DNA of 64,000 nt, from the NCBI RefSeq assembly GCF_003675855.1, contig NZ_RCIH01000005.1, positions 124,001 through 188,000 on the forward strand. The letters run 5' to 3'. Of this stretch, positions 1-64,000 are shown in pieces (position 1 is the stretch's first letter; the number at the start of each line of letters is the position of its first letter). Position numbers and translations under genes: made by a program. Origin of the DNA: Halostella salina (lineage in GTDB: Archaea > Halobacteriota > Halobacteria > Halobacteriales > Natronoarchaeaceae). A model generated the notes under the pieces. The model ran no database searches, was not told where the DNA came from, and saw nothing but the letters and a program-made list of their open reading frames with translations.

Positions 1-315
1 TCGGGCCGTTTTGGTGTCGAATGCGGTGCGCAGGTGGTCGTAGATCAGCCCGTGCTGGGAGGTGACCTTCGCCGTCGTGTGGCCGGTGACGGCCTCGACG
101 ACGCGGTCGGCTTCGAGCAGCGCGACCGACTGCCCGGCCTCCTGTAGCTGCGTCGCCGTCGTGATGCCGGCGATGCCGCCACCGACGACGGCGACATCCG
201 CCCGCAGGTCGCCATCGAGCGGGTCGAACTCGGTCGCCGGCGTCGTGTCGAGCCAGCGGGATCGCGGCGCTCCCGGGAGTGATTCGACCGTCGCGGCGTC
301 CTCGTTCGTGTCCAT
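1..315 (-). CDS. FAD-dependent oxidoreductase, N-terminal part (truncated by window edge)
   Basis: The first 105 residues are visible; the rest lies outside the window. After a 36-residue lead-in comes a Rossmann dinucleotide-binding motif (VAVVGGGIAGITTATQLQEAG) ending in an acidic residue (LLEAD), as expected for FAD binding in the DadA/glycine-oxidase superfamily. The following stretch GHTTAKVTSQHGLIYD is typical of the bacterial and archaeal branch that carries a C-terminal Rieske 2Fe-2S domain; that domain cannot be confirmed here. Start chosen at the ATG giving MDTNEDAAT. Substrate unknown. It runs in the same direction as nreA but is separated from it by 66 bases, so co-transcription is possible. 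Confidence 0.8.
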   Translation of the reverse strand, partial: MDTNEDAATVESLPGAPRSRWLDTTPATEFDPLDGDLRADVAVVGGGIAGITTATQLQEAGQSVALLEADRVVEAVTGHTTAKVTSQHGLIYDHLRTAFDTKTAR

Positions 316-381
316 GGAAGTCCCGGAGACGACTGGCGCGCCTCCCACGGTGGTCGACGCCGACGCGGAAAAGCGTCGACC

Positions 382-1638
382 TCAGAAGTCCGACAGCGTC
401 GCCTGCAACCCCGCCACCATCTCCGATTTGCGGCGGAGCGCGCCGAGCGAGACGGGTAGTTGCTCGGCGACGGCGGACACTGCCGCGTGGAACGTCTCGG
501 CCTCGCCGCGCTCGCCGTCGAACGCGTTGCGGATGCTCTCGCGGATCTGCCAGACGCCCACCGGTGCCCAGTAGTCGTCGGACACCTCGCGGAGCACGAG
601 ACATTTCGCCTGGCGGCCGATCGACTCCAGGTGTTCGAGGACGCCGAGCCGCGAGGCGTAGTACGCGCCGGCGGTCTCGTCCACGTAGCCGGTCCGACCC
701 TCGAACCCCTCCGCGGCGCTGGCCATCCACACGTCGCCCTCGGGGTCGGGGTTCCAGATGCTGCCCGGCGCTTTCATCTCGACGAGTTCGAACTCCCACT
801 GCCCCGGCGCGAGGACGACCCAGTAGCGGTTCCCCATGTACTCGTTCTCCCAGACCTGTGGCGTGTCGATGCTCGGCGCGTTGCGGATCCGTCCCCGGAG
901 GTACTGGCCGACGGTGTCGTCGACGGCGGTGATGGACCAGCGCGTCGGGACGAGCCGCCGGTTCTCCCCGCGGCCGAGCGCGCCGGCCGAGAGGATCGTG
1001 TTGATCTCGTACACGTCGAACCCGCGGCGGTAGAGGTAGGTCATCGCGCCCTGTGCCTGCCAGTCGTCGTCCTCCAGCGTCTTTTCGACGGCGCGGGGGA
1101 CGTGGGGGTTCTCGGTGAGATCGACCGACTCGGCGCTGGCGTTCGGCCCGGTCGGCGTGGCCACGCCCTCGCCTACGTCGAAGTCGATCTCCGGGCGGTC
1201 GTCCAGCCCGATCTCCACGTCGACCGGGCGGTCCGCGATGGCGACCTCGCGCTGGGTGCCGACGAAGCCGTCCCACACGTCGTTTACGTCGACGCTGGAG
1301 CGGCGGCGGGAGTTGAGCAGGTTGGTGCGCCGCTGGAACACGTCGTCGATGCCGTAGCGCTGGCTGTACCAGTCCGCGTCGGTGACGAACTCCTCGGCCT
1401 CGGTCTCGTGGCCGACCGGGGAGAGCAGGCCGGTCGAGACGCTCGGGTAGTTCGATCGACCGACGAAGATGGAGGGCGCGGTGCTCCCGAACAGCGCGTC
1501 GCCCTGCACCGTCTCCTCGAACCGGGACTCGAACCCCTCCAGATAGTCCGTGATCTCGTAGGACTTCTCCTCGGCGAGCCGACGCCTCCGGGCGTCCTCG
1601 TCGGGTTCGAGGTCCTCGATGAACTCGTCGAGCCGCAT
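382..1638 (-). CDS. nreA: DNA repair protein NreA
   Basis: 418 residues, full length for the archaeal Nre family. The family signature FVGRSNYPSVSTGLLSPV is at about residues 58-75. The last seven residues, QATLSDF, form a PIP-like motif (Q-x-x-L-x-x-F), which in NreA is known to bind the PCNA sliding clamp. Haloferax NreA has been implicated in repair of mitomycin C-type DNA damage. An N-terminal zinc motif reported in some archaeal Nre proteins is not seen here: the N-terminus is an acidic helix. A TATA-like element near 1668 on the minus strand fits a nearly leaderless start at 1638. Confidence 0.93.
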   Translation of the reverse strand: MRLDEFIEDLEPDEDARRRRLAEEKSYEITDYLEGFESRFEETVQGDALFGSTAPSIFVGRSNYPSVSTGLLSPVGHETEAEEFVTDADWYSQRYGIDDVFQRRTNLLNSRRRSSVDVNDVWDGFVGTQREVAIADRPVDVEIGLDDRPEIDFDVGEGVATPTGPNASAESVDLTENPHVPRAVEKTLEDDDWQAQGAMTYLYRRGFDVYEINTILSAGALGRGENRRLVPTRWSITAVDDTVGQYLRGRIRNAPSIDTPQVWENEYMGNRYWVVLAPGQWEFELVEMKAPGSIWNPDPEGDVWMASAAEGFEGRTGYVDETAGAYYASRLGVLEHLESIGRQAKCLVLREVSDDYWAPVGVWQIRESIRNAFDGERGEAETFHAAVSAVAEQLPVSLGALRRKSEMVAGLQATLSDF

Positions 1639-1867
1639 TCGTCGGCGGTAGGGGAGCCGCGGCTATGAACCTTGCGAGCAGGCGGCGCTGTCGGAGCACG
1701 GGGCGGACACGCCGCACAATCGCGAACCGCCCCGCGGTAGCGGTCAGGTCACAGCGGCCCTGGCCGCGCTATCACACCTAAAGGCTCGGACCGGCCAAGC
1801 GGGAACGCGAGCTGGAATTCGCGTCGGCAGTCGCTCGGGAACTGAAGAAACCGTGAGGGAAGGGGCG

Positions 1868-2830
1868 TTAGCTGTGGATGCCCATCGCTTCGATCTGCTC
1901 CTGATACCGGTTGCGGATGGTGACTTCGGTCACCTGCGCCACGTCGGCGACCTCGCGCTGGGTCTTCTTCTCGTTACACAGCAGCGACGCGGCGTAGATC
2001 GCGGCGGCGGCGTAGCCGGTCGGGGACTTGCCCGACAGCAGTCCCTCCTCGGCGGTCGTCTCGATGATCTCGTTTGCCTTGGTCTGGACTTCCTCGCTGA
2101 GTTCGAGTTCGGAACAGAACCGGGGAACGTACTTCTTGGGGTCGACGGGTTTCATCTCCAGGCCGAGTTCCTGGGAGATGTAACGATACGTGCGGCCGAT
2201 CTCCTTTCGCTCGACGCGGGATACCTCGGAGATCTCCTCCAGGCTTCGGGGGATGCCCTCCTTTCGGCAGGCGGCGTAGAGGGCGCTGGTGGCGACGCCC
2301 TCGATGGAGCGTCCACGGATCAGGTCCTCCTTGAGCGCGCGCCGGTAGATGACGCTTGCGACCTCCCGGACCGAGCGCGGCACACCGAGGGCGCTCGCCA
2401 TCCGGTCGATCTCGCTCAGGGCGAACTGCAGGTTCCGCTCGCCGGCGTCCTTCGTTCGAATGCGCTCCTGCCACTTTCGCAGCCGGTGCATCTGGCTGCG
2501 TTTCTTCGAGGAGATAGAGCGTCCGTAGGCGTCCTTGTCCTTCCAGTCGATGGTCGTCGTCAGTCCCTTGTCGTGCATCGTCTGGGTCGTCGGCGCGCCG
2601 ACGCGGGACTTCTCCTGTCGCTCCTGGTGGTTGAACGCCCGCCACTCCGGACCCGGATCGATCTTCTCCTCCTCGACGACGAGGCCGCAGTCCTCGCAGA
2701 CGAGTTCTCCCCTGTCGGAGCTCTTGACGAGGTTCTCGGACTCGCATTCGGGGCATTCCCGTACCCCCTCTTGCTCCTCGGACTCCTCCGTCTCAAGCTC
2801 GCGCTCCCGCTGGCGGGTGGACCGTGTCAT
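1868..2830 (-). CDS. tfb: Transcription initiation factor IIB (TFB paralogue)
   Basis: 320 residues with standard TFB layout: N-terminal zinc ribbon (CPEC...CEDC, about residues 24-45), B-reader/linker region (EWRAFN and [19 protein letters not shown]), then two cyclin-like repeats, the first around residues 120-215 and the second around 220-315. TFB recruits RNA polymerase to TBP-bound promoters. Haloarchaea encode many TFBs. The arrangement upstream of rnhA and rosR resembles the tfbG locus of Halobacterium as I recall it, so a TfbG orthologue is likely, but a letter cannot be assigned from sequence alone. A TATA box at 2859-2868 (minus strand) supports the ATG at 2830. Confidence 0.97.
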
Positions 2831-2858
2831 CGCACTTTTATAGTAGTAAGACCAATCA

Positions 2859-2868
2859 ACTTAAACCC
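2859..2868 (-). promoter_or_regulatory. TATA box of tfb
   Basis: On the minus strand this reads GGTTTAAGTT, centred about 34 nt upstream of the tfb ATG. It predicts a transcript start about 10 nt before the start codon. A second AT-rich stretch (2836-2846) is too close to the ATG to serve as the TATA box. Confidence 0.6.
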
Positions 2869-2972
2869 TCGGTAAGAATCTTATGGTCGTCGCGAGGTCA
2901 GAAACGTGAGCGCGGCGGCGATCGCACGACGACAGGGTGTTCCCGGGGCGATCCGCCGGCCGGACCGCAACG

Positions 2973-2980
2973 GTTAAATT
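2973..2980 (+). promoter_or_regulatory. TATA box of the rnhA operon
   Basis: GTTAAATT centred 27 nt before the ATG at 3004, which predicts a leaderless transcript and decides the start of rnhA. Confidence 0.65.
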
Positions 2981-3003
2981 CGAGATCGCTTCACCTACGC
3001 TCA

Positions 3004-3597
3004 ATGCCGGTCATCGAGTGTGACGTGGCGGCCGCGCGGGAAAAACTGCTCGACGCGGGTGCCGACGTCGAGGCGGGAAACACCGATCACGAGCGCTGGC
3101 GGGCCTCTCGCGGCGATGCGACGGCGGTCGCGTACGACGAGAAGGTCGTCGTGCAGGGGTCTGAGCCGAGCGACATCGAGGCGGTGCTGCGCGAGGGCGG
3201 CGGTCGCGCGCACCTGTACTCGGACGGTGCGAGCCGCGGGAACCCCGGACCGGCCGCGGTGGGGTGGGTCATCGTCACGAGCGACGGTATCGTCGCGGAG
3301 GGGAGCGAGCGGATCGGCGAGACGACGAACAACCGCGCGGAGTACGAGGGACTGATCCGCGCGCTGGAGGCGGCCCGGGACTACGGGTACGACGTAGTCG
3401 ACGTGCGTATCGACGCCGAACTCGTCGTCAAGCAGGTCCGCGGCGAGTGGGACACGAACGACCCCGACCTCCGCGAGCGCCGGGTGACCGTCCGGGAACT
3501 GCTTGCCGGCTTCGACGACTGGTCGCTCCAGCACGTTCCGCGGGAGGTAAACGAGCGGGCCGACGAACTGGCCAACGAGGCGCTCGACGATGCCTGA
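3004..3597 (+). CDS. rnhA: Ribonuclease HI
   Basis: 197 residues. Cleaves the RNA strand of RNA-DNA hybrids. The C-terminal RNase H domain (from about residue 70) shows the four acidic catalytic positions: Asp in YSDGASRGNPGP, Glu in NNRAEYEGL, Asp in VRIDAELVVKQ and the final Asp in NERADELANEAL. The approximately 65-residue N-terminal domain is the haloarchaeal extension seen in the Halobacterium type 1 enzyme, the first archaeal RNase HI described. The reading frame extends further upstream, but the TATA box at 2973-2980 points to the ATG at 3004. Its last codons overlap the next gene (8 nt). Confidence 0.95.
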   Translation: MPVIECDVAAAREKLLDAGADVEAGNTDHERWRASRGDATAVAYDEKVVVQGSEPSDIEAVLREGGGRAHLYSDGASRGNPGPAAVGWVIVTSDGIVAEGSERIGETTNNRAEYEGLIRALEAARDYGYDVVDVRIDAELVVKQVRGEWDTNDPDLRERRVTVRELLAGFDDWSLQHVPREVNERADELANEALDDA

Positions 3598-4144
3598 CCT
3601 CCCCGACGACGTGGCCGAGGCGGCCGAACGGCTGACGCGACTCGCACGCGAGGCGGTCGACGAGAGCGAAGCGGACGCGTACCGCCGCGACCGCGACCGA
3701 CGACTCGCCGACCACGGGTTCCGCGCCCGGGTCCGCGAGGAGGACGCCCGCGACGTACTCGTGCTTCACCCCGACGAGTGGGTCGAGGACGGCACCATCC
3801 GCCCCGACAGGGTCGAGGACACCGACCGCGCCGAGGAGATACCGCTGGACGGCCCCGGTGACCCGGACGACTGGGAATCGGTCGAGGAACACAACGCCGA
3901 CCTCGTCGCGCGCGTCCGCGAGGACCACGGCGACGTCCACGCCGAGAACGTCCGCGCGTTCGCGGACTTCATGAGCAACCACTACGCGCGGCCGCTCGAC
4001 TCGGCGACGGGCGACGAGATACGGGAGTTCCTCCACGAGTACTACCCGCGAAACGCCTGGCCGAGTGACGAACAGCGGGCCGTCGTGGAGCGGTCGCTCC
4101 GCTACGCGTTCGACGCCGCGGAAAAACGGGTGCCCGGTTTCTAA
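3590..4144 (+). CDS. rnhA operon protein (uncharacterised)
   Basis: 184 residues, highly charged, no membrane segment. Starts inside the 3' end of rnhA (8-nt overlap), so translation is probably coupled. The central part has HPDEWVEDGTIRP and a C-terminal helical segment (AFADFMSNHYARPLDSATGD) resembling an SAM-like or recombinase N-terminal helical fold. The family is known to me only as a conserved haloarchaeal protein named for its position next to rnhA. Role unknown; a link to RNase HI is inferred solely from the conserved overlap. Its stop codon overlaps the stop codon of the convergent rosR gene. Confidence 0.85.
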   Translation: MPDLPDDVAEAAERLTRLAREAVDESEADAYRRDRDRRLADHGFRARVREEDARDVLVLHPDEWVEDGTIRPDRVEDTDRAEEIPLDGPGDPDDWESVEEHNADLVARVREDHGDVHAENVRAFADFMSNHYARPLDSATGDEIREFLHEYYPRNAWPSDEQRAVVERSLRYAFDAAEKRVPGF

Positions 4145-4500
4145 AGCTGGTCGTCGACGAGGTCGCGGACCGTCTCCGCGCGCTCGTCGTCGGTGACGAC
4201 CTTCGACAGCGTCCAGCCGAGCTGGTCGAGGACGGCCTCGTGGCCGTCGTCGGTCAGCTCGTACTGGTTGGTTCGCTTGTCGAGTTCGCTCTTCTCGACG
4301 AGCCCCATCTCGACGAGTTCGTCGAGGTTGGGGTACAGCCGCCCGTGGTTCACTTCGTCGCCGTAGTACGCCTCCAGCTCGCGTTTGATCGCGAGACCGT
4401 ACCGTGACTCCTCTGCGAGTATCACGAGGATGTTCTGCTGGAACGCGGTCAGGTCGCGAACGATGCCCGGATCGCCGGAAACTGTTTGTGCCTCTGACAT
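4141..4500 (-). CDS. rosR: PadR-family transcriptional regulator, RosR orthologue
   Basis: 119 residues. Winged-helix PadR domain spans about residues 15-95: LTAFQQNILVILAEESRYGL, then HGRLYPNLDELVEMGLV and the wing NQYELTDDGHEAV; the C-terminal helix would mediate dimerisation. Halobacterium RosR (a PadR-type protein encoded beside RNase HI and pyrophosphatase genes, as here) controls the response to reactive oxygen species. Assignment rests on both sequence type and gene order. A TATA box at 4523-4530 on the minus strand predicts a leaderless mRNA starting at the ATG. Confidence 0.85.
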   Translation of the reverse strand: MSEAQTVSGDPGIVRDLTAFQQNILVILAEESRYGLAIKRELEAYYGDEVNHGRLYPNLDELVEMGLVEKSELDKRTNQYELTDDGHEAVLDQLGWTLSKVVTDDERAETVRDLVDDQL

Positions 4501-4522
4501 GGTTTGGTTAATGTCACACAGC

Positions 4523-4530
4523 TATTTAAC
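4523..4530 (-). promoter_or_regulatory. TATA box of rosR
   Basis: Minus-strand GTTAAATA centred about 26 nt upstream of the rosR ATG. The region between here and ppa (4531-4674) holds no credible gene. Confidence 0.6.
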
Positions 4531-4674
4531 ACTTCTTGACTGGTAACGCGTTTAGATCCGCCGGAGCGGTTGCTGCGGCGGGGTCAGACGCGTTCTTCGT
4601 CGCTGGAAGTTCGGGGACGCGTGCCCGGATCGGTCCCACGAACGGTCCGTTCGGAGGGTTGTAGCGAGGTCGAA

Positions 4675-4684
4675 AGTACTTTTT
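4675..4684 (+). promoter_or_regulatory. TATA box of ppa
   Basis: AGTACTTTTT about 30 nt before the ATG at 4710. It overlaps the more upstream in-frame ATG at 4683, ruling that codon out as the start. Confidence 0.6.
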
Positions 4685-4709
4685 GGTCGCCCAACGGATT
4701 CGCGGTCGC

Positions 4710-5240
4710 ATGACGAACCTCTGGGAAGATCTGGAGACCGGACCGAACCCGCCGGAAGAGATCTACGCCGTCGTGGAGTGTCTCAAGGGCGAGCGCAACA
4801 AGTACGAGTACGACAAGGACGTGCCGGGCGTCGTCCTCGACCGCGTTCTCCACAGCAACGTCCACTACCCCTCCGACTACGGGTTCATCCCGCAGTCGTA
4901 CTACGACGACGAGGACCCCTTCGACGTGCTCGTGCTCGTCGAGGACCAGACGTTCCCCGGCTGTGTCATCGAGGCCCGCCCCGTCGCCCTGATGAAGATG
5001 GACGACGACGGCGAGCAGGACGACAAGGTCATCGCCGTCCCCACCGAGGACCCCCGCTACGACCACATCGAGGACATAGAGGACATCCCCCAGCAGCAAC
5101 TCGACGAGATAGACGAGTTCTTCGCGACGTACAAGAACCTGGAGGAAGGCAAGGAAGTCGAAACGCAGGGCTGGGAGGACAAGGCCGCCGCGAAGGAGGC
5201 CATCGAGCACGCGATGGACCTCTACGAAGAGAACTTCTAG
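4710..5240 (+). CDS. ppa: Inorganic pyrophosphatase
   Basis: 176 residues, normal for the soluble family I enzyme. Hydrolyses cytosolic pyrophosphate, pulling biosynthetic reactions forward. Active-site segments are clear: NKYEYDKD (substrate-binding Lys/Tyr), YPSDYGFIPQ, and the metal-binding DDEDPFDVLVL signature, followed by KVIAVPTEDPRY and the C-terminal EEGKEVETQGWEDK. Very acidic overall, as expected for a haloarchaeal cytosolic enzyme. Start chosen at MTNLWED because of the promoter position and the family N-terminus. Confidence 0.97.
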   Translation: MTNLWEDLETGPNPPEEIYAVVECLKGERNKYEYDKDVPGVVLDRVLHSNVHYPSDYGFIPQSYYDDEDPFDVLVLVEDQTFPGCVIEARPVALMKMDDDGEQDDKVIAVPTEDPRYDHIEDIEDIPQQQLDEIDEFFATYKNLEEGKEVETQGWEDKAAAKEAIEHAMDLYEENF

Positions 5241-5260
5241 ACGCGCCGCAGTCCCGCCGT

Positions 5261-5470
5261 TTACTCCGTCGTATCCAGGCCGAGCAGTTCGTTCACCAGA
5301 CAGCGACAGGCGAGGCCCGACGCCAGCAGCCCGACGCCGACCAGCGCCGTGGCCGCGCCGACCAGTGGCCGCTGTAACGCGAGCGCGACGACCGCGCCGA
5401 CGAAGACGAACACCGATCCGAAGCCGATGCGAGCGACCCGATCCGTGCCGCCGACGTTCCGGTCGAGCAT
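5261..5470 (-). CDS. Small membrane protein, DUF2892-like
   Basis: 69 residues from the ATG giving MLDRNVGGTDRV, the usual N-terminus of DUF2892 (YgaP-like) proteins. Two hydrophobic segments (about residues 17-33 and 36-52) predict two transmembrane helices; a CRC pair follows the second. Function unknown; DUF2892 domains elsewhere accompany rhodanese domains. An in-frame ATG at 5497 would add nine residues and cannot be excluded, because the likely TATA box (5531-5540) fits either start. Confidence 0.75.
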   Translation of the reverse strand: MLDRNVGGTDRVARIGFGSVFVFVGAVVALALQRPLVGAATALVGVGLLASGLACRCLVNELLGLDTTE

Positions 5471-5530
5471 GGGACGCGGTTCGGACTCGGCCGACAAAAT
5501 ACGTTCGAGTTATTCGCCGGCGACTGCCGA

Positions 5531-5540
5531 TGTATTATAA
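5531..5540. promoter_or_regulatory. Bidirectional AT-rich promoter element
   Basis: TGTATTATAA can act as a TATA box on both strands: towards the DUF2892-like gene on the minus strand and towards the small zinc-finger gene starting at 5585 on the plus strand. It is the only AT-rich block between the two genes. Confidence 0.45.
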
Positions 5541-5584
5541 TCATGGGTAATCTTTTGAGGGTGGGCGCGCAACGAACTGATGCA

Positions 5585-5746
5585 ATGGCCACCACGAGCG
5601 ACCCCGACCCGACGGTCGGACCGGGCGACGAGTGCCGGACGGACGAGACGGTCGGCATGAACCACACGACCGTCGTCCCCCGGAACTTCGACCGCGAGAC
5701 GACGGACTGCCCCCGCTGTGGCCGCCCGCTCGCGGACCACCGGTAG
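5585..5746 (+). CDS. Small CxxCG zinc-finger protein
   Basis: 53 residues from ATG 5585 (MATTSDPD). The C-terminus carries one CPRCGRP knuckle; no second cysteine pair is visible, so a complete zinc site would need a dimer or partner, or the protein may not bind zinc. An earlier in-frame ATG at 5543 lies too close to the TATA box to be used. Function unknown. Haloarchaea encode many such proteins; the call rests on open frame, promoter and the CxxCG motif. Confidence 0.55.
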   Translation: MATTSDPDPTVGPGDECRTDETVGMNHTTVVPRNFDRETTDCPRCGRPLADHR

Positions 5747-5749
5747 CGC

Positions 5750-7462
5750 CTACGGTTCGGCGCGTGGCGTCGGTCCCTCGTCGCCTCCTTCGGGCGTCGC
5801 AACCGCGTGTATCTCGACTTTTGCGCCGCCAGCCTCGCTCTCAGTCATGTCGACCCCCCAGCCGTGGGCGTCGGCGATCCGCTCGACGATCGCGAGTCCG
5901 AACCCCGTCCCGTCCGTCGCGGTCGTGTGACCGCTCTCGAACACGCGGTCGCGTTCGTCCTCCGGGATCCCGGGCCCGTCGTCAGCCACGTAGAACCCCG
6001 CCTCCCCGGCCAGCGTCCCGACGGTCACCGTCACTGGACCGTCTGTTCCCCCGTGTTCCACGGCGTTCCGGAACAGGTTCTCCAGCAGCCGGGTGAGCCG
6101 GTCCCGGTCGGCGCTGACCGTCGCGTCGTCGACGACCCGGAGCGTGCCGTCCCCGCTGTCGACGTGCCCCCACGCGCGTTCGGCGACTCCCCGAAGGCCG
6201 ACCGCCGTCAGTTCGGTGACCTCGTCGCCTTCGCGGGCGAGTGCCAGCACGTCCTCGACGATGGCTTCCATCCTGTCCAGCGCCTCGTCGACGCTGTCGA
6301 GATGCGACAGGTCGCCGGTTTCGCGGGCCAGGTCGACGTGGCCGTCGGCGACGTTCAGGGGGTTCCGGAGGTCGTGGCTCACGATGTCGGCGAACTCGTC
6401 GAGCTGGTCGTTTCGCCGCCGCAGTTCCGCCTCGCGTCGCTCGCGCTCGGTCACGTCCCGAACGAGAACCAGCCACCCGACGCGCCGGCCACGGCCGTCC
6501 TCGATGGCGCTCGCCTCGACGACGTAGTGCCGGCCGCCGAACTCGAACTCGTCGGTCCGGTCCTCGCCGCGTTCGACGGCGGTCCGGTACAGGTCGAGGA
6601 ACTCCGGCATCCCGGTCAGCAACTCGCCCGCCTCCCGCCCGACGATGTCGGGGCCGGTGCCGGTCCGTTCGGCGAGCGTCCGGCCGGCCGGGTTCACGTC
6701 CACGACACGGTCGTCCAGGTCGACGACGTACACCGCGTCATCGATGGTGTCCAGAACGTGCTCCCGACCGATCGGCGTGAGGTCGATCAGTTCGTACCGC
6801 GTTATCGCGACGGTAAACAGGACGTTCGTGACCAGAAACCCGATCGGCGTGCTGTCGAAGCGAACGAGGTCGAGCAGGCTCGGCAGGTTGGCGAAGACGG
6901 GGGCCAGCACCGCGCCGGTCAACACCAGGATCTGGCTCCGGTAGAGGTCCTGTGACCGGAACACCATCTCGAACACGAACGCGGCGACGAACAGCGTGAT
7001 GCCGTAGGAGTAGAACGCGTGGACCCAGAAGGCGGCTCCCCACTCCACGGCGACGCCGGTGGGCATCGACGGTGCGGGCGTGATCGACGCGAAGAACACG
7101 TCCCCGGGGTTCACGAACGCGAGCAGGGACACCAGCAGGGGATGGATCGAGAGCAGCGCGACGGTCCTGCGGGTGACGAGATGCTCCCGCCCGGTGTATT
7201 CGAGCGCGAACAGGGCTATCGTGGCGACGGTGAGCCCGACGCCGACGTAGAGCAGTCTGTTGAGAAACACGGACACGGCGTAGCTGTCCGACAGCGTCGC
7301 GAGGAGGAGCACCCCGGACCACAGTGCGCTGCCCACGATGCTCCCCAGAAGCGGCAACGCGCCGCGATTGTCACGGTGTCGCCACACGACGTAGCCCATA
7401 GCGACGGTCGTTATCGTCGCGACGGCGTACGCCGTCCCGACCGACGCCACCCCGACCACCAT
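5750..7462 (-). CDS. Membrane-bound PAS sensor histidine kinase
   Basis: 570 residues. Residues 1 to about 215 hold seven hydrophobic segments, matching the histidine-kinase N-terminal 7TM sensor region. A PAS domain follows (about 225-340, starting HVLDTIDDAVYVVD), then a HisKA domain with the phospho-acceptor His in ADIVSHDLRNPLN (about residue 362), and a HATPase domain (about 450-560) with N box LFRNAVEHG, G1 DDGPGIP and G2 GTGFGLAIV. No response regulator is adjacent, as is common for haloarchaeal kinases. The signal is unknown. A TATA box at 7486-7494 supports the ATG at 7462. Confidence 0.93.
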   Translation of the reverse strand: MVVGVASVGTAYAVATITTVAMGYVVWRHRDNRGALPLLGSIVGSALWSGVLLLATLSDSYAVSVFLNRLLYVGVGLTVATIALFALEYTGREHLVTRRTVALLSIHPLLVSLLAFVNPGDVFFASITPAPSMPTGVAVEWGAAFWVHAFYSYGITLFVAAFVFEMVFRSQDLYRSQILVLTGAVLAPVFANLPSLLDLVRFDSTPIGFLVTNVLFTVAITRYELIDLTPIGREHVLDTIDDAVYVVDLDDRVVDVNPAGRTLAERTGTGPDIVGREAGELLTGMPEFLDLYRTAVERGEDRTDEFEFGGRHYVVEASAIEDGRGRRVGWLVLVRDVTERERREAELRRRNDQLDEFADIVSHDLRNPLNVADGHVDLARETGDLSHLDSVDEALDRMEAIVEDVLALAREGDEVTELTAVGLRGVAERAWGHVDSGDGTLRVVDDATVSADRDRLTRLLENLFRNAVEHGGTDGPVTVTVGTLAGEAGFYVADDGPGIPEDERDRVFESGHTTATDGTGFGLAIVERIADAHGWGVDMTESEAGGAKVEIHAVATPEGGDEGPTPRAEP

Positions 7463-7485
7463 GGCCGATCATTTGTTCCCATCCC

Positions 7486-7494
7486 GATAAAAAA
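7486..7494 (-). promoter_or_regulatory. TATA box of the membrane sensor kinase
   Basis: Minus-strand TTTTTTATC, centred 28 nt upstream of the start at 7462, which predicts a leaderless transcript. Confidence 0.6.
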
Positions 7495-7591
7495 CCCCGG
7501 TGGTACCGTGGGATGGCCGGAGGCGGCCCCGCACCCTCCCGCCGCCGTGTGACGGATGGCGTCCGCCGGCGGGCCTCGCCCCTGAAAAGAA

Positions 7592-7600
7592 GGTTCTTAT
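7592..7600 (+). promoter_or_regulatory. TATA box of the phosphodiesterase-like gene
   Basis: GGTTCTTAT centred 27-28 nt before the ATG at 7624. It decides this start over the in-frame upstream ATG at 7513. Confidence 0.55.
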
Positions 7601-7623
7601 GCCCGTGCATTGGTACAACTGGT

Positions 7624-8967
7624 ATGGGCCTCTTCGACAGGATCCGGGGCGACGACGACCCCCGTGTCGCCTTCTTCGGTATCGACGGCGTGCCGTACAG
7701 CATGCTCTCCGACCACTTCGACGAGTTCGAGAACCTCGCCGCACTCGCCGACGAGGGGAGCGCCGGCCCCATCGACAGCATCGTGCCGCCGGAGTCCAGC
7801 GCCTGTTGGCCGAGCCTCACGACCGGACAGAACCCGGGAGAAACCGGCGTGTACGGCTTTCAGGACCGAGAGGTCGGCTCCTACGACACGTACGTCCCGA
7901 TGGGTCGGGACGTGCAGGCCGACCGCGTCTGGGACCGCGTGCAGTCGGCGGGCCGCGACGCGACCGTGATGAACGTCCCGGTCACGTTCCCGCCCCAGCG
8001 TAACGTCCAGCGGATGGTCTCGGGCTTTCTCTCGCCCGGCATCGACAAGGCCGCTTACCCGGAGGACCTCGCGGAGTACCTCCAGGGTATCGACTACAAG
8101 ATCGACGCCAACGCCAAGCTCGGGCACAAGGACGACAAATCCGACTTCATCGAGAACGCCCACGCGACGCTCGACGCGCGGTTCGAGGCGTTCAAACACT
8201 ACATCCAGGAGGACGACTGGGACCTCTTTTTCGGCGTCTTCATGACGACCGACCGGGTGAACCACTTCCTGTACAAGCATTACGAGCGCGACGGCGAGTA
8301 CAAGGAGGAGTTCCTCGAGTTCTACCGCAAGCTCGACGACTACCTCGGCCAGCTCCGCGAGATGCTCGCCGACGACGTGACGATGCTGGTCGCCAGCGAC
8401 CACGGCTTCACGAGTCTCGACTACGAGGTCCACTTCAACGAGTGGCTCGAACAGGAGGGGTGGCTGGAGTACGCCGCCGACGACCACGAGGAACTCGGCG
8501 ACATCGCCGACGACACGAAGGCGTACTCGCTCATCCCCGGTCGCTTCTACATCAACCTCGAAGGCCGCGAGCCGCGCGGGAGCGTCCCCGAGGCGGAGTA
8601 CGAGGAAGTCCGGGCGGAGCTGAAGGAGAAGCTCGAATCGCTCGAGGGCCCGGACGGCAACCCCGTCGCCGACCGCGTCGTCGAGAAGGAGGAGGCGTTC
8701 CGCGGCGACCACGACGACATCGCGCCCGACCTCACCGTGATCCCCAACTACGGCTTCGACCTGAAGGCCGGCTTCAAGGGCCACGACGCGGTGTTCGACA
8801 CCGGGCCGCGCAACGGGATGCACAGCTTCGACAACGCGACGCTGTTCGTCGACGACCCCGACGCCACCATCAGCGAGGTCGACCTGTTCGACCTCACGCC
8901 GACGATCCTGGACCTGATGGACGTCGACTACGACCGCGGCGAGTTCGACGGCGCGAGCATCGTTTGA
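7624..8967 (+). CDS. Alkaline phosphatase superfamily protein (phosphodiesterase / nucleotide pyrophosphatase type)
   Basis: 447 residues, soluble, no signal peptide. Alkaline-phosphatase-fold metal ligands are recognisable: Asp in AFFGIDGVPYSM near the N-terminus, the nucleophile region PESSACWPSLTTGQNPG, Asp/His in TTDRVNHFLYKHY, the DH pair in VASDHGFTS, and a late His in RNGMHSFDN. This pattern fits type I phosphodiesterase/nucleotide pyrophosphatases rather than classical alkaline phosphatase. Many haloarchaeal genomes carry several such proteins near surface-polysaccharide genes, but this context does not identify the substrate. Confidence 0.88.
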   Translation: MGLFDRIRGDDDPRVAFFGIDGVPYSMLSDHFDEFENLAALADEGSAGPIDSIVPPESSACWPSLTTGQNPGETGVYGFQDREVGSYDTYVPMGRDVQADRVWDRVQSAGRDATVMNVPVTFPPQRNVQRMVSGFLSPGIDKAAYPEDLAEYLQGIDYKIDANAKLGHKDDKSDFIENAHATLDARFEAFKHYIQEDDWDLFFGVFMTTDRVNHFLYKHYERDGEYKEEFLEFYRKLDDYLGQLREMLADDVTMLVASDHGFTSLDYEVHFNEWLEQEGWLEYAADDHEELGDIADDTKAYSLIPGRFYINLEGREPRGSVPEAEYEEVRAELKEKLESLEGPDGNPVADRVVEKEEAFRGDHDDIAPDLTVIPNYGFDLKAGFKGHDAVFDTGPRNGMHSFDNATLFVDDPDATISEVDLFDLTPTILDLMDVDYDRGEFDGASIV

Positions 8968-8973
8968 CGCCGC

Positions 8974-10380
8974 CTAGCGCGGCTCGGCCGCCTGCGCCCG
9001 GGCGAACTCCGCGTTGAGGTGGTCGATCGCCGCCCACCGGTCCCCGTCGGGCACGAACACGAACGGGATCGCGTTCTCGAAGGCCCTGTCCCCGTACAGT
9101 CCCGTCTCCGCGACCGACCGGGTCGAGTCACGGTGGGCGATCGGGATGTCCATCAGTTCGCCAGGCTCGTACTCGGGCACGTACGACCGCTCGATCCACA
9201 CCTCGTGTTCCGGCCTGTCGAGCGTCGCGGCGAGGTCGGCTTCGAGCGCGTCGGCGTTGCGGAGCAGCCACTCGGAGAACGCCGCCATGTCGTCGGTGAC
9301 GTCGACCGACTCGTCGTAGCCGACGCCGTGTTTCCAGCACGACTCCGGGAACCGCCGGGCGCGAAAGCGGTCGTGGAGGTCGGCGAGGACGGAGTCGGGA
9401 TGCTCGCGGGCGGCCGCCCGGATCCGCTCCATCGCGTAGTAGTCGTCGACGTACCCCTCCAGCACCTTGTCGGCCGTGATGGGGCGCTCGTCCGCAAGCT
9501 CGACGAACTCGTCCAGCAGTTCCCGGAGCAGGACGTTCGCGTACACCGCCTTGTGGTGCTGGGTGACCCACATGTACAGCGCCACCCGGCCTTCGAGGTA
9601 GTTGCCGACGGTCGACAGCGCCTTGTCCCGAAGCGCCAGCCCGGCGTCCGGCACGGCGGTGTAGGCGTCTATCATGCGCTCGGTGTCGATGCTCAACACC
9701 TCCGCGCCGGTCATCCGGCTGTCGCGGATGATGTAGTCCAGTCGGTCCACGTCGATCGGCGAGTGGAGCACCTCGGCCGCGACGCCGAAGTGGCGGTCGC
9801 CCTCGCGCTCGTAGCTCAGACTGTAGCCGAGAATGTAGCTACAGACCTCGTACGGATCGACGCCGAGAGCACGGAGGGCGTCGGCGTACTTCGTCAGGAC
9901 GACGACGCAACTGAGCAGTTCATGCGGGCTGGCGCGGCGAAACGGACCGTCGGGCTCCCCGACTTCGATGCCGGCGTCCTCGAACGCGCCGACCAGGCCG
10001 GCGTCGGCGAGCCGCTCGCGGAGTCCGGCGGCGTCGAGGTGGTGCTCGCCGAGATGCGACAGCGGCGGATGGCCGATGTCGTGCAGCAGCGCCGCGCACG
10101 TGAGCGTGTCCTCGACGGCGTCGAGGTGATCCTCGGACGCGCCGCGAGCGAACCGGCGCTGCGACCGGAGGCTCCGGAAGACGCGCTTTGCCAGCGCGAA
10201 CACGCCCAGCGCGTGCTCGAACCGGGTGTGGTTCGCGCCCGGATACACCAGATACGTCGCCGACAGCTGGCGGACGTGGCGCTGCCGCTGGAACGACGGC
10301 GTGTCGACGATGCGTTCGACTATCGGTTCGGCGACCTCGACGTACCCGTGTACCGGGTCCTTGAACTGTTTGCTCGACAT
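8974..10380 (-). CDS. HD superfamily phosphohydrolase (SAMHD1/dGTPase-like)
   Basis: 468 residues. Starts FKDPVHGYVEVAEP, the hallmark of the COG1078 HD family, followed by NHTRFEHALGVF and the metal-binding HD motif ALLHDIGHPPLSHLGEHH (about residues 103-120). The later DYIIRDSRMTG is the conserved Asp region of the same family. Related enzymes hydrolyse dNTPs (dGTPase, SAMHD1), so a nucleotide-pool role is plausible but unproven. Convergent with the preceding phosphodiesterase-like gene, stops 6 bases apart. Unusually for a haloarchaeal gene, a Shine-Dalgarno-like GGAGGTG sits 5 nt before the ATG. Confidence 0.88.
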   Translation of the reverse strand: MSSKQFKDPVHGYVEVAEPIVERIVDTPSFQRQRHVRQLSATYLVYPGANHTRFEHALGVFALAKRVFRSLRSQRRFARGASEDHLDAVEDTLTCAALLHDIGHPPLSHLGEHHLDAAGLRERLADAGLVGAFEDAGIEVGEPDGPFRRASPHELLSCVVVLTKYADALRALGVDPYEVCSYILGYSLSYEREGDRHFGVAAEVLHSPIDVDRLDYIIRDSRMTGAEVLSIDTERMIDAYTAVPDAGLALRDKALSTVGNYLEGRVALYMWVTQHHKAVYANVLLRELLDEFVELADERPITADKVLEGYVDDYYAMERIRAAAREHPDSVLADLHDRFRARRFPESCWKHGVGYDESVDVTDDMAAFSEWLLRNADALEADLAATLDRPEHEVWIERSYVPEYEPGELMDIPIAHRDSTRSVAETGLYGDRAFENAIPFVFVPDGDRWAAIDHLNAEFARAQAAEPR

Positions 10381-10484
10381 CGGACACCTCCGGCCGGCAC
10401 GTCGGACGGGAGAGCGATCGCACGGTCCGCGACCGACCGGCTATTTCCCGTGTCTCAGCCGGCCCGGAGGCTTGAACCTTCCGC

Positions 10485-11561
10485 TCAGAACAGGTCGTCT
10501 ATCTCGTCGTTCTTGAACTGCTCGGCGGGGTCGCCGTCGTCGGGCTGTTGCTTCTGTGCCTCGCGGGCGCGCTCCATGAACTCCTCGATGCGCTGGCCGC
10601 GCTCGACGCCGCCCAGCAGGACCAGCGCGGCGAGATGGTCGCTCTCGAGCGGGAAGTCGCCGCCGCGGACCTGCATACTGCCGGTCTCCTCCTCGACCCA
10701 GGCGCGGGCGCGTTCGACGCCCTTGCGTGGGATGCGGTCCGAGTCGCCGGCGATAACGAGCAGCGCGGACTCGGCCGTCACCGCGTCCGGGAGGCTCGTC
10801 CCCGTCAGCAGCGCCTTGCGCGTGACGCTCGTGACGGTGTTGACGTTCTCCGCGCTGTCCTCGTCCGCCTTCGCGTTCGCGTAGCCGAGCGCGGCGATGC
10901 CGCCCTCGCGGAGCGTGTTGATGACCTCGCTGGAGTCGACGACGCTCTCGGCGACCCCGTCGACGGCCTCGCCGGAGGCGAGCAGGAGGCCGACGCGCTG
11001 TGCGATCGCCTCGTTGATCGCGTCGAACGCCTGCTCGACGCTGTCGCCCGCGCTGTGCCAGGCGTCGTTGTCGACAAGCAGGGTCGCGTCGGCCTCGCGG
11101 ACGAGCGTCTTCAGCGATCGCCCGGCGTTGGCCTGGTACATCGCCCCCTCGCCGCGCCCGGGGAGGACGCCGAGCGCGTAGATGGGGACGCTGTACACGC
11201 GACTCAGTTCCTTTGCGAGCACGGGCGCGCCGCCGCTGCCGGTGCCGCCGCCGAGGCCGGCAACGACGAAGATGGCGTCTGCCTCGGCGGTGATGCGGCC
11301 GTCGATGCTGTCCATCACCTCGGTCGCGTCGGCCTGCATCACCTCCGCGCCCAGTTCGTTGTCGCCGCCGACGCCGTGGCCTTTCACGCGGTCCTGTCCG
11401 ACGAGCACGGTGTCAAGATCCAGCGACTGGAGGTCCGTCTTCGCGGAGTTGACCGCGACCGCGCCGCGAACCGCATCGAAGCCCATGCGTTCGTCGAACT
11501 CGACCAGCGCCTGGGTGACCTTCCCCCCGGCCTGGCCGATACCTATCAGGACGACTTTCAT
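10485..11561 (-). CDS. cetZ: CetZ family tubulin-like protein
   Basis: 358 residues. Starts MKVVLIGIGQAGGKV, the CetZ form of the FtsZ/tubulin nucleotide-binding start, and contains the tubulin signature GLGGGTGSGGAPVLAKEL (about residues 105-122) plus RVKGHGVGGDNELGAEV, diagnostic of CetZ rather than FtsZ. The T7 region VDNDAWHSAGDS is also of CetZ type. It ends in an acidic tail (NDEIDDLF) after a Gln/Asp-rich linker. CetZ1 of Haloferax controls rod shape and motility; other CetZ paralogues are poorly understood. Which paralogue this is cannot be told here. It lies head to head with the secretion/pilus-like cluster. Confidence 0.93.
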   Translation of the reverse strand: MKVVLIGIGQAGGKVTQALVEFDERMGFDAVRGAVAVNSAKTDLQSLDLDTVLVGQDRVKGHGVGGDNELGAEVMQADATEVMDSIDGRITAEADAIFVVAGLGGGTGSGGAPVLAKELSRVYSVPIYALGVLPGRGEGAMYQANAGRSLKTLVREADATLLVDNDAWHSAGDSVEQAFDAINEAIAQRVGLLLASGEAVDGVAESVVDSSEVINTLREGGIAALGYANAKADEDSAENVNTVTSVTRKALLTGTSLPDAVTAESALLVIAGDSDRIPRKGVERARAWVEEETGSMQVRGGDFPLESDHLAALVLLGGVERGQRIEEFMERAREAQKQQPDDGDPAEQFKNDEIDDLF

Positions 11562-11634
11562 GCGCCTGCGTTTGTAGGGTCGATAGTTGAACGTTCCGCC
11601 GTGGACCCGGCTGGCGAACCGTCCGGATGCCGGG

Positions 11635-11642
11635 GTTTATCC
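11635..11642 (+). promoter_or_regulatory. TATA box of the secretion/pilus-like operon
   Basis: GTTTATCC centred 29 nt before the ATG at 11667. The intergenic region shared with divergent cetZ is only 105 nt, so the two promoters are within reach of a common regulator. Confidence 0.5.
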
Positions 11643-11666
11643 GGGATCGGGCGGCCAGGCGGGCCC

Positions 11667-12182
11667 ATGGACGACATCGAGAAGCGACTCGCCGCCGTCG
11701 AACGGGCGCTGACGGAGGCCGACGCCGACCTCCCCTCGCTCGCGGACGACGCCGAACTGACGCGCCGCATGGACGAACTCGAACGCGAACTCGACGCGAT
11801 AGACGAACGGATCGAGGAGCTAGACGCCGCACTGCAGGCGGTTCGGGGGTACGTCGGCAGCGTCCGCTCGGTCAACGAGGACGTGGAGGCCCGCGCGAAC
11901 GCGGCCGTGGCCGGCGTCGAATCGCTCGAGGACCGCGTCGACACCCTCGAGGCTGGACACGACGGGCAGACCACCGGCGGGTCCGGATGGACCGACGAAC
12001 CGTCCGCCCCGTCTGCCGGGGCGACCGAGTCCGATAGGGCGCGCCCGGACGGGACCGTACCCGACTCGACAACTACCACGAACGACGCGACTGCGGCCGC
12101 AAGCGAGGCGACCGCATCCACCGACAGCGCGACCGACACAGACGACACGGGCGTCGTCGCCCGCCTCCGCGACGCGCTGTGA
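11667..12182 (+). CDS. Coiled-coil protein of the pilus-like cluster (DUF7310-like)
   Basis: 171 residues. Residues 1-95 form a heptad-patterned coiled coil (MDDIEKRLAAVERAL and RRMDELERELDAIDERIEEL), followed by a roughly 60-residue Thr/Ala/Asp-rich low-complexity linker and a short amphipathic end (TGVVARLRDAL). No signal peptide or membrane helix. The stop codon overlaps the GTG start of the next gene, so it belongs to the ATPase operon. Coiled-coil proteins at this position are conserved in haloarchaeal PilB/PilC-like loci (recalled as DUF7310). A scaffold or regulator of the ATPase is my inference. Confidence 0.75.
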   Translation: MDDIEKRLAAVERALTEADADLPSLADDAELTRRMDELERELDAIDERIEELDAALQAVRGYVGSVRSVNEDVEARANAAVAGVESLEDRVDTLEAGHDGQTTGGSGWTDEPSAPSAGATESDRARPDGTVPDSTTTTNDATAAASEATASTDSATDTDDTGVVARLRDAL

Positions 12183-12640
12183 TCGTCCGCGTCGTCATCG
12201 CGGTCCTGCTCGCCGGGGCGCTGGTCGCGGTTTCGCTCCCCCTGGTCGACGACGGCCGGGGGCGCGCGACCGACCGACAGGTCCGCGGCGAGATAACCCG
12301 GGTCGAGCGCGCCGCGGCGGACCTGCTCGCGACCGAGGAGACGGTGGCGGACCGCTCGCGTGCGCCGCGGCGGACCGTCACGGTGTCGCTCCCGGAGCGA
12401 AGCTGGCACCGTGCGGGGGTCGAGCAACTGACCGTCCGACCGCCCCCGGACGGCGCGTCGACGGGACGGATACGGTACGCGGTCGCCGGGCGGCCGGAAG
12501 CGGTCGCGACGCTCGACGTGCCGCTCCGGCCGGCGGACGATTCTCTCGAACTCCGGGGGAGCGGCGAGTACCGGCTCCGACTGCGGCTGGTCCGGGTCGA
12601 CGGCGACCGGACCGTCGTCGTCGACCGTCCGGGGGTTTAG
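12179..12640 (+). CDS. Single-pass membrane protein of the pilus-like cluster (DUF7311-like)
   Basis: 153 residues, GTG start within GTGA overlapping the previous stop. One N-terminal hydrophobic segment (VVIAVLLAGALVAVSLPLV, residues 5-23) anchors a beta-rich Arg/Val/Asp outer domain. The topology, a short cytoplasmic end followed by an anchor, resembles T4P minor subunits, but there is no clear prepilin peptidase motif. Function unknown beyond its fixed position between the coiled-coil protein and the ATPase. Confidence 0.72.
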   Translation: MIVRVVIAVLLAGALVAVSLPLVDDGRGRATDRQVRGEITRVERAAADLLATEETVADRSRAPRRTVTVSLPERSWHRAGVEQLTVRPPPDGASTGRIRYAVAGRPEAVATLDVPLRPADDSLELRGSGEYRLRLRLVRVDGDRTVVVDRPGV

Positions 12641-12666
12641 GTAGGAGGCCGCGGCGACCCCGGCGC

Positions 12667-14556
12667 ATGCGAGGTATCTTCGACCGCTTCCGGGCGGACG
12701 ACGAGCGCCCCTGCGGCTGTCGGCCGTCGTTCGAGGACGACCGGCTGGTCGTCGACGCCGACGGCTGTCCCGGCGACGGGCGGCTCGCGGACGAGCCCGA
12801 CTGCCGCGAAACCGTCGTGACCGCGCTGACCGACCGGGACGCCGAAACAGTCCTCACGCGAAACCGGGGCGTCGAACGGACGTACGAGGACGAGGCCGCG
12901 GCGCTGCTGGTCGCTGCCGGGCGGTTCGCCGAGCGCGTCGCGTTCCGCGACGGGACGCTCGCCGAGCAGGTGCGGCCGGACCCCCTCCGAACTGCCCGCG
13001 ACGCCGGCGCGCGGGCCAGCCCCGTGAGTGACATCGCGGCTGAAACCGGCCTGCTCGAACTGGCCGAATCCGTCGACGGGTACGAGGACGCGCTCCGCCC
13101 GGCGGTCGGCGTCGCGATCGCCGGCTCCCGCGTCCGGTCCCGACCGCCCTCGGACGCGCGGCTCGACGACGTGTCCGACCTCGACACCGGCTCGACCGCC
13201 CGGATCTACGCGCGGCCGGCCGACGCCCTCCGAACGTACCACCTCGTGCCCGTCGAGGAGGACCTCTCCCCCGACGCGACGGGGACGCTGGTCGACGCAC
13301 ACGAGGCGCTGGCGACCGGGGCAGTCGAGGGCGGCGACCGCGCGCCGGGGCGCGCGGTCAGGCGCGTCGCGGAAGAGGACGACCCCGTCCGGCGGCTCAC
13401 TGACGTGCTCCGGAAGCACGCCCGTGGCTTCGGAGTCTTGGAGGACTGTTTCGCGGACCCGCGCGTCTCCGACGTGTACGCGACCGCACCGGTGACGGCG
13501 AACCCGCTCCGCGTCGTGGTCGACGGCGAGACGATGCGGACGAACGTCCGGCTCACCGAGGACGGCGTCGCGGCGCTTGCCTCCCGGTTCCGGCGAACGA
13601 GCGGTCGCGGGTTCTCCCGGGCCGAGCCGACGCTGGACGCGGCGGCGGAGACGGCGACGGGTGGCCGGATCCGCGTCGCCGGCGTCACCGACCCCGTCAG
13701 CGACGGCGTCGCCTTCGCGTTCCGTGCGGGGGGCGAGGACGCGTTCACGCTGCCGGCGCTGGTGGCAAACGGGACGCTCCCGGCGGACGCCGCCGGGTTG
13801 CTCTCGCTGGCCGTCGAGCGCGGCGCGTCGGTGCTCGTCGCCGGCGCTCGCGGGGCCGGGAAGACGACGACGCTCGGCGCGCTCCTCTGGGAGTACCCGG
13901 CCCAGACCCGGATCGTCGCCATCGAGGACACGCCCGAACTCCCGACGGCCGCGCTCTGCTCTGCCGGACGCGACGTGCAGCCAGTCCGGACGACGCTGGA
14001 CGACGGACCGGGGATCACGCCGACCGAGGCGCTCCGGACTGCGCTGCGCCTGGGCGAGGGCGGTCTCGTCCTCGGGGAGGTCCGCGGCGAGGAGGCGCAG
14101 GTGCTGTACGAGGCGATGCGGGTCGGCGCGAACGGGAGCGCCGTGCTCGGGACGATCCACGGCGACGGCGGCGAGAGCGTCCGGGAGCGCGTCGTCTCGG
14201 ACCTGAGCGTCCCCGAATCGGCCTTCGCGACGACGGACCTGGTGGTCACGCTCGACGCGTACGAGCGGGATGGCGACCGGGCGCGCCGCGTCAGTGCGAT
14301 CGAGGAGGTCGTCGACCGGGACGGCGGCGCGGGGTTCGACGCGCTGTACGCGCTCGACGGCGATGACCCGGCCCGGACCGGCCGGATCGACCGCGGCGAG
14401 AGTCATCTGGTCGCGGAACTCGCCGACGCGGGCGAGACGTACGCCGACGTTCGCGACCGGCTCGCAACCCGAACCGAGTTGCTCGCTGGACTCGCCGCGG
14501 ACGAACGGACGCGTCCGGAAGACGTGACGCGAGCGTACGCGGTGGAGAAATGCTGA
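12667..14556 (+). CDS. PilB/TadA-type secretion ATPase
   Basis: 629 residues. The C-terminal motor domain has Walker A GARGAGKTTT (Lys near residue 399), an Asp-box-like AIEDTPEL, a Walker B region LVLGEVRGEEAQ (about 467-478) and a His box in LGTIHGDGG (His about 498), all diverged from the canonical TadA/PilB motifs but recognisable. The N-terminal region carries four cysteines (16, 18, 34, 46) that may bind zinc. It would power assembly of a type IV-pilus-like or secretion machine with the TadC-like protein encoded next, whose ATG overlaps its stop. Haloarchaea have several such PilB/PilC pairs; this is not the archaellum FlaI. Confidence 0.9.
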   Translation: MRGIFDRFRADDERPCGCRPSFEDDRLVVDADGCPGDGRLADEPDCRETVVTALTDRDAETVLTRNRGVERTYEDEAAALLVAAGRFAERVAFRDGTLAEQVRPDPLRTARDAGARASPVSDIAAETGLLELAESVDGYEDALRPAVGVAIAGSRVRSRPPSDARLDDVSDLDTGSTARIYARPADALRTYHLVPVEEDLSPDATGTLVDAHEALATGAVEGGDRAPGRAVRRVAEEDDPVRRLTDVLRKHARGFGVLEDCFADPRVSDVYATAPVTANPLRVVVDGETMRTNVRLTEDGVAALASRFRRTSGRGFSRAEPTLDAAAETATGGRIRVAGVTDPVSDGVAFAFRAGGEDAFTLPALVANGTLPADAAGLLSLAVERGASVLVAGARGAGKTTTLGALLWEYPAQTRIVAIEDTPELPTAALCSAGRDVQPVRTTLDDGPGITPTEALRTALRLGEGGLVLGEVRGEEAQVLYEAMRVGANGSAVLGTIHGDGGESVRERVVSDLSVPESAFATTDLVVTLDAYERDGDRARRVSAIEEVVDRDGGAGFDALYALDGDDPARTGRIDRGESHLVAELADAGETYADVRDRLATRTELLAGLAADERTRPEDVTRAYAVEKC

Positions 14557-16247
14557 CGGGGCTGTGCCGCGCGCTCGCTCGCCTGTCGCCCGCCGACCCG
14601 TCCCCGAGCGAGGAACTCCGGCGCTCGCTCGGCTTTCTCGACGCGGACGTGTCGGCCGAAACCGTCGTCGACGCGGGCTACGGCGCGGCGTTGGTCGTCG
14701 CAGCGGTCGGCGTCGTCGCCGCGGCGTTCGTCCCGGAATCCCTGTTTCCGGCGGTCGCGGTCTGCACGCTCGCGTTCGCCCTCGGAACCGCCCACGCGGT
14801 CCACCGCGGGCCGGTCGTCGCGGCCGCGGCGCGACGGACGGCGGCGCTCGGCGATGCCCCGGGGATCGTCGGCCGGGCCGTGTTGCGGATGCGGATCACG
14901 CCCGCCGCGGAGACTGCGACGGCCTTCGCCGCGCGGACCGGCCGCGGGCCGCTGGCGCGGAGCCTCCGCGACCACGTCCGCGCCGCCGAGGGGACGCCGA
15001 GAACGGGACTGGCCGGCTTCGCCGACGAGTGGGACGAGTGGTTCCCCGCGCTGGCGCGGTCGACCCACCTGCTGCTGGCGGCCGCGGCCGCCCCGGCTGG
15101 CGAGCGGTCACGGACGCTGGACCGCGCGCTGACGGCTGTCCTCGACGGGACGCGCGACCGGATGGCCGCGTTCGCCAGCGACGTGCGTGCGCCGGCCACC
15201 GCGCTGTACGCGTTCGGCGTCCTCCTCCCGCTCTCGCTGGTCGCCGCGGTGCCCGCCGCGAGCGTCGCTGGGCTGCCGGTCACCCTCCCGCTGTTCGCGT
15301 TCGTGTACGACTGCCTGCTGCCGGTCGGGCTCCTCGGCGTCAGCGGCTGGCTGCTGCTCCGCCGGCCGGTCGCGTTCCCGCCGCCGGTCGTCTCGCGGTC
15401 GCATCCGGACGTTCCCACCCGTCGGTGGCCGCCGCTTGCCGCCGGCGGCGGGGCCGGCGTGCTCACGGCGGTTGCGAGCGTCGCGCTGCTACCCGGCTGG
15501 ACTGCCCCCGTCGCTGGGGTCGGCGTTGGCGTCGGGGTCACACTCGTCGCGTGGTACCAGCCGATCGTCGCCGTGAGGGAGCACGTCCGGGCCGTCGAGG
15601 CCGGACTGGTCGACGCGCTCTACCTCGTCGGGCGACGCGTCGCGGAGGGCGCGGCCGCCGAGTCGGCGGTTGCCCGGGCGAGCGAGGAGGTCGGCGGCGA
15701 GATGGGCGACGTGCTCGCCGGCGCGACCCGCCGCCAGCGACAGTTAGGCGTCGGCGTTCGAGAGTCGTTCCTCGGTGAGTACGGCGCGCTGGCTGACGTG
15801 CCGAGCCCCCGCGTCCGGAGCGCCGCCGCGTTGCTCGCGCTGGCCGCGAGCGAAGGGAAGCCCGCAGGGAGCGCGGTCGTCGCCACCGCGGACCACGTCG
15901 AGGAGCTGCGGACGGTCGAGCGGGAGGCACGGCACGACCTCTCGCGTGTCACCGGGACGCTCGGCCACACTGCCGCCCTCTTCGGCCCGCTCGTCGCGGG
16001 CGTCACCGTGGCGCTCGCCGGGGGAATCGGCGGCACGGAGTTCGGCGAGCCGGCGCTCCCGCCGGCAGGCCTCGGGGTCGCCGTCGGCGCGTACGTGCTC
16101 CTGCTCGCCGCGATCCTCTCGGCGCTCGGGGCGGGACTCGAAGCCGGGCTCGACCGGCCGCTGGTCGGCTACCGCGTCGGACTGGCGCTCTGTGCCGCGA
16201 CGCCGACGTTCCTCGGCGCGTTCGCCGTCGCCCGGCTGCTGGTCTGA
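14550..16247 (+). CDS. PilC/TadC-type membrane platform protein (T2SF domain)
   Basis: 565 residues, overlapping the ATPase gene by 7 nt. Hydrophobic segments cluster in two blocks (about residues 45-85, 210-270 and again 300-330, 470-560), framing cytoplasmic four-helix regions such as LVDALYLVGRRVAEGAAAESAVARA, which resembles the T2SF domain. A duplicated architecture is usual for archaeal TadC/FlaJ-like proteins. It should be the inner-membrane platform on which the preceding ATPase acts. Ala/Gly/Val-rich composition makes exact helix counts uncertain. Confidence 0.85.
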   Translation: MLTGLCRALARLSPADPSPSEELRRSLGFLDADVSAETVVDAGYGAALVVAAVGVVAAAFVPESLFPAVAVCTLAFALGTAHAVHRGPVVAAAARRTAALGDAPGIVGRAVLRMRITPAAETATAFAARTGRGPLARSLRDHVRAAEGTPRTGLAGFADEWDEWFPALARSTHLLLAAAAAPAGERSRTLDRALTAVLDGTRDRMAAFASDVRAPATALYAFGVLLPLSLVAAVPAASVAGLPVTLPLFAFVYDCLLPVGLLGVSGWLLLRRPVAFPPPVVSRSHPDVPTRRWPPLAAGGGAGVLTAVASVALLPGWTAPVAGVGVGVGVTLVAWYQPIVAVREHVRAVEAGLVDALYLVGRRVAEGAAAESAVARASEEVGGEMGDVLAGATRRQRQLGVGVRESFLGEYGALADVPSPRVRSAAALLALAASEGKPAGSAVVATADHVEELRTVEREARHDLSRVTGTLGHTAALFGPLVAGVTVALAGGIGGTEFGEPALPPAGLGVAVGAYVLLLAAILSALGAGLEAGLDRPLVGYRVGLALCAATPTFLGAFAVARLLV

Positions 16248-16248
16248 A

Positions 16249-16256
16249 GGTTTAAG
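16249..16256 (+). promoter_or_regulatory. Internal TATA box within the pilus-like cluster
   Basis: GGTTTAAG centred 29 nt before the ATG at 16282 and directly after the stop of the TadC-like gene. It suggests that the pilin-like genes can be transcribed separately from the ATPase/platform genes. Confidence 0.55.
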
Positions 16257-16281
16257 TCCGGAAACGCGGCGAACCCTGGCC

Positions 16282-16752
16282 ATGTTCGACGCGCCAGTAG
16301 ACGCGTGGTATCTCACCGTCGGCGTCGCGCTGGCCGGCATGGCGTTCGCCGGCGTCGCCGCCGACCTCCCGACGCGTGCGCCGCCCGACGCGACCGCCGC
16401 CGCGGAGACGGTCGACGCCGTCGCGGCGAGCGAGTTCGCGGCGACAGCCGAGCAGCCCGTCTCGGCCGACGCGGTCAGGCTCGGCCCCCACCGGATCGCC
16501 CTCCGGAACGCCGGCGGCACCGGCCGCGCGACGTTCACGTACGGTCCCGTGACGCCGGTCGCCGACGGAACGCTCCTGTGGGAGGTCGCGCAGGGGGCCG
16601 ACCCCGAACACGTATTCGAGTCGCCGGCCGACTTCGCTGCGGCGGCGACCGACGCGCGGGACCGCGACCCCGACTGGCACAGTGCGGACGACCGGATCGT
16701 CGTCAGAACGGTCTCCTGGGGTGAGAAGCGTGTCACGCTGGTCGACGCGTAG
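16282..16752 (+). CDS. Exported or anchored small protein of the pilus-like cluster (DUF7283-like)
   Basis: 156 residues. An N-terminal hydrophobic segment (WYLTVGVALAGMAFAGVAADL, about residues 10-29, quoted in part) is followed by an outside domain predicted to be beta-rich (VRLGPHRIALRNAGGTGRAT). The start fits a leaderless transcript from the TATA box at 16249-16256. Overlaps the next gene by about 20 nt. No known enzymatic motif; its place in the cluster suggests a pseudopilin or assembly factor. The DUF number is from memory. Confidence 0.72.
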   Translation: MFDAPVDAWYLTVGVALAGMAFAGVAADLPTRAPPDATAAAETVDAVAASEFAATAEQPVSADAVRLGPHRIALRNAGGTGRATFTYGPVTPVADGTLLWEVAQGADPEHVFESPADFAAAATDARDRDPDWHSADDRIVVRTVSWGEKRVTLVDA

Positions 16753-17119
16753 GGGACAGACCGAACCCATCGCCGCGCTCGCGGCGGTGCTCGCGGTCGG
16801 TGCTGGTCTCGCGCTGTACGCCGGGCTGGTCGACACGACGCTGGCTGGCGGCAGCGCTCGGGACGCGACGCCGGCGCTCCGCCGGGTCTGGCGCGCCGTC
16901 GCGGAGACCGGCGTCGTCTCGCCCGCCGACCTCGCGGCCGGTCTCGACACGGCACCCGACGGGCACGAGGTCCGGATCACCCTCTCCGCGGCCGGGGAGA
17001 CGTGGACTGCAGGTCCCGCCGCCCCGGCCGACGCGGCGTCGGCGTCCCGGACGGCGAGCGTCCGGGTCGACCCGGGGACGGTATGTGTCGGCCGCCTGCG
17101 CGTGGAGGTGTGGGCGTGA
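16730..17119 (+). CDS. Pilin-like small protein of the pilus-like cluster
   Basis: About 129 residues from GTG 16730 (an alternative GTG lies at 16721). The N-terminus SRWSTRRGQTEPIAALAA is a charged stretch ending Arg-Gly directly before an uncharged hydrophobic segment (IAALAAVLAVGAGLALYAGL), with Glu at +3 of the presumed cleavage after Gly. This resembles archaeal prepilin peptidase (PibD) substrates. The remainder is a short soluble domain with a single late Cys. It overlaps the preceding gene by 23 nt and the next by 4 nt (GTGA), so translation is probably coupled. Confidence 0.7.
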   Translation: MSRWSTRRGQTEPIAALAAVLAVGAGLALYAGLVDTTLAGGSARDATPALRRVWRAVAETGVVSPADLAAGLDTAPDGHEVRITLSAAGETWTAGPAAPADAASASRTASVRVDPGTVCVGRLRVEVWA

Positions 17120-17952
17120 CCGACCGCGCCGTCAGCACCGTGGTCGACGCCGCGCTGTGCCTGCTGCTCGTCACCGGCGCGGTCGCCACGCTCGCCTACG
17201 TGCCGTCCGACCCGGACCCGACCCGCGCGACCGCGGCCGACGAGACGGCCGACGCGCTCGGCGCGAGCACGGCAAGAGTCAACTACACGCTCGCCGTCGA
17301 CGGGAACGAACTTGACCGGTCCGCGCAGGGCACGCTCGCCGAACTGCTCGCGGACGCCGCCGTCGCGAACGCCACCGTCAGAGGACGACCGATTTCGCCC
17401 GCCAGCGACCGGTACGTCGACCGCGCCACGGCCGTCGTTGCGGACGCCGTCGACCGGCCGAACGCGTCGGTCGCGGTGCGTGCGGTCTGGATACCGTACC
17501 CCGGATCGCCGGTCCGCGGCGAGGTGACGGCCGGCGACCCGCCGCCACGAGGAGCCGACGTGCACGTCGCCACGCTGACGGTCCCGAGCGGCGGCCCGAC
17601 CGTGACGACGCCTGCTGGTGACCGGGCCGGCTACCGGGCCGTCGCCCGGCGGACCGCCCGCAGCGTCGTCCGAACGCTGTTTCCACCCGCGGAGACGGCG
17701 CTGACGCTCGCCGACCCCGCGACGCGACCGCTCGCGGTCACCCGGTACGACCGGTTCGCTGCGGCGGTGGGGACGGAGGCCGATCCCGGACCGAGTGGGT
17801 CGGACGTGGGGCGGGCGAACGGCCGGCTCGCGGACGCGCTGACCGAGTCCGCGGCCGACGAGTTCGCCGGGTCGTTCGAGTCGCCACACGCAGCCGCGGC
17901 CGCCGCGTCGCCGGGGGAAGTTCGGATCGTCGTGGAGGTGTGGGAGCGATGA
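17116..17952 (+). CDS. Pilin-like protein of the pilus-like cluster (DUF7285-like)
   Basis: 278 residues from the GTG overlapping the preceding stop. The N-terminus MTDRAVSTVVDAALCLLLV closely matches haloarchaeal pilin starts (Arg-Ala/Gly followed by Val-Ser and a hydrophobic helix), so processing after Ala is plausible. The remaining approximately 240 residues form an outside domain rich in Ala, Thr, Asp and Arg with Asn-x-Thr/Ser sites (NYT, NAT, NAS) that could be N-glycosylated. Its stop overlaps the start of the 1019-residue gene (ATGA). Confidence 0.72.
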   Translation: MTDRAVSTVVDAALCLLLVTGAVATLAYVPSDPDPTRATAADETADALGASTARVNYTLAVDGNELDRSAQGTLAELLADAAVANATVRGRPISPASDRYVDRATAVVADAVDRPNASVAVRAVWIPYPGSPVRGEVTAGDPPPRGADVHVATLTVPSGGPTVTTPAGDRAGYRAVARRTARSVVRTLFPPAETALTLADPATRPLAVTRYDRFAAAVGTEADPGPSGSDVGRANGRLADALTESAADEFAGSFESPHAAAAAASPGEVRIVVEVWER

Positions 17953-20900
17953 GGCTGGCCGACGACCGCCGGGCACGCGTTCCCTTCGCCCTCGTCGGCG
18001 TTCTCCTGCTCGTGGGCAGCGCCACGCTGGGGGTGAGCCTGATCGACGACCGGAACGGGACGCCGGAGGTCGACGCGGCGGCCGCAGTCGACCGCGCCGA
18101 CGCCGCGGTCCAGACGACCGTCCGGGGCGCGGTCGCCGACGCGAGCAGGCGAGCCGCGGCCGCACCCGTCATCGAACCGGCGAACACCACCTACGGCCGG
18201 GCGATCAACGACTCGTCGCCGTTCCGCGACGCGCTCCGGGTCCGGATCTATCTCGCGGTGCAGTCCCGGCTCGGTGCCGTCGACGAACGCGTCCGGACCG
18301 CCCGGGCGACCGCCTCGTTGCCGCCCGTGACGAACGCGTCCGACCTCCGGGCGGCCAAGCGTCGCGTCGCCGTCGAGCGCACCGGCGAGGGCCAACTCGC
18401 GGTCGCGGTGCGAAACGTCTCGTTCGTCGCGGAGCGCGACGACCGAACGGTGCTGCGGGACGAGCGCACGGTCAACGTCACCGTCCCGACGCCGGTGCTG
18501 CTGCTCCACGACCGCGTCCGGACGTACGAGGGGCGACTGAACCGCGGGGGGCTCGACGGCACCGGCTTCGGCCGGCGCGTCACGGCGCGGCTGTACGCGA
18601 TGACCTGGGCGCGCGGCTACGCGCAGTACGGCGGCGCGCCGATCGCAAACGTCGTCGGGAACCGCCACGTCGAACTGGCGGCCAACGGCGCAGCGCTGGA
18701 GACCCAGCGCGCCGTCTTCGGCCGCGCTGACCCGGGCGGCCGCCTTGCGCTCGCCAAGGGGACGGCCCGCGTCGGGATCACCGACGTACTGGCCGGCAGG
18801 GGACTCGGCGGCGAGGCGTGGGTCAACTACGTCCTCGGGGAGGGGGATCCGCCCCGCGGCGCGATCGCCGGCCTCGGGAACGCGAGCGCCGGGGTGTCGC
18901 CCGGAAAGACGACCACCGTGGCGGTGAACCACACCGCCGACGCGGCGGCGTACGACCTGCTGACCGGAGCCGACGGGGCGAGCCTCGACGAGGTCATCGA
19001 CGAGACGTACGAGACCGAGGTCCGGCTGATCTCCGACGTTCGGACCGTGCCCCCCGAGGTTCGCCCGCGCACGGAGCCGGACGGCGGCAACTGGACGCTG
19101 AACGACACCACGCGAGAGACGCACGTCTCGGTCGGCGACGGTCGCGCGCCGCTCCCGGCGGTTCCCGGCGGCTTCCACGAACTGCGATCGTACAGGCGCG
19201 TCGTCGAGGAGCGGACGGTCGCCCACCGCGAGTGGGTCAGGGGCAACGAGACCAGAACGACGGTCGACCGGTGGACGACCCGACACCGGGTCGGTCTCCG
19301 GATCGTCGGCACCCACGCCGCCGGCGAGCGCGTCCCGAACCACGCGGTCGACGGCGTTCACTCCGAGGGCGGCGCGCTCGACGGGCGGAACCTCCGGGGC
19401 ATCGAACGCCGCGCGGCGAAGCGACTCGTCGTACACCGCGGCGGCGCGAACGACCTGGCGCGCGCAGCGGCGACCGGCGACGACCCGGACGCGACCGCGA
19501 CGATCGAGGGGCAGCAACCGGACCGGGTGGAGCGCTGGGTCTACGCCGACGTGGCAGCACTCCGCGACCGCGTCCGAACGATCTCGGTCACGGTACAGCG
19601 GGCCGAACTCGCGACCGGGAGCAACCCGCCGGCCGAACTCGCGGCGAAGCTCCGGTCCCGGCGGGCGGACCTCGTCGACGCCCCGGCGCAGTACGACGGC
19701 GTCGCGGACCGTGCCCGCGTCGCCGCTCGCGCCGCCTACGTCGACCGGACGATCCGCCTGCTGGAGCGACAGGCCGCCGCGGTCGACGAGACGCAGGCGG
19801 CGCTGAACGACGCACTGGGCGACCTCGATGCGGTCGCTGGTGACCGGCTTCAGGAGCTGATCGAAGTCGGGCAGGCGGTCGACCAGCCGGGGCGACACGT
19901 CGTCGACACCGACGCCGGCCCGACGACCCTCCGTGTCGACGGTGCGCCCGCGTACCTCACTACGGCGTCGGTCGACCACGAGCGAGTCCCGGCGGTGGCC
20001 GAGGGAGAGACGTACCACCCGCTGGTCGCGCGAAACAGGAACATCGTCACCGTACCGTACGGCGATGCCGCCGAGCAGATCGTCGGCAAGTTCGCCGACG
20101 ACACGACCCGCGTCGACCTGCAGACTGCGGCGAAGACGCTCCGGGCGGCCAACAGCGCGCTCGCCGCGGTCGACGACGAGGGGCTGGCCGACGGTCGCGA
20201 CAATCTCCGGGGTGCCGTGCGGTCGGGGGTCCGCGAAGCGACCGACGAGACGGCGGCCGAACTGGCCGACGCGACGGAGCTGACCCCGGGAGAGAGTCGT
20301 GCCGTCGTCACGGCCGGTCTCGCGAGGTGGGACTCGCCCGCGGCCCGCGCGCTGGCGCTGGCGAACGGCTCGGCCGCCGCGCCGATCGCCGACGCCGCGA
20401 TGCGGCGAGCCGACACGCCGGGCGCGGCGGCCTGGCGGGACAGAGTTCGGACGCGACTGCGCGTCGCGACGACCGAAGCGATGGCGGACAGTTCGATCCG
20501 CCTCCCGGAGGGTCCGGTCCGGACCGTCGCTGACGAACTCCGTGCGGTCGCGCGAACCCGGCTGGAAGGCAGGGTCGAGGACGGGCTCCGGAACGCCGGG
20601 GACCGCGTCTCGAAGCGGCTTGCTGGAACGCGGACCGCCGTCCCCGCCGGCGTGCCGGTGACGCCGGTACCGGGGTACTGGTACGCGACGGCAAACGCCT
20701 GGGAGATCGACATCGGCGGGCAGTACGCCCGCTTTACCGTCCGGGCCGGCCGTGAGTCGCCGGCGACGCCGGGCGGGTCCATCGCGTACTCGCGGGACGG
20801 CTCGCCCGTCTCGCTCGACGTTGACGACGACGGCGAACGCGAGCGGCTCGGCCGGTCGACACGCGTGTCGTTCGAGGCGTCGACGACGGTGCTCATCGTC

Positions 20901-21008
20901 GTCCCGCCGGGCAAGAGCGGGGTCGGCGACGTGGACGGGCAGCGGACGGAGGAGTCCCCAGGCTGGCCGGACGCCGGCCCCGGGGATCTGAAGCCACTTG
21001 TACGGTGA
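17949..21008 (+). CDS. Giant exported protein of the pilus-like cluster (DUF7286-like)
   Basis: 1019 residues. A basic N-terminus (RLADDRRARVPF) precedes one hydrophobic helix (ALVGVLLLVGSATLGVSL), then nearly 1000 residues of outside domain with many Asn-x-Ser/Thr sequons (NTT, NDS, NVT, NHT, NWT) and Arg/Asp/Ala-rich helical stretches. No catalytic motif is recognised. Near the C-terminus is a distinct Tyr/Trp-rich segment (VPGYWYATANAWEIDIGGQY) followed by Asp-rich sequence. It may be the major external component, adhesin or assembly scaffold of the machine; that is inference. Start chosen by the ATGA overlap with the previous gene. Confidence 0.8.
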   Translation: MRLADDRRARVPFALVGVLLLVGSATLGVSLIDDRNGTPEVDAAAAVDRADAAVQTTVRGAVADASRRAAAAPVIEPANTTYGRAINDSSPFRDALRVRIYLAVQSRLGAVDERVRTARATASLPPVTNASDLRAAKRRVAVERTGEGQLAVAVRNVSFVAERDDRTVLRDERTVNVTVPTPVLLLHDRVRTYEGRLNRGGLDGTGFGRRVTARLYAMTWARGYAQYGGAPIANVVGNRHVELAANGAALETQRAVFGRADPGGRLALAKGTARVGITDVLAGRGLGGEAWVNYVLGEGDPPRGAIAGLGNASAGVSPGKTTTVAVNHTADAAAYDLLTGADGASLDEVIDETYETEVRLISDVRTVPPEVRPRTEPDGGNWTLNDTTRETHVSVGDGRAPLPAVPGGFHELRSYRRVVEERTVAHREWVRGNETRTTVDRWTTRHRVGLRIVGTHAAGERVPNHAVDGVHSEGGALDGRNLRGIERRAAKRLVVHRGGANDLARAAATGDDPDATATIEGQQPDRVERWVYADVAALRDRVRTISVTVQRAELATGSNPPAELAAKLRSRRADLVDAPAQYDGVADRARVAARAAYVDRTIRLLERQAAAVDETQAALNDALGDLDAVAGDRLQELIEVGQAVDQPGRHVVDTDAGPTTLRVDGAPAYLTTASVDHERVPAVAEGETYHPLVARNRNIVTVPYGDAAEQIVGKFADDTTRVDLQTAAKTLRAANSALAAVDDEGLADGRDNLRGAVRSGVREATDETAAELADATELTPGESRAVVTAGLARWDSPAARALALANGSAAAPIADAAMRRADTPGAAAWRDRVRTRLRVATTEAMADSSIRLPEGPVRTVADELRAVARTRLEGRVEDGLRNAGDRVSKRLAGTRTAVPAGVPVTPVPGYWYATANAWEIDIGGQYARFTVRAGRESPATPGGSIAYSRDGSPVSLDVDDDGERERLGRSTRVSFEASTTVLIVVPPGKSGVGDVDGQRTEESPGWPDAGPGDLKPLVR

Positions 21009-21024
21009 TCCCGTACGGGAAGCC

Positions 21025-21453
21025 ATGTTTCACGAACATCGGACGGACGTCGACGGGCTGTCGCCCGGCGACCTGCGGGCGGAGTACGACGCTGACCTCG
21101 CGGCCGCCGCCGAGCACGCGGGCGTAGAGACCGCCGCCGAGGCGGCTGACGTCGACCCGTCGACTGTCGAGGCGCTGATAGCCGGCGACTCGCCGGACCT
21201 CACGCTGGAGGCCGCCGCGGCCATTCAGACGCTCGACCCGGACGCGCCCAGCGCGGACACGCTCGTCGAGATGGCCTGCGAGCACCTCCTGCTCGGGATG
21301 ACGACGGGCGTGATGGACGTCGACGCGGTCGCCCGGGAACTGGCGATCGATCTGGACCCCAAGGAGGTCCAGCAGAAGATAGAGCGGCGCGCGCCGATGA
21401 CGTTCGACGAGTTCGTCCACGTCCAACACGCCATCGCCGGGCGGCAGCCGTGA
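21025..21453 (+). CDS. DUF5791-like conserved haloarchaeal protein
   Basis: 142 residues, acidic and mostly alpha-helical, no membrane segment. The pattern GLSPGDLRAEYDADLAAAAE, then VDPSTVEALIAGDSPDLTLE, resembles a helix-turn-helix-like module, and matches what I recall of DUF5791. Function unknown. It starts 16 nt after the giant exported protein, so read-through from that operon is possible, though nothing links it to the machine. An in-frame ATG at 20998 lies inside the upstream gene and is not preferred. Confidence 0.8.
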   Translation: MFHEHRTDVDGLSPGDLRAEYDADLAAAAEHAGVETAAEAADVDPSTVEALIAGDSPDLTLEAAAAIQTLDPDAPSADTLVEMACEHLLLGMTTGVMDVDAVARELAIDLDPKEVQQKIERRAPMTFDEFVHVQHAIAGRQP

Positions 21454-21484
21454 GACCTACGTGTCGGCGGCCGAAGGTGGCGAC

Positions 21485-22378
21485 ATGAACGTCGCTATCC
21501 TCGGCTGTGGCTACGTCGGGCTGGAGCTGGGCCGACAGCTACGCGACGCCGGCCACGATGTCGTCGGCGTCCGGCGGTCGGACGACGGGATCGCCGCCGT
21601 CGACGACGCCGGCCTGACCGCGGTGCAGGCGGACGTGACCGACCGCGAATCGCTGGCGGCCGTCGCGGACGCGGACGCGCTGGTGTTCGCCGCAAGTTCG
21701 GGCGGGCGCGGTGCGGACGCCGCCCGGCGCGTGTACGTCGACGGGCTTCGGACGGTTATCGCCGCGTTCGGCGAGCGCGCCTCGCCGCCGGACCGGCTGG
21801 TGTACACGTCCAGCACGGGCGTGTACGGCGACCACGGCGGCGACTGGGTCGACGAGACGACGCCGCTGGAGCCGACGACCGAGAAGACGCGGGTACTCGC
21901 CGAGGCGGAGCGCGTCGCGCGGGAGGAGGCGGCCGGGTACGGCATCGACGGCACCGTCGCACGGTTCGCGGGGCTGTACGGGCCCGACAGGTACCGGCTC
22001 CGGCGGTACGTCGAGGGGCCGGTGACGGAAGGGTACCTGAACATGGTCCATCGGGACGACGCCGCCGGGGCGGTGCGGTACCTGCTGGAGACGGACCGGG
22101 CCCGCGACGACGCGGTGCTCGTCGTCGACGACGAGCCGGTTTCGAAGTGGGCGTTCGCCGACTGGCTGGCCGAGCAGTGCGGCGTGGAGCCACCCGAGAA
22201 ACGGACGAAAGCGGAGCGCCTCGCCGACGGCGACCTCTCCGCGGCCGCGAAGCGACGGATCCAGACGAGCAAGCGCTGTTCGAACGACCGGCTCCGGGAG
22301 ATGGGCTACGCGTTCGCGTATCCGACGTACCGCGAGGGGTACCGCGACGCGGTCGCTGCGTACCGGGCCGAACCGTAG
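21485..22378 (+). CDS. NAD(P)-dependent SDR-family epimerase/reductase (YeeZ-like)
   Basis: 297 residues. Rossmann motif MNVAILGCGYVGLELGRQL at the N-terminus, an extended-SDR active-site region VYTSSTGVYGDHGG (Ser and Tyr around residues 115-122) and a conserved RFAGLYGPDRY. This set is typical of the NAD-dependent epimerase/dehydratase group that includes YeeZ. Substrate not predictable. Start chosen at the ATG 5' to the glycine-rich loop; upstream in-frame codons add only eight residues. Confidence 0.88.
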   Translation: MNVAILGCGYVGLELGRQLRDAGHDVVGVRRSDDGIAAVDDAGLTAVQADVTDRESLAAVADADALVFAASSGGRGADAARRVYVDGLRTVIAAFGERASPPDRLVYTSSTGVYGDHGGDWVDETTPLEPTTEKTRVLAEAERVAREEAAGYGIDGTVARFAGLYGPDRYRLRRYVEGPVTEGYLNMVHRDDAAGAVRYLLETDRARDDAVLVVDDEPVSKWAFADWLAEQCGVEPPEKRTKAERLADGDLSAAAKRRIQTSKRCSNDRLREMGYAFAYPTYREGYRDAVAAYRAEP

Positions 22379-22416
22379 GGGGAACCTTCTTACCGGTTGA
22401 TAAAGACTGGAGGCAT

Positions 22417-23589
22417 ATGTTGTCGCTTGGAGGACCCGCCACCCCGCTCCAGGTCGACGCTCTCCGGGAGCTGTTGCCGGCGCTCTCCTCCCTCGAACTG
22501 GCGCTCGTCGGGGTCGGCGTCCTCGTGTTACTGCTTGGAATCGCTGCGGCAGTCGCGTGGTTCCGTCGTGACCCGGGCGAGCGGTTCAACCGGATCCTGT
22601 CGAAGCGCGACGAGGTCACCGTGCTGATGCATCCGAACCCGGACCCCGACGCGATGTCGTCGGCGATGGCCGTGGCGGCGATGGCCGAGGCCGTCGACAC
22701 CGAGCCGACGATCCAGTACCCCGGCGAGATCCGCCATCAGGAGAACCGGGCGTTTCAGACGGTACTTGGGCTGGACCTGGAACGGGTCGGGCGGGCCGCC
22801 GACCTGACGTCCGACGAGGTGATCCTCGTCGACCACAACGCCCCGCGGGGGTTCGACGGCGCGTCCTCCGTCGAGCCGTTCGCGGTCGTCGACCATCATC
22901 CCGGCAACGGGACGGGTGACGACTTCACCGACGTGCGAACCGACTACGGGGCGTGTGCGACCATCCTCGCGGAGTACTTCGAGTCGCTCGATGCGGAGCC
23001 GAACCCGGACGATGACGACGGGAGTGACCTTGAGCTAACCGACGAACTCGCGACCGGGCTCCTGTACGGGATCCAGTCCGACACGAACCGGCTGACGAAG
23101 GGCTGTTCGGGCGCGGAGTTCGAGGCCAGCGCGTTCCTCTACCCGGCCGTCGACCAGTCGGCGCTCGACCGCATCGCCAACCCGCAGGTGAGCGCTGACG
23201 TGCTGGAGACGAAGGCGCGGGCGATCTACGACCGGGAGGTGCGGGGGTCGTTCGCGGTGTGTGACGTAGGGGAGGTCGACGTGGTCGACGCCATCCCGCA
23301 GGCGGCCGACGAGCTGACGAGCCTCGAAGGCGTCACCGCGGTCGTCGTCTACGGCGAGCACGAGGGGACGCTCCACCTCTCGGGGCGCTCGCGCGACGAC
23401 CGCGTCCACATGGGCGAGGCGCTCCGGGCGGTCGTCGACGACATCCCGATGGCCGACGCGGGCGGCCACGCCCGGATGGGCGGCGGGCAGGTGTCCGTCG
23501 ACCACATGCACGGGATCGGTCCGTCGGACGGCCTCTCGCGCGACGAGTTCACCGGGCGGCTGTTCGCCGCGCTCGACGGCGACGTGTAG
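22417..23589 (+). CDS. Membrane-anchored DHH-DHHA1 phosphoesterase
   Basis: 390 residues. One transmembrane helix (LELALVGVGVLVLLLGIAAA, about residues 28-47), then a DHH domain with VLMHPNPDPDAMSS (metal-binding His and Asps) and VDHHPG, and a C-terminal DHHA1 domain ending in the family motif AGGHARMGGGQV. Such enzymes hydrolyse nanoRNA, pAp or cyclic di-AMP. Haloarchaea make c-di-AMP, and the membrane anchor recalls GdpP-type phosphodiesterases, so c-di-AMP or pApA hydrolysis is a reasonable hypothesis. There is no PAS or GGDEF domain. Promoter-like AT-rich sequence lies around 22388-22396. Confidence 0.88.
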   Translation: MLSLGGPATPLQVDALRELLPALSSLELALVGVGVLVLLLGIAAAVAWFRRDPGERFNRILSKRDEVTVLMHPNPDPDAMSSAMAVAAMAEAVDTEPTIQYPGEIRHQENRAFQTVLGLDLERVGRAADLTSDEVILVDHNAPRGFDGASSVEPFAVVDHHPGNGTGDDFTDVRTDYGACATILAEYFESLDAEPNPDDDDGSDLELTDELATGLLYGIQSDTNRLTKGCSGAEFEASAFLYPAVDQSALDRIANPQVSADVLETKARAIYDREVRGSFAVCDVGEVDVVDAIPQAADELTSLEGVTAVVVYGEHEGTLHLSGRSRDDRVHMGEALRAVVDDIPMADAGGHARMGGGQVSVDHMHGIGPSDGLSRDEFTGRLFAALDGDV

Positions 23590-23621
23590 GGCTTTTCCCC
23601 GCGCCGGCCGTACGCGCTCGC

Positions 23622-24710
23622 ATGGCAACCGGGCAGGGAACATGGGACTACCGGGACCGCTTTGGCGACTCGTTCGGGCGCACGTTCTTCCGCCGGTACG
23701 GCGACGGCGTCGTCTCCAGCGTCGGCGTCGGTACGTACCTCGGCGACCCCACCGATGCGGTGGACGAGGGGTACCGCGAATCGGTCCGGACGGCGCTGGA
23801 GAGCGGCGTCAACGTCGTCGACACGGCGATCAACTACCGGTGTCAGCGCAGCGAGCGCGCGGTCGGCGACGCGGTCGCGGACGCCGACGTCGACCGCGAC
23901 GCCGTCCTCGTCGCCACGAAAGGCGGATTCGTCCCGTTCGACGGCGAGCGTCCCGACGACCCCGGCCGGTACGTCCGCGAGGAGTACGTCGAGACGGGAC
24001 TCGTCGACCGCGAGGACTTGGTCCGGGGAAGTCACTGCATCGCGCCCGACTTCCTCGACGACCAGCTCGACCGCTCGCTGTCGAACCTCGGGCTGGAGAC
24101 AGTCGACCTCTACTACGTCCACAACCCGGAGACGCAGCTCGCCGAGCGCTCCCGGGAGGCGGTGTACGACCGGCTGGAGGCGGCGTTCCGGCGGCTCGAG
24201 GAACGTATCGCCGACGGGGACCTGAACGCCTACGGCGTGGCGACGTGGGACGCGTTCCGCGTGCCGCCCGACCACGAGCAGTACCTCTCGCTCCCGGAAG
24301 TCGCCTCGCGCGCACGGAGCGCCGCCGACGCCGCCGGCAACGACACGACCGGGTTCGGTTCCGTCCAGTTGCCGTTCAACGTCGCCATGGCCGACGCGTT
24401 CACCGTCGAGGCCCACGAGTCGCCGGACGGGCCGACGAGCGCGCTCGCGTTCGCCCGCGAGGCGGGGATCGACGTGTTCACCAGCGCCAGCATCGCGCAG
24501 GGACAGCTCGCCGAATCGATCCCCGACGACGTGGCCGAGCGGCTGGCCGGCGACACGACGGCGCAGCGAGCGATAAACTTCGCGCGGAGCGCGCCGGGGG
24601 TCACCTGCGCGCTGGTCGGCGCGAGTTCGCCCGACCACGTCGCGGAGAACGTCGCCGCCGGCACGTTCGACCCGATGGGGGCCGACGCGTTCGACGCCGT
24701 CTTCGAGTGA
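23622..24710 (+). CDS. Aldo/keto reductase
   Basis: 362 residues, TIM-barrel aldo/keto reductase. Recognisable features are LESGVNVVDTAINYRCQRSER (catalytic Asp/Tyr strand and helix, quoted in part), KGGFVPF (catalytic Lys), DLYYVHNPE (His), and the C-terminal NADPH-binding region GVTCALVGASSPDHVAENV. Longer than average because of the insertion around residues 95-135. Substrate unknown. It runs towards the convergent sensor kinase, with only 9 bases between stops. Confidence 0.9.
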   Translation: MATGQGTWDYRDRFGDSFGRTFFRRYGDGVVSSVGVGTYLGDPTDAVDEGYRESVRTALESGVNVVDTAINYRCQRSERAVGDAVADADVDRDAVLVATKGGFVPFDGERPDDPGRYVREEYVETGLVDREDLVRGSHCIAPDFLDDQLDRSLSNLGLETVDLYYVHNPETQLAERSREAVYDRLEAAFRRLEERIADGDLNAYGVATWDAFRVPPDHEQYLSLPEVASRARSAADAAGNDTTGFGSVQLPFNVAMADAFTVEAHESPDGPTSALAFAREAGIDVFTSASIAQGQLAESIPDDVAERLAGDTTAQRAINFARSAPGVTCALVGASSPDHVAENVAAGTFDPMGADAFDAVFE

Positions 24711-24719
24711 CCCGACGAG

Positions 24720-26618
24720 CTACGCTGCGTCCCTGATCTCGAACCGGGCGCCGCCATCCTCGCTCTCGGTGACCGACGCGGTCCAGCCGTGTGCCGCCGC
24801 GATCTCGTCGACGATCATCAGGCCAAAGCCCGTCGAGTCGTCGGTCGAGAACCCGCCGTCGAACACCCGGTCCCGCCGGTCGGGCGGGATCCCGGGTCCG
24901 TCGTCGGCGACGTAGAAGCCGTCTACACGGTCCTCGGGTCCGTAGAGCGCGCCGACCCGGACCGTCACCCCGGGGCCGACGTGTTCGACGGCGTTGCGGA
25001 ACAGGTTCTCCAGCAGCCGCCTGAGGCGTTCCTCGTCGCAGTGTAGCGTCGCGTCGTCGCTGTCGAGCGCGAGCGTGCCGTCCTCGCTCCCGGCCGTGGC
25101 CCACGCCGCTTCCGCGAGTGAGAACAGGGACACGTCGGCCGCGTCCGCCGGGTCGACCTCCTGTCCGCCGCGGGCGACCGCGAGCACGTCCTCGATCAGG
25201 CCCTCCATCCGGTCGTGCATCTCGGCGACGGTTTCGAGATGGTCGTCGTCGTCGTACTCCTCGCGGGCGAGTTCGAGGTGGCCCGACGCCGCCTGCAGCG
25301 GGTTCCGGAGGTCGTGGGACACCACGTCGGCGAAGCTGTCCAGCCGCTCGTTCTGCCGCTGGAGTTCGCGCTGGGCCTGCTCCTGGGTGAGTTCGTAGCT
25401 CACCCACTGGGTGAGCAGTTCGACGAACGTCCGCTCGCTCTCGGTGAAGTTCCGGTCGCGCGGCGACGAGTCGGCGAAACAGAGCGTCCCGTACAGCTCG
25501 TTCCTGACGAGCACCTTGCTTCCGATGTAGCTCCCGAGTTCGAACGTCTCGTACGCTTTCGTCCCCTCCCAGCCCGCGGCGGGCGCGTCGTGGACGCTCA
25601 GCAGCTCGTCGCGCTCTATCGTCTTCTTGCAGTACGCCTTCGAGAGGGGACAGGACTCGCCGGGGGCGATGAGCGGGTGGTCGCCGGACGACGCCTCGAT
25701 CTCCTGAACGCCGTCCTCGATCCGGGTCAGGAAGCCGAGTTCGACCCCGAGCCGGTCCCGACCCAGGTCGAAGACGCGTTCGAGCTTGTCCTCGAACGAC
25801 GGGTCCGGCGCGGAGATGACGTTGTACAGCTCCCGGAACGACTCCTCGCGCTCCCGGATCCGCTCCTCCAGCTGTTTCCGCCTGCTGATGTCCCGGCCGA
25901 CCGTCAGGAGCGCGGTCACCTCGCCGTCCTCCGTGACCGGCTGGAGGACGCCGTCGACGGTGACGCACTCGCCGCGTTCGTTCCGGTGGACGGCCTCGTA
26001 GCGGACCGGTCGCCCGTCCGCGGCGGCGTCGAGCCAGTCCCGGAGGTCCGCCCGCAGCTCAGCGGAGTGGGACCACCAGGGCGTCTCCGGCAGCGGTTTC
26101 CCCCTGACCTCGCCGGGCGGCACGTCGACGAACGACAGCGCGTTCTCGTTGGCTCGCTGGAGGGTCCCATCGGGATCACAGAGCATGACGAAGGAGGCCG
26201 GCGCGTCGAACAGCGCCTCGAACCGGCTGGTGACCGCGCTCGCGTTCGCGTCGGGGTCGTCGCCGAGGGCGGTGTCAACCGTCACGGCACAGGTCCGCCG
26301 GTCGCCGTCCGCGGTCACGACGGCCTCAAGTTCACAGTCGATGGTCCCGTCGCGGGTCCGCAACCGCGCCGGCCTGGTCGCGCTCCCGCCGCCGTCGACC
26401 GCCGCGTCGACCACGGTTCCGTCGGCGTCGCCCTGCACCCAGTCGGAGAGCAGCGTCCCGAGCACGTCCTCACGCGACCCCGCGAACAGATCGACGGCCC
26501 GGTCCGAGCAGTCCGCGATCCGGCCCGTCCCGACGTCGATGATCAGTACCGTCGCGGGCATGCTCCGGACGGTTTCGCGGAGCACCCCTGCGGGAACGGC
26601 GGCGGTGTCGTCGCTCAC
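24720..26618 (-). CDS. Soluble PAS-PAS-GAF sensor histidine kinase
   Basis: 632 residues from the GTG at 26618. Domain order: PAS (about 15-120), second PAS (about 128-250, ends VGRDISRRKQLEERI), GAF (about 262-405, with GSYIGSKVLVRNELYGTLCF), HisKA with FADVVSHDLRNPLQ, and HATPase with LFRNAVEHV, DDGPGIP and STGFGLMIVDEI. No transmembrane helices, so it senses an intracellular signal. Open frame extends to 26741 (ATG), but the strong TATA box at 26643-26650 places transcription start at about 26619, making the GTG leaderless. It is divergent from the fructose aldolase gene; no response regulator is adjacent. Confidence 0.9.
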   Translation of the reverse strand: MSDDTAAVPAGVLRETVRSMPATVLIIDVGTGRIADCSDRAVDLFAGSREDVLGTLLSDWVQGDADGTVVDAAVDGGGSATRPARLRTRDGTIDCELEAVVTADGDRRTCAVTVDTALGDDPDANASAVTSRFEALFDAPASFVMLCDPDGTLQRANENALSFVDVPPGEVRGKPLPETPWWSHSAELRADLRDWLDAAADGRPVRYEAVHRNERGECVTVDGVLQPVTEDGEVTALLTVGRDISRRKQLEERIREREESFRELYNVISAPDPSFEDKLERVFDLGRDRLGVELGFLTRIEDGVQEIEASSGDHPLIAPGESCPLSKAYCKKTIERDELLSVHDAPAAGWEGTKAYETFELGSYIGSKVLVRNELYGTLCFADSSPRDRNFTESERTFVELLTQWVSYELTQEQAQRELQRQNERLDSFADVVSHDLRNPLQAASGHLELAREEYDDDDHLETVAEMHDRMEGLIEDVLAVARGGQEVDPADAADVSLFSLAEAAWATAGSEDGTLALDSDDATLHCDEERLRRLLENLFRNAVEHVGPGVTVRVGALYGPEDRVDGFYVADDGPGIPPDRRDRVFDGGFSTDDSTGFGLMIVDEIAAAHGWTASVTESEDGGARFEIRDAA

Positions 26619-26642
26619 GTTGTCTTCTCTTTTCACTCTCCG

Positions 26643-26650
26643 TATATAAA
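26643..26650 (-). promoter_or_regulatory. TATA box of the PAS-GAF kinase
   Basis: Minus-strand TTTATATA, one of the best TATA boxes in the window. Centred 28 nt upstream of GTG 26618; it decides the start codon. Confidence 0.7.
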
Positions 26651-26728
26651 TTCGTGGTCCGCGGCTGGAGGCCGTAACGCGCCACTGTCGGCCATCGCCC
26701 GAACGAACGTCTTTTCCACAGCTATTAC

Positions 26729-26748
26729 CAATCAAAAACAATCAAATT
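26729..26748 (+). repeat. Tandem CAATCAAA elements upstream of the aldolase gene
   Basis: Two copies of CAATCAAA begin at 26729 and 26739, exactly 10 nt (about one helical turn) apart, 40-60 nt upstream of the aldolase start. The CAATCA core recurs before ptfC and ptfA in the same locus, so it may be an operator for GlpR or another fructose regulator. Confidence 0.45.
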
Positions 26749-26789
26749 CAACAGAACTTACACACAGATACCCGTGTGTTCGATCACGA

Positions 26790-27578
26790 ATGCAGCCCAC
26801 TACCGACTCGCCGCTGACGCGGAACGGGCGGTCGATCGTGCTCGCTCACGACCACGGCCTGGAGCACGGCCCCAGCGCCTTCGCGGACGTTCCCGAACGA
26901 CTGGACCCCGAGACGGTGTTCGACATGGCGACCCACGACGCCGTCACCGGGTTCGCGGTCGGAAAGGGACTCGCGGAGACGTACTACCCGTCGTACGATG
27001 ACGACGTGAACCTGCTGGCGAAGTTGAACGGGACGAGCGCGCTCTGGGAGGGCGAACCCTACTCGCCGCAGAACTGGAGCGTGGAGTACGCCGAGGAACT
27101 CGGCGCGGACGCCATCGGCTACACCGTCTACCCCGGCACGAACCGCGAGCCGGAGATGTTCGAGGAGTTCCGCGACGTACAGGAAGCCGCCCGCGACCGG
27201 GACCTGCCCGTGGCGATGTGGTCGTACCCCCGCGGGCAGGCGATCAAGGCGCATCGCACGCCCGACACCATCGCCTACGCGACCCGGATCGGACTCGAAC
27301 TCGGTGCCGACTTCGCGAAGGTGAAGTACCCGCGCAGCAAGGCGGCGATGGCCCACGCCGTCGACGCCGCCGGCGAGGTGAACGTCCTCCTGAGTGGCGG
27401 GTCGAAAACCTCCGACCGCGAGTTCCTCTCGATGGTCGAGGGCGCGATAGACGCCGGCGTCTCGGGCCTCGCAGTCGGCCGGAACGTCTGGCAGCGGGAG
27501 AACCCGACCGCGATCCTCGACGCCCTCGAAGCGGTCGTGTTCGAGGGCGCGACCGTCGACGCCGCGCTCGACGGGTAA
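26790..27578 (+). CDS. fba: Class I (DhnA-type) fructose-bisphosphate aldolase
   Basis: 262 residues. SIVLAHDHGLEHGP at the N-terminus and FAKVKYPRSK (Schiff-base Lys region) identify the DhnA/archaeal class I aldolase family; VLLSGGSKTSDREFLSM is the phosphate-binding end of the barrel. Within this family some members make 2-amino-3,7-dideoxy-D-threo-hept-6-ulosonate for aromatic amino acids. Position at the head of a fructose PTS locus favours cleavage of fructose 1,6-bisphosphate. In Haloferax, as I recall, the equivalent position holds a class II aldolase, so this genome may have substituted the class I enzyme. Confidence 0.88.
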   Translation: MQPTTDSPLTRNGRSIVLAHDHGLEHGPSAFADVPERLDPETVFDMATHDAVTGFAVGKGLAETYYPSYDDDVNLLAKLNGTSALWEGEPYSPQNWSVEYAEELGADAIGYTVYPGTNREPEMFEEFRDVQEAARDRDLPVAMWSYPRGQAIKAHRTPDTIAYATRIGLELGADFAKVKYPRSKAAMAHAVDAAGEVNVLLSGGSKTSDREFLSMVEGAIDAGVSGLAVGRNVWQRENPTAILDALEAVVFEGATVDAALDG

Positions 27579-27692
27579 CTACCCGTGCGACACATGCTGG
27601 CCCGGCGACCGACGACCCTCCACCCAGAAACGATCATAGACGAACGCAAACAACTATCACCGTGGAAAAGCGATCACGGCACAACGAGGACC

Positions 27693-28460
27693 ATGTTACC
27701 GGCAGCACGAAAGCGGAAGATCGTCGAACTCGTCTCGGAGCACGACGGCCGCTCGGTCGAGGAACTGGCCGAGGCGATGGACTGCTCGAAGGCGACGATC
27801 CGCCGCGACCTCAACGACCTGGCCGAGCGACAGCTCATCGAGCGGTCCCACGGCGGTGCGGTCCCCGCGACGACGGTCGGCGAGGAGCAGTCCTACGGGC
27901 AGAAGGAGGTGCAGAACCTCGACGCGAAGATGTCGATCGCCGAGCGCGCGGTCGAGGAGATTCAGGAGAACCAGGTGGTCTTCTTCGACGCCGGGTCGAC
28001 GACGATGCAGGTGGCCAAGCACGCCCCCACGGACGGCTCCTTTCTCTCCGTCACGAACTCGCCGTTGCTGGCGCTGGAACTGAGCAAGGGTGACAACGAG
28101 GTCAACCTCACCGGCGGGACGTTACGCCGGCAGACTCGGGCGCTGGTCGGGCCGAGCGCCGAGAGCTTCATGGAGCGAATGAACTTCGACCTGCTCTTTC
28201 TCGGCACGAACGCCATCGACCCGGTTCAGGGGCTGCTGACGCCCAACGAGGACGAGGCCCGGATCAAGGAGCTGATGATCGAGAAGTCCCGCCGGGTCGT
28301 GCTCGTCGCCGACGGGTCGAAGCTCCAGAATCGGAGCTTCGTCCGCTTTGCCGGGTTCGAGGACCTCGACGTGTTCGTCACGGACGCGTCGCTGACCGAC
28401 GCCCAGCGTGAGCCGTTCGAGAGCGCGGGCGTCGAACTCATCGAAGGACTGGACGCATGA
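27693..28460 (+). CDS. glpR: DeoR-family regulator GlpR
   Basis: 255 residues. N-terminal DeoR winged helix (residues 3-57, with CSKATIRRDLNDLAERQLIERSHGGA) and a C-terminal DeoRC sensor domain (FFDAGSTTMQVAKH, VTNSPLLALEL, LTGGTLRR, LFLGTNAID), which binds sugar phosphate. In Haloferax, GlpR represses fructose and glucose catabolic genes and is encoded next to pfkB, as here. The stop overlaps the pfkB start (ATGA), so the regulator is co-translated with the kinase. Start chosen at MLPAARKRKI; further upstream in-frame ATGs give no family-like sequence. Confidence 0.93.
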   Translation: MLPAARKRKIVELVSEHDGRSVEELAEAMDCSKATIRRDLNDLAERQLIERSHGGAVPATTVGEEQSYGQKEVQNLDAKMSIAERAVEEIQENQVVFFDAGSTTMQVAKHAPTDGSFLSVTNSPLLALELSKGDNEVNLTGGTLRRQTRALVGPSAESFMERMNFDLLFLGTNAIDPVQGLLTPNEDEARIKELMIEKSRRVVLVADGSKLQNRSFVRFAGFEDLDVFVTDASLTDAQREPFESAGVELIEGLDA

Positions 28461-29365
28461 TCCTCACGGTCACCCTGAATCCCGCCGTCGACCACACCAT
28501 CCAGATCGACGAACTGCCCGCGCCGGGCAGCGTCGCCCGGACGAGCGACGCCCAGTTCGACCCCGGCGGCAAGGGGATCAACGTCTCGAAGTACCTCGTC
28601 GAACTCGGCGCGGAGACGCTCGCGACGGGACCGATCGGCGACTTCCTCGGCGAGTACATCGACGACAGCCTCGACGACGAGGGGATCCCCTGTGACTTCG
28701 TGCAGATCGACGGGTGCTCCCGGCTGAACACGACGCTGCTGACCGACGGCGAGGAGTACAAGATCAACCACGACGGGCCGACGGTGTCCGGCGACGCCGT
28801 CGACCGGATCGTCGACACCATCGGGACGTACGACCCCTCGACGGTCGTCGTCGCGGGCAGCCGGCCGCCGGGACTCGGGCCGGACGCTGTCGACCGGATC
28901 GCACGCGCCGGTCCGTGGCGGACGGCTGTCGACGTGGGCGGCGACACGCTCGCCGACCTGACCGCCGAGTACGCTCTCTGCAAGCCGAACCGCGAGGAAC
29001 TGGCCGCCGCGACCGGCCACCCCGTCGACTCGCTCGACGACTGCATCGAGGCGGCGAGGGCGCTCCGTGACTGCGGGTTCGACCGCGTCGTCGCCTCGCT
29101 CGGGGCCGACGGCGCGCTGGTCGCGGGCGAGTCGGGCGTGCTTCACGCCGACGCGCTGGCCGTCGACGTGGTCGACACCGTGGGCGCCGGCGACGCCCTG
29201 CTCTCCGGCTTCGTCGACGCGCTCGAACGCGGCCGGTCCGACCGTGAAGCGCTCCAGGCCGGCGTCGCCGTCGCTTCCCGCGTCGTCGCGGTACCGGGGA
29301 CCGACGTTCCGACCTTCGCGGACGTGCGGACCGACGCCGAGTCCGTGTCGGTCTCCGTGGTGTAA
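28457..29365 (+). CDS. pfkB: 1-phosphofructokinase
   Basis: 302 residues, PfkB/ribokinase superfamily. Begins MILTVTLNPAVDHTI, the usual start of 1-phosphofructokinases and tagatose-6-phosphate kinases; contains FDPGGKGINVSKYL (substrate loop) and the catalytic GAGDALLSGF with its Asp base. It phosphorylates the fructose 1-phosphate delivered by the PTS to fructose 1,6-bisphosphate using ATP. Overlaps glpR by 4 nt and is followed, after a promoter region, by the PTS genes. Confidence 0.95.
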   Translation: MILTVTLNPAVDHTIQIDELPAPGSVARTSDAQFDPGGKGINVSKYLVELGAETLATGPIGDFLGEYIDDSLDDEGIPCDFVQIDGCSRLNTTLLTDGEEYKINHDGPTVSGDAVDRIVDTIGTYDPSTVVVAGSRPPGLGPDAVDRIARAGPWRTAVDVGGDTLADLTAEYALCKPNREELAAATGHPVDSLDDCIEAARALRDCGFDRVVASLGADGALVAGESGVLHADALAVDVVDTVGAGDALLSGFVDALERGRSDREALQAGVAVASRVVAVPGTDVPTFADVRTDAESVSVSVV

Positions 29366-29426
29366 CTCCGTTTCTTCCCCGTAGCCCGGTCGGTTCGTGT
29401 TCGTGGCGTTTTCCGTGCCAATATAG

Positions 29427-29472
29427 CAATCAGAAACAAACACAAACGAAAATACTTTTGAACATTTGATTG
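29427..29472 (+). promoter_or_regulatory. ptfC promoter with inverted CAATCA/TGATTG elements
   Basis: An AT-rich region in a GC-rich genome. CAATCA (29427-29432) and its reverse complement TGATTG (29467-29472) flank a TATA-like AATACTTTT (29451-29459). Symmetric sites around the TATA box would suit a repressor; GlpR is the local candidate. This is inference from position and symmetry. Confidence 0.45.
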
Positions 29473-29494
29473 TATAATGATGTGGAATCCCACT

Positions 29495-30652
29495 ATGGCA
29501 TCCAGCGACAAGGCGGAAAGCGTCCTTCGGGCGCACGTAACCTCCGTCAAGGAGGACCTGATGACGGGCGTATCGTTCATGATCCCGTTCGTGACGATCG
29601 GGGGGATCTTCATGGCGATCGGGTTCGGGCTGTCCGAGTTCGGCATGTTCCCCGGTAGTACGGAGACGGTGTTCTCGGAGACCGGGTCGCTCCCGTGGTA
29701 CTTCGCACAGATCGGCAACCTGGGGCTGACGGTGATGATCCCCATCCTCGGGGGGTACATCGCGTACGCGATAGCCGACAAGCCGGGGCTCGCTCCGGGG
29801 TTCATGCTGTCGTACATCCTGCAACAGGGCATGCTGATAGACGCCGCCGGCGCTGCGGTGAATCTCAACGCCGACGGCGCGACCGCCGGCTTCCTCGGCG
29901 CGATCGTCGCCGGCCTGCTGGCGGGTTACGTCGCACGCTTCCTGAAGAACCTCGACGTCCCGGCGTTCATCGAGCCGATGATGCCGGTCCTGATAATCCC
30001 GGTGCTGACGACTCTGGTGCTCGCGCCGGTGATGCTGTTCGTGCTCGGCGTCCCCATCGCGCTCGCCAACGAGTCGCTGACCGGCTTCCTCGAATCGATG
30101 CGCGGCGGGCAGGCGCTGATCGTCGGTGCCATCCTCGGCGGCATGATGGCGTTCGACATGGGCGGTCCGGTGAACAAGGTCGCCTACGTGTTCGCCACGG
30201 GCCTGATCGGCGAGGGCGTCACCGGTCCGATGGCGGCGGTGATGATCGGCGGCATGATCCCGCCGATCGGGCTGGCGATCTCGAACTTCATCTCGCCCCA
30301 CAAGTACGCGGCGGAGATGTACGAGAACGCCAAGAGCGGCCTCGTGCTCGGGTTCTCCTTCATCACCGAGGGGGCGATCCCGTACGCGGCGGCCGACCCC
30401 ATCCGGGTCATCCCCAGCATCGTGGCCGGGAGCGCGGTCGGCGGCGCGGCCGCGATGACGCTCGACGTGACGATGCCGGCCCCGCACGGCGGCATCTTCG
30501 TCATTCCGCTGTCGAACTCGCCGTTCATGTTCCTGGCCTGCATCCTGCTTGGCTCGCTCGTCACGGCGGCCGTGGCGCTCCTGCTCAAGCCGGACTTCGA
30601 GGACCGCGTCGAGGCCGGCGACGCCGGCGCAACACCTCAGGCCGATGACTAA
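29495..30652 (+). CDS. ptfC: Fructose PTS permease, EIIC component
   Basis: 385 residues from MASSDKAESVL; an ATG six codons upstream (29477) is an alternative. Eight to ten hydrophobic segments and the EIIC signatures MTGVSFMIPFVTIGGIF, FDMGGPVNKVAY and FITEGAIPYAAADP place it in the fructose-type EIIC family. It transports fructose across the membrane while EIIB phosphorylates it. EIIA and EIIB domains are not fused but encoded separately downstream, as in Haloferax. It has its own promoter region upstream and a second promoter-like element before ptfA. Confidence 0.95.
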   Translation: MASSDKAESVLRAHVTSVKEDLMTGVSFMIPFVTIGGIFMAIGFGLSEFGMFPGSTETVFSETGSLPWYFAQIGNLGLTVMIPILGGYIAYAIADKPGLAPGFMLSYILQQGMLIDAAGAAVNLNADGATAGFLGAIVAGLLAGYVARFLKNLDVPAFIEPMMPVLIIPVLTTLVLAPVMLFVLGVPIALANESLTGFLESMRGGQALIVGAILGGMMAFDMGGPVNKVAYVFATGLIGEGVTGPMAAVMIGGMIPPIGLAISNFISPHKYAAEMYENAKSGLVLGFSFITEGAIPYAAADPIRVIPSIVAGSAVGGAAAMTLDVTMPAPHGGIFVIPLSNSPFMFLACILLGSLVTAAVALLLKPDFEDRVEAGDAGATPQADD

Positions 30653-30656
30653 CAAC

Positions 30657-30677
30657 CGTTAAGTCCCCGGACAATCA
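30657..30677 (+). promoter_or_regulatory. Internal promoter and CAATCA element upstream of ptfA
   Basis: TATA-like CGTTAAGT (30657-30664) lies about 27 nt before the ptfA ATG, and a CAATCA element (30672-30677) falls between the two, where a bound repressor would block initiation. Confidence 0.45.
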
Positions 30678-30687
30678 TTTTCAAACA

Positions 30688-31164
30688 ATGACGGTCACAA
30701 TCGATCAGAGCGACGTGGACGAGCTGATCCCGACCGACCACGTCTCGCTCTCGGAGCCGCCGGCCGGGAAGGAGGCCACCATCGAGTACCTGCTCGACCT
30801 GCTCGTCGATGCGGGCCGCGTCGACGACCGCGACGCCGCGCTCACGGCGCTGCTCGCCCGCGAGGAGGAGACCACCACGGGCGTCGGCAAGGGGATCGGC
30901 ATCCCCCACGCCAAGACCGACGCCGTCTCGCGCCCCTCGGTCGCGTTCGTCCGCTCCGAGGACGGCGTCGACTTCGGGTCGATGGACGGGGAGCCGGCGA
31001 CGCTGCTGTTCATGATCCTCGTGCCCGAGTCCGGCGCGGAGGACCACCTCTCGATCCTCAGTTCGCTCTCGCGGGCGCTGATGCACGACGAGGTCCGCGA
31101 GGACCTCCACGCCGCCGAGGACGCCGAGGCGGTGCGCGACACGCTGAAGGAGGCCGTCGCATGA
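30688..31164 (+). CDS. ptfA: Fructose PTS EIIA component
   Basis: 158 residues, EIIA of the fructose/mannitol type. The phosphorylatable His is in GIGIPHAKTDAV (His74), followed by the family segment PATLLFMILVPES. It receives phosphate from HPr and passes it to EIIB. The stop overlaps the HPr start (ATGA). Confidence 0.94.
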   Translation: MTVTIDQSDVDELIPTDHVSLSEPPAGKEATIEYLLDLLVDAGRVDDRDAALTALLAREEETTTGVGKGIGIPHAKTDAVSRPSVAFVRSEDGVDFGSMDGEPATLLFMILVPESGAEDHLSILSSLSRALMHDEVREDLHAAEDAEAVRDTLKEAVA

Positions 31165-31439
31165 GCACGGAGCGGACGGTCACGGTCGTCCCCGAGGACG
31201 GGCTGCACGCCCGGCCCGCCGCGGCGTTCGTCGAGGCGGCGAACGAGCACGACGCCGACGTGGAAGTCGGCACGCCCGACGGCGACCTCGTCGCCGCCGG
31301 CAGCATGATCGCAGTCACCAGCCTCGGCGTGGCCGAGGGCGACGACGTGCGCCTCGTCGCGGACGGCGACGATGCCGACGCCGCCCTCGACGCGCTGGCG
31401 GCCATCCTTACCACGCCGGAGGACGAACTAGACGCATGA
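31161..31439 (+). CDS. ptsH: Phosphocarrier protein HPr
   Basis: 92 residues. The active-site motif GLHARPAAAF places the phospho-His at residue 16. The regulatory Ser46 context of Gram-positive HPr is partly present as AAGSMIAVTSLGV; no HPr kinase gene is in the window, so such regulation is not implied. Translationally coupled to both neighbours by 4-nt overlaps. Confidence 0.95.
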   Translation: MSTERTVTVVPEDGLHARPAAAFVEAANEHDADVEVGTPDGDLVAAGSMIAVTSLGVAEGDDVRLVADGDDADAALDALAAILTTPEDELDA

Positions 31440-33130
31440 GCACCGAGCGACAGGTCCTCTCCGGAACGGGCGCGACGCCGCGTGCCGGCGTCGGGACCGT
31501 CGTCTGGTACGACCCGGAGACGGAACTGCCCGACCTGCCGGCCGACGGCGTCGACGAGGCGGCCGAGCGCGAGCGGTTCGAGGCCGCCCGCGAGACTGCG
31601 GAGGCCGAACTCGAACGCGAGCGCGAGCGCACCGCCGAGCGCGTCGGCGAGGCGGAGGCGGCCGTCTTCGACGCGCACGTCCAGTTCGTCAACGACCCGA
31701 CCATCGCCGACGCCGTCGAGGCGGCTATCGACGACGGCCTCCCCGCCCCGAACGCCGTCCACGAGGCGTTCGCCGACCACATCGAGCAGTTCGAGGGAAT
31801 GGACGGCCGCATGGCCGAGCGCGCGGACGACCTGCGGGACGTGCGCGACCGACTCGTCCGGATCCTCACGGACGGCGACCGCGTCGACCTCGCGGCGCTC
31901 CCGGAGGGGGCCGTCGTGCTCGCCGAGCGGTTGACGCCGAGCGACACGGCACAGTTGAATCCCGAGCGCGTCGCCGGGTTCGCGACGGCGACGGGCGGCC
32001 GCACGTCCCACGCGGCCATCTTCGCGCGCTCGCTGGCGCTGCCGGCCGTCGTCGGCGTCGGCGACGCGCTGCTGGACGTGCCCGACGACGCCGACGTGCT
32101 GGTCGACGGGGACGCGGGCGAACTCGTCGTCAACCCGACCGACGAGGAGCGCGAGGCGGCGCGCACCGAGGAGACCGCCGAGGTGCGTCCCGACCCCATC
32201 TCGACCGCCGACGGGAAAGCGATCGAGGTCGCCGCGAACGTCGGCCAGCACGCGGAGGTCGAACCAGCGGTCGAGCGCGGCGCGGACGGGATCGGGCTCT
32301 ACCGCACCGAGTTCCTCTTCCTCGACCGCGAGTCGCCGCCGGACGAGGACGAGCAGTTCGAGACGATCGTCGAGGCGCTGGACGCGTTTCCCGAGGGCCG
32401 GGTCGTCGTCCGCACGCTCGACGTGGGCGGCGACAAGGGGGTGCCGTATCTGGACCTGCCCGAGGAGGAGAACCCGTTCCTCGGCGAGCGCGGCATCCGC
32501 CGCTCGCTCGGGCCGGACGCGGACCTGTTCGAGACGCAACTCCGCGCGCTCCTCCGGGCCGCCGCCGCGGGCGACGGTGACCTGGCCGTGATGTTCCCCC
32601 TGGTCGCGACCGTCGAGGAGCTGGCGGCCGCGCTGGAGCGCGTCGACGAGGTAGCCGCCGACCTGGAGGCCGAGGGCGTCGACTACGCCCGACCGGAACT
32701 GGGCGTGATGATCGAGACGCCGAGCGCGGCCTTCGTCGCCGACGAGTTCGCCGAGCGGGTCGACTTCCTCTCGATCGGGACGAACGACCTCGCGCAGTAC
32801 GTGATGGCGGCCGCCCGGGAGAACGACCGCGTGGCCGACCTGCACGACCCCCTCCATCCGGGCGTCCTGCGCGCCATCCACCACACCGTGCAGGCCGGCC
32901 ACGAGGGCGACGCCTGGGTCGGTATGTGCGGCGAGATGGCCGGCGACCCCGAGGTGACGGAACTGCTCGTCGGGCTCGGGCTGGACGAACTGAGCATGAG
33001 CGCCGTCACCATCCCCGACGTGAAGGCGAACGTGGAGACGACAGACACCGACGCGGCCGCGGACCTGGCGGCTGACGCCCGTGCGGCCGACACGAGAACT
33101 AAGGTACTCGACCGTATTCATCGATCATGA
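31436..33130 (+). CDS. ptsI: PTS enzyme I (phosphoenolpyruvate-protein phosphotransferase)
   Basis: 564 residues, the standard EI size. N-terminal HPr-binding helical region, the swivelling phospho-His domain with GGRTSHAAIFARSLALPAVV (His192), and the C-terminal PEP-binding barrel with GLYRTEFLFLDRE, VVRTLDVGGDKGVPYL, ERGIRRSL, MIETPSA and SIGTNDLAQYVMA. It starts phosphate transfer from PEP to HPr. Overlaps ptsH upstream and ptfB downstream by 4 nt each. Confidence 0.97.
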   Translation: MSTERQVLSGTGATPRAGVGTVVWYDPETELPDLPADGVDEAAERERFEAARETAEAELERERERTAERVGEAEAAVFDAHVQFVNDPTIADAVEAAIDDGLPAPNAVHEAFADHIEQFEGMDGRMAERADDLRDVRDRLVRILTDGDRVDLAALPEGAVVLAERLTPSDTAQLNPERVAGFATATGGRTSHAAIFARSLALPAVVGVGDALLDVPDDADVLVDGDAGELVVNPTDEEREAARTEETAEVRPDPISTADGKAIEVAANVGQHAEVEPAVERGADGIGLYRTEFLFLDRESPPDEDEQFETIVEALDAFPEGRVVVRTLDVGGDKGVPYLDLPEEENPFLGERGIRRSLGPDADLFETQLRALLRAAAAGDGDLAVMFPLVATVEELAAALERVDEVAADLEAEGVDYARPELGVMIETPSAAFVADEFAERVDFLSIGTNDLAQYVMAAARENDRVADLHDPLHPGVLRAIHHTVQAGHEGDAWVGMCGEMAGDPEVTELLVGLGLDELSMSAVTIPDVKANVETTDTDAAADLAADARAADTRTKVLDRIHRS

Positions 33131-33564
33131 ACATCGTAGCAGTCACGTCCTGTCCGACAGGTATCGCACACAGCCAGATGGCCGCGGAGAACCTGGAGCA
33201 GACCGCCGAGGAACTGGGCCACGACATCCGCGTCGAGATACAGGGCGCGATGGGGGCCGAAGACGAACTGACCGCCCAGGAGATCGCAGATGCCGGCGCC
33301 GTTATCATCGCGGCCGACACCTCGGTCAGCCGCGACCGCTTCGAGGAGAAACCGGTCGTCAAGGGGACGGTCAAAGACGCCGTCAACGACGCCCGGTCGC
33401 TGATCGAGCAGGCCGTCGACGCCGCCGACGCCGGCGAGACGGGCGCTGTCGAGGCCGAGACCGGAACGGCCGACGCGGGGGCCGACGCCGGCGACGAGCA
33501 GGTCCGCCGCGGCGGCGACCGCTCGAAGAGCCTCGTCGCCCGGCTGAAGCGGCTGTTCTCCTGA
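33127..33564 (+). CDS. ptfB: Fructose PTS EIIB component with C-terminal extension
   Basis: 145 residues. The EIIB-fructose domain occupies residues 1 to about 98, with the phospho-Cys in VAVTSCPTGIAHSQMA (Cys9). It transfers phosphate from EIIA to fructose bound at EIIC. Beyond the domain there is a roughly 45-residue tail: an Ala/Asp/Gly/Glu-rich linker and then a basic amphipathic end (RSKSLVARLKRLFS). That tail is not part of the standard domain and may contact membrane or EIIC (inference). Confidence 0.92.
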   Translation: MNIVAVTSCPTGIAHSQMAAENLEQTAEELGHDIRVEIQGAMGAEDELTAQEIADAGAVIIAADTSVSRDRFEEKPVVKGTVKDAVNDARSLIEQAVDAADAGETGAVEAETGTADAGADAGDEQVRRGGDRSKSLVARLKRLFS

Positions 33565-33607
33565 TCCCGCCGAATGCTGGCGGGCGACCGCCGGCCCCTC
33601 TCCCACC

Positions 33608-34447
33608 ATGACACCCACCGACTGGCTCCTCGATGCCGTCGCTGCAACGACCGACGCCGTCAGGGACGGACTCCACCGACACCGCACGAAGATCGATACC
33701 GAGAACCCGACCGGCGACACGCAGGTCGCCGCCGACGACTGGGTGGACGAGCGCTATCGCGAGGCGTTCGCCGACCGCCCCGAGGTCGGCGCGTACGCAA
33801 GCGAGGAGCGCCAGAACGTGCTCGACGTGGGGTCCGGGTACGGCGTCACGGTCGACCCGCTCGACGGCTCGACGAACCTGCTGTCGAACTCCGTCACCGG
33901 CACCGTCGTCGGCGTGTACGACGCGCCGCTCCCGGCCGGCGGACGTGACCTCGTGGCCGCCGCGCTCGTGCTCTACGGCTCGTACACCACCGTTACGGTG
34001 GCCGACGCGGACGCCGTCACCCGGCACGTCGTCGCCGACGGCGAGGTGGTCGATTCGGATCCGGTCTCGATCCCCGACGACTCGGGCATCTACGGCTGGT
34101 CGGGCGGCCGCGCGGAGGTCGACCCGTCCCTGCGTGACGCGCTGGACGAGGTCGGCGAGACCCACAAGGTCAGGTACAGCGGCGCGATGGTCGCCGACGT
34201 GGGGCAGTTGCTCGCCCACGGCGGCGTCCTCGCCTACCCGTCGCTCGGGTCGCAGCCGGACGGCGTGCTCCGCCTGCAGTACGAGTCCAACCCCGTGGCG
34301 TACATCGTCAAGCGGGCCGGCGGCGCGTCGTCGGCCGGGTCGGGGTCGGTCCTCGACGTGGAGCCGACGGGCCTGCACCAGCGCGTGCCGACCTTCCTTG
34401 GCACGCCCGAACTGGTCGAACGGATGGCGGCGGTGACGGGAGAGTGA
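33608..34447 (+). CDS. fbp: Class I fructose-1,6-bisphosphatase
   Basis: 279 residues. The metal-binding motif VDPLDGSTNLL (Asp83/Asp86) is shared with inositol monophosphatases, but the C-terminal LRLQYESNPVAYIVKRAGGA and the following VEPTGLHQRVPTFLGTPE are diagnostic of class I FBPase. It converts fructose 1,6-bisphosphate to fructose 6-phosphate. Lying 43 nt after ptfB, it probably belongs to the fructose locus and lets part of the imported fructose flow to hexose phosphates, which haloarchaea need for the semi-phosphorylative pathway and glycan synthesis. Confidence 0.9.
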   Translation: MTPTDWLLDAVAATTDAVRDGLHRHRTKIDTENPTGDTQVAADDWVDERYREAFADRPEVGAYASEERQNVLDVGSGYGVTVDPLDGSTNLLSNSVTGTVVGVYDAPLPAGGRDLVAAALVLYGSYTTVTVADADAVTRHVVADGEVVDSDPVSIPDDSGIYGWSGGRAEVDPSLRDALDEVGETHKVRYSGAMVADVGQLLAHGGVLAYPSLGSQPDGVLRLQYESNPVAYIVKRAGGASSAGSGSVLDVEPTGLHQRVPTFLGTPELVERMAAVTGE

Positions 34448-34540
34448 GCGCCGACCCGGTCCGGGACGGAGAGCCGAGGTTTCACGAAACTGGTCGTCAC
34501 CGGCGACGCCACCACGGAGAAACGGACCGCCCGACGCGGC

Positions 34541-34708
34541 TCACAGCTCCTTCCACTCGCCCCCGCAGTCGGGACACTCCCGCACCGTCCACACCTCGGC
34601 CGGGTCGTTCCGGCTCTTGAGCGTCTGCTCGCAGTCGGCGCAGGTGAGCCGTTCGTACGTGTCCTTGAACAGCTCGCCGTCGCGTAGCGCCTTTCGGACG
34701 GATCTCAT
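34541..34708 (-). CDS. Small zinc-ribbon protein
   Basis: 55 residues from ATG 34708. Two CxxC knuckles (CADC and CPDC, 25 residues apart) form a complete rubredoxin-like or zinc-ribbon site; the chain begins with a basic helix (MRSVRKALRDGELF). No other domain. Such small proteins are abundant in haloarchaea and several affect growth or biofilm formation in Haloferax when deleted. The longer reading frame upstream lacks family-like sequence. Confidence 0.75.
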   Translation of the reverse strand: MRSVRKALRDGELFKDTYERLTCADCEQTLKSRNDPAEVWTVRECPDCGGEWKEL

Positions 34709-34795
34709 GGGTGGACGTATGTGACTGCGTGTCAAAAAACCACCCCTGACTTTCGATTCGAAAGGCTTGAACCGGGGTTGTGCGTACTGGTTCAC

Positions 34796-36007
34796 GTGTC
34801 AGGAAGCGACGGGACCGGTCGGACGTTCGCTGGGCGCGGTCGGCTGTTCGGCTCGCTGTGTGCGATGGTGTTTCTCGTCAACCTCGCCCGCGTCGTGTTC
34901 GCGCCGCTCGTCGAGCCGCTGCGAGCGGCGTTCGGGCTCTCCGGCGCGACGGTCGGCCTGGTGGCGACGATGGCGTGGGCCGGGAGCGCGCTGCCGCGCC
35001 TCCCGACGGGCTACCTGCTGACGCGGGTGCCCCGCCACGCCGTGGTGCTCGGGTCGGGCTGCCTGCTGACGGCCGCGGCGGCGCTGACGGCCGTCGCGAA
35101 CTCGTTCGTCGTGCTCGCGGGCGGGGCGTTCCTCATGGGCGTCACCAGCGGCGCGTACTTCGTCGCCGCGAACCCGCTCGTCAGCGAACTGTTCCCCGAC
35201 CGCGTCGGCCGCGCCATCGGCGTCCACGGGATGGCGAGCCAGCTCGCCGCGGTCGTCGCGCCGCTCGGGGTCAGCGGCGTCCTGCTGGTGTCGGACTGGC
35301 GGACGGTGCTGTGGATCGTCAGCGGCGTCGCCGCCGTGACGACGCTCGGCTTCTTCCTCGTCGCGCGCCGGGCCGAGATGCCGGACGCCGGGGCGAAGGA
35401 CCGCGCGATCAAGGCCGCGTTCCTCCGCCAATGGCCGATCATCGTCACCGGCGTCGCGATCATCGGCGCGACGGGCTTCGTCTGGAACGGCGTGTTCAAC
35501 TTCTACGTGACGTACCTCGTGGAGACGAAGTCGTTCGGCGAGCCCGCGGCGCGGAACATGCTGACCCTCGTGTTCGCGGCCGGCGTCCCGGCGTTCGTCG
35601 TGACCGGCCGGATCGCGGACCGCGTTCCGCACGTGCCGCTCATGCTGACTATCCTCGGCGGGTTCATCGCGTGTCTGCTGGCGCTGACCGCCGTCGAGAC
35701 GCTCTGGCCCGTCGTCGCGGTGACGGTCGTGCTGGGCTACGTCGTCCACAGCCTCTTTCCGGCGCTGGACACGTACCTCCTCGACTCGCTCCCCGACGAG
35801 AACCGCGCCAGCGCCTACTCGCTGTACAGCGCGAGCATGATGGTCGTTCAGGCGAGCGGGAGCGTTGCCATCGGCACGATCACCGACGCCGGCGTCGGGT
35901 TCGACGCGCTGTACCGCGGCTTCGCCGTCGGGCTGGTCGCTATCCTGGTCGTCCTCGTCTCGCTGTACGCGTTCGACAGGCTGCCGAGCGAGGCGGTCAC
36001 GGCCTGA
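34796..36007 (+). CDS. MFS transporter (nitrate/cyanate-permease-like)
   Basis: 403 residues from the GTG giving MSGSDGTGRTFAG. Twelve hydrophobic segments in two six-helix halves. The first inter-helix loop RLPTGYLLTRVPRH corresponds to the MFS motif A; GVTSGAYFVAANPLVSELFP and IGVHGMASQLAAVVAP fit the NNP/CynX-like branch. Substrate not predictable; no nitrate genes are nearby. An earlier ATG (34721) would put an atypical polar extension before the first helix. Confidence 0.85.
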   Translation: MSGSDGTGRTFAGRGRLFGSLCAMVFLVNLARVVFAPLVEPLRAAFGLSGATVGLVATMAWAGSALPRLPTGYLLTRVPRHAVVLGSGCLLTAAAALTAVANSFVVLAGGAFLMGVTSGAYFVAANPLVSELFPDRVGRAIGVHGMASQLAAVVAPLGVSGVLLVSDWRTVLWIVSGVAAVTTLGFFLVARRAEMPDAGAKDRAIKAAFLRQWPIIVTGVAIIGATGFVWNGVFNFYVTYLVETKSFGEPAARNMLTLVFAAGVPAFVVTGRIADRVPHVPLMLTILGGFIACLLALTAVETLWPVVAVTVVLGYVVHSLFPALDTYLLDSLPDENRASAYSLYSASMMVVQASGSVAIGTITDAGVGFDALYRGFAVGLVAILVVLVSLYAFDRLPSEAVTA

Positions 36008-36142
36008 TCGTGGTTGCTCCCGCCACGTACCGATGTCTGCCGGTACCGGTGCTGGCGAGCACCGGGACGCAGTGAGAGCAACTCCCAGACGACGCGACCG
36101 CGAGTCGCCGCCGTTTTCATCGTGTAGACCAAGCCGTGTCTG

Positions 36143-37249
36143 ATGGAGTACGTTCAGGAGCGGATCACGACGCTCCACGCGTTCGACGACCCGACGCCGG
36201 CGGCCCCGACCGACCGGAGCGCGGTCGTCGTCCCGATGACCGACCGGGAGCACGCCGGACTGGCCGCCGAGCACGTCCTGACGACGCTCGCCGAGGTCGA
36301 CCCCGCCCGGGTCGTCGTCCCTCTCCGTGCGCCCGCCGACCGCGTCCCGGCGTTCGTGGAGTGGCTCGACACCTTCGACGCGCCGACCGAACTGCTGTGG
36401 TGCAACGCGCCCGGCGTCGAGGCGGTGCTCGACGACGCCGGCCTCGACGACGGCTTCGGCAAGGGCCGGGACGTGTGGCTGGCGCTCGGCGTCGCGAGCG
36501 AAACCGCCGACTACGTCGCGGTCCACGACGCCGACGCGACGACGTACTCTGCGAGCCACGTCCCGCGCCTGCTCGCGCCGCTCGCCGACGGCCACGCGTT
36601 CTCGAAGGGGTACTACGCCCGCGTGGAGAACGGCCGGCTGTACGGCCGGCTGTTCCGGCTGTTCTACGCGCCGCTGGTGCGCGCGCTCGCCGACGCCCAC
36701 GACGTGCCGGTGCTCGACTACCTCGCCGCGTTCCGCTACGCGCTCGCCGGCGAGTTCGCCATGACCGCCGACCTCGCGCGGGACCTCCGCGCCCAGCGCG
36801 CCTGGGGGCTGGAGGTCGGCACGCTCGGCGACGCGTTCGAACACGCCGGCTTCGCCGGCACCGCACAGGTCGACCTGGGTCGCCACGAGCACGACCACCG
36901 TTCTGTTTCGGGTCCGACGGGGCTTGCCGACATGGCCCGACAGGTCGGCGCGGCGCTGTTCCGGGTCGTCGAGGCGGGCGGCGTCTCCCCCGACTACGGG
37001 ACGCTGCCCGAACGCTACCGCGACGCCGCCGGGGCGCTCGTCCGCCAGTACGCCGCCGACGCGTCGTTCAACGGCCTCGACTACGACCCGGCGGCCGAGC
37101 GCGAGCAGGTGGCGGCGTACGCCGACGCGGTCGAGGAACCGGGCGCGGACGACCGCCTGCCCGCGTGGTCCGAGACGGCGATCGCGCCCGAGACGGTCGC
37201 CGGCGCCTCCGCCGAGGCGATCGAGCGCGTGACCGGCGGGGGCCGCTGA
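36143..37249 (+). CDS. GT81-like glycosyltransferase (glucosyl- or mannosyl-3-phosphoglycerate synthase type)
   Basis: 368 residues. The layout MEYVQERITTLHAF, SAVVVPMTDRE, FGKGRDVWLALG and the metal-binding YVAVHDADATTYS matches the GpgS/MpgS (GT81) family, which transfers a sugar from a nucleotide donor to 3-phosphoglycerate, usually on the way to compatible solutes. No partner phosphatase gene is adjacent, so the acceptor remains uncertain. A TATA-like CCGTTTTCAT about 27 nt upstream supports the ATG at 36143. Confidence 0.85.
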   Translation: MEYVQERITTLHAFDDPTPAAPTDRSAVVVPMTDREHAGLAAEHVLTTLAEVDPARVVVPLRAPADRVPAFVEWLDTFDAPTELLWCNAPGVEAVLDDAGLDDGFGKGRDVWLALGVASETADYVAVHDADATTYSASHVPRLLAPLADGHAFSKGYYARVENGRLYGRLFRLFYAPLVRALADAHDVPVLDYLAAFRYALAGEFAMTADLARDLRAQRAWGLEVGTLGDAFEHAGFAGTAQVDLGRHEHDHRSVSGPTGLADMARQVGAALFRVVEAGGVSPDYGTLPERYRDAAGALVRQYAADASFNGLDYDPAAEREQVAAYADAVEEPGADDRLPAWSETAIAPETVAGASAEAIERVTGGGR

Positions 37250-37296
37250 CCGGCGCTCCCGGAAGCCTCATTCGGGGGGCCGCGCATGGGGACGGT

Positions 37297-37767
37297 ATGG
37301 ATACCGACGACGAGGCCGCCGCGCCGACCCACGACGAACTCGCGGGGGTCGTCGACCTGTTCGGCGCGCTGACCCGCGAGGAACTCCGGACGGCGCTGTC
37401 CGAACTGGCCTACCGCCGCGGCGACGAGTTCGACGCAGACGACGCCGACGACGCGATCGATTCGGGCGTCGAGGCGTACGCGCTCGTCGAGCACGACGGC
37501 CTGCTGGTCGCCGGTCCGACGGCGTTCCCGACGCTCCCGCCGAACGCCGAGGACCTCCCCCACATCATGGACGTCGACGAGCGGAGCGTCGACCGCGCGG
37601 CGCTCGGCGAGGCGGTCCGCGAGCGCGTGGCGGCGGACGCCGACGCGGCGCTGGCCGGCGACGACGAGGAGCGGATCGCGGCCCTGCTCGACGTCTGCTA
37701 CGACGTGGAGGCGTGGGCCCCGGTGTCGCTCGACGGGACGCGGGCACGTCTGGACCGGCGACTCTAA
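37297..37767 (+). CDS. Conserved haloarchaeal protein (DUF7109-like)
   Basis: 156 residues, very acidic, no membrane helix or cysteine motif apart from one Cys. Helical N-terminal half (ELAGVVDLFGALTREELRTAL) looks like a small helix-turn-helix-like bundle, followed by a segment rich in Asp and Ala. Function unknown. It lies 47 nt downstream of the glycosyltransferase and 30 nt upstream of the NUDIX gene, so the three may form one transcript. Confidence 0.78.
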   Translation: MDTDDEAAAPTHDELAGVVDLFGALTREELRTALSELAYRRGDEFDADDADDAIDSGVEAYALVEHDGLLVAGPTAFPTLPPNAEDLPHIMDVDERSVDRAALGEAVRERVAADADAALAGDDEERIAALLDVCYDVEAWAPVSLDGTRARLDRRL

Positions 37768-37797
37768 GGGGAGTCGGGCCCGAACCCCTATCAGGAG

Positions 37798-38388
37798 ATG
37801 CAACTGGACCTGGCCCGCGTCGCCGAGCACGCCCCGCGGCGGGTGACCGGCGAGAAGTACGACGCCGCCGTGCTCATCCCGGTCGTCGAGCGGGACGGCG
37901 AGGCACACCTCCTCTTCACGAAGCGGGCCGAACACCTGGGCGAGCATCCCGGGCAGATGAGCTTCCCGGGGGGCGGGCGCGAACCCGAGGACGACGGGCT
38001 GCGGGCGACCGCGCTCCGCGAGGCCGACGAGGAGATCGGTCTCCGGGCCGACGAGACCGAGGTCATGGGGCAGATAGACGACATCCGGACGATCACCGAG
38101 TACTCGGTGACGCCCTTCGTCGCCCGCGTCCCCGACCGCGAGTACGTCCCGAACGACGACGAGGTTGCCGAGATCGCGGTGCTGCCGGTCGCGGCCATGC
38201 TCGACGGGGACAACTACGACCACGAGCGCCGCGACCACCCCCACTACGGCGAGGTCGTGATCCACTACTTCCGGGTGGACGGCTACACCGTCTGGGGGGC
38301 GACCGGCCGCATCGTCGTCGACTTCTTCGAGCTGACGACCGACTGGCGCGCGCCCGAGCGGATCGACCCCGATTCGCGGGCCGACTGA
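37798..38388 (+). CDS. CoA-pyrophosphatase-type NUDIX hydrolase
   Basis: 196 residues. The NUDIX box ends TALREADEEIGL, and the upstream LLFTKRAEHLGEHPGQMSFPGG is the UPF0035 signature of the CoA-diphosphatase branch (NudL/PCD1-type). Such enzymes cleave CoA or oxidised CoA to phosphoadenosine and phosphopantetheine. Full length for the group. Position following two less characterised genes suggests a small operon. Confidence 0.9.
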   Translation: MQLDLARVAEHAPRRVTGEKYDAAVLIPVVERDGEAHLLFTKRAEHLGEHPGQMSFPGGGREPEDDGLRATALREADEEIGLRADETEVMGQIDDIRTITEYSVTPFVARVPDREYVPNDDEVAEIAVLPVAAMLDGDNYDHERRDHPHYGEVVIHYFRVDGYTVWGATGRIVVDFFELTTDWRAPERIDPDSRAD

Positions 38389-38485
38389 GCGCCGGTGGAT
38401 GTGTCCAGAAGCGGCGCGACGCGGCTCCGCGGAGCTTCGCCCCGAACGATACCCTTTTGCGCGTCGCTCTCCCAGTACGGTCCAC

Positions 38486-38527
38486 ATGGTCGCACAGACG
38501 ATGGATCGCGTTCCGCGCGGACGATAG
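38486..38527 (+). other. Possible short upstream ORF (13 codons)
   Basis: ATG at 38486 reads MVAQTMDRVPRGR then TAG. A TATA-like TACCCTTTT lies about 30 nt upstream, so this would be the first start codon on the transcript that leads to the gene at 38555. A second 7-codon reading frame (38539-38562, MRGDRRC) ends across that gene's start. Both may be chance. Confidence 0.3.
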
Positions 38528-38554
38528 TTCTCCCTGCATGAGAGGTGACCGCCG

Positions 38555-39340
38555 ATGCTGACCAGCGCCGAGACCGCCCTTGCCGGCCTCGACGCAGTCG
38601 CGCTGAAACCGTCGGAGTGTCGCGTCGAGCGAGCGGCGGAGCTGCCGGTCGACACCGTCGCCGTCGACTACGAGGGCCGGGACCACCTCCCGGACGCCGA
38701 GACGCTCGCGGCGCTGGCCGCGGACCGCGAGGTGCTCGTCACCACGCCGGTCCGGGCCGACGGGTTCGACCCGCTCGGCGACGACTCGCTCTCCGACGGC
38801 CTCCCCGACGGCGTCCGGCGCGTCCTCGTCGCGGGCCACCCCGCCTACCTGAGCGAGGCGGAGGCGGCCCGCGCCGTCGCGCCGCGCCTCGGCGAGGCCG
38901 TCGAGCGCTTCCCGGACGCCTGGGTCGGCACCGAGGGCGTCGAGCGCATCGCGCTGGCGGCGGGCGGCACCCAGTACGAACTGCTCTCCCGAACGACCGA
39001 ACGTGACCTGCGCGCCCTGCGCGACGCCGGGCTCGCCGAGGAGGTGGCGGTGTACGCGCCGACCGTGCTCACCGACGACGAGGACGCCGTCCTCGACGCG
39101 GTCGGCGACTACGCCGCGCGCCGCAAGCCGGTGGCGCGGGCGCTCCCCGACGGCGCACCGACCGACAGCGCCGCCACGGGCCGCGCCCGCGAGGTGCTGT
39201 CGAAGGCCGTCCGGGACTACGCGCTGGTCGGCTCCCGCGAGACAGTCCGCGAGCGCGTCGCCGACCTGAAGGACGCCGGCGCGACGACCGTCGTCGGCTA
39301 CCCCGCCCGCGGCGTCGACGCGTTCGCCGGCGGCGCGTAG
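38555..39340 (+). CDS. Conserved haloarchaeal protein (DUF7388-like), luciferase-like C-terminus
   Basis: 261 residues, alternating beta/alpha pattern suggesting a TIM-barrel. The C-terminal part ALVGSRETVRERVADLKDAG resembles the end of F420-dependent luciferase-like oxidoreductases, but the flavin or F420-binding N-terminal motifs are not evident. I therefore keep it as uncharacterised. The start overlaps a 7-codon upstream reading frame. The promoter appears to lie around 38451-38459, leaving an unusual leader of about 75 nt. Confidence 0.78.
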   Translation: MLTSAETALAGLDAVALKPSECRVERAAELPVDTVAVDYEGRDHLPDAETLAALAADREVLVTTPVRADGFDPLGDDSLSDGLPDGVRRVLVAGHPAYLSEAEAARAVAPRLGEAVERFPDAWVGTEGVERIALAAGGTQYELLSRTTERDLRALRDAGLAEEVAVYAPTVLTDDEDAVLDAVGDYAARRKPVARALPDGAPTDSAATGRAREVLSKAVRDYALVGSRETVRERVADLKDAGATTVVGYPARGVDAFAGGA

Positions 39341-39508
39341 CCCGGCACTCGCCGTCCGACCCGACTGGCTTGCAGCGGTGCGTCCGTCCCGGGGACTGGT
39401 ACAACGCGGACGGTCCCGGAGAACTGGCCGACCCGTGGTGGACCCGGTGACGGATCGTCTCCCGAGGGGTTCACAAACCCAATAAAACGCTTTCCGTGGC
39501 ACGAAGAC

Positions 39509-39533
39509 TTCATTATGAATAGACAATCTTAAC
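39509..39533 (+). promoter_or_regulatory. katG promoter with an 11-bp palindrome
   Basis: TATA-like ATCTTAAC (39526-39533) is centred 25 nt before the katG ATG. Immediately upstream is the perfect palindrome TTCATTATGAA (39509-39519), well placed for an oxidative-stress regulator. The 39341-39508 stretch otherwise holds nothing recognisable. Confidence 0.5.
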
Positions 39534-39542
39534 AGGCGATAG

Positions 39543-41696
<2,154 letters not shown>

Positions 41697-41715
41697 ACTG
41701 AGCGCAGCGACCCGG

Positions 41716-41721
41716 TTTTTT
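41716..41721 (+). terminator. Poly-T terminator after katG
   Basis: Six Ts preceded by GC-rich CGACCCGG 20 nt after the katG stop, typical of archaeal intrinsic termination. Confidence 0.5.
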
Positions 41722-41784
41722 CTGCCGCGATTTCCGCGCGACGACGGCGCTACGTCCAAGTACCTGCCGGCCGCACCGTCACGC

Positions 41785-42894
41785 ATGACACACGTTGCAG
41801 TCGTGGGCGGCGGCGCGGTCGGCGCGACGGCCGCGTACGACCTGGCCGAGCGGGGCGCGGACGTGACGCTGTTCGAGCGCGGCGAGATAGCGAGCGGCAG
41901 CACCGGCCGCGCCGCGGGCATCGTGTACGACGCCTTCGCCGAGGACGTGGACGCCCGCGTGGCCGACCGCGCGGTCGAGCGGTTCCGCGAGTTCTCCGGC
42001 GAGGGCGACTTCGCGTTCCGCGAGACGCCGTACGTCTGGCTCGCCCGCGAGGGCGACGAGAAGCGTGCGAGCGCTATCCGCGAGCAGGTGCCCCGGATGC
42101 GGGACCACGGCCGGGACGTCTCCCTGCTGGACGCCGACGAACTGGCGGCGGAGTGGTCCGCGCTCCGGACCGACGACGTGGCGGTCGCCGCGGTCGCGCG
42201 GGACGCGGGGCGGGTGTATCCCGAGACGTACCCCCCGCTGCTCGCGTCGAAGGCCGAGGCCGCCGGTGCGAGCGTCGAGCCGAACGCCGTCGCGAGCGTG
42301 ACGACCGATCCGGTGGGCGTCGCGGTCGACGGCGAGGACCGCGCGTTCGACGCGGTGCTCGTCGCCGCCGGCGCGCACACGAAGCGGCTGCTCGCCGAGG
42401 CCGGCGTTTCGGTCGCGCTGAAGCCGTACCGCGTGCAGGCGCTGACGACCGCCGACGGCCCGGACGTGCCGCTGACCTACGACGCGACGGGCGGGTTCTA
42501 CCTCCGGCCGTACGGCGACGGCCTGCTCGCCGGCGACGGGACGGAGGAGTTCGAGAGCGACCCGGACGACTGGGCGCGCGACGCCGACGACGCGTTCGTC
42601 GAAGCGACCCGCGAGGGGATCGCCGCCCGGACGGGCGACGACGTGGACGTGACGGAGGCGTGGGCCGGCCTCTGCTGTGCGACGCCGGACCGCGACCCCC
42701 TGCTGGGCGAGGTCCGGGACGGCCTGTTCGTCGCCTGCGGGTTCCAGGGCCACGGGTTCATGCGCGCCCCGGCGCTGGCCGAGGCGGTCGCGGAGCAGGT
42801 GCTCGGCGGCGAGGGGGTCCCGGCGTTCGACCCGACGCGCTTCACCGGCGACGAGGAGTTCGAAATCGTCGAGGGGATGACCGTCGAGGAGTAA
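41785..42894 (+). CDS. FAD-dependent oxidoreductase of the DadA/glycine oxidase family
   Basis: 369 residues. N-terminal FAD-binding Rossmann motif VAVVGGGAVGATAAYDLAER with the acidic ribose-binding residue in LFER, the GSTGRAAGIV flavin segment, and a C-terminal CGFQGHGFMRAPALAEAVAE closing the FAD site. This is the DAO fold (D-amino acid dehydrogenase, sarcosine or glycine oxidase). The substrate cannot be read from the sequence. The start is 6 codons before the motif, as usual. Confidence 0.92.
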   Translation: MTHVAVVGGGAVGATAAYDLAERGADVTLFERGEIASGSTGRAAGIVYDAFAEDVDARVADRAVERFREFSGEGDFAFRETPYVWLAREGDEKRASAIREQVPRMRDHGRDVSLLDADELAAEWSALRTDDVAVAAVARDAGRVYPETYPPLLASKAEAAGASVEPNAVASVTTDPVGVAVDGEDRAFDAVLVAAGAHTKRLLAEAGVSVALKPYRVQALTTADGPDVPLTYDATGGFYLRPYGDGLLAGDGTEEFESDPDDWARDADDAFVEATREGIAARTGDDVDVTEAWAGLCCATPDRDPLLGEVRDGLFVACGFQGHGFMRAPALAEAVAEQVLGGEGVPAFDPTRFTGDEEFEIVEGMTVEE

Positions 42895-42915
42895 GGCGGC
42901 CGCCTCAGGCGAGGA

Positions 42916-43344
42916 TCAGGCGTCGTCCGGGTCGACGGTCGTCTCGACCGCCGCGGAGCCGTCGTCGGACTCGGCTTTCGGGAGGTGGACGTGGAGTTCG
43001 CCCGTGTCGGTCAGCGTCGCCGTCGCGCTCTCGGCGTCGACGTTCACGCCGTCAGGAAGCTTCGCCCGGCCGTCGAGCGAGAGTCCGCGCCCGGGGAACA
43101 GCATCTCGAACCCCTCGTGGTAGTCGCGGAACCGGTCGACGCGGACCAGCACCGCGCCATCGGCGAAGCGCACCTGCACGTCGCTCCCCGTCGCCCCCGG
43201 CGCGTCGAACACGACGAGGACGGCGTCGTCGCTCTCCAGTACGTCCGCGGCGAGTGACCGCGATTCCTGCAGGCGACTGGTCGCCCGGCCGACCTGCTTG
43301 ACCACGGTGTCGGTCACCGACTTGCCGATCTCTCGTAGGGTCAT
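42916..43344 (-). CDS. Hsp20/alpha-crystallin-like small heat shock protein
   Basis: 142 residues. The beta-rich core (about 38-115) follows the pattern of an alpha-crystallin domain: AVLVVFDAPGATGSDVQVRF, then LDGRAKLPDGVNVDAESATA and LTDTGELHVHLPK, where the DGELxVxxPK ending is typical. An N-terminal amphipathic helix and short acidic tail flank it. Likely a holdase chaperone. A minus-strand TATA-like GATTTAGG near 43373 gives a leaderless start at 43344, overlapping the end region of the next upstream gene. Confidence 0.82.
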   Translation of the reverse strand: MTLREIGKSVTDTVVKQVGRATSRLQESRSLAADVLESDDAVLVVFDAPGATGSDVQVRFADGAVLVRVDRFRDYHEGFEMLFPGRGLSLDGRAKLPDGVNVDAESATATLTDTGELHVHLPKAESDDGSAAVETTVDPDDA

Positions 43345-43384
43345 TGACCGATCCTACGTCGTCCAGCCGCCTAAATCCTGCGCG

Positions 43385-43543
43385 CTACAGTTCGATGAGT
43401 TCGAGCCCCTCGGTCTCCGCACAGTACGGGCAGACGAGGTCGTCCAAGCCGAGGTCCTCGGGCACGTCGTACGTGTAGTGGTTCTCGAACATGTCCAGCT
43501 CGCAGTCGTCGTTGGTACACTTGATCTCCTCGGTCTTCGGCAT
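43385..43543 (-). CDS. Small double-zinc-knuckle protein (DUF7559-like)
   Basis: 52 residues: MPKTEEIKCTNDDCELDMFE, then a central acidic part and VCPYCAETEG. Cysteines at 9, 14, 38 and 41 make a plausible four-Cys zinc ribbon. A TATA-like CCCTTTTCC at about 43564-43573 on the minus strand supports the ATG at 43543. No function known; conserved small proteins of this kind are common in haloarchaea. Confidence 0.75.
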   Translation of the reverse strand: MPKTEEIKCTNDDCELDMFENHYTYDVPEDLGLDDLVCPYCAETEGLELIEL

Positions 43544-43611
43544 ACCCGTCCGTTCGCGTGCGACGGAAAAGGGGCTTACGGAGGGCGAAACCCGGCCGAA
43601 CCCGGCTGTCG

Positions 43612-44523
43612 TCAGCCCTCACCGAAGGGCAGTTCCATGAGCTCGAACAGCCGGCCGTCGAACGCCAGGGCGTCGGTCGGCGCGCGCCCCTCGGCCCACG
43701 CCAGGTTGTCTTGCTCACCCGAACCGATGTCGGTGAGGCCGTCGACGGCCTCGGCGAGCGCCCGGACCGCGTCGCCGTCGCGGTCGGTCCGGAGTTCGGT
43801 CCGCGTCACCCGCGTCTCCGCGCCGCCGATATCGTAGCCCACACCCCAGCCGGTCCACTCGCCGGCGTCGGCGTTGCGGGTCAGCGCGAACGTGGCCGCC
43901 TCGTCGAAGCCCGTGCGGGCGACCAGCGACTCCGAGCCGGCGACGGAGTCGACGAGCGTCTCGTCGGTCCGCAACAGCGATCGGAAGTCGTCGGCGTCGA
44001 CGGCGCTCGCGGAGACCACTGTCCCCGCCCGGGAGGCACCGTGCCTGTCGTCGCCGTAGTGGCGGACGGAGAAGTCACCGACCGACTCCTCGCCGGTCGG
44101 GTCCCGGTCCGTGTTCGTGTAGACGTCGGCGTTCGCGGCGGCCGTCTCCGCGTCGAAGCGCCCGCCGCAGGCGAACAGCGACGGGCCCTCGAACAGCGGC
44201 GAGGCGGCGAGGACGGACCACTCCGTTTCATCGGGCGGCAGCGTCGCGTCGAACCGAAGACCGGGCACCTCCGGGGAGAGTTCGCCGGCGAGGTGGTCGC
44301 TCGCGGCAGTCAGCCGGGCGGGCGACTGGAACGTCGCCGTCATCGAGGTCTGGTCCTCGTAGTCCGTCGGGTCGTAGAGCCATCGCCGGGCCGGGGAGGG
44401 GTCGGCTCCGTCGTCGGTCGTCAATCCTGAGGAGTCGCCGCCGAGGACGCTGCTACAGCCCGCGAGGGCGGCGACCGCCCCGGCACCGGCGAGTCGGAGG
44501 GTGTCGCGTCGCGTTGAGGGCAT
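43612..44523 (-). CDS. Tat-exported lipoprotein
   Basis: 303 residues from MPSTRRDTLRLAGAGAVAAL. The N-terminus is a haloarchaeal Tat-lipobox signal: twin Arg in STRRDTL, a hydrophobic core, and LAGC as lipobox with Cys22. A Gly/Ser/Asp-rich linker follows, then a soluble domain of about 250 residues with no recognised family (segments LFACGGRFDAET, YDIGGAETRVTRT). It would sit anchored on the outer face of the membrane. Function unknown. Confidence 0.85.
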   Translation of the reverse strand: MPSTRRDTLRLAGAGAVAALAGCSSVLGGDSSGLTTDDGADPSPARRWLYDPTDYEDQTSMTATFQSPARLTAASDHLAGELSPEVPGLRFDATLPPDETEWSVLAASPLFEGPSLFACGGRFDAETAAANADVYTNTDRDPTGEESVGDFSVRHYGDDRHGASRAGTVVSASAVDADDFRSLLRTDETLVDSVAGSESLVARTGFDEAATFALTRNADAGEWTGWGVGYDIGGAETRVTRTELRTDRDGDAVRALAEAVDGLTDIGSGEQDNLAWAEGRAPTDALAFDGRLFELMELPFGEG

Positions 44524-44617
44524 CGGTCGTGGGAACCGTCGCGAGCGAGTAAAATCCGCCGACTGCACTGCCCGCCGCATCGCACCCGTTTTACCCGTCG
44601 AGCGTGTACGCCGGCGT

Positions 44618-46351
44618 ATGACCGACCCCGCGAACCTGGACGTGACGCTCGTCGACGGCTACGTCGACGAGCCGGCCCACTTCGGGGTCCCGCCGTACGT
44701 CTCGACGTACCCGCGGTACACGGCGGGCGCGCTCGTCGACGCCGGCGTGCCGCCCGAGCGGATTACGTACCACACCATCGACGAACTGCGCGACGACCGC
44801 AACCGCTGGCGCGACGTGGCCGACGCCGACCTGTTCGTCTACATCGGCGGGATGACCGTCCCCGGCAAGTACGTCGGCGGCACCCCCGCCGAACCGGACG
44901 AGGTGCGCGAACTCGCCTGGACCGCCGACGGCGTCTCGATGATGGGCGGCCCCGTCCGCTTCGGCGTCGGCGAGGCGAACGAGGGCGCGAGCGAGACGGC
45001 CCGGGACGACCTGGACTTCGACTTCCTGGCGATGGCCGACGTGGAGGCGGCGGCCCACGACATCGTCGACAACGGGCTGGAGGGGTTCGAGGACCGATAC
45101 CGCGGCGTCCCCGAGGAGACGCGCTGGGCGCGGAAAGGGGCCTTCGTCGTCGAACAGCATCCCAACCACCCGGACTACCTCATCGCCGAACTGGAGACCT
45201 CGCGGGGCTGTCCGTACCGCTGTTCGTTCTGCACGGAGCCGATGTACGGCGACCCGGACTTCCGGCCGCCCGAGTCCGTCGTGGACGAGGTGGACGCCCT
45301 CTCGGACCGCGGCGTCGAGCACTTCCGGCTCGGCCGGCAGGCCGACATCCTCGCCTACGGCGGCGACGGCGAGAAGCCCAACCCCGACGCCCTCCGTGAC
45401 CTGTACGGCGGCATCCGCGAGGTCGCTCCCGACCTGGAGACGCTCCACCTCGACAACATGAACCCCATCACCGTCGTCGAGTGGCCGGACCTGGCCCGCG
45501 AGGGGATCCGCGTCATCGCCGAGCACAACACGCCCGGCGACACCGCCGCGTTCGGCCTGGAGTCGGCCGACCCCGTCGTTCAGGAGGAGAACAACCTGAA
45601 CGTCACCGCCGAGGAGTGCTTCGAGGCCGTCCGGATCGTCAACGAGGAGGCCGGCTGGCGGCCGGGCGAAGGGGACGACGGCGAACGACCCCGCGGCCCC
45701 TCCACCGGCGACGACGCACCGAACCGCCTCCCGAAGCTCCTGCCCGGCATCAACCTGCTCCACGGGCTGAAGGGCGAACGCGAGGAGACGTTCGAGCACA
45801 ACAAGCGGTTCCTCCGGCGCGTGTACGACGAGGGGCTGATGCTCCGCCGGGTGAACATCCGGCAGGTGATGGCCTTCGAGGGCACCGACATGGCCGAGAC
45901 CGGTGCGGATCTGGCGAAGGATCACAAGCAGCTGTTCCAGCAGTACAAGGAGGAGGTCCGGGAGACGGTCGACAACCCGATGCTCCAGCGCGTCGCGCCG
46001 CCGGGCACCGTCCTGCCGGACGTGCATCTGGAGTACCACCAGGACGGCAAGACGTTCGGCCGCCAGCTCGGCACCTACCCCCTGCTCGTCGGCATCCCCG
46101 GCGAGCGCGAACTCGGCCGGACGATCGACGTGGCCGTCGTCGACCACGGCTACCGCTCGGTGACGGGCGTTCCCCACCCGCTGGACGTGAACAGCGCAAC
46201 GATGGACGAACTCCGCGCGCTGCCGGGCGTCGGTCGCTCCAGCGCGGGCGACATCGTCGTCGACCGCCCGTACGACTCGCCCGCGGAGGTCGATATCGAT
46301 GCGGACCTCGGCGCGTTCGCGACGGCCCGGCCGCCGGGAAGCGCGGACTGA
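44618..46351 (+). CDS. Radical SAM protein with B12-binding-like N-terminus and helix-hairpin-helix C-terminus
   Basis: 577 residues. The radical SAM cluster motif is C198-x3-C202-x2-C205 in SRGCPYRCSFCTEP. The N-terminal approximately 150 residues look like a cobalamin-binding-like Rossmann domain without the diagnostic His motif. The C-terminus (about 520-560) carries a helix-hairpin-helix, LDVNSATMDELRALPGVGRS, associated with nucleic-acid binding. Similar archaeal proteins are annotated only as radical SAM proteins related to YgiQ/UPF0313. A substrate with nucleic acid character is possible, but unproven. Start from the ATG preceded by an AT-rich TTTTACCC. Confidence 0.9.
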   Translation: MTDPANLDVTLVDGYVDEPAHFGVPPYVSTYPRYTAGALVDAGVPPERITYHTIDELRDDRNRWRDVADADLFVYIGGMTVPGKYVGGTPAEPDEVRELAWTADGVSMMGGPVRFGVGEANEGASETARDDLDFDFLAMADVEAAAHDIVDNGLEGFEDRYRGVPEETRWARKGAFVVEQHPNHPDYLIAELETSRGCPYRCSFCTEPMYGDPDFRPPESVVDEVDALSDRGVEHFRLGRQADILAYGGDGEKPNPDALRDLYGGIREVAPDLETLHLDNMNPITVVEWPDLAREGIRVIAEHNTPGDTAAFGLESADPVVQEENNLNVTAEECFEAVRIVNEEAGWRPGEGDDGERPRGPSTGDDAPNRLPKLLPGINLLHGLKGEREETFEHNKRFLRRVYDEGLMLRRVNIRQVMAFEGTDMAETGADLAKDHKQLFQQYKEEVRETVDNPMLQRVAPPGTVLPDVHLEYHQDGKTFGRQLGTYPLLVGIPGERELGRTIDVAVVDHGYRSVTGVPHPLDVNSATMDELRALPGVGRSSAGDIVVDRPYDSPAEVDIDADLGAFATARPPGSAD

Positions 46352-46416
46352 CCGCGTCCGGCCCCGTCCCGCAGTCGCCTGCAAGACCTATGATCCCCGA
46401 GCCGTTCGGTTCCTCC

Positions 46417-46707
46417 ATGCGCGAGGCCGACGCAACCACTCGCGAGCGGATCGCCGACCGACTCCGCGGGGAGACGCTCTCCGCGAGCGCGCTCGCGGCC
46501 GAGTTCGACGTGACGACCGACACCGCACTGACCCACGTCGAGCACGTCGCGAAGTCGCTCGACGGCACCGGCGAGCAGCTTCTGGTCGCGCCCCCCGAGT
46601 GTCGGGACTGCGGGTTCTCGGACTTCGACGACCCCGCCAACCGCCCGTCTCGCTGCCCCGAGTGCAAGAGCGAGGCCGTCGCGGAGCCGTCGTTCCGGAT
46701 CGAGTGA
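46417..46707 (+). CDS. HTH plus zinc-ribbon predicted regulator (COG3357-like)
   Basis: 96 residues from MREADATTRERI; an in-frame ATG at 46390 would add nine residues and fits the promoter spacing less well. Residues 5-55 form a winged-helix-type HTH (LSASALAAEFDVTTDTALTH), followed by a zinc ribbon with CRDC and CPEC. This pairing is the archaeal HTH-zinc-ribbon family of predicted transcription factors. It lies 65 nt after the radical SAM gene, in the same direction. Confidence 0.8.
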   Translation: MREADATTRERIADRLRGETLSASALAAEFDVTTDTALTHVEHVAKSLDGTGEQLLVAPPECRDCGFSDFDDPANRPSRCPECKSEAVAEPSFRIE

Positions 46708-46815
46708 CTTCCTCCCGTCCGTCCAGTTCCGAGGACGAAGGGCCCTGGGACGACATTGGAGTGTTCTAGGCGTTTTAGGGTTCACGTTAACCCTTCCCAC
46801 ACCATATGGCTGAAT

Positions 46816-46956
46816 ATGCGACCGACTAACGTGACCAGCAACGAGACGGTGTACGAATGTTTCGAATGCGGGGCGCGGACCGGTGCCGCCGACGCCGGAC
46901 GATGTAGCGAGTGCGGCGGGGAACTGCTGAACCTCGGCGTCTCGCGGGACCTCTGA
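46816..46956 (+). CDS. Small rubrerythrin-like zinc-ribbon protein (DUF7129-like)
   Basis: 46 residues: two CxxC knuckles (CFEC and CSEC, 16 residues apart) and little else, ending LLNLGVSRDL. Matches the tiny rubrerythrin-like zinc-ribbon proteins of haloarchaea. The start fits a TATA-like GTTAACCC about 26 nt upstream. Confidence 0.75.
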   Translation: MRPTNVTSNETVYECFECGARTGAADAGRCSECGGELLNLGVSRDL

Positions 46957-46993
46957 CGGCGGCGGTGAGACCGCCCTCCGTCCGCCGAAGCCG

Positions 46994-47416
46994 CTAGTTA
47001 CCGGAGAAGTCGATTCGACTCCCGGTAGAGAGATCCACGTCGCTCGCCGGGCCGATCCCGTCGAACTCGAAGCGGTCGTCGGTGAGGTACACTCCGCCGT
47101 CGGCGACGGTCACGTCGACGGGGTCCAGATTGGCCCCCTCGCAGGGGCCGTGTGTGCACTCGCCGTCGCCCGGCCGGAACGTCGCACCGTGTTTCGCACA
47201 GAGCAGTTCGCCGTCCCGAACCGACGCGCCGGATCCCCTGTCGAGGCGGACGTCGGTCCAGTGCGGGCAGTAGTTGCGCCAGGCGGCAACCGAGCCGTCG
47301 CCGCCCAGTCGCGTCAGGATCACCTCGTCCTCGTCGAACCCGTCCCGGACGGAACAGAGCAGGGTCCCGTCGTCGGGCACCGCGTCCACGTCCGCGATCC
47401 GGTCGGCCTCGTCCAT
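46994..47416 (-). CDS. Rieske 2Fe-2S domain protein
   Basis: 140 residues. Rieske cluster ligands are seen as CPH in NYCPHWTDV and C-x2-H in LCAKHGATFRPG, about 35 residues apart. The second half includes ECTHGPCEGANL, the variant loop of ferredoxin-type Rieske proteins. No signal or membrane helix, so cytosolic: an electron carrier or the ferredoxin subunit of an oxygenase. It lies 71 nt beyond pabC on the same strand, but no functional link to folate is evident. Confidence 0.9.
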   Translation of the reverse strand: MDEADRIADVDAVPDDGTLLCSVRDGFDEDEVILTRLGGDGSVAAWRNYCPHWTDVRLDRGSGASVRDGELLCAKHGATFRPGDGECTHGPCEGANLDPVDVTVADGGVYLTDDRFEFDGIGPASDVDLSTGSRIDFSGN

Positions 47417-47487
47417 ACGCCTCCCAGCCGCGCCGAGGGTTTGAATCGTGCGAAAGCGACCGGCGCGCACGCCAACGGTTGGCCGCG

Positions 47488-48348
47488 CTACTCGTAGTGG
47501 CGGCGCTCGACGAGCCTGTCGAACAGCTTCGACAGCAGCTGCGTCACCGGGCCGCCGCCGACCTCGATGCCGTCGACGGTGGCCACCGGCCGGACCTCCC
47601 ACGTCGTGTTCGTCAGGAACGCCTCGTCGGCCTCCCGCACGTCCTCCGGGTCGTAGCGCCCGGCGTGGCTCGGGACGTCCGTCTCGCGCTCGGCCAGGTC
47701 CAGCACGACAGCCCGGGTGATCCCCGGCAGGATGGGAAGCTCCTCGCTCGGCGTGTGGAGGCCGCGGTTGTCGACGAAAAAGAGGTTGCTCGTCGCCCCC
47801 TCCGCGACCGAGCCGTCTGGACCGCGCAGGAGCGCCTCGTCGCCGTCCGTCAGTTCGCGCCGCGCGAGGATCCCGTTCAGGTAGTTGTGCGTCTTGGCGT
47901 CGGACGGGAGCGCTGCGTCGTCCGGCTTTCTGGTCTTGACCGTCTGGAGGTCGGCCGGGCCGTCCGGGACCGGCGTCCCGTCGACGCCGCCACGCGGGAG
48001 TTCTGCGGCGGTCACGACGACCGTCGGGTCGACCTCGGGGTCCGGCGTCAGCTTCCCCGGCTGGACGCCGCGAGTGATCGCGAGGCGGACGGACGCATCG
48101 GCGAGGCCGTTCGCGTCGAGCACCTCCTGAACGCGAACCCGCAGGTCGGCGTCCGAGACGCCGTGGTCGATGCCGAGCGTCTCGCAGGTCCGGTGGAGCC
48201 GGTCGAGATGCGCGCCCCACTCGAACACCTCGCCGCCGTACACCCGGATCGTCTCGAACGCCGCGTCGCCGTACCGGAACCCGCGGTCGCGGACGCTCAC
48301 CGTCGCCTCTTCGGCCGGGACGAGTTCGCCGTTTACGTGATACTGCAT
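47488..48348 (-). CDS. pabC: Aminodeoxychorismate lyase (PLP aminotransferase class IV)
   Basis: 286 residues. Begins [21 protein letters not shown], with RGFRYGDAAFETIRVYGG typical of class IV PLP enzymes (BCAT, D-aminotransferase, PabC). The PLP Lys lies in SDAKTHNYLNGILARRE. Its start overlaps the end of pabA by 16 nt, which makes aminodeoxychorismate lyase (forming p-aminobenzoate and pyruvate) far more likely than branched-chain transamination. Confidence 0.88.
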   Translation of the reverse strand: MQYHVNGELVPAEEATVSVRDRGFRYGDAAFETIRVYGGEVFEWGAHLDRLHRTCETLGIDHGVSDADLRVRVQEVLDANGLADASVRLAITRGVQPGKLTPDPEVDPTVVVTAAELPRGGVDGTPVPDGPADLQTVKTRKPDDAALPSDAKTHNYLNGILARRELTDGDEALLRGPDGSVAEGATSNLFFVDNRGLHTPSEELPILPGITRAVVLDLAERETDVPSHAGRYDPEDVREADEAFLTNTTWEVRPVATVDGIEVGGGPVTQLLSKLFDRLVERRHYE

Positions 48349-48980
48349 ACGAAGTTCTGGATCAGTCGCTTGCCGGCGTCGAGCGAACGGGCGTCGTCGC
48401 CGCCGCGCTCGCCCGTGCCGGTGAGGATGCTTTCGGGGTGGAACTGGACGCCGACGTGCGGCTTCGACTCGTGACGGACGCCCATCAGGACGCCGCGCTC
48501 GTCGTCGGTCCGGGCCGTCTCGACCAGGGGGGCCGGCAGGTCAGCTCGCTCAACCGCGAGGGAGTGGTAGCGCCCGGCTTCGAGCGGGTCCGCAAGGTCA
48601 GCGAACACGCCCCGGCCGTCGTGGGTGACCTGTGAGGGCTTGCCGTGAACCACGTCCGGCGCGTGGCCGACCTGCGCGCCGTGGGCGGCACACAGCGCCT
48701 GATGGCCGAGACAGACGCCGAGCGCCGGGTAGTCGGTCTCCGCGAACAGCGGCACCGAGACGCCGGCCTCTGCCGGCGTTCCGGGGCCGGGCGAGACGAC
48801 GACGCCGTCGGGGTCCAGCTCGCGGACCCCGGCGACGTCTATCTCGTCGTTTCGCCGGACGACGACGCCGTCATTGGTTGCGTCGTCGTCCACACCGTCT
48901 CGGTTTCCGGCCACCGCCTCGCCGACGTACTGCACGAGGTTGTACGCGAAGGAGTCGTAGTTGTCGACGACGAGGATCAC
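48333..48980 (-). CDS. pabA: Aminodeoxychorismate/anthranilate synthase glutamine amidotransferase subunit
   Basis: 215 residues, class I glutamine amidotransferase. [20 protein letters not shown] at the N-terminus, the nucleophile Cys in [15 protein letters not shown], and the C-terminal VQFHPESIL carrying the His/Glu of the triad. It releases ammonia from glutamine for the PabB subunit, whose gene it overlaps by 4 nt (ATGA). TrpG-type function is possible in principle, but the pabC neighbour favours PABA synthesis. Confidence 0.92.
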
Positions 48981-50542
48981 GGCGGACCACCGTCCGTGGT
49001 CGCGCTCGACGGCTGGGAATCGCGTCCGTCGCCGCCCTCTACTGCGAGCGTGGCGCGGTCGCCCAGCGCCTCGTCGACGGCGGTCACGAGCGCCCGCGCC
49101 TTGTCGAGCGTCTCGTCGTACTCGCTGTCGGGGTCGGAGTCGTCGACGACGCCCGCCCCGACGCGCAGGCCGTACTCGTCGCCGTGTCGGACCAGCGTCC
49201 GGATGACGATGTTCAGTGTCGCGCGCCCGTCGAAGCCGAAGATCCCGACGCTGCCGGTGTACGGGCCGCGTCTGGTCGCCTCCACCTCGTCGATGATCGC
49301 CATCGTCCGTGGCTTGGGCGCGCCGGTGATCGTGCCGCCGGGGAACGTCGCCGCGACGGCGTCGGCGAGCGTCGCGTCGTCCCGCAGCGTCCCGGCGACC
49401 GACGAGACCAGATGCATCACCTCGGCGTAGCGGTCGACGCGGCGGTACTCCTCGACCGCGACGCTGCCGTACGCACAGACCTTGCCGAGGTCGTTGCGCT
49501 CCAGGTCGACCAGCATCGCGTGCTCTGCGCGCTCCTTCTCGTCGCTCGTCAGGTCGGCTTCGAGCCGTTCGTCCGCCGCCGCTGTGTCGCCGCGCGGCCG
49601 CGTCCCGGCGATCGGCTCCGTCCGGACGCGGTCGCCCTCGCGCTCCAGCAGGAGTTCGGGGCTGGCGCTCACCAGGTCGACGCCTGGGAACTCCAGCAGC
49701 GCCGAATAGGGCGCGGGGTTCACCTCGCGGAGCGCGTCGAACGCCGCGACCGGATGGACCGCGGCGGGGGCGGTCAACCGCTGTGAGACGTTGGTCTGGA
49801 ACGTCTCGCCGTCGCGGATCCGCTGTTTGACCGTCCGTACGCGCTCGGCGAACGTCTCGCGGCCGCAGTCGCTCTCGAACGTCACCTCGTCCGCGTCCGC
49901 CGGCGGGGGTTCGACGCCGCGGTCGCCGTCGACGGCCTCGCGGGCGAGCGCCATCGCGCGATCCCGACCGCGGTCGAACGTGTCGTCCGGGTCGCCGTCG
50001 ACCCGGGGACAGGCGGTCACGCGGAGAACGACCCCGTCCGACCCATCACCGTCGCGCGGCTCCTCCCATGTAGCCAGCCGGTCGTACGCCGCGACCTGCA
50101 GGCGCGGCAGGCCGCGGTCGTCGGCCGTCGCGTCGGGCAGGTCCTCCAGTTCGCGGGCGATATCGTAGGAGAGCCAGCCGACGACGCCGCAGGGGTACGG
50201 CACGTCGCAGTCCCCACGGACGAGGCGCTCGCCGTCGAGCAGGTCCGCGAGCGCCCCGAGCGACCGTGACCCTGCCGCACGGGACGCGGAGTCGTCGTCG
50301 GCATCCGAGACGTCGATCGACACTCGCTCGACCGGGTCGACCGCGAAGTGGCCCCAGCCCGACTGGCCGCCGGTCGTCGCGAGGTACGCGTCCCCGCCGT
50401 CGCCGCGGCGCGCGCGTCGGTACGCGGTGAACGGGTCCGAAACCCGGATTTGGACCTCGACCGGAACGCGGGCGTTCGACGGAGCCGCGGCTGCCGTCCG
50501 TCGATACGACGCCCTGTCGGTCACGAGCACCGGGTCAGTCAC
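48977..50542 (-). CDS. pabB: Aminodeoxychorismate synthase component I
   Basis: 521 residues from GTG 50542 ([10 protein letters not shown]); another GTG at 50566 is possible. Chorismate-binding domain in the C-terminal half: [41 protein letters not shown], and [20 protein letters not shown]-terminal half is the weakly conserved TrpE/PabB domain. With PabA it converts chorismate and glutamine to 4-amino-4-deoxychorismate. Operon order pabB-pabA-pabC with overlaps. Confidence 0.92.
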
Positions 50543-50581
50543 GGTCGCAGTTGGGGCGACGGGCACTAACTCGGTTGCGGT

Positions 50582-51124
50582 TTACCGGACCTTCGCCCGC
50601 TCGACCCACTCGCTGACCCGCTTCTCCGAGAGGTCGGTCTCCGCGGCCACCGACTCGGGGTCGGCCTCGGCGAGTTCGGTGATCGTCTCGATGCCGGCGT
50701 CGGCGAGCCGCTCGGCGTAGGCCGGGCCGATGCCCTTGATCTCGTCGACCGGGTCCCCGGCCGGTTCCTCCTCGCCGTCCTCGGCGTCGGCCTCGTCGGT
50801 CGGTTCGTCGTCGGTGTCTTCGGTCGAGTCGTCCTCGGCGTCGGCAGCCGATCCGTCGTCGGCATCCTCGGTCGGGTCCGTCGACTCGGCGTCGTCGGCC
50901 GAGCCGTCCGCGTCAGCGTCGGTGTCCGCCTCGTCGGCTTCGGTCTCCGAGTCATCCTCGTCGTCGGATTCGGTCGTCGTGTCGGTGCCTTTCACCGCCG
51001 CCTCCGTCTCGGCGTCCGGCGACTCCGCCGGTTCGCGCTCGACCGTCACGCCGATGTCGCGCTCCCGGTCGGACTCGTCGTTGTCGTCGAACCCGAGCAA
51101 CGATTTCAGCTTTTTCAGTACCAT
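50582..51124 (-). CDS. Acidic protein with C-terminal helix-hairpin-helix domain
   Basis: 180 residues: a basic start (MVLKKLKSLLGF), about 95 residues of almost pure Asp/Glu/Thr/Ser/Ala, then a helix-hairpin-helix domain (DEIKGIGPAYAERLADAGIE, followed by ITELAEADPESVAAETDLSE) similar to the end of DNA polymerase/ligase HhH repeats. Likely binds nucleic acid through the C-terminal domain; the acidic linker may keep it soluble in high salt. It lies just upstream of pabB but has its own TATA box at 51149-51157. Confidence 0.8.
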   Translation of the reverse strand: MVLKKLKSLLGFDDNDESDRERDIGVTVEREPAESPDAETEAAVKGTDTTTESDDEDDSETEADEADTDADADGSADDAESTDPTEDADDGSAADAEDDSTEDTDDEPTDEADAEDGEEEPAGDPVDEIKGIGPAYAERLADAGIETITELAEADPESVAAETDLSEKRVSEWVERAKVR

Positions 51125-51148
51125 TGCCTGACAGTAGATAGTCGGACT

Positions 51149-51157
51149 ACTTAAACT
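51149..51157 (-). promoter_or_regulatory. TATA box of the HhH acidic protein
   Basis: Minus-strand AGTTTAAGT centred 29 nt upstream of the ATG at 51124, directly beyond the stop of aroE. Confidence 0.55.
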
Positions 51158-51169
51158 CGTCCGCCCCGG

Positions 51170-51970
51170 TCAGAGCCGCGCCCGGAGCGCCGCGTCCATG
51201 GTCTCGACCGGGGCATCCCGGCCGGTCCAGCGCTCGAACGCCGCCGCACCCTGGTACAGCAGCATCCGCGCGCCGTCGACGGTCGTCGCGCCTGCGGCGT
51301 CGGCGTCCCGGAGCAGGCGCGTCTCCAGCGGCGTGTAGACGGCGTCGAGCACCGTCAGGCCGCCGTGGAGCGCGTCCGCGGGCACCGGCGTCGCGTCCTC
51401 CTCCATCCCGACGCTGGTCGCGTTGACGAGCACGTCGGCGTCGGCCAGTAGTTCGGGGAGCGCGTCGAGACCGTGCCCCGACGCGTCCGGCACGGCGTCG
51501 GCGAGGTCGTGGGCCGTCGATTCGGTTCGGTTGGCGACCCTGACGGTCGCTCCGGCGTCCGAGAGGCCGAAGGTGACCGCCCGACCCGCGCCGCCCGCGC
51601 CGACGACTACCGCGGTCGCGCCGGCTACGTCGGTCCCGGCGTCCGCGAGCGCCCGGCGCGCGCCCTCGGCGTCGGTGTTGTGCCCGGTGGGGCGGCCGCC
51701 GCCGAAGTCGACCGTGTTCACCGCGCCGATCCGGGCCGCGAGGTCGTCCGGGTCGACGGCGTCCAGCACCGCCTGCTTGAACGGGATCGTGACGTTCAGC
51801 CCCGCGACGCCGAGCGCGTCGGCTCCCCGGACGGCGGCCGCAGCCTCGTCCTTGGCCGGTTCGAACGTGACGTACCGGGCGTCGATGTCGAGCGCGTCGT
51901 ACGCCGCTTCGTGCATCGGCGGCGACAGCGAGTGGCCGACGGGGTTGCCGACCAGTCCGAACACCTGCAT
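51170..51970 (-). CDS. aroE: Shikimate dehydrogenase
   Basis: 266 residues from [20 protein letters not shown]. The shikimate-binding SLSP and [11 protein letters not shown] (catalytic Lys) and NTDAEG are present; the NADP-binding [13 protein letters not shown] and NRT motif follow. It reduces 3-dehydroshikimate in the pathway to chorismate, which PabB-PabA, encoded nearby, consume. A TATA-like TTATTGTC near 51998 gives a leaderless start. Upstream in-frame ATG at 52024 adds residues atypical for the family. Confidence 0.96.
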
Positions 51971-52057
51971 GGCTCGTACGCCGGTTCGTGTGACAATAAC
52001 TGGTCCGCTTGCCGGACAACGCAAGAACTACCTGTACCGTGGGTCAGGCTTGGATCG

Positions 52058-53362
52058 ATGACCAGTCGGATCCGCCATCCGCTCACTGCGGTCGCCGTGA
52101 CGACCCTCCTGACGCTGCCGTGGGTCGGTATCTACGCGACCGACAGCGTCGATGCGCTTGGAAACGTCGGAACCGTGGCCATAAGCGGTCTCTCCGTCCT
52201 CGCGGCGTCGTTCCTGCTCGCCTGGGGTGCCGAGACGGCCGAGAAGGACGTGCCACGCGCCTTCGCCATCGCCGTCCTCGCCGTCCTCGCGGTTGCCCCC
52301 GAGTACGCGGTCGACGCGCTGTACGCGTGGCAGGCCGGACAGGGGCGTGCCGGCGCGGGCGACCTCGCGGTCGCCAACATGACCGGCGCGAACCGCATCC
52401 TCATCGGTCTCGGGTGGTCGGGAATCGCGCTGTTTTCGATCTACCGTGCCAAGACCAGCGGCGACGTGGCCGTCGAACACAACGACGGGTTCCTGAACGA
52501 CGCCGTCCTGCTCGACCGGAGCATCGCCACCGAGGTCTTCTTCCTCGCGCTGGCGACGCTGTGGGCGTTCTTCGTCCCGCTGAACGGCGGCATCGACGCG
52601 CTCGACATGCTGATACTCGTCGGCATCTACGTCGTCTACATCGGTATCGTCATCCGCGGCGACCCCGACGAGGAGGAGGCCCACGTCGGCGTCCCGGCGT
52701 ACCTCCAGAAGACGCCGGCGTTCGTCCGGATCCCCTCGGTCCTCGCGCTGTTTGGCTACTCCGGCTTTCTCATCCTGACGGCCGTCGAGCCGTTCGCGAT
52801 CGGACTCGAACACATCGGCGTCGACTACGGCATCCCCGAGTTCTTCATGATCCAGTGGGTCGCACCACTGGCCAGCGAGAGCCCCGAACTCATCGTGACG
52901 GCGTACCTCGTGAACAAGGCCCGGACGACGGCGGCGTTCAACGCGCTCATCTCCTCGAAGCTGAACCAGTGGACGCTGCTGATCGGGACGCTCGGCATCG
53001 TGTTCAGCATCTCGCAGGGGGCCTACGGCGTGCTGGAGTTCAACCAGAAGCAGGCGGCCGAGATCTGGATCACGGCCGCCCAGAGCTTCTTCGCGCTGGC
53101 CATCCTGATCAACTTCCGCATCTCGATGCGGGAGGCGGTCGCGCTGCTGGTGCTGTTCGTCTCGCAGGTGCTCATCGAGTACCTGCACATCCAGGGGGTC
53201 GTCGAGTTCATCAGCACGTACGACCTGCTCATCGCGTACACGGCCCTCTACATGGTCGTCGGGAGCGCGATGTTCCTCGCCCGCATGGACGACGTGCGCA
53301 CCGTCGGCCGGATCGCCCGGGCGAACGCGACGGGGAACCAGCCGGCGGTCGACTCCGACTGA
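52058..53362 (+). CDS. Sodium/calcium exchanger-like membrane transporter (CaCA superfamily)
   Basis: 434 residues, about 11-12 transmembrane helices. Two alpha-repeat-like motifs carry the ion-binding acidic residues: VLAVAPEYAVDALYAW in the first half and PLASESPELIVTAYLV in the second. This is the inverted-repeat plan of CaCA exchangers (Ca2+ or Na+ against cation). The long cytosolic loop includes an acidic DPDEEEAHVGVP. Ion specificity cannot be told. It is followed by a poly-T terminator (53377-53382). Confidence 0.88.
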   Translation: MTSRIRHPLTAVAVTTLLTLPWVGIYATDSVDALGNVGTVAISGLSVLAASFLLAWGAETAEKDVPRAFAIAVLAVLAVAPEYAVDALYAWQAGQGRAGAGDLAVANMTGANRILIGLGWSGIALFSIYRAKTSGDVAVEHNDGFLNDAVLLDRSIATEVFFLALATLWAFFVPLNGGIDALDMLILVGIYVVYIGIVIRGDPDEEEAHVGVPAYLQKTPAFVRIPSVLALFGYSGFLILTAVEPFAIGLEHIGVDYGIPEFFMIQWVAPLASESPELIVTAYLVNKARTTAAFNALISSKLNQWTLLIGTLGIVFSISQGAYGVLEFNQKQAAEIWITAAQSFFALAILINFRISMREAVALLVLFVSQVLIEYLHIQGVVEFISTYDLLIAYTALYMVVGSAMFLARMDDVRTVGRIARANATGNQPAVDSD

Positions 53363-53376
53363 GCGCTTCGACACGC

Positions 53377-53382
53377 TTTTTT
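53377..53382 (+). terminator. Poly-T terminator after the exchanger gene
   Basis: TTTTTT 15 nt after the stop, preceded by GCTTCGACACGC. It also lies just before the GTG of dtd2, which may carry its own promoter here. Confidence 0.4.
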
Positions 53383-53406
53383 CCGCGCTCCGCCGACCAA
53401 CGCCCA

Positions 53407-54726
53407 GTGATAGCGATCCTCGTCAGCCGCGCCGACTCGGCCTCGGAACACCTCGGCGAGCGCCTGCTCGAACTCGCCGGCTGGGACCGACGGACCGACG
53501 ACACCCGCCCCGACGCCGCCGGCGGCGGCGAGTACTACCGGACCGACGGCTTCGAACTGCGGACGTTCGACGACCTCCACCTGTACGTCGACGACGCGGC
53601 GGCGGCGTTCGACGACCCGGACCTGCTCGTGTTCGCGTCGCGCCACGCCGGCGAAACCGGCCCGCTCCTGACCGCCCACTTCACGGGCAACTTCGGCCCG
53701 GCGGAGTACGGCGGCGAGTCCGGTGATCTCGCGGCGGCCTGTCCGAACGCCCACGCGGCCGTCGTCGATGCGTTCGCCGACCACGCGCCCGAGGGCTACG
53801 AGGTCGGGATGGAGTGTACCCACCACGGTCCCAGCGCGGTCGGCGTCCCGTCGATGTTCGTCGAACTCGGCAGCGGCGAGGACGAGTGGGACGACCCCGA
53901 GGGAGCACGCGCCGTCGCGCGCTCCATCCTCGACCTGCGCGGCGTCGCCCCGGACCGCGATCGAACGCTGGTCGGCTTCGGTGGTGGCCACTACGCGCCG
54001 CGGTTCACCCGTATCGTCCGCGAGACCGACTGGGCCGTCGGCCACGTCGCCGCCGACTGGTGTCTGGACGCGATGGGCGACCCGGAGTCGAACCGGGACG
54101 TGATCCGCCGCGCGTTCGAGGAAAGCGGCGCGTCGTACGCGGTCGTCGACGGCGACTACCCCGCGCTGGAACGGACGGTCGCGGATCTGGGCTACCGCGT
54201 CGTGAGCGAGACGTGGGTCCGGGAGGTCGGGGACCGCCCGCTCGACGCCGTCGAGGCGCTGGAGGACGCGCTGACGACGGTCGACGACGGCCTGCGGTTC
54301 GGCGACCGGTCGGCCGACGACGGCTTCGACCCCGTCTCCCTCCCGGCGGACCTGGTCGACGAGGCGCAGGGGATCGACGCCGAGGCCGCGCGGGCGGCGG
54401 TCGCCGGCGAAACCGTCGCCTTCGAGACGAGCGAGAACGGCAACCGGCTCGGGGCCAGTGCAGCCGTCCCCGCCGACGGGAGCCGCGACGCGGTCGTCGA
54501 CGCGCTGGTCGCGGTGCTGGCCGAGGGGTACGACGAGGTGGGCCGCGCGGACGGCGCGGTCGTCGCCCGGGAGACGGCGTTCGACCCGTCGCTTGCCCGC
54601 GATCTGGGCGTGCCAGAAGGGCCGAAGTTCGGCAGGCTCTCGGCGGGCGAGCCGGTCACCGTCGACGGCGAGACGGTCGAACCGGCGGACGTTCGGGCCG
54701 AGCGAACGCGCCGGTTCGATCTCTAG
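53407..54726 (+). CDS. dtd2: D-aminoacyl-tRNA deacylase (GEK1/Dtd2 type)
   Basis: 439 residues from GTG (MIAILVSRADSASEH). Family motifs: FASRHAGETGPLLTAHFTGN, MECTHHGPSAVGVPSMFVEL with the zinc-binding His pair, and GGGHYAPRFT. Archaeal and plant GEK1-type enzymes remove D-amino acids mischarged to tRNA. The C-terminal approximately 170 residues, beyond the usual catalytic part, are an acidic extension common in haloarchaeal forms. Start agrees with the family N-terminus IAIL. Confidence 0.93.
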   Translation: MIAILVSRADSASEHLGERLLELAGWDRRTDDTRPDAAGGGEYYRTDGFELRTFDDLHLYVDDAAAAFDDPDLLVFASRHAGETGPLLTAHFTGNFGPAEYGGESGDLAAACPNAHAAVVDAFADHAPEGYEVGMECTHHGPSAVGVPSMFVELGSGEDEWDDPEGARAVARSILDLRGVAPDRDRTLVGFGGGHYAPRFTRIVRETDWAVGHVAADWCLDAMGDPESNRDVIRRAFEESGASYAVVDGDYPALERTVADLGYRVVSETWVREVGDRPLDAVEALEDALTTVDDGLRFGDRSADDGFDPVSLPADLVDEAQGIDAEAARAAVAGETVAFETSENGNRLGASAAVPADGSRDAVVDALVAVLAEGYDEVGRADGAVVARETAFDPSLARDLGVPEGPKFGRLSAGEPVTVDGETVEPADVRAERTRRFDL

Positions 54727-54770
54727 GCCGCGCCTACCGCGTCCGACGCGCGTCCGCCGCCGGGGGGAAA

Positions 54771-54780
54771 GGTAATTAAC
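54771..54780 (+). promoter_or_regulatory. TATA box of ftsZ1
   Basis: GGTAATTAAC centred about 30 nt before the ATG at 54806; the clearest AT-rich block upstream of the division gene. Confidence 0.6.
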
Positions 54781-54805
54781 CTGCATCAAATAGTGGGGGC
54801 CAAGA

Positions 54806-55939
54806 ATGGATTCGATCGTAGACGAGGCAATCGACGAGGCCGAGGAGGAGGAGGGGGCGGACCCGCGAGACCCGGCGGCCCACGACGTGAACCAGACGGG
54901 GAAGATGACCGACGACGAGCTGAAGGACGTACTGGAGGACCTCCAGACGAACATCACGGTCATCGGCTGCGGCGGCGCGGGCGGCAACACCGTCGACCGG
55001 ATGGCCGAGGAGGGGATCCACGGCGCGAAGCTCGTCGCGGCCAACACCGACGTCCAGCACCTCGTCGGCATCGAGGCCGACACGAAGATCCTGATGGGCG
55101 AGCAGAAGACGGAGGGCCGCGGGGCCGGCTCGCTCCCGCAGGTCGGCGAGGAGGCCGCCCTCGAATCCCAGGACGAGATCATGGACTCCATCGAGGGGTC
55201 GGACATGGTGTTCGTCACCGCCGGTCTCGGCGGCGGCACCGGCACCGGGAGCGCCCCCGTCGTCGCCAAGGCCGCCCGCGAGTCGGGCGCGCTCACTATC
55301 TCCATCGTCACGACGCCTTTTACCGCGGAGGGCGAGGTCCGCCGCACCAACGCGGAGGCCGGCCTTGAGCGCCTGCGCGACGTGAGCGACACCGTCATCG
55401 TCGTGCCGAACGACCGCCTGCTCGACTCCGTCGGCAAACTGCCCGTCCGGCAGGCGTTCAAGGTGGCCGACGAGGTGCTGATGCGCTCGGTCAAGGGCAT
55501 CACCGAACTCATCACCAAGCCCGGCCTCGTCAACCTCGACTTCGCCGACGTGCGCACCGTGATGGAGCGCGGCGGCGTGGCGATGATCGGCCTCGGCGAG
55601 TCCGACTCCGACGCGAAGGCCCAGGACTCCGTGAAGACGGCGCTGCGCTCGCCGCTGCTCGACGTGGACATCTCCGGCGCGAACTCCGCGCTGGTCAACG
55701 TCACCGGCGGCAACGACATGTCCATCGAGGAGGCCGAGGGCGTCGTCGAGGAGATCTACGACCGGATCGACCCCGACGCACGCATCATCTGGGGCACCTC
55801 CATCGACGAGACGCTGGAGGGGTCGATGCGCACGATGATCGTCGTCACGGGCGTCGAGTCGCCGCAGATCTACGGCCGCAACGAGGCCGCACAGGAGGAG
55901 GCCTCCCAGCGCGCCGAGGACATCGACTACGTCGAATAG
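54806..55939 (+). CDS. ftsZ1: Cell division protein FtsZ1
   Basis: 377 residues. GTP-binding tubulin signature [19 protein letters not shown], synergy T7 loop [11 protein letters not shown], and the start [20 protein letters not shown]. Typical acidic N-terminal extension (about 45 residues) of haloarchaeal FtsZ1. In Haloferax FtsZ1 assembles first at mid-cell and scaffolds FtsZ2. The order ftsZ1-secE-spt5 is conserved in haloarchaea as I recall, and is present here. Confidence 0.97.
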
Positions 55940-56010
55940 GGTCGTCGGCCCCGGTTCGTCCCCGCGCCCGGAGCAATAGATAGAAAAAGGCCCGCGCGTT
56001 ACTGGCGGGC

Positions 56011-56181
56011 ATGAAAGTCCCATACGACCTCACCTCGTACGTACGGGTGCTGAAGATGGCCAGCACCCCCTCCTGGGAGGAGTTCTCCCAGATCGCCAAG
56101 ATCGCCGGTGCCGGCATCCTGCTGGTGGGCCTGCTCGGCTTCGTGATATTCGTGCTGATGTCGTTCGTTCCGGGGGCCTGA
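56011..56181 (+). CDS. secE: Protein translocase subunit SecE/Sss1
   Basis: 56 residues. An amphipathic helix ([20 protein letters not shown]) followed by a single transmembrane helix ([20 protein letters not shown]), the SecE/Sec61-gamma plan. Clamps the SecY channel. TATA-like GATAGAAAAAGG (55979-55990) gives a leaderless start. Its stop lies 2 nt before the Spt5 start. Confidence 0.95.
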
Positions 56182-56183
56182 CG

Positions 56184-56621
56184 ATGCCGATCTACGCAGT
56201 CAAGACGACGGCGAGCCAGGAGCGCACCGTCGCGGACATGATCATGAACCGCGAGGAGGACGACATCCACGCCGCGCTCGCGCCCGACTCCCTGACGAGC
56301 TACGTGATGGTGGAGGCCGAGAACGACGGGATCATCTCCCGCGTGCTGGAGGAGATCCCCCACGCTCGCAGCATGGTCCCGGGCGAGAGCGGCATCTCGG
56401 AGGTCGAACACTTCCTCTCGCCCAAGCCGGACGTCGAGGGGATCGCCGAGGGCGACATCATCGAACTCATCGCCGGCCCCTTCAAGGGCGAGAAGGCGCA
56501 GGTCCAGCGCATCGACGAGGGCAAGGACCAGGTCACCGTCGAACTGTACGAGGCGACGGTGCCCATCCCCGTCACCGTGCGCGGCGACCAGATCCGCGTG
56601 CTGGATAGCGAGGAGCGCTGA
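56184..56621 (+). CDS. spt5: Transcription elongation factor Spt5 (NusG)
   Basis: 145 residues. N-terminal NGN domain (residues 1-85, [18 protein letters not shown]) and one KOW motif ([20 protein letters not shown]). With Spt4 it clamps RNA polymerase for processive elongation. Tightly linked to secE. Its last codons, GAT AGC GAG GAG CGC TGA, form the first part of a structured repeat that is duplicated downstream at 56734. Confidence 0.96.
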
Positions 56622-56704
56622 GCGTAGCGAAAGCGCTCCTCGGAAAAGTCAAGCGGGGAGCGCAGCGACCCGCGAGACAGCGAAGAACGGTAGTTCTTCG
56701 GACC
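56603..56704 (+). repeat. Structured repeat, copy 1 (overlaps the 3' end of spt5)
   Basis: 102 nt with three inverted-repeat hairpins: CGAGGAGCGCT (56609-56619) with AGCGCTCCTCG (56632-56642), an 11-bp stem around the spt5 stop codon; GCGGG (56653-56657) with CCCGC (56669-56673); and CGAAGAAC (56681-56688) with GTTCTTCG (56693-56700), loop GGTA. A second copy with about nine differences follows at 56734. Confidence 0.8.
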
Positions 56705-56710
56705 ACGTGA

Positions 56711-56729
56711 ACGGGCGCTTCGCGCCCGT
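56711..56729 (+). terminator. GC-rich hairpin between the two repeat copies
   Basis: ACGGGCGC TTC GCGCCCGT, a perfect 8-bp stem with 3-nt loop. No poly-T follows, so a role as terminator is doubtful; it could also be a spacer hairpin or protein site. Confidence 0.35.
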
Positions 56730-56733
56730 GAAC

Positions 56734-56834
56734 GGATAGCGAGGAGCGCTGAGCGCAGCGAAGCGTTCCTCGGAAAAGCCGAGCGGGGAGCGTATCGACC
56801 CGCGAGACAGCGAAGAACGGTAGTTCTCCGGACC
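56734..56834 (+). repeat. Structured repeat, copy 2
   Basis: 101 nt, about 90% identical by eye to copy 1, including a second non-coding copy of the last codons of spt5. The first stem keeps 11 pairs with one G-T in place of G-C (AGCGTTCCTCG, 56762-56772); the third stem has one mismatch (GTTCTCCG). Offset between copies is 131 nt. Confidence 0.8.
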
Positions 56835-56864
56835 GTATGAAGGAGTGTTGTCCGTCTTCGACGC

Positions 56865-57164
56865 CTACGCCGTCCCTTCCTCGTTCAGCCGGTCGACGAC
56901 CTGCTGGAGGTCGGCCTCGGCCTCGATGGCCTCTTTCACCTGCTCGCGCTGGCGGACCGCCTCGGAGCCAGCGCCGTACGCGCGGACGTACTCCGCGCGG
57001 GTGTGCTCGTCGAACGCGTGGCGGATGGCGAGGTAGCCGTCCGGCACGACGACGCCGCACACCTTGCACTCGCGGCGCTCGTGGTCGTTCGTCTGGTGGA
57101 CGATGGCGCTCTCCGCGTCGGCGAACTGCTCCCCGCACCCGTCGATGCCGCATTCCCAGGCCAT
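56865..57164 (-). CDS. C2H2-like zinc-finger protein
   Basis: 99 residues from MAWECGIDGCGEQFADAESA. Cysteines in CGIDGC and a His pair further on (VHQTNDH) form a C2H2-like finger, and ECKVCG with RHAFDEH offers a second Cys/His set. The C-terminal third is a coiled-coil-like helix (RQREQVKEAIEAEADLQQVV). Family known to me only as small haloarchaeal zinc finger. It may bind nucleic acid or protein. Confidence 0.8.
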   Translation of the reverse strand: MAWECGIDGCGEQFADAESAIVHQTNDHERRECKVCGVVVPDGYLAIRHAFDEHTRAEYVRAYGAGSEAVRQREQVKEAIEAEADLQQVVDRLNEEGTA

Positions 57165-57250
57165 TGCCGGGAGGATGTACGTCCCGCCGTATAGACCTTT
57201 CCGACCGGCGACGGGTCGAACCAGAACCCATAATGGGGGGCCTCTGAAAC

Positions 57251-58036
57251 GTGGACTACGTGACGGAGAGCGACGTGGTCCGGGTCGACATGCACGTGAA
57301 GGTACTCGACGAGCGCGTCGTCCGGCGGGCCAAGGAGCGCGGACTGGACGCGCTGGTGTACGCGCCGCATTTCACCCGGCTTCCGGCCATCGAGGCGACG
57401 GCCGAGCGATACTCCGACGAGGAGCTCGCCGTCATCCCCGCGCGCGAGGTGTTCACCGGCGACTGGCGGAACCGGCAGCACGTCCTCGCGCTCGGTCTCG
57501 ACGAGCCCGTCCCGGACTTCATCACGCTGGAGGGGGCGATGGCGGAGTTCCGGCGGCAGGACGCCGCGGTGCTCGTCCCCCATCCCGGGTTTCTGAACGT
57601 CAGCCTCGGCGAGTCCTCGATACGGCAGTACCGCGACACGATCGACGCGGTCGAGACGTACAACCCGAAGCTGACCCGCCGCGGAAACCGGCGGGCGCGC
57701 ACCGTCGCGGTCCGGCAGAACCTGTCGCCGTTCGCCTCGTCGTACGCACATCTCCCGACGACGGTGGGGGAGGCGTGGACTGCCCTCAACGGCGACGCGG
57801 TCGGCGACGACGTGACGGCGGCGTCGATAGTGGCGGCGCTCAAGGCCGGCGCGGACCGACGTATCGACCACCGAAGCGGTCTCACCCACCGACGCAGTCG
57901 GATCGCGGAACAGGCACACCTCGTCTGGGAGAACACCTGGGGGAAGATAGACCGCGTGTTCCTCTCCGGGACCGAGCCGACCCACCCCCGACACATCGCC
58001 TACGACGGCGCGTTCGACGACATCGCGGCGTACTAA
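57251..58036 (+). CDS. PHP-domain-like protein with altered metal motif
   Basis: 261 residues from GTG 57251. The order of PHP metal-site segments is recognisable: VDMHVKV (Asp13, His15, Lys17), VYAPHFTRL, IPAREVFTGDW, LVPHPGFLNVS and VETYNPK. The first motif is normally D-x-H-x-H, so the second His is replaced by Lys. It may be a phosphoesterase with a different metal set, or inactive. Not a DNA polymerase PHP by length. Similar haloarchaeal proteins are usually annotated as PHP domain proteins. Confidence 0.78.
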   Translation: MDYVTESDVVRVDMHVKVLDERVVRRAKERGLDALVYAPHFTRLPAIEATAERYSDEELAVIPAREVFTGDWRNRQHVLALGLDEPVPDFITLEGAMAEFRRQDAAVLVPHPGFLNVSLGESSIRQYRDTIDAVETYNPKLTRRGNRRARTVAVRQNLSPFASSYAHLPTTVGEAWTALNGDAVGDDVTAASIVAALKAGADRRIDHRSGLTHRRSRIAEQAHLVWENTWGKIDRVFLSGTEPTHPRHIAYDGAFDDIAAY

Positions 58037-58073
58037 CGGCAGGTTCTTTTGAGTTCGACCCCTAGCCGGCGGC

Positions 58074-58676
58074 GTGGTATCGGACTGGCTGTGGTCGCTC
58101 CCCGAGTGGCTGGTCGTCGGCCTGGCGCTCGGAGCGGCGTTTACCCTCGTCGCGATCGGCGTGTTCTTTGCGGGCGTGCGGCTGTTCCCGGCCTCCAACG
58201 AGTACGCGACCGACCGGAGCAGCGGCGACACCGGCGAGGCGAAGCGCCGCGCCGAGATCCGCGAGTACCTCCAGCTGATCGACGAACCGTACGCCGAAAA
58301 CCAGGTCGTCGAGGGGCAGCGCGTCGCGTTCTACCTGCCACAGCGCGGGGTCGCGGTCACGTTCGACGCGCAGGCGTACTTCCGACTCGACGGCTCGTCG
58401 ACGCGCGCGGTGCTGATCGAACACGAGATGCCCGGACTCCACCTCGGTGACCGCCTCCCGTTCGAGACGCCGGAACTGGAGCCGACGGTCGAATCGGCGG
58501 ACCCGGTCGCCGCCGCGTTCGACACGCTCGACCTCCCGAGAGACGCGACGCCGGACGACGTGAAGGCCGCCTACCGGGACCGCGTCAAGGACGTGCACCC
58601 GGACCACGGCGGCGACGAGGAGGCGTTCCAGCGGGTCCGCGAGGCGTACGCGCTGGCCCGCGAGCACTCGACCTGA
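58074..58676 (+). CDS. Membrane-anchored J-domain protein
   Basis: 200 residues from GTG. One N-terminal transmembrane helix (VVGLALGAAFTLVAIGVFFA), a middle domain of unknown fold (about 55-140), and a C-terminal DnaJ domain (about 145-200) with the invariant HPD in KDVHPDHGGDEEAF. The J-domain should stimulate Hsp70 (DnaK) at the membrane. Which substrates it delivers is unknown. Confidence 0.88.
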   Translation: MVSDWLWSLPEWLVVGLALGAAFTLVAIGVFFAGVRLFPASNEYATDRSSGDTGEAKRRAEIREYLQLIDEPYAENQVVEGQRVAFYLPQRGVAVTFDAQAYFRLDGSSTRAVLIEHEMPGLHLGDRLPFETPELEPTVESADPVAAAFDTLDLPRDATPDDVKAAYRDRVKDVHPDHGGDEEAFQRVREAYALAREHST

Positions 58677-58700
58677 CAGCCGGTCGGTCGCCGCACCCAG

Positions 58701-59483
58701 CTACGCCGCGTCGGTCACTTCGTACGGCGCGTCGGCGTCCCGGAGCGCGTCGGTCACCCGGCCGACGTTGTCGGCGGTCGCGACGACGACGGCGTCCAAC
58801 CCGCGGCCGGCCGCGTCGGCGGCCACCTCGCCCGCGGCGAACGTCGTGTCCGCGTCGACGCCCGCGCGGTCGAGCGCGACGACCGCTTCCACCCCCGACG
58901 CGGTGACGACGCCGGCGTCGGCACAGATCCCGGCCAGCGCGTCGGCGTCGACCGCGCGGCTACCCCCCGACCGGACCGGCGGCACCTGGAGCACCGTCAC
59001 CGACCCGGGGTCGAGGTCGATCACGCCCTCGAAGCCGGTGACGCCCACGTCGCCGCCCGCGTCGGCGTCGGTCGTCGCCACGCCGGTTGCCGGTCCCTCG
59101 TCGCCGGGCGTCGCGTGGAGCAGGCCGTCGACGAGCGACAGCGTCACGGCGTCGCCCTCGGCGATCCGGTCCGTTGCGACGGCGGCGTCCTCCTGGACGC
59201 TCCCGAGGATGTCCTCGGTGACGTGGTCGGCGAAGCGGCGCACGTCGGTCGCCTCCCGGAGGAGCCAGTCGACGCCCTCCTTGGTCACGCGGTAGCGCGA
59301 CCGCCCCTCCTTCTCGACGAGCGCGTCGTCGACCAGTTCGCGGATGTACTCGCTGACCGCCTGGCTGGTGACGCCGACGGCGTCGGCGATCTCGCCCTGA
59401 CTCACGGCGGGCTGACGGTCCGCGATCTCGACGAGGATGCGAAACCGCGTCGCGGCCCGCTTGTTCTCGAGGACGTCGGCCAT
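58701..59483 (-). CDS. Winged-helix transcriptional regulator with C-terminal sensor-like domain
   Basis: 260 residues from MADVLENKRAATRF. Winged HTH in residues 10-65 (SQGEIADAVGVTSQAVSEYI, wing GRSRYRVTKEGVDWLL); the remaining approximately 190 residues form a beta/alpha domain with VTASGVEAVVALDRAGVDAD and GLDAVVVATADNVG, of unknown ligand. It resembles a haloarchaeal family (recalled as DUF7839) rather than a named regulator. Divergent from archaeosortase artA; both promoters lie in the 143-nt gap, so control of artA is possible. Confidence 0.82.
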   Translation of the reverse strand: MADVLENKRAATRFRILVEIADRQPAVSQGEIADAVGVTSQAVSEYIRELVDDALVEKEGRSRYRVTKEGVDWLLREATDVRRFADHVTEDILGSVQEDAAVATDRIAEGDAVTLSLVDGLLHATPGDEGPATGVATTDADAGGDVGVTGFEGVIDLDPGSVTVLQVPPVRSGGSRAVDADALAGICADAGVVTASGVEAVVALDRAGVDADTTFAAGEVAADAAGRGLDAVVVATADNVGRVTDALRDADAPYEVTDAA

Positions 59484-59504
59484 GGTGTGTGGGTCGGCCG
59501 CGCG

Positions 59505-59513
59505 GCTAAAAAA
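59505..59513 (-). promoter_or_regulatory. TATA box of the winged-helix regulator
   Basis: Minus-strand TTTTTTAGC about 26 nt upstream of the ATG at 59483, indicating a leaderless transcript. Confidence 0.6.
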
Positions 59514-59595
59514 CCCCCACGACGGGCGGACGGTGTCGGCTCCCGGAACCGGTCCCGTTCCCGCGGTCGTGTGCGTTCGCCGGGATCCCGTCAAG

Positions 59596-59604
59596 TCTTT
59601 ATTC
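59596..59604 (+). promoter_or_regulatory. TATA box of artA
   Basis: TCTTTATTC centred 27 nt before the GTG at 59627. It supports the GTG as the true, leaderless start of archaeosortase A. Confidence 0.65.
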
Positions 59605-59626
59605 CGACGCGACCACACCACAGAAC

Positions 59627-60592
59627 GTGATCGTCCTCGCAGTCCCCGACGCGCTGGCCCCCGTCACCGCCGTCTCGGACCCGCTCGCCTGGGTCGTCGT
59701 GGTCGCGTTCGTGCTCGCGTCGGCCCTGACCTGGGCCGAGCGCCGGACGGCCGCCCGCTACCTCGCCAGCGGGACGTGGGGCCTCTTCGGCGTGTTCTGG
59801 CTCACGGTGTTCCCGACGTTCTGGTTCGAGATGCGCAGTCTCATCGAGGGGACGCTGTCGCTCGTGGCCGTCCCCGCCTGCATCTACACGGGCTACCTGC
59901 TGTACGACGGCCGCGAGTCACTGTTGACGCTCTCCCACGCCGTCGGCGTGATGGGGCTCATCTACCTGCCCGCCGAGACGATCCCCCTCGTGCGCCGGTT
60001 CCTCGTGGAGACGGTCGCCAGCCAGTCCTACGCCGTCATCACCGCGCTGGGCTACTCGCCCGAACTGGTGCCGGTCGACAAGGACGTGGCCGTTCAGGGG
60101 TACATGAGCATGTTCGTGTTCACGGACGCGACTGGCCACGAGTACACGACCCACATCGTCACCGCCTGCACCGGCATCGGGAGCATGGCCATCTTCGCCG
60201 GCCTCGTCGCCGCGGTCCGCGCGCCGCTGCGCCGGAAGGCGAAGGCGCTCGGTCTCGCGGTCGCGGTCATCTGGGTGTTGAACATCGCGCGCAACGTGTT
60301 CATCGCCATCGCCTTCGGCAACCAGTGGTTCCAGCAGGACCCGCTCGTGTACGTCGCCACCGAGTTCGCCGGCTATCAGGACCCGAACCTCACCTCGTTT
60401 TTCATCGCTGACCGGGTGATCAGCCAGAGCCTCTCGGTGGTCGCGCTGGTCGGCATCACGTGGCTCGTCGTCCGCGAACTCCCGGAACTGCTCGACGTGA
60501 TCGAGGAGGCGCTGTTCGTGGTGACGGGCACGGAGTACGACCTTGCCGACGCGCTCGGCCAGCCGGTCCGGGCCGACGGCGGCGAGAAATGA
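59627..60592 (+). CDS. artA: Archaeosortase A
   Basis: 321 residues, GTG start. About seven to eight transmembrane helices with the exosortase/archaeosortase catalytic residues: Cys181 in VTACTGIGSM, Arg222 in LNIARNVFIA and Arg263 in IADRVISQS. ArtA processes PGF-CTERM proteins, including the S-layer glycoprotein, removing the C-terminal helix and coupling them to a lipid anchor. No PGF-CTERM substrate gene is recognised in this window. Its stop overlaps the next start (ATGA). Confidence 0.95.
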   Translation: MIVLAVPDALAPVTAVSDPLAWVVVVAFVLASALTWAERRTAARYLASGTWGLFGVFWLTVFPTFWFEMRSLIEGTLSLVAVPACIYTGYLLYDGRESLLTLSHAVGVMGLIYLPAETIPLVRRFLVETVASQSYAVITALGYSPELVPVDKDVAVQGYMSMFVFTDATGHEYTTHIVTACTGIGSMAIFAGLVAAVRAPLRRKAKALGLAVAVIWVLNIARNVFIAIAFGNQWFQQDPLVYVATEFAGYQDPNLTSFFIADRVISQSLSVVALVGITWLVVRELPELLDVIEEALFVVTGTEYDLADALGQPVRADGGEK

Positions 60593-61275
60593 AGTTCCGG
60601 GACCGCGCCTGCTACCTTCCGGACCCCGATTCGCTGGTCCTCACCGACCTCCACGTCGGCCGGGCCGCCGCCTCGAACGTCGAGTTCCCGCTCGGGGAGC
60701 GCGGGGAGCTGACCGACCGCATCGCCGCGCTCGTCAACGACGTCGCGCCCGCGGAGGTGGTCGTCGGCGGCGACCTGCTCCAGGCGTTCGACCACGTGCC
60801 CCACGGCGTCGCGGAGACGGTGGACCGGCTCCGGGCCACGGTCGACGCTGCCGGCGCGGACCTGGTCGTCACGCCCGGCAACCACGACAGCCAGCTCTCG
60901 GCGGTGTACGACGGCCCCACGGCCGACGAGTACCGCCTCGCGGACGGCGAGACGGTCGTCTGTCACGGCCACGAAGCGCCCGACGCGGATGCGGCGCGCT
61001 ACGTCGTCGGGCACGACCACCCCGCCGTCGAGATCGAGGGGCGGAAGCGGCCCTGCTACCTCGTCGGCGAGGGCGTCTACCGCGGCGCGGACGTGGTGAT
61101 GCTCCCGGCGTTCACCCGCCTCGCCGCCGGCGTCACGGTAAACGGGATGCACGCGGCGGACTTCGCCTCGCCGCTGGTCACCGACCCTGACGCGTTCCGC
61201 CCGGTGGTGTGGGACGGCGACGCCGGCGAGGCGCTGGAATTTCCGCCGCTCGGCGACCTGCGGTCCTTCCTATAG
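60589..61275 (+). CDS. Calcineurin-like metallophosphoesterase
   Basis: 228 residues from the ATG overlapping the artA stop. Metallophosphoesterase motifs: LVLTDLHVGRAA (DxH), VVVGGDLLQAFD (GGD), TPGNHDSQ (GNHD), and late VCHGHEAP and VVGHDHPAVEI. This is the archaeal putative phosphoesterase family that elsewhere is also found beside DEAD-helicase or repair genes. Substrate unknown. Its stop is overlapped by 6 nt by the convergent oxidoreductase gene. Confidence 0.9.
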   Translation: MKFRDRACYLPDPDSLVLTDLHVGRAAASNVEFPLGERGELTDRIAALVNDVAPAEVVVGGDLLQAFDHVPHGVAETVDRLRATVDAAGADLVVTPGNHDSQLSAVYDGPTADEYRLADGETVVCHGHEAPDADAARYVVGHDHPAVEIEGRKRPCYLVGEGVYRGADVVMLPAFTRLAAGVTVNGMHAADFASPLVTDPDAFRPVVWDGDAGEALEFPPLGDLRSFL

Positions 61276-62556
61276 GTCGTCGAGGACGGCCTCGGCGGCA
61301 CGGCGGCCGCTCTCCATCGCGCCGTTTATCGACGACCACGCGGTGTAGTCGCCGGCGAGGTACGTCGCGCCTGCCGGCGCGCGGACGCCGGGGAGCGACT
61401 CCCGGAACCCCGGCGGCTGGGCGAACTGCGCGAACGGGACGCGCTCGGTGCGGACGCGTTCGAGGTCGACGAAGCTGTGTTCGGGGTACCACGACGCCAG
61501 CGCCTCGTGGGTCAGGTCGGCCAGTTCCACGTCGCTCTCCTCGCGCTCGCCGAGGAACGTCGCCGCGAGCAGGGTCGTGTCGTCGGGCGCGTACTCCGGC
61601 GCGACGGCGGTCATGTCGACGACGTGGTTCGGGTCCGCTCCCTCGGCGTTCAGGATGAGTCGCTTGCCCGCGTCCAGTCGCTTCGCCGCCGGATAGGCGT
61701 AGTACTGCGTGACGCAGGCCCGCGCCTCGGTCGGCACCGCGTTGACGCCGGTCAGGTCCCGGGCCGACGGCGGGTCGGCGGCGACGACGGCCGCGTCGGC
61801 CGTCACCGTCTCGCCGCCGACGGTGACGGTCACGTCGCCCTCGCCGTTCGCGGTCCCCGCGGCGTCGACGCCGTCGACGGTCGCACCCGTCTCGATCCGC
61901 GCGCCGGCGTCGCGGGCGGCGGCCGCGAGCTGTTCGGGGATCGCCGCCATCCCGTCGGCGGGGACGGCGATCGCGCCCGACGAGAGCGCGCGGAACGTGT
62001 ACTCGAACACGCGGCTGGACGTTTCGAGCGACCGGTCGAGCGTTATCCCGCCGTAGAACGGCGCGGCGAAGTTCTCGACGAACGCCGCGGAGAAGCCGTA
62101 GTCGCGGAGGTACTCGCGGATGGTCGTGTCGTCGCCCGCGAAGATGTCGCTGCTGGGTGTGTTCCCCAGTTCGCGCCGCAGTTTCAGCGTCAGCAGCTTG
62201 TCCCGCGTCGTCACCTCGCGGTTGAACAGCGAGTCGGTGAACGCGCCGAGGTCGCGGAACGGGTCCGAGAGGATCGACCGCTCGCCGGGCCGGGCGATGC
62301 AGGCCCCGGGCGTGAACCGCCGCAGCGAGAGCGCGTCGAAGTCGAGTTCGCGCTTCGCGGCCGGATAGGCAGTGAAGAGCACCTGGAACCCGCGGTCGAA
62401 GACGAACCCGTCCTCGCGGGTCGTGCGGACCCGGCCGCCGACCGAGTCCTCGCGCTCGAACAGCTGCACGTCGACCCCGGCGTCGGCGAGGCGTCGTGCG
62501 GCGACGAGTCCCGACAGGCCGCCGCCGACCACGGCGACGGTCGCGTCGTCTGACAT
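61270..62556 (-). CDS. Phytoene-desaturase-like FAD-dependent oxidoreductase
   Basis: 428 residues from MSDDATVAVVGGGLSGLVAA. Amine-oxidase/phytoene-desaturase superfamily: FAD-binding motif followed by SVGGRVRTTREDGFVFDRG, and a C-terminal ATYLAGDYTAWSSINGAMES flavin motif. It is more similar to the plant and haloarchaeal carotenoid-associated or protoporphyrinogen-oxidase-like group than to CrtI proper; no other carotenoid gene lies near. Natural substrate unknown. TATA-like GTTTTGTGG near 62583 fits the start. Confidence 0.88.
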   Translation of the reverse strand: MSDDATVAVVGGGLSGLVAARRLADAGVDVQLFEREDSVGGRVRTTREDGFVFDRGFQVLFTAYPAAKRELDFDALSLRRFTPGACIARPGERSILSDPFRDLGAFTDSLFNREVTTRDKLLTLKLRRELGNTPSSDIFAGDDTTIREYLRDYGFSAAFVENFAAPFYGGITLDRSLETSSRVFEYTFRALSSGAIAVPADGMAAIPEQLAAAARDAGARIETGATVDGVDAAGTANGEGDVTVTVGGETVTADAAVVAADPPSARDLTGVNAVPTEARACVTQYYAYPAAKRLDAGKRLILNAEGADPNHVVDMTAVAPEYAPDDTTLLAATFLGEREESDVELADLTHEALASWYPEHSFVDLERVRTERVPFAQFAQPPGFRESLPGVRAPAGATYLAGDYTAWSSINGAMESGRRAAEAVLDDL

Positions 62557-62692
62557 GCCCGAACGGTGGGGCGCACGCCACAAAACGACTGCGAGACGCG
62601 CCGCCTCCGCCCGCGGCGTCGGCCGGTGGGTGGGACTGGGATCCAGTCACATGGTGACGTCGGGGGAACGACCCAAAATGGTTTGGAGCGGG

Positions 62693-62700
62693 GGTTAACC
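62693..62700 (+). promoter_or_regulatory. TATA box of the DUF7344-like gene
   Basis: GGTTAACC, itself palindromic, centred about 31 nt before the ATG at 62728. Confidence 0.5.
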
Positions 62701-62727
62701 GGGTTCGGACGCTCGGTACGGGTGTCG

Positions 62728-63090
62728 ATGAACATCGCACGCGCAACGTCATGGGAGGGGTCGGCGGCGAACGCGGAGCGCGAGGACGGCACTCCCGGGT
62801 CCACGCTCCGGAACGCCGTGTCGGAGCCGGAGCGGCGGTATCTGCTGCAGTACCTGCTGCTGAACAGGTACATGGTGACGCGGGCCGACGCCGCCGAAGA
62901 GGTCGCCGCACGCACGCAGGACACGGGCCGCGAGGCGGTGAGCGACGACGACCGAACGCGGGCCGAGATCCGGCTCGAACACGACCACCTGCCTCGGCTC
63001 GAAGCCGCCGGGATCCTGGAGTACGACAGGGCGAGCACGATGGTCGCGCTCCGACCCGACGCAGAGTCGGCTGTCAGGGCGGCGCTGTAG
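62728..63090 (+). CDS. DUF7344-like winged-helix protein
   Basis: 120 residues from MNIARATSWEGS. The pattern SEPERRYLLQYLLLN, then AEIRLEHDHLPRLEAAGILEYD, matches the haloarchaeal DUF7344 winged-helix family (compare LxHxHLPxLxxAGLxxxD). Probably a small transcriptional regulator or a partner of a sensor protein; no gene nearby identifies a target. Confidence 0.82.
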   Translation: MNIARATSWEGSAANAEREDGTPGSTLRNAVSEPERRYLLQYLLLNRYMVTRADAAEEVAARTQDTGREAVSDDDRTRAEIRLEHDHLPRLEAAGILEYDRASTMVALRPDAESAVRAAL

Positions 63091-63152
63091 GACCGGCCGC
63101 CGTGCACCCGCGGAGAGACAGGCATTTGGTCGGCCCGGCCGGACTCCCGGCC

Positions 63153-64000
63153 ATGGACACGACGGAGGCGTTCGTCGGACTGGACTGCGTGGACTGTGGC
63201 GAACGACACGATGCGGCGACGGCGACACACCGCTGTCCGGACTGCGGCGGCATCCTCGACCCGGCGTACGACTACGACGCGGTCGACATCGACCGGGCGA
63301 CGCTCGCGGAGCGCCCGTTCGAGACGATGTGGCGCTACCACGAACTCCTCCCCTTCCCGCGCGATGCGGCCGTCTCGATGGACGAGGGGGCGACCCAGCT
63401 CGTCGACTGCCCGACGCTCGCGGACGAACTCGGCGTCGGGCGCGTGCTGATCAAGGACGAGGGGCGGAACCCGACAGGCACGTTCAAGGACCGCGGGCAG
63501 ACCGTCGCGGTGACCGCGGCGGTCCAGCACGGTGCCGACGAGGTGGCGCTCGCCTCCGCGGGCAACGCCGGGCAGGCCGCGTCGGCGTACGCCGCGCGGG
63601 CCGGGCTGGACTCGAACGTCTTCCTCCCCTCGCGGGCCGGCTTCACGAACAAGGCGATGGTGAACGTCCACGGCGGCGAGATGACCGTCGTCGGCGGGCG
63701 CATCGGCGACGCCGGGGCGGCCTACGAGGACGCGCTGGCGGAGCACGACGACTGGTACCCACTGCAGACGTTCGTCACGCCATACCGTCACGAGGGGAAG
63801 AAGACGATGCTGTACGAGATCGTCGAGCAGGAGGACTGGGAGGTTCCCGACGCCGTGGTTTACCCGACCGGGGGTGGCGTCGGCCTCGTGGGTATGCACA
63901 AGGCCGCGACGGAACTGCGGGACCTCGGGCTGACCGACGACCTCCCCGCGATGTACGCCGCGCAGGCCTCGGGCTGTGCGCCGATCGTCGAGGCGTTCGA
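63153..64000 (+). CDS. thrC: Threonine synthase, N-terminal part (truncated by window edge)
   Basis: 282 residues visible. N-terminal zinc ribbon (CVDCGERHDAATATHRCPDC), then the PLP fold-type II domain with the lysine in NPTGTFKDRGQTVAV, SAGNAGQAASAYAARAG (serine of the phosphate loop region) and YPTGGGVGLVGMHKA. Converts O-phosphohomoserine to threonine. The zinc ribbon is a feature of the archaeal enzyme. The C-terminus is beyond the window, so the class cannot be refined. Start 24 nt after a TATA-like GCATTTGG. Confidence 0.93.
   Translation, partial: MDTTEAFVGLDCVDCGERHDAATATHRCPDCGGILDPAYDYDAVDIDRATLAERPFETMWRYHELLPFPRDAAVSMDEGATQLVDCPTLADELGVGRVLIKDEGRNPTGTFKDRGQTVAVTAAVQHGADEVALASAGNAGQAASAYAARAGLDSNVFLPSRAGFTNKAMVNVHGGEMTVVGGRIGDAGAAYEDALAEHDDWYPLQTFVTPYRHEGKKTMLYEIVEQEDWEVPDAVVYPTGGGVGLVGMHKAATELRDLGLTDDLPAMYAAQASGCAPIVEAF

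Follow-up and report, generated by a model that had tools for sequence, protein, structure and literature searches.

A putative type IV pilus locus of the PilB2/PilC2 type beside cetZ in Halostella salina, conserved across haloarchaea

Brown and Duggin (2023) described a regulon of type IV pili, pilB2/C2, next to cetZ2, regarded it as a possible mobile element of recent acquisition, listed Haloferax volcanii DS2 as pili-associated and proposed CetZ as a possible scaffold for type IV systems (PMC9856176). Makarova et al. (2016) assigned type IV pili to a halobacterial subclade 4F, in which the coiled-coil protein is arCOG07564 and for which stand-alone PilA-family genes were suggested (PMC4858521); in the scheme of Legerme and Pohlschroder (2019), H. 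volcanii PilB2 falls in 4C and not 4F, in conflict with that reading. The pil-2 locus of Halobacterium salinarum (OE1347R-OE1332R, reported as 6.9 kb from pilB2) is co-transcribed (PMC4292770). For the PilB1-C1 adhesion pilus of H. volcanii (HVO_0620-0619), published primers place MPTQG at the start of PilB1 and GVGLI at the end of PilC1. For the pilB2/C2 locus we found neither an experiment on PilB2-C2 nor a published mutant, filament or proteome result specific to the locus.

Here we analyse a cluster in a 64,000-nucleotide stretch of the Halostella salina genome (the window). Eight genes lie in a row on the plus strand at 11667-21008, in the order DUF7310, DUF7311, PilB-type ATPase, TadC-type platform, DUF7283, DUF7285, DUF7284 and DUF7286. 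Five of the seven junctions overlap by 4 to 23 nt: DUF7310/DUF7311, DUF7285/DUF7284 and DUF7284/DUF7286 by 4 nt each, ATPase/platform by 7 nt and DUF7283/DUF7285 by 23 nt. Gaps of 26 nt and 34 nt separate DUF7311 from the ATPase and the platform from DUF7283. All eight frames are intact in the window and in most relatives, and neither archaellum genes nor a PilA-type gene were found within the cluster. A first-pass annotation made from the sequence had described this mostly overlapping eight-gene arrangement, and the absence of archaellum and adhesion-pilin genes, correctly.

That annotation had also put the cluster forward as an undescribed system, a claim that its surroundings refute. A divergent gene for CetZ, of the tubulin superfamily (10485..11561, minus strand; CetZ_C PF21011, 2.3e-66), lies upstream. 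Downstream on the plus strand are DUF5791 (20998..21453, probable start ATG 21025; PF19104, 5.7e-49), matching arCOG04674, a regulator-like gene, in position, and an NAD-dependent epimerase (21461..22378; PF01370, 7.6e-17), matching arCOG03095 in position. The CetZ neighbour, together with the downstream DUF5791 and epimerase, leads to a match with the cetZ2-linked pilB2/C2 regulon, which likewise has PilB and TadC-type genes by cetZ, with the arCOG04674 gene and arCOG03095 epimerase nearby (PMC9856176). Phosphodiesterase and exopolyphosphatase-like (DHH) genes are a further feature shared with that region. A literature search by DUF names returned nothing; the connection came through the CetZ neighbour. 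The synteny cetZ, pilB/C regulon, regulator-like gene, epimerase is seen in the window and in most named loci: CetZ is present at 55 of 80 (divergent in 54), DUF5791 at 72 and the epimerase at 73. Judged from its genes and their neighbours, the cluster corresponds to the cetZ2-linked regulon of pilB2/C2 type IV pili, already catalogued from sequence.

The ATPase (629 aa, 12667..14556) belongs to the PilB/VirB11 family (T2SSE PF00437, 1.1e-16). It has no hydrophobic segment in a hydropathy scan, contains Walker motifs and carries a Cys-rich N terminus (C16, C18, C34 and C46). Among 17 aligned orthologues C18 is invariant, the other three cysteines are nearly so, and the GARGAGKTT-type and GEVRGEEA motifs are kept. 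Profile matches in the PDB are to AfGspE (2e-37), CpaF (5e-32) and FlaI (2e-24). Two narrower identities were rejected: the archaellum motor ArlI/FlaI (103.4 bits against an NF058587 NCBIfam equivalog cut-off of 550 bits, in a cluster lacking archaellum genes) and the Tad conjugal-transfer-associated ATPase TIGR03819 (121.8 bits against a curated cut-off of 373 bits). The platform protein (565 aa, 14550..16247) is assigned to the TadC/T2SF type from its orthologues and hydropathy. It has eight hydrophobic segments in a 19-residue scan, and T2SSF is matched by 13 of 32 orthologues (best 5.9e-7); the window protein itself matched no Pfam family, and a sequence-profile search of the PDB gave nothing significant. 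The first gene encodes a cytosolic coiled-coil protein, DUF7310 (171 aa, 11667..12182; PF23991, 7.5e-29), with no hydrophobic segment.

These features bring the locus close to subclade 4F, which shares the coiled-coil component, the Cys-rich ATPase N terminus, an ftsZ-like gene in its context and methanogen relatives (PMC4858521). The protein in the window, coiled-coil like the arCOG07564 of 4F, is probably an arCOG07564-type subunit. From gene content and the cysteine-rich N terminus, the locus appears to fit 4F. H. salinarum pil-2 is probably the same locus: it is restricted to Haloarchaea and has a PilB of arCOG01818, a PilC and then four more genes, but its pilC2 has an in-frame stop, and orthology is read from the layout (PMC4292770). 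The PilB3-C3 and PilB1-C1 adhesion pili of H. volcanii use the same sort of motor and platform; PilB3-C3 lacks linked pilin genes. Had the cluster proved orthologous to a PilB/PilC adhesion locus of known function, the first-pass reading would have been undone; this is not what we found, as the orthologues in Haloferax gibbonsii and H. prahovense have ends other than the MPTQG and GVGLI of PilB1-C1.

Five cluster proteins have a single N-terminal hydrophobic segment. Three of these form a pilin-like trio at the end of the cluster. DUF7285 (129 aa, 16730..17119; PF23956, 1.9e-31) is class III prepilin-like: its N terminus reads RRG/QTEP, then a hydrophobic helix, and a FlaFind-like motif is found in 104 of 114 orthologues. 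A profile search of the PDB gave only a weak pilin match (9jrv, E=0.022). DUF7284 (278 aa, 17116..17952, with a GTG start at 17116; PF23955, 3.3e-75) also begins in pilin-like fashion (DRA/VSTVVDAALCLLLV); with the start sites chosen here, 51 of 119 orthologues, and no more, show an R-[AG]-[IVM]-S-T type motif. DUF7286 (17949..21008; PF23957, E=0 over 1000 positions) is far larger. Its length of 1019 aa, as first annotated, holds if the start is ATG 17949; the accompanying description as an exported protein goes beyond what the sequence shows. The N terminus, RRARVPFALVGVLLLV, resembles a type IV pilin-type anchor. The motif R[AG]R[VI]PF[AV] occurs there in 115 of 120 orthologues. The residue at +1 of the presumed cleavage site is arginine, a departure from the usual prepilin motif of archaea, and 0 of 120 pass the FlaFind-like rule. 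Of the three, DUF7285 has a class III-type signal peptide, DUF7284 and DUF7286 being less clear. An AlphaFold2 model of DUF7286 (mean pLDDT 83) had no Foldseek match in the PDB at E<=0.001, and a sequence-profile search of the PDB found nothing significant. No whole-protein structural match from Foldseek or VIA was credible; partial resemblances to pieces of pantothenate synthetase or SecB (Z 5-6) do not rise above the noise that the tool states. We propose that DUF7286 is a large minor or tip subunit of a type IV filament.

The remaining two anchored proteins are DUF7311 and DUF7283. DUF7311 (153 aa, 12179..12640; PF23993, 2.3e-44) is modeled (AlphaFold2, mean pLDDT 93.5) as a long N-terminal helix (residues 2-52) followed by a beta domain, a pilin-like shape. 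Its best VIA match is the full-length PAK pilin 1oqw, a weak one (Z 3.9, 3.2 A over 100 residues), and Foldseek returned no matches. An ArlG-like reading, prompted by the weak ArlG match (0.0034) of a distant relative at locus L168, confined to the N-terminal helix, was considered and dropped. DUF7283 (156 aa, 16282..16752; PF23954, 1.3e-52) has an N-terminal anchor that lacks a prepilin-type motif (present in just 3 of 109 orthologues) and gave nothing significant in a profile search of the PDB.

The cluster genes are inherited all-or-none over 145 haloarchaeal genomes. The ATPase is present in 104; DUF7286, DUF7283 and DUF7311 are each found in every one of these and DUF7284 in 103. A Fisher test of co-occurrence (9e-28) ignores relatedness, and the claim is based on the pattern, not on the p-value. 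Only fragments remain in some genomes (G012, G055, G066 and G124). The exact gene order is kept in 69 of 80 named loci and in 31 of 41 others, counting the window. The first-pass annotation had named co-occurrence of the small proteins with the ATPase, and a gene order shared by many genomes, as tests; both come out in its favour, and co-inheritance and order support its view of a distinct envelope machine that has pilin-like subunits of its own, is conserved in haloarchaea under DUF families and has no known product. Orthologous ATPases occur in 8 of 10 haloarchaeal families sampled and in six relatives outside the class (375-434 bits, against at most 149 bits for paralogues), suggesting an old system with loss and relocation, in contrast to the mobile-element reading in PMC9856176.

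Outside the class, the cluster takes other forms, which are new in this analysis. In two non-haloarchaeal relatives (G161 and G152), the DUF7285-7284-7286 trio is kept together, away from the ATPase and platform genes, consistent with one module for the pilin set and another for the motor. The gene directly downstream of DUF7286 in methanogen-like genomes encodes a sarcinarray protein, and orphan copies of the DUF7286 C terminus are sometimes arrayed; no sarcinarray gene was found among the haloarchaea sampled.

Taken together, the locus is probably a haloarchaeal type IV pilus assembly locus of the PilB2/PilC2 type (Makarova subclade 4F). A prepilin peptidase whose gene lies elsewhere would cut the class III leaders from DUF7285 and DUF7284, and probably from DUF7286. 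The ATPase would power the TadC platform, which would extract the processed pilin-like subunits from the membrane; packed together by their N-terminal helices, these would make up a filament or a short pseudopilus. A co-assembled minor or tip set may consist of DUF7285, DUF7284 and DUF7286, the last as the large displayed protein. DUF7311 and DUF7283 may be membrane-anchored accessory subunits, and the coiled-coil protein may act in the cytosol as a regulator or as an adaptor, perhaps to CetZ. Directly supported are the gene content and order, the co-inheritance, the pilin-like N termini and the homology of motor and platform; we infer filament formation, the tip role, the connection with CetZ and which subunit is the major one. 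A pilus is favored by ATPase and platform homology, the DUF7285 (104/114) and DUF7286 (115/120) N termini, the DUF7311 shape, the all-or-none spread, the gene order and the type IV pilus match in the literature. Against it stand the absence of an evident abundant major pilin from the cluster, the +1 arginine of DUF7286, the DUF7284 motif in 51/119 and the Z of 3.9 between DUF7311 and PAK pilin.

The cluster contains no obvious abundant major pilin, and its three pilin-like proteins rise in size, as would suit a type II secretion-like pseudopilus: a short, non-exposed piston pushing specific proteins through the S-layer, with DUF7286 acting either as a large minor pseudopilin of the GspK kind or as a cargo adaptor. 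The best profile match of the ATPase, the type II secretion ATPase AfGspE (2oap), agrees with this, but ATPase homology cannot separate secretion from pilus assembly. The secreted sarcinarray protein of methanogen-like relatives is a candidate cargo, whereas the haloarchaeal cluster lacks a dedicated cargo gene. Archaea of this kind are not known to possess an outer membrane or a secretin, and we consider such a piston unlikely. Similarly improbable is a cell-shape or motility accessory, coupled to the CetZ cytoskeleton, in which the cluster builds an envelope structure scaffolded by CetZ instead of a pilus for adhesion. CetZ adjoins most named loci, and a scaffolding role has been suggested (PMC9856176), but 25 of 80, Haloarcula species among them, have no CetZ match in the stretch examined (some stretches are incomplete), suggesting that coupling in the genome is not obligatory. 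A degenerate or inactive remnant kept by linkage, as the fragmentary genomes and the H. salinarum lesions (the pilC2 in-frame stop in R1, a pilB2 insertion in NRC-1 and 63-R2) might suggest, is very improbable given intact frames, conserved Walker motifs and cysteines, and all-or-none loss across the 145 genomes.

Beyond the pilus reading, we offer a speculative idea that we hold to be doubtful: the machine could be a display or secretion device with DUF7286 as its business end, and no ordinary adhesive pilus. Haloarchaea would have one unchanging version, tied to the CetZ cytoskeleton. In methanogen-like relatives an array of orphan C-terminal cassettes of DUF7286, each alongside its own gene for a sarcinarray surface protein, could serve as a store from which recombination would swap the tip and its partner.

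The machine is real, widely conserved in haloarchaea and, judged by its genes, of the type IV pilus kind, and its product has apparently never been observed. It is present in roughly 70% of sampled haloarchaeal genomes, including the model Haloferax volcanii, and we found no report of what it makes. Its all-or-none inheritance, the trio kept beyond the class and the sarcinarray link offer specific and inexpensive tests of the purpose of a PilB2/C2 pilus and of whether CetZ has a part in building it.

The eight plus-strand genes at 11667-21008 are present with the frames and overlaps described in the first-pass annotation, which also correctly gave the last product as 1019 residues. Pfam assigns the window proteins, with strong E-values, to DUF7310, DUF7311, T2SSE, DUF7283, DUF7285, DUF7284, and DUF7286. 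The platform protein is too divergent to match any Pfam family; T2SSF is matched by 13 of 32 of its orthologues. The proposed reading of a motor and platform is therefore correct. The first gene encodes a coiled-coil protein, and four N-terminal cysteines of the ATPase are conserved. The cluster is a genuine machine, though of a common type: an experimentally uncharacterised type IV pilus system. It had been proposed as a separate, conserved, and undescribed machine; it is separate and conserved, but the system has already been predicted in two papers (PMC9856176, PMC4858521).

Brown and Duggin (2023; PMC9856176) described a pilB2/C2 type IV pili regulon that adjoins cetZ2 in most Haloferacales and Halobacteriales, with H. 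volcanii DS2 among the pili-associated examples. That region includes a nearby regulator-like gene (arCOG04674), an epimerase (arCOG03095), and other genes whose products the authors call a phosphodiesterase and an exopolyphosphatase-related protein. In the window, a CetZ gene is the divergent neighbour of the cluster, and genes for DUF5791 and an epimerase, as well as a DHH-family gene and a phosphodiesterase gene, lie around it, a match by content and synteny. An HD-domain gene with weak dGTPase-family matches also adjoins cetZ (8974-10380, minus strand); among 80 named loci, just 1 has it close to the cluster.

Content and synteny likewise match the halobacterial subclade 4F type IV pili of Makarova et al. 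(2016; PMC4858521), which combine an ATPase that is Cys-rich at its N terminus with a coiled-coil component and have an ftsZ-like gene nearby; in the window cluster, the ATPase has its N-terminal cysteines and a coiled-coil gene comes first. A 4F assignment would conflict with the placement of H. volcanii PilB2 in 4C by Legerme and Pohlschroder (2019). Judged by layout, the pil-2 locus of Halobacterium salinarum (OE1347R to OE1332R) probably corresponds to this one, and its damage in laboratory strains fits the cluster fragments that we see in other genomes. Our literature search found no paper with a deletion or observation of this system; the experiments that it did find were done on PilB3-C3, PilB1-C1, and H. 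salinarum pil-1. Identity with PilB1-C1 was rejected because published primers imply a PilB1 start of MPTQG and a PilC1 end of GVGLI, and the termini of the Haloferax orthologues differ.

Across 145 haloarchaeal species, one genome each, the orthologous ATPase (E <= 1e-60) occurs in 104, DUF7284 in 105, DUF7283 and DUF7311 in 106 each, and DUF7286 in 110. Comparison of the lists places DUF7286, DUF7283, and DUF7311 in all 104 ATPase-bearing genomes and DUF7284 in 103, being undetectable in G010. Six genomes carry DUF7286 without the ATPase: four hold fragments alone (G012, G055, G066, and G124), G120 has the cluster divided over contig ends, and G044 lacks the motor and retains DUF7284-DUF7286. 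The exact eight-gene order is found in 69 of the 80 named loci, the others being cut by contig ends or rearranged locally. Order is also kept in 31 of 41 further loci (40 fetched plus the window), with the ATPase-platform pair inverted or elsewhere in some, several from family f4. One genome, G057, has two complete clusters about 197 kb apart (stretches L041 and L042), the second with a divergent, partly matching DUF7286. Another, G076, carries a DUF7286 C-terminal fragment downstream of its complete operon (L058:13630-13899).

Assembly by an ATPase and platform is established for type IV filament systems. In the simplest mechanism, this pair would assemble a filament or pseudopilus, with DUF7285, DUF7284, and DUF7286 co-assembled as a minor or tip set; the tip assignment is our inference. 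A class III prepilin-type leader is present on 104 of 114 DUF7285 orthologues, and a pilin-like leader on 51 of 119 DUF7284 proteins, a count that depends on the start sites chosen. Of 120 DUF7286 proteins, 115 have R[AG]R[VI]PF[AV] ahead of a hydrophobic helix; archaeal prepilin peptidase sites do not usually have the arginine seen here at +1. The predicted DUF7286 structure (mean pLDDT 83) returned nothing significant from the PDB by Foldseek. DUF7311 is predicted to have a 51-residue N-terminal helix and a beta domain (mean pLDDT 93.5), and full-length PAK pilin is its best aligned chain, a weak match (Z 3.9, 3.2 A, 100 residues). Outside haloarchaea, a DUF7311-like gene (L168:13576-14094; Pfam 1e-5, with 26.6 bits where the cut-off is 27) is separated by about 2.6 kb from an orthologous ATPase. 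In genome G161, two further genes with prepilin-like N termini, matching nothing in Pfam or NCBIfam, lie directly upstream of the DUF7285-DUF7284-DUF7286 trio (L163:6576-7578).

In non-haloarchaeal genomes, a sarcinarray family MAST-domain gene (TIGR04209) is commonly directly 3' of DUF7286. Comparing lists, we find sarcinarray in 26 of 29 such genomes with DUF7286 and in none of the same sample's haloarchaea (G000 to G042). Orphan DUF7286 C-terminal copies, each followed by a sarcinarray gene, occur in methanogen-like genomes (L166:13965-18080 and L167:519-3798; also L177, L178, and L180). G341 has two, both starting at one position in the full gene, near nt 3223 of 4116; in 60-bp windows, identity is 80-98% over some 600 bp, then 54-80% over the last 200-270 bp; G250 and G305 have similar arrays. 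With this shared breakpoint and a high-identity stretch ending in a divergent tail, the orphan copies look like candidate exchangeable tip cassettes.

Outside Halobacteria but within the same phylum, a profile search identified ATPase orthologues in six genomes (375-434 bits), with paralogues at <=149 bits. In G161 and G152 the trio is together and the ATPase-platform pair elsewhere; the locus is thus made up of two older modules that haloarchaea have joined. A recent acquisition was suggested by Brown and Duggin (PMC9856176); however, the orthologous ATPase is present in 8 of 10 haloarchaeal families sampled, and this spread and the relatives outside the class suggest that the system is older and has been lost and relocated repeatedly.
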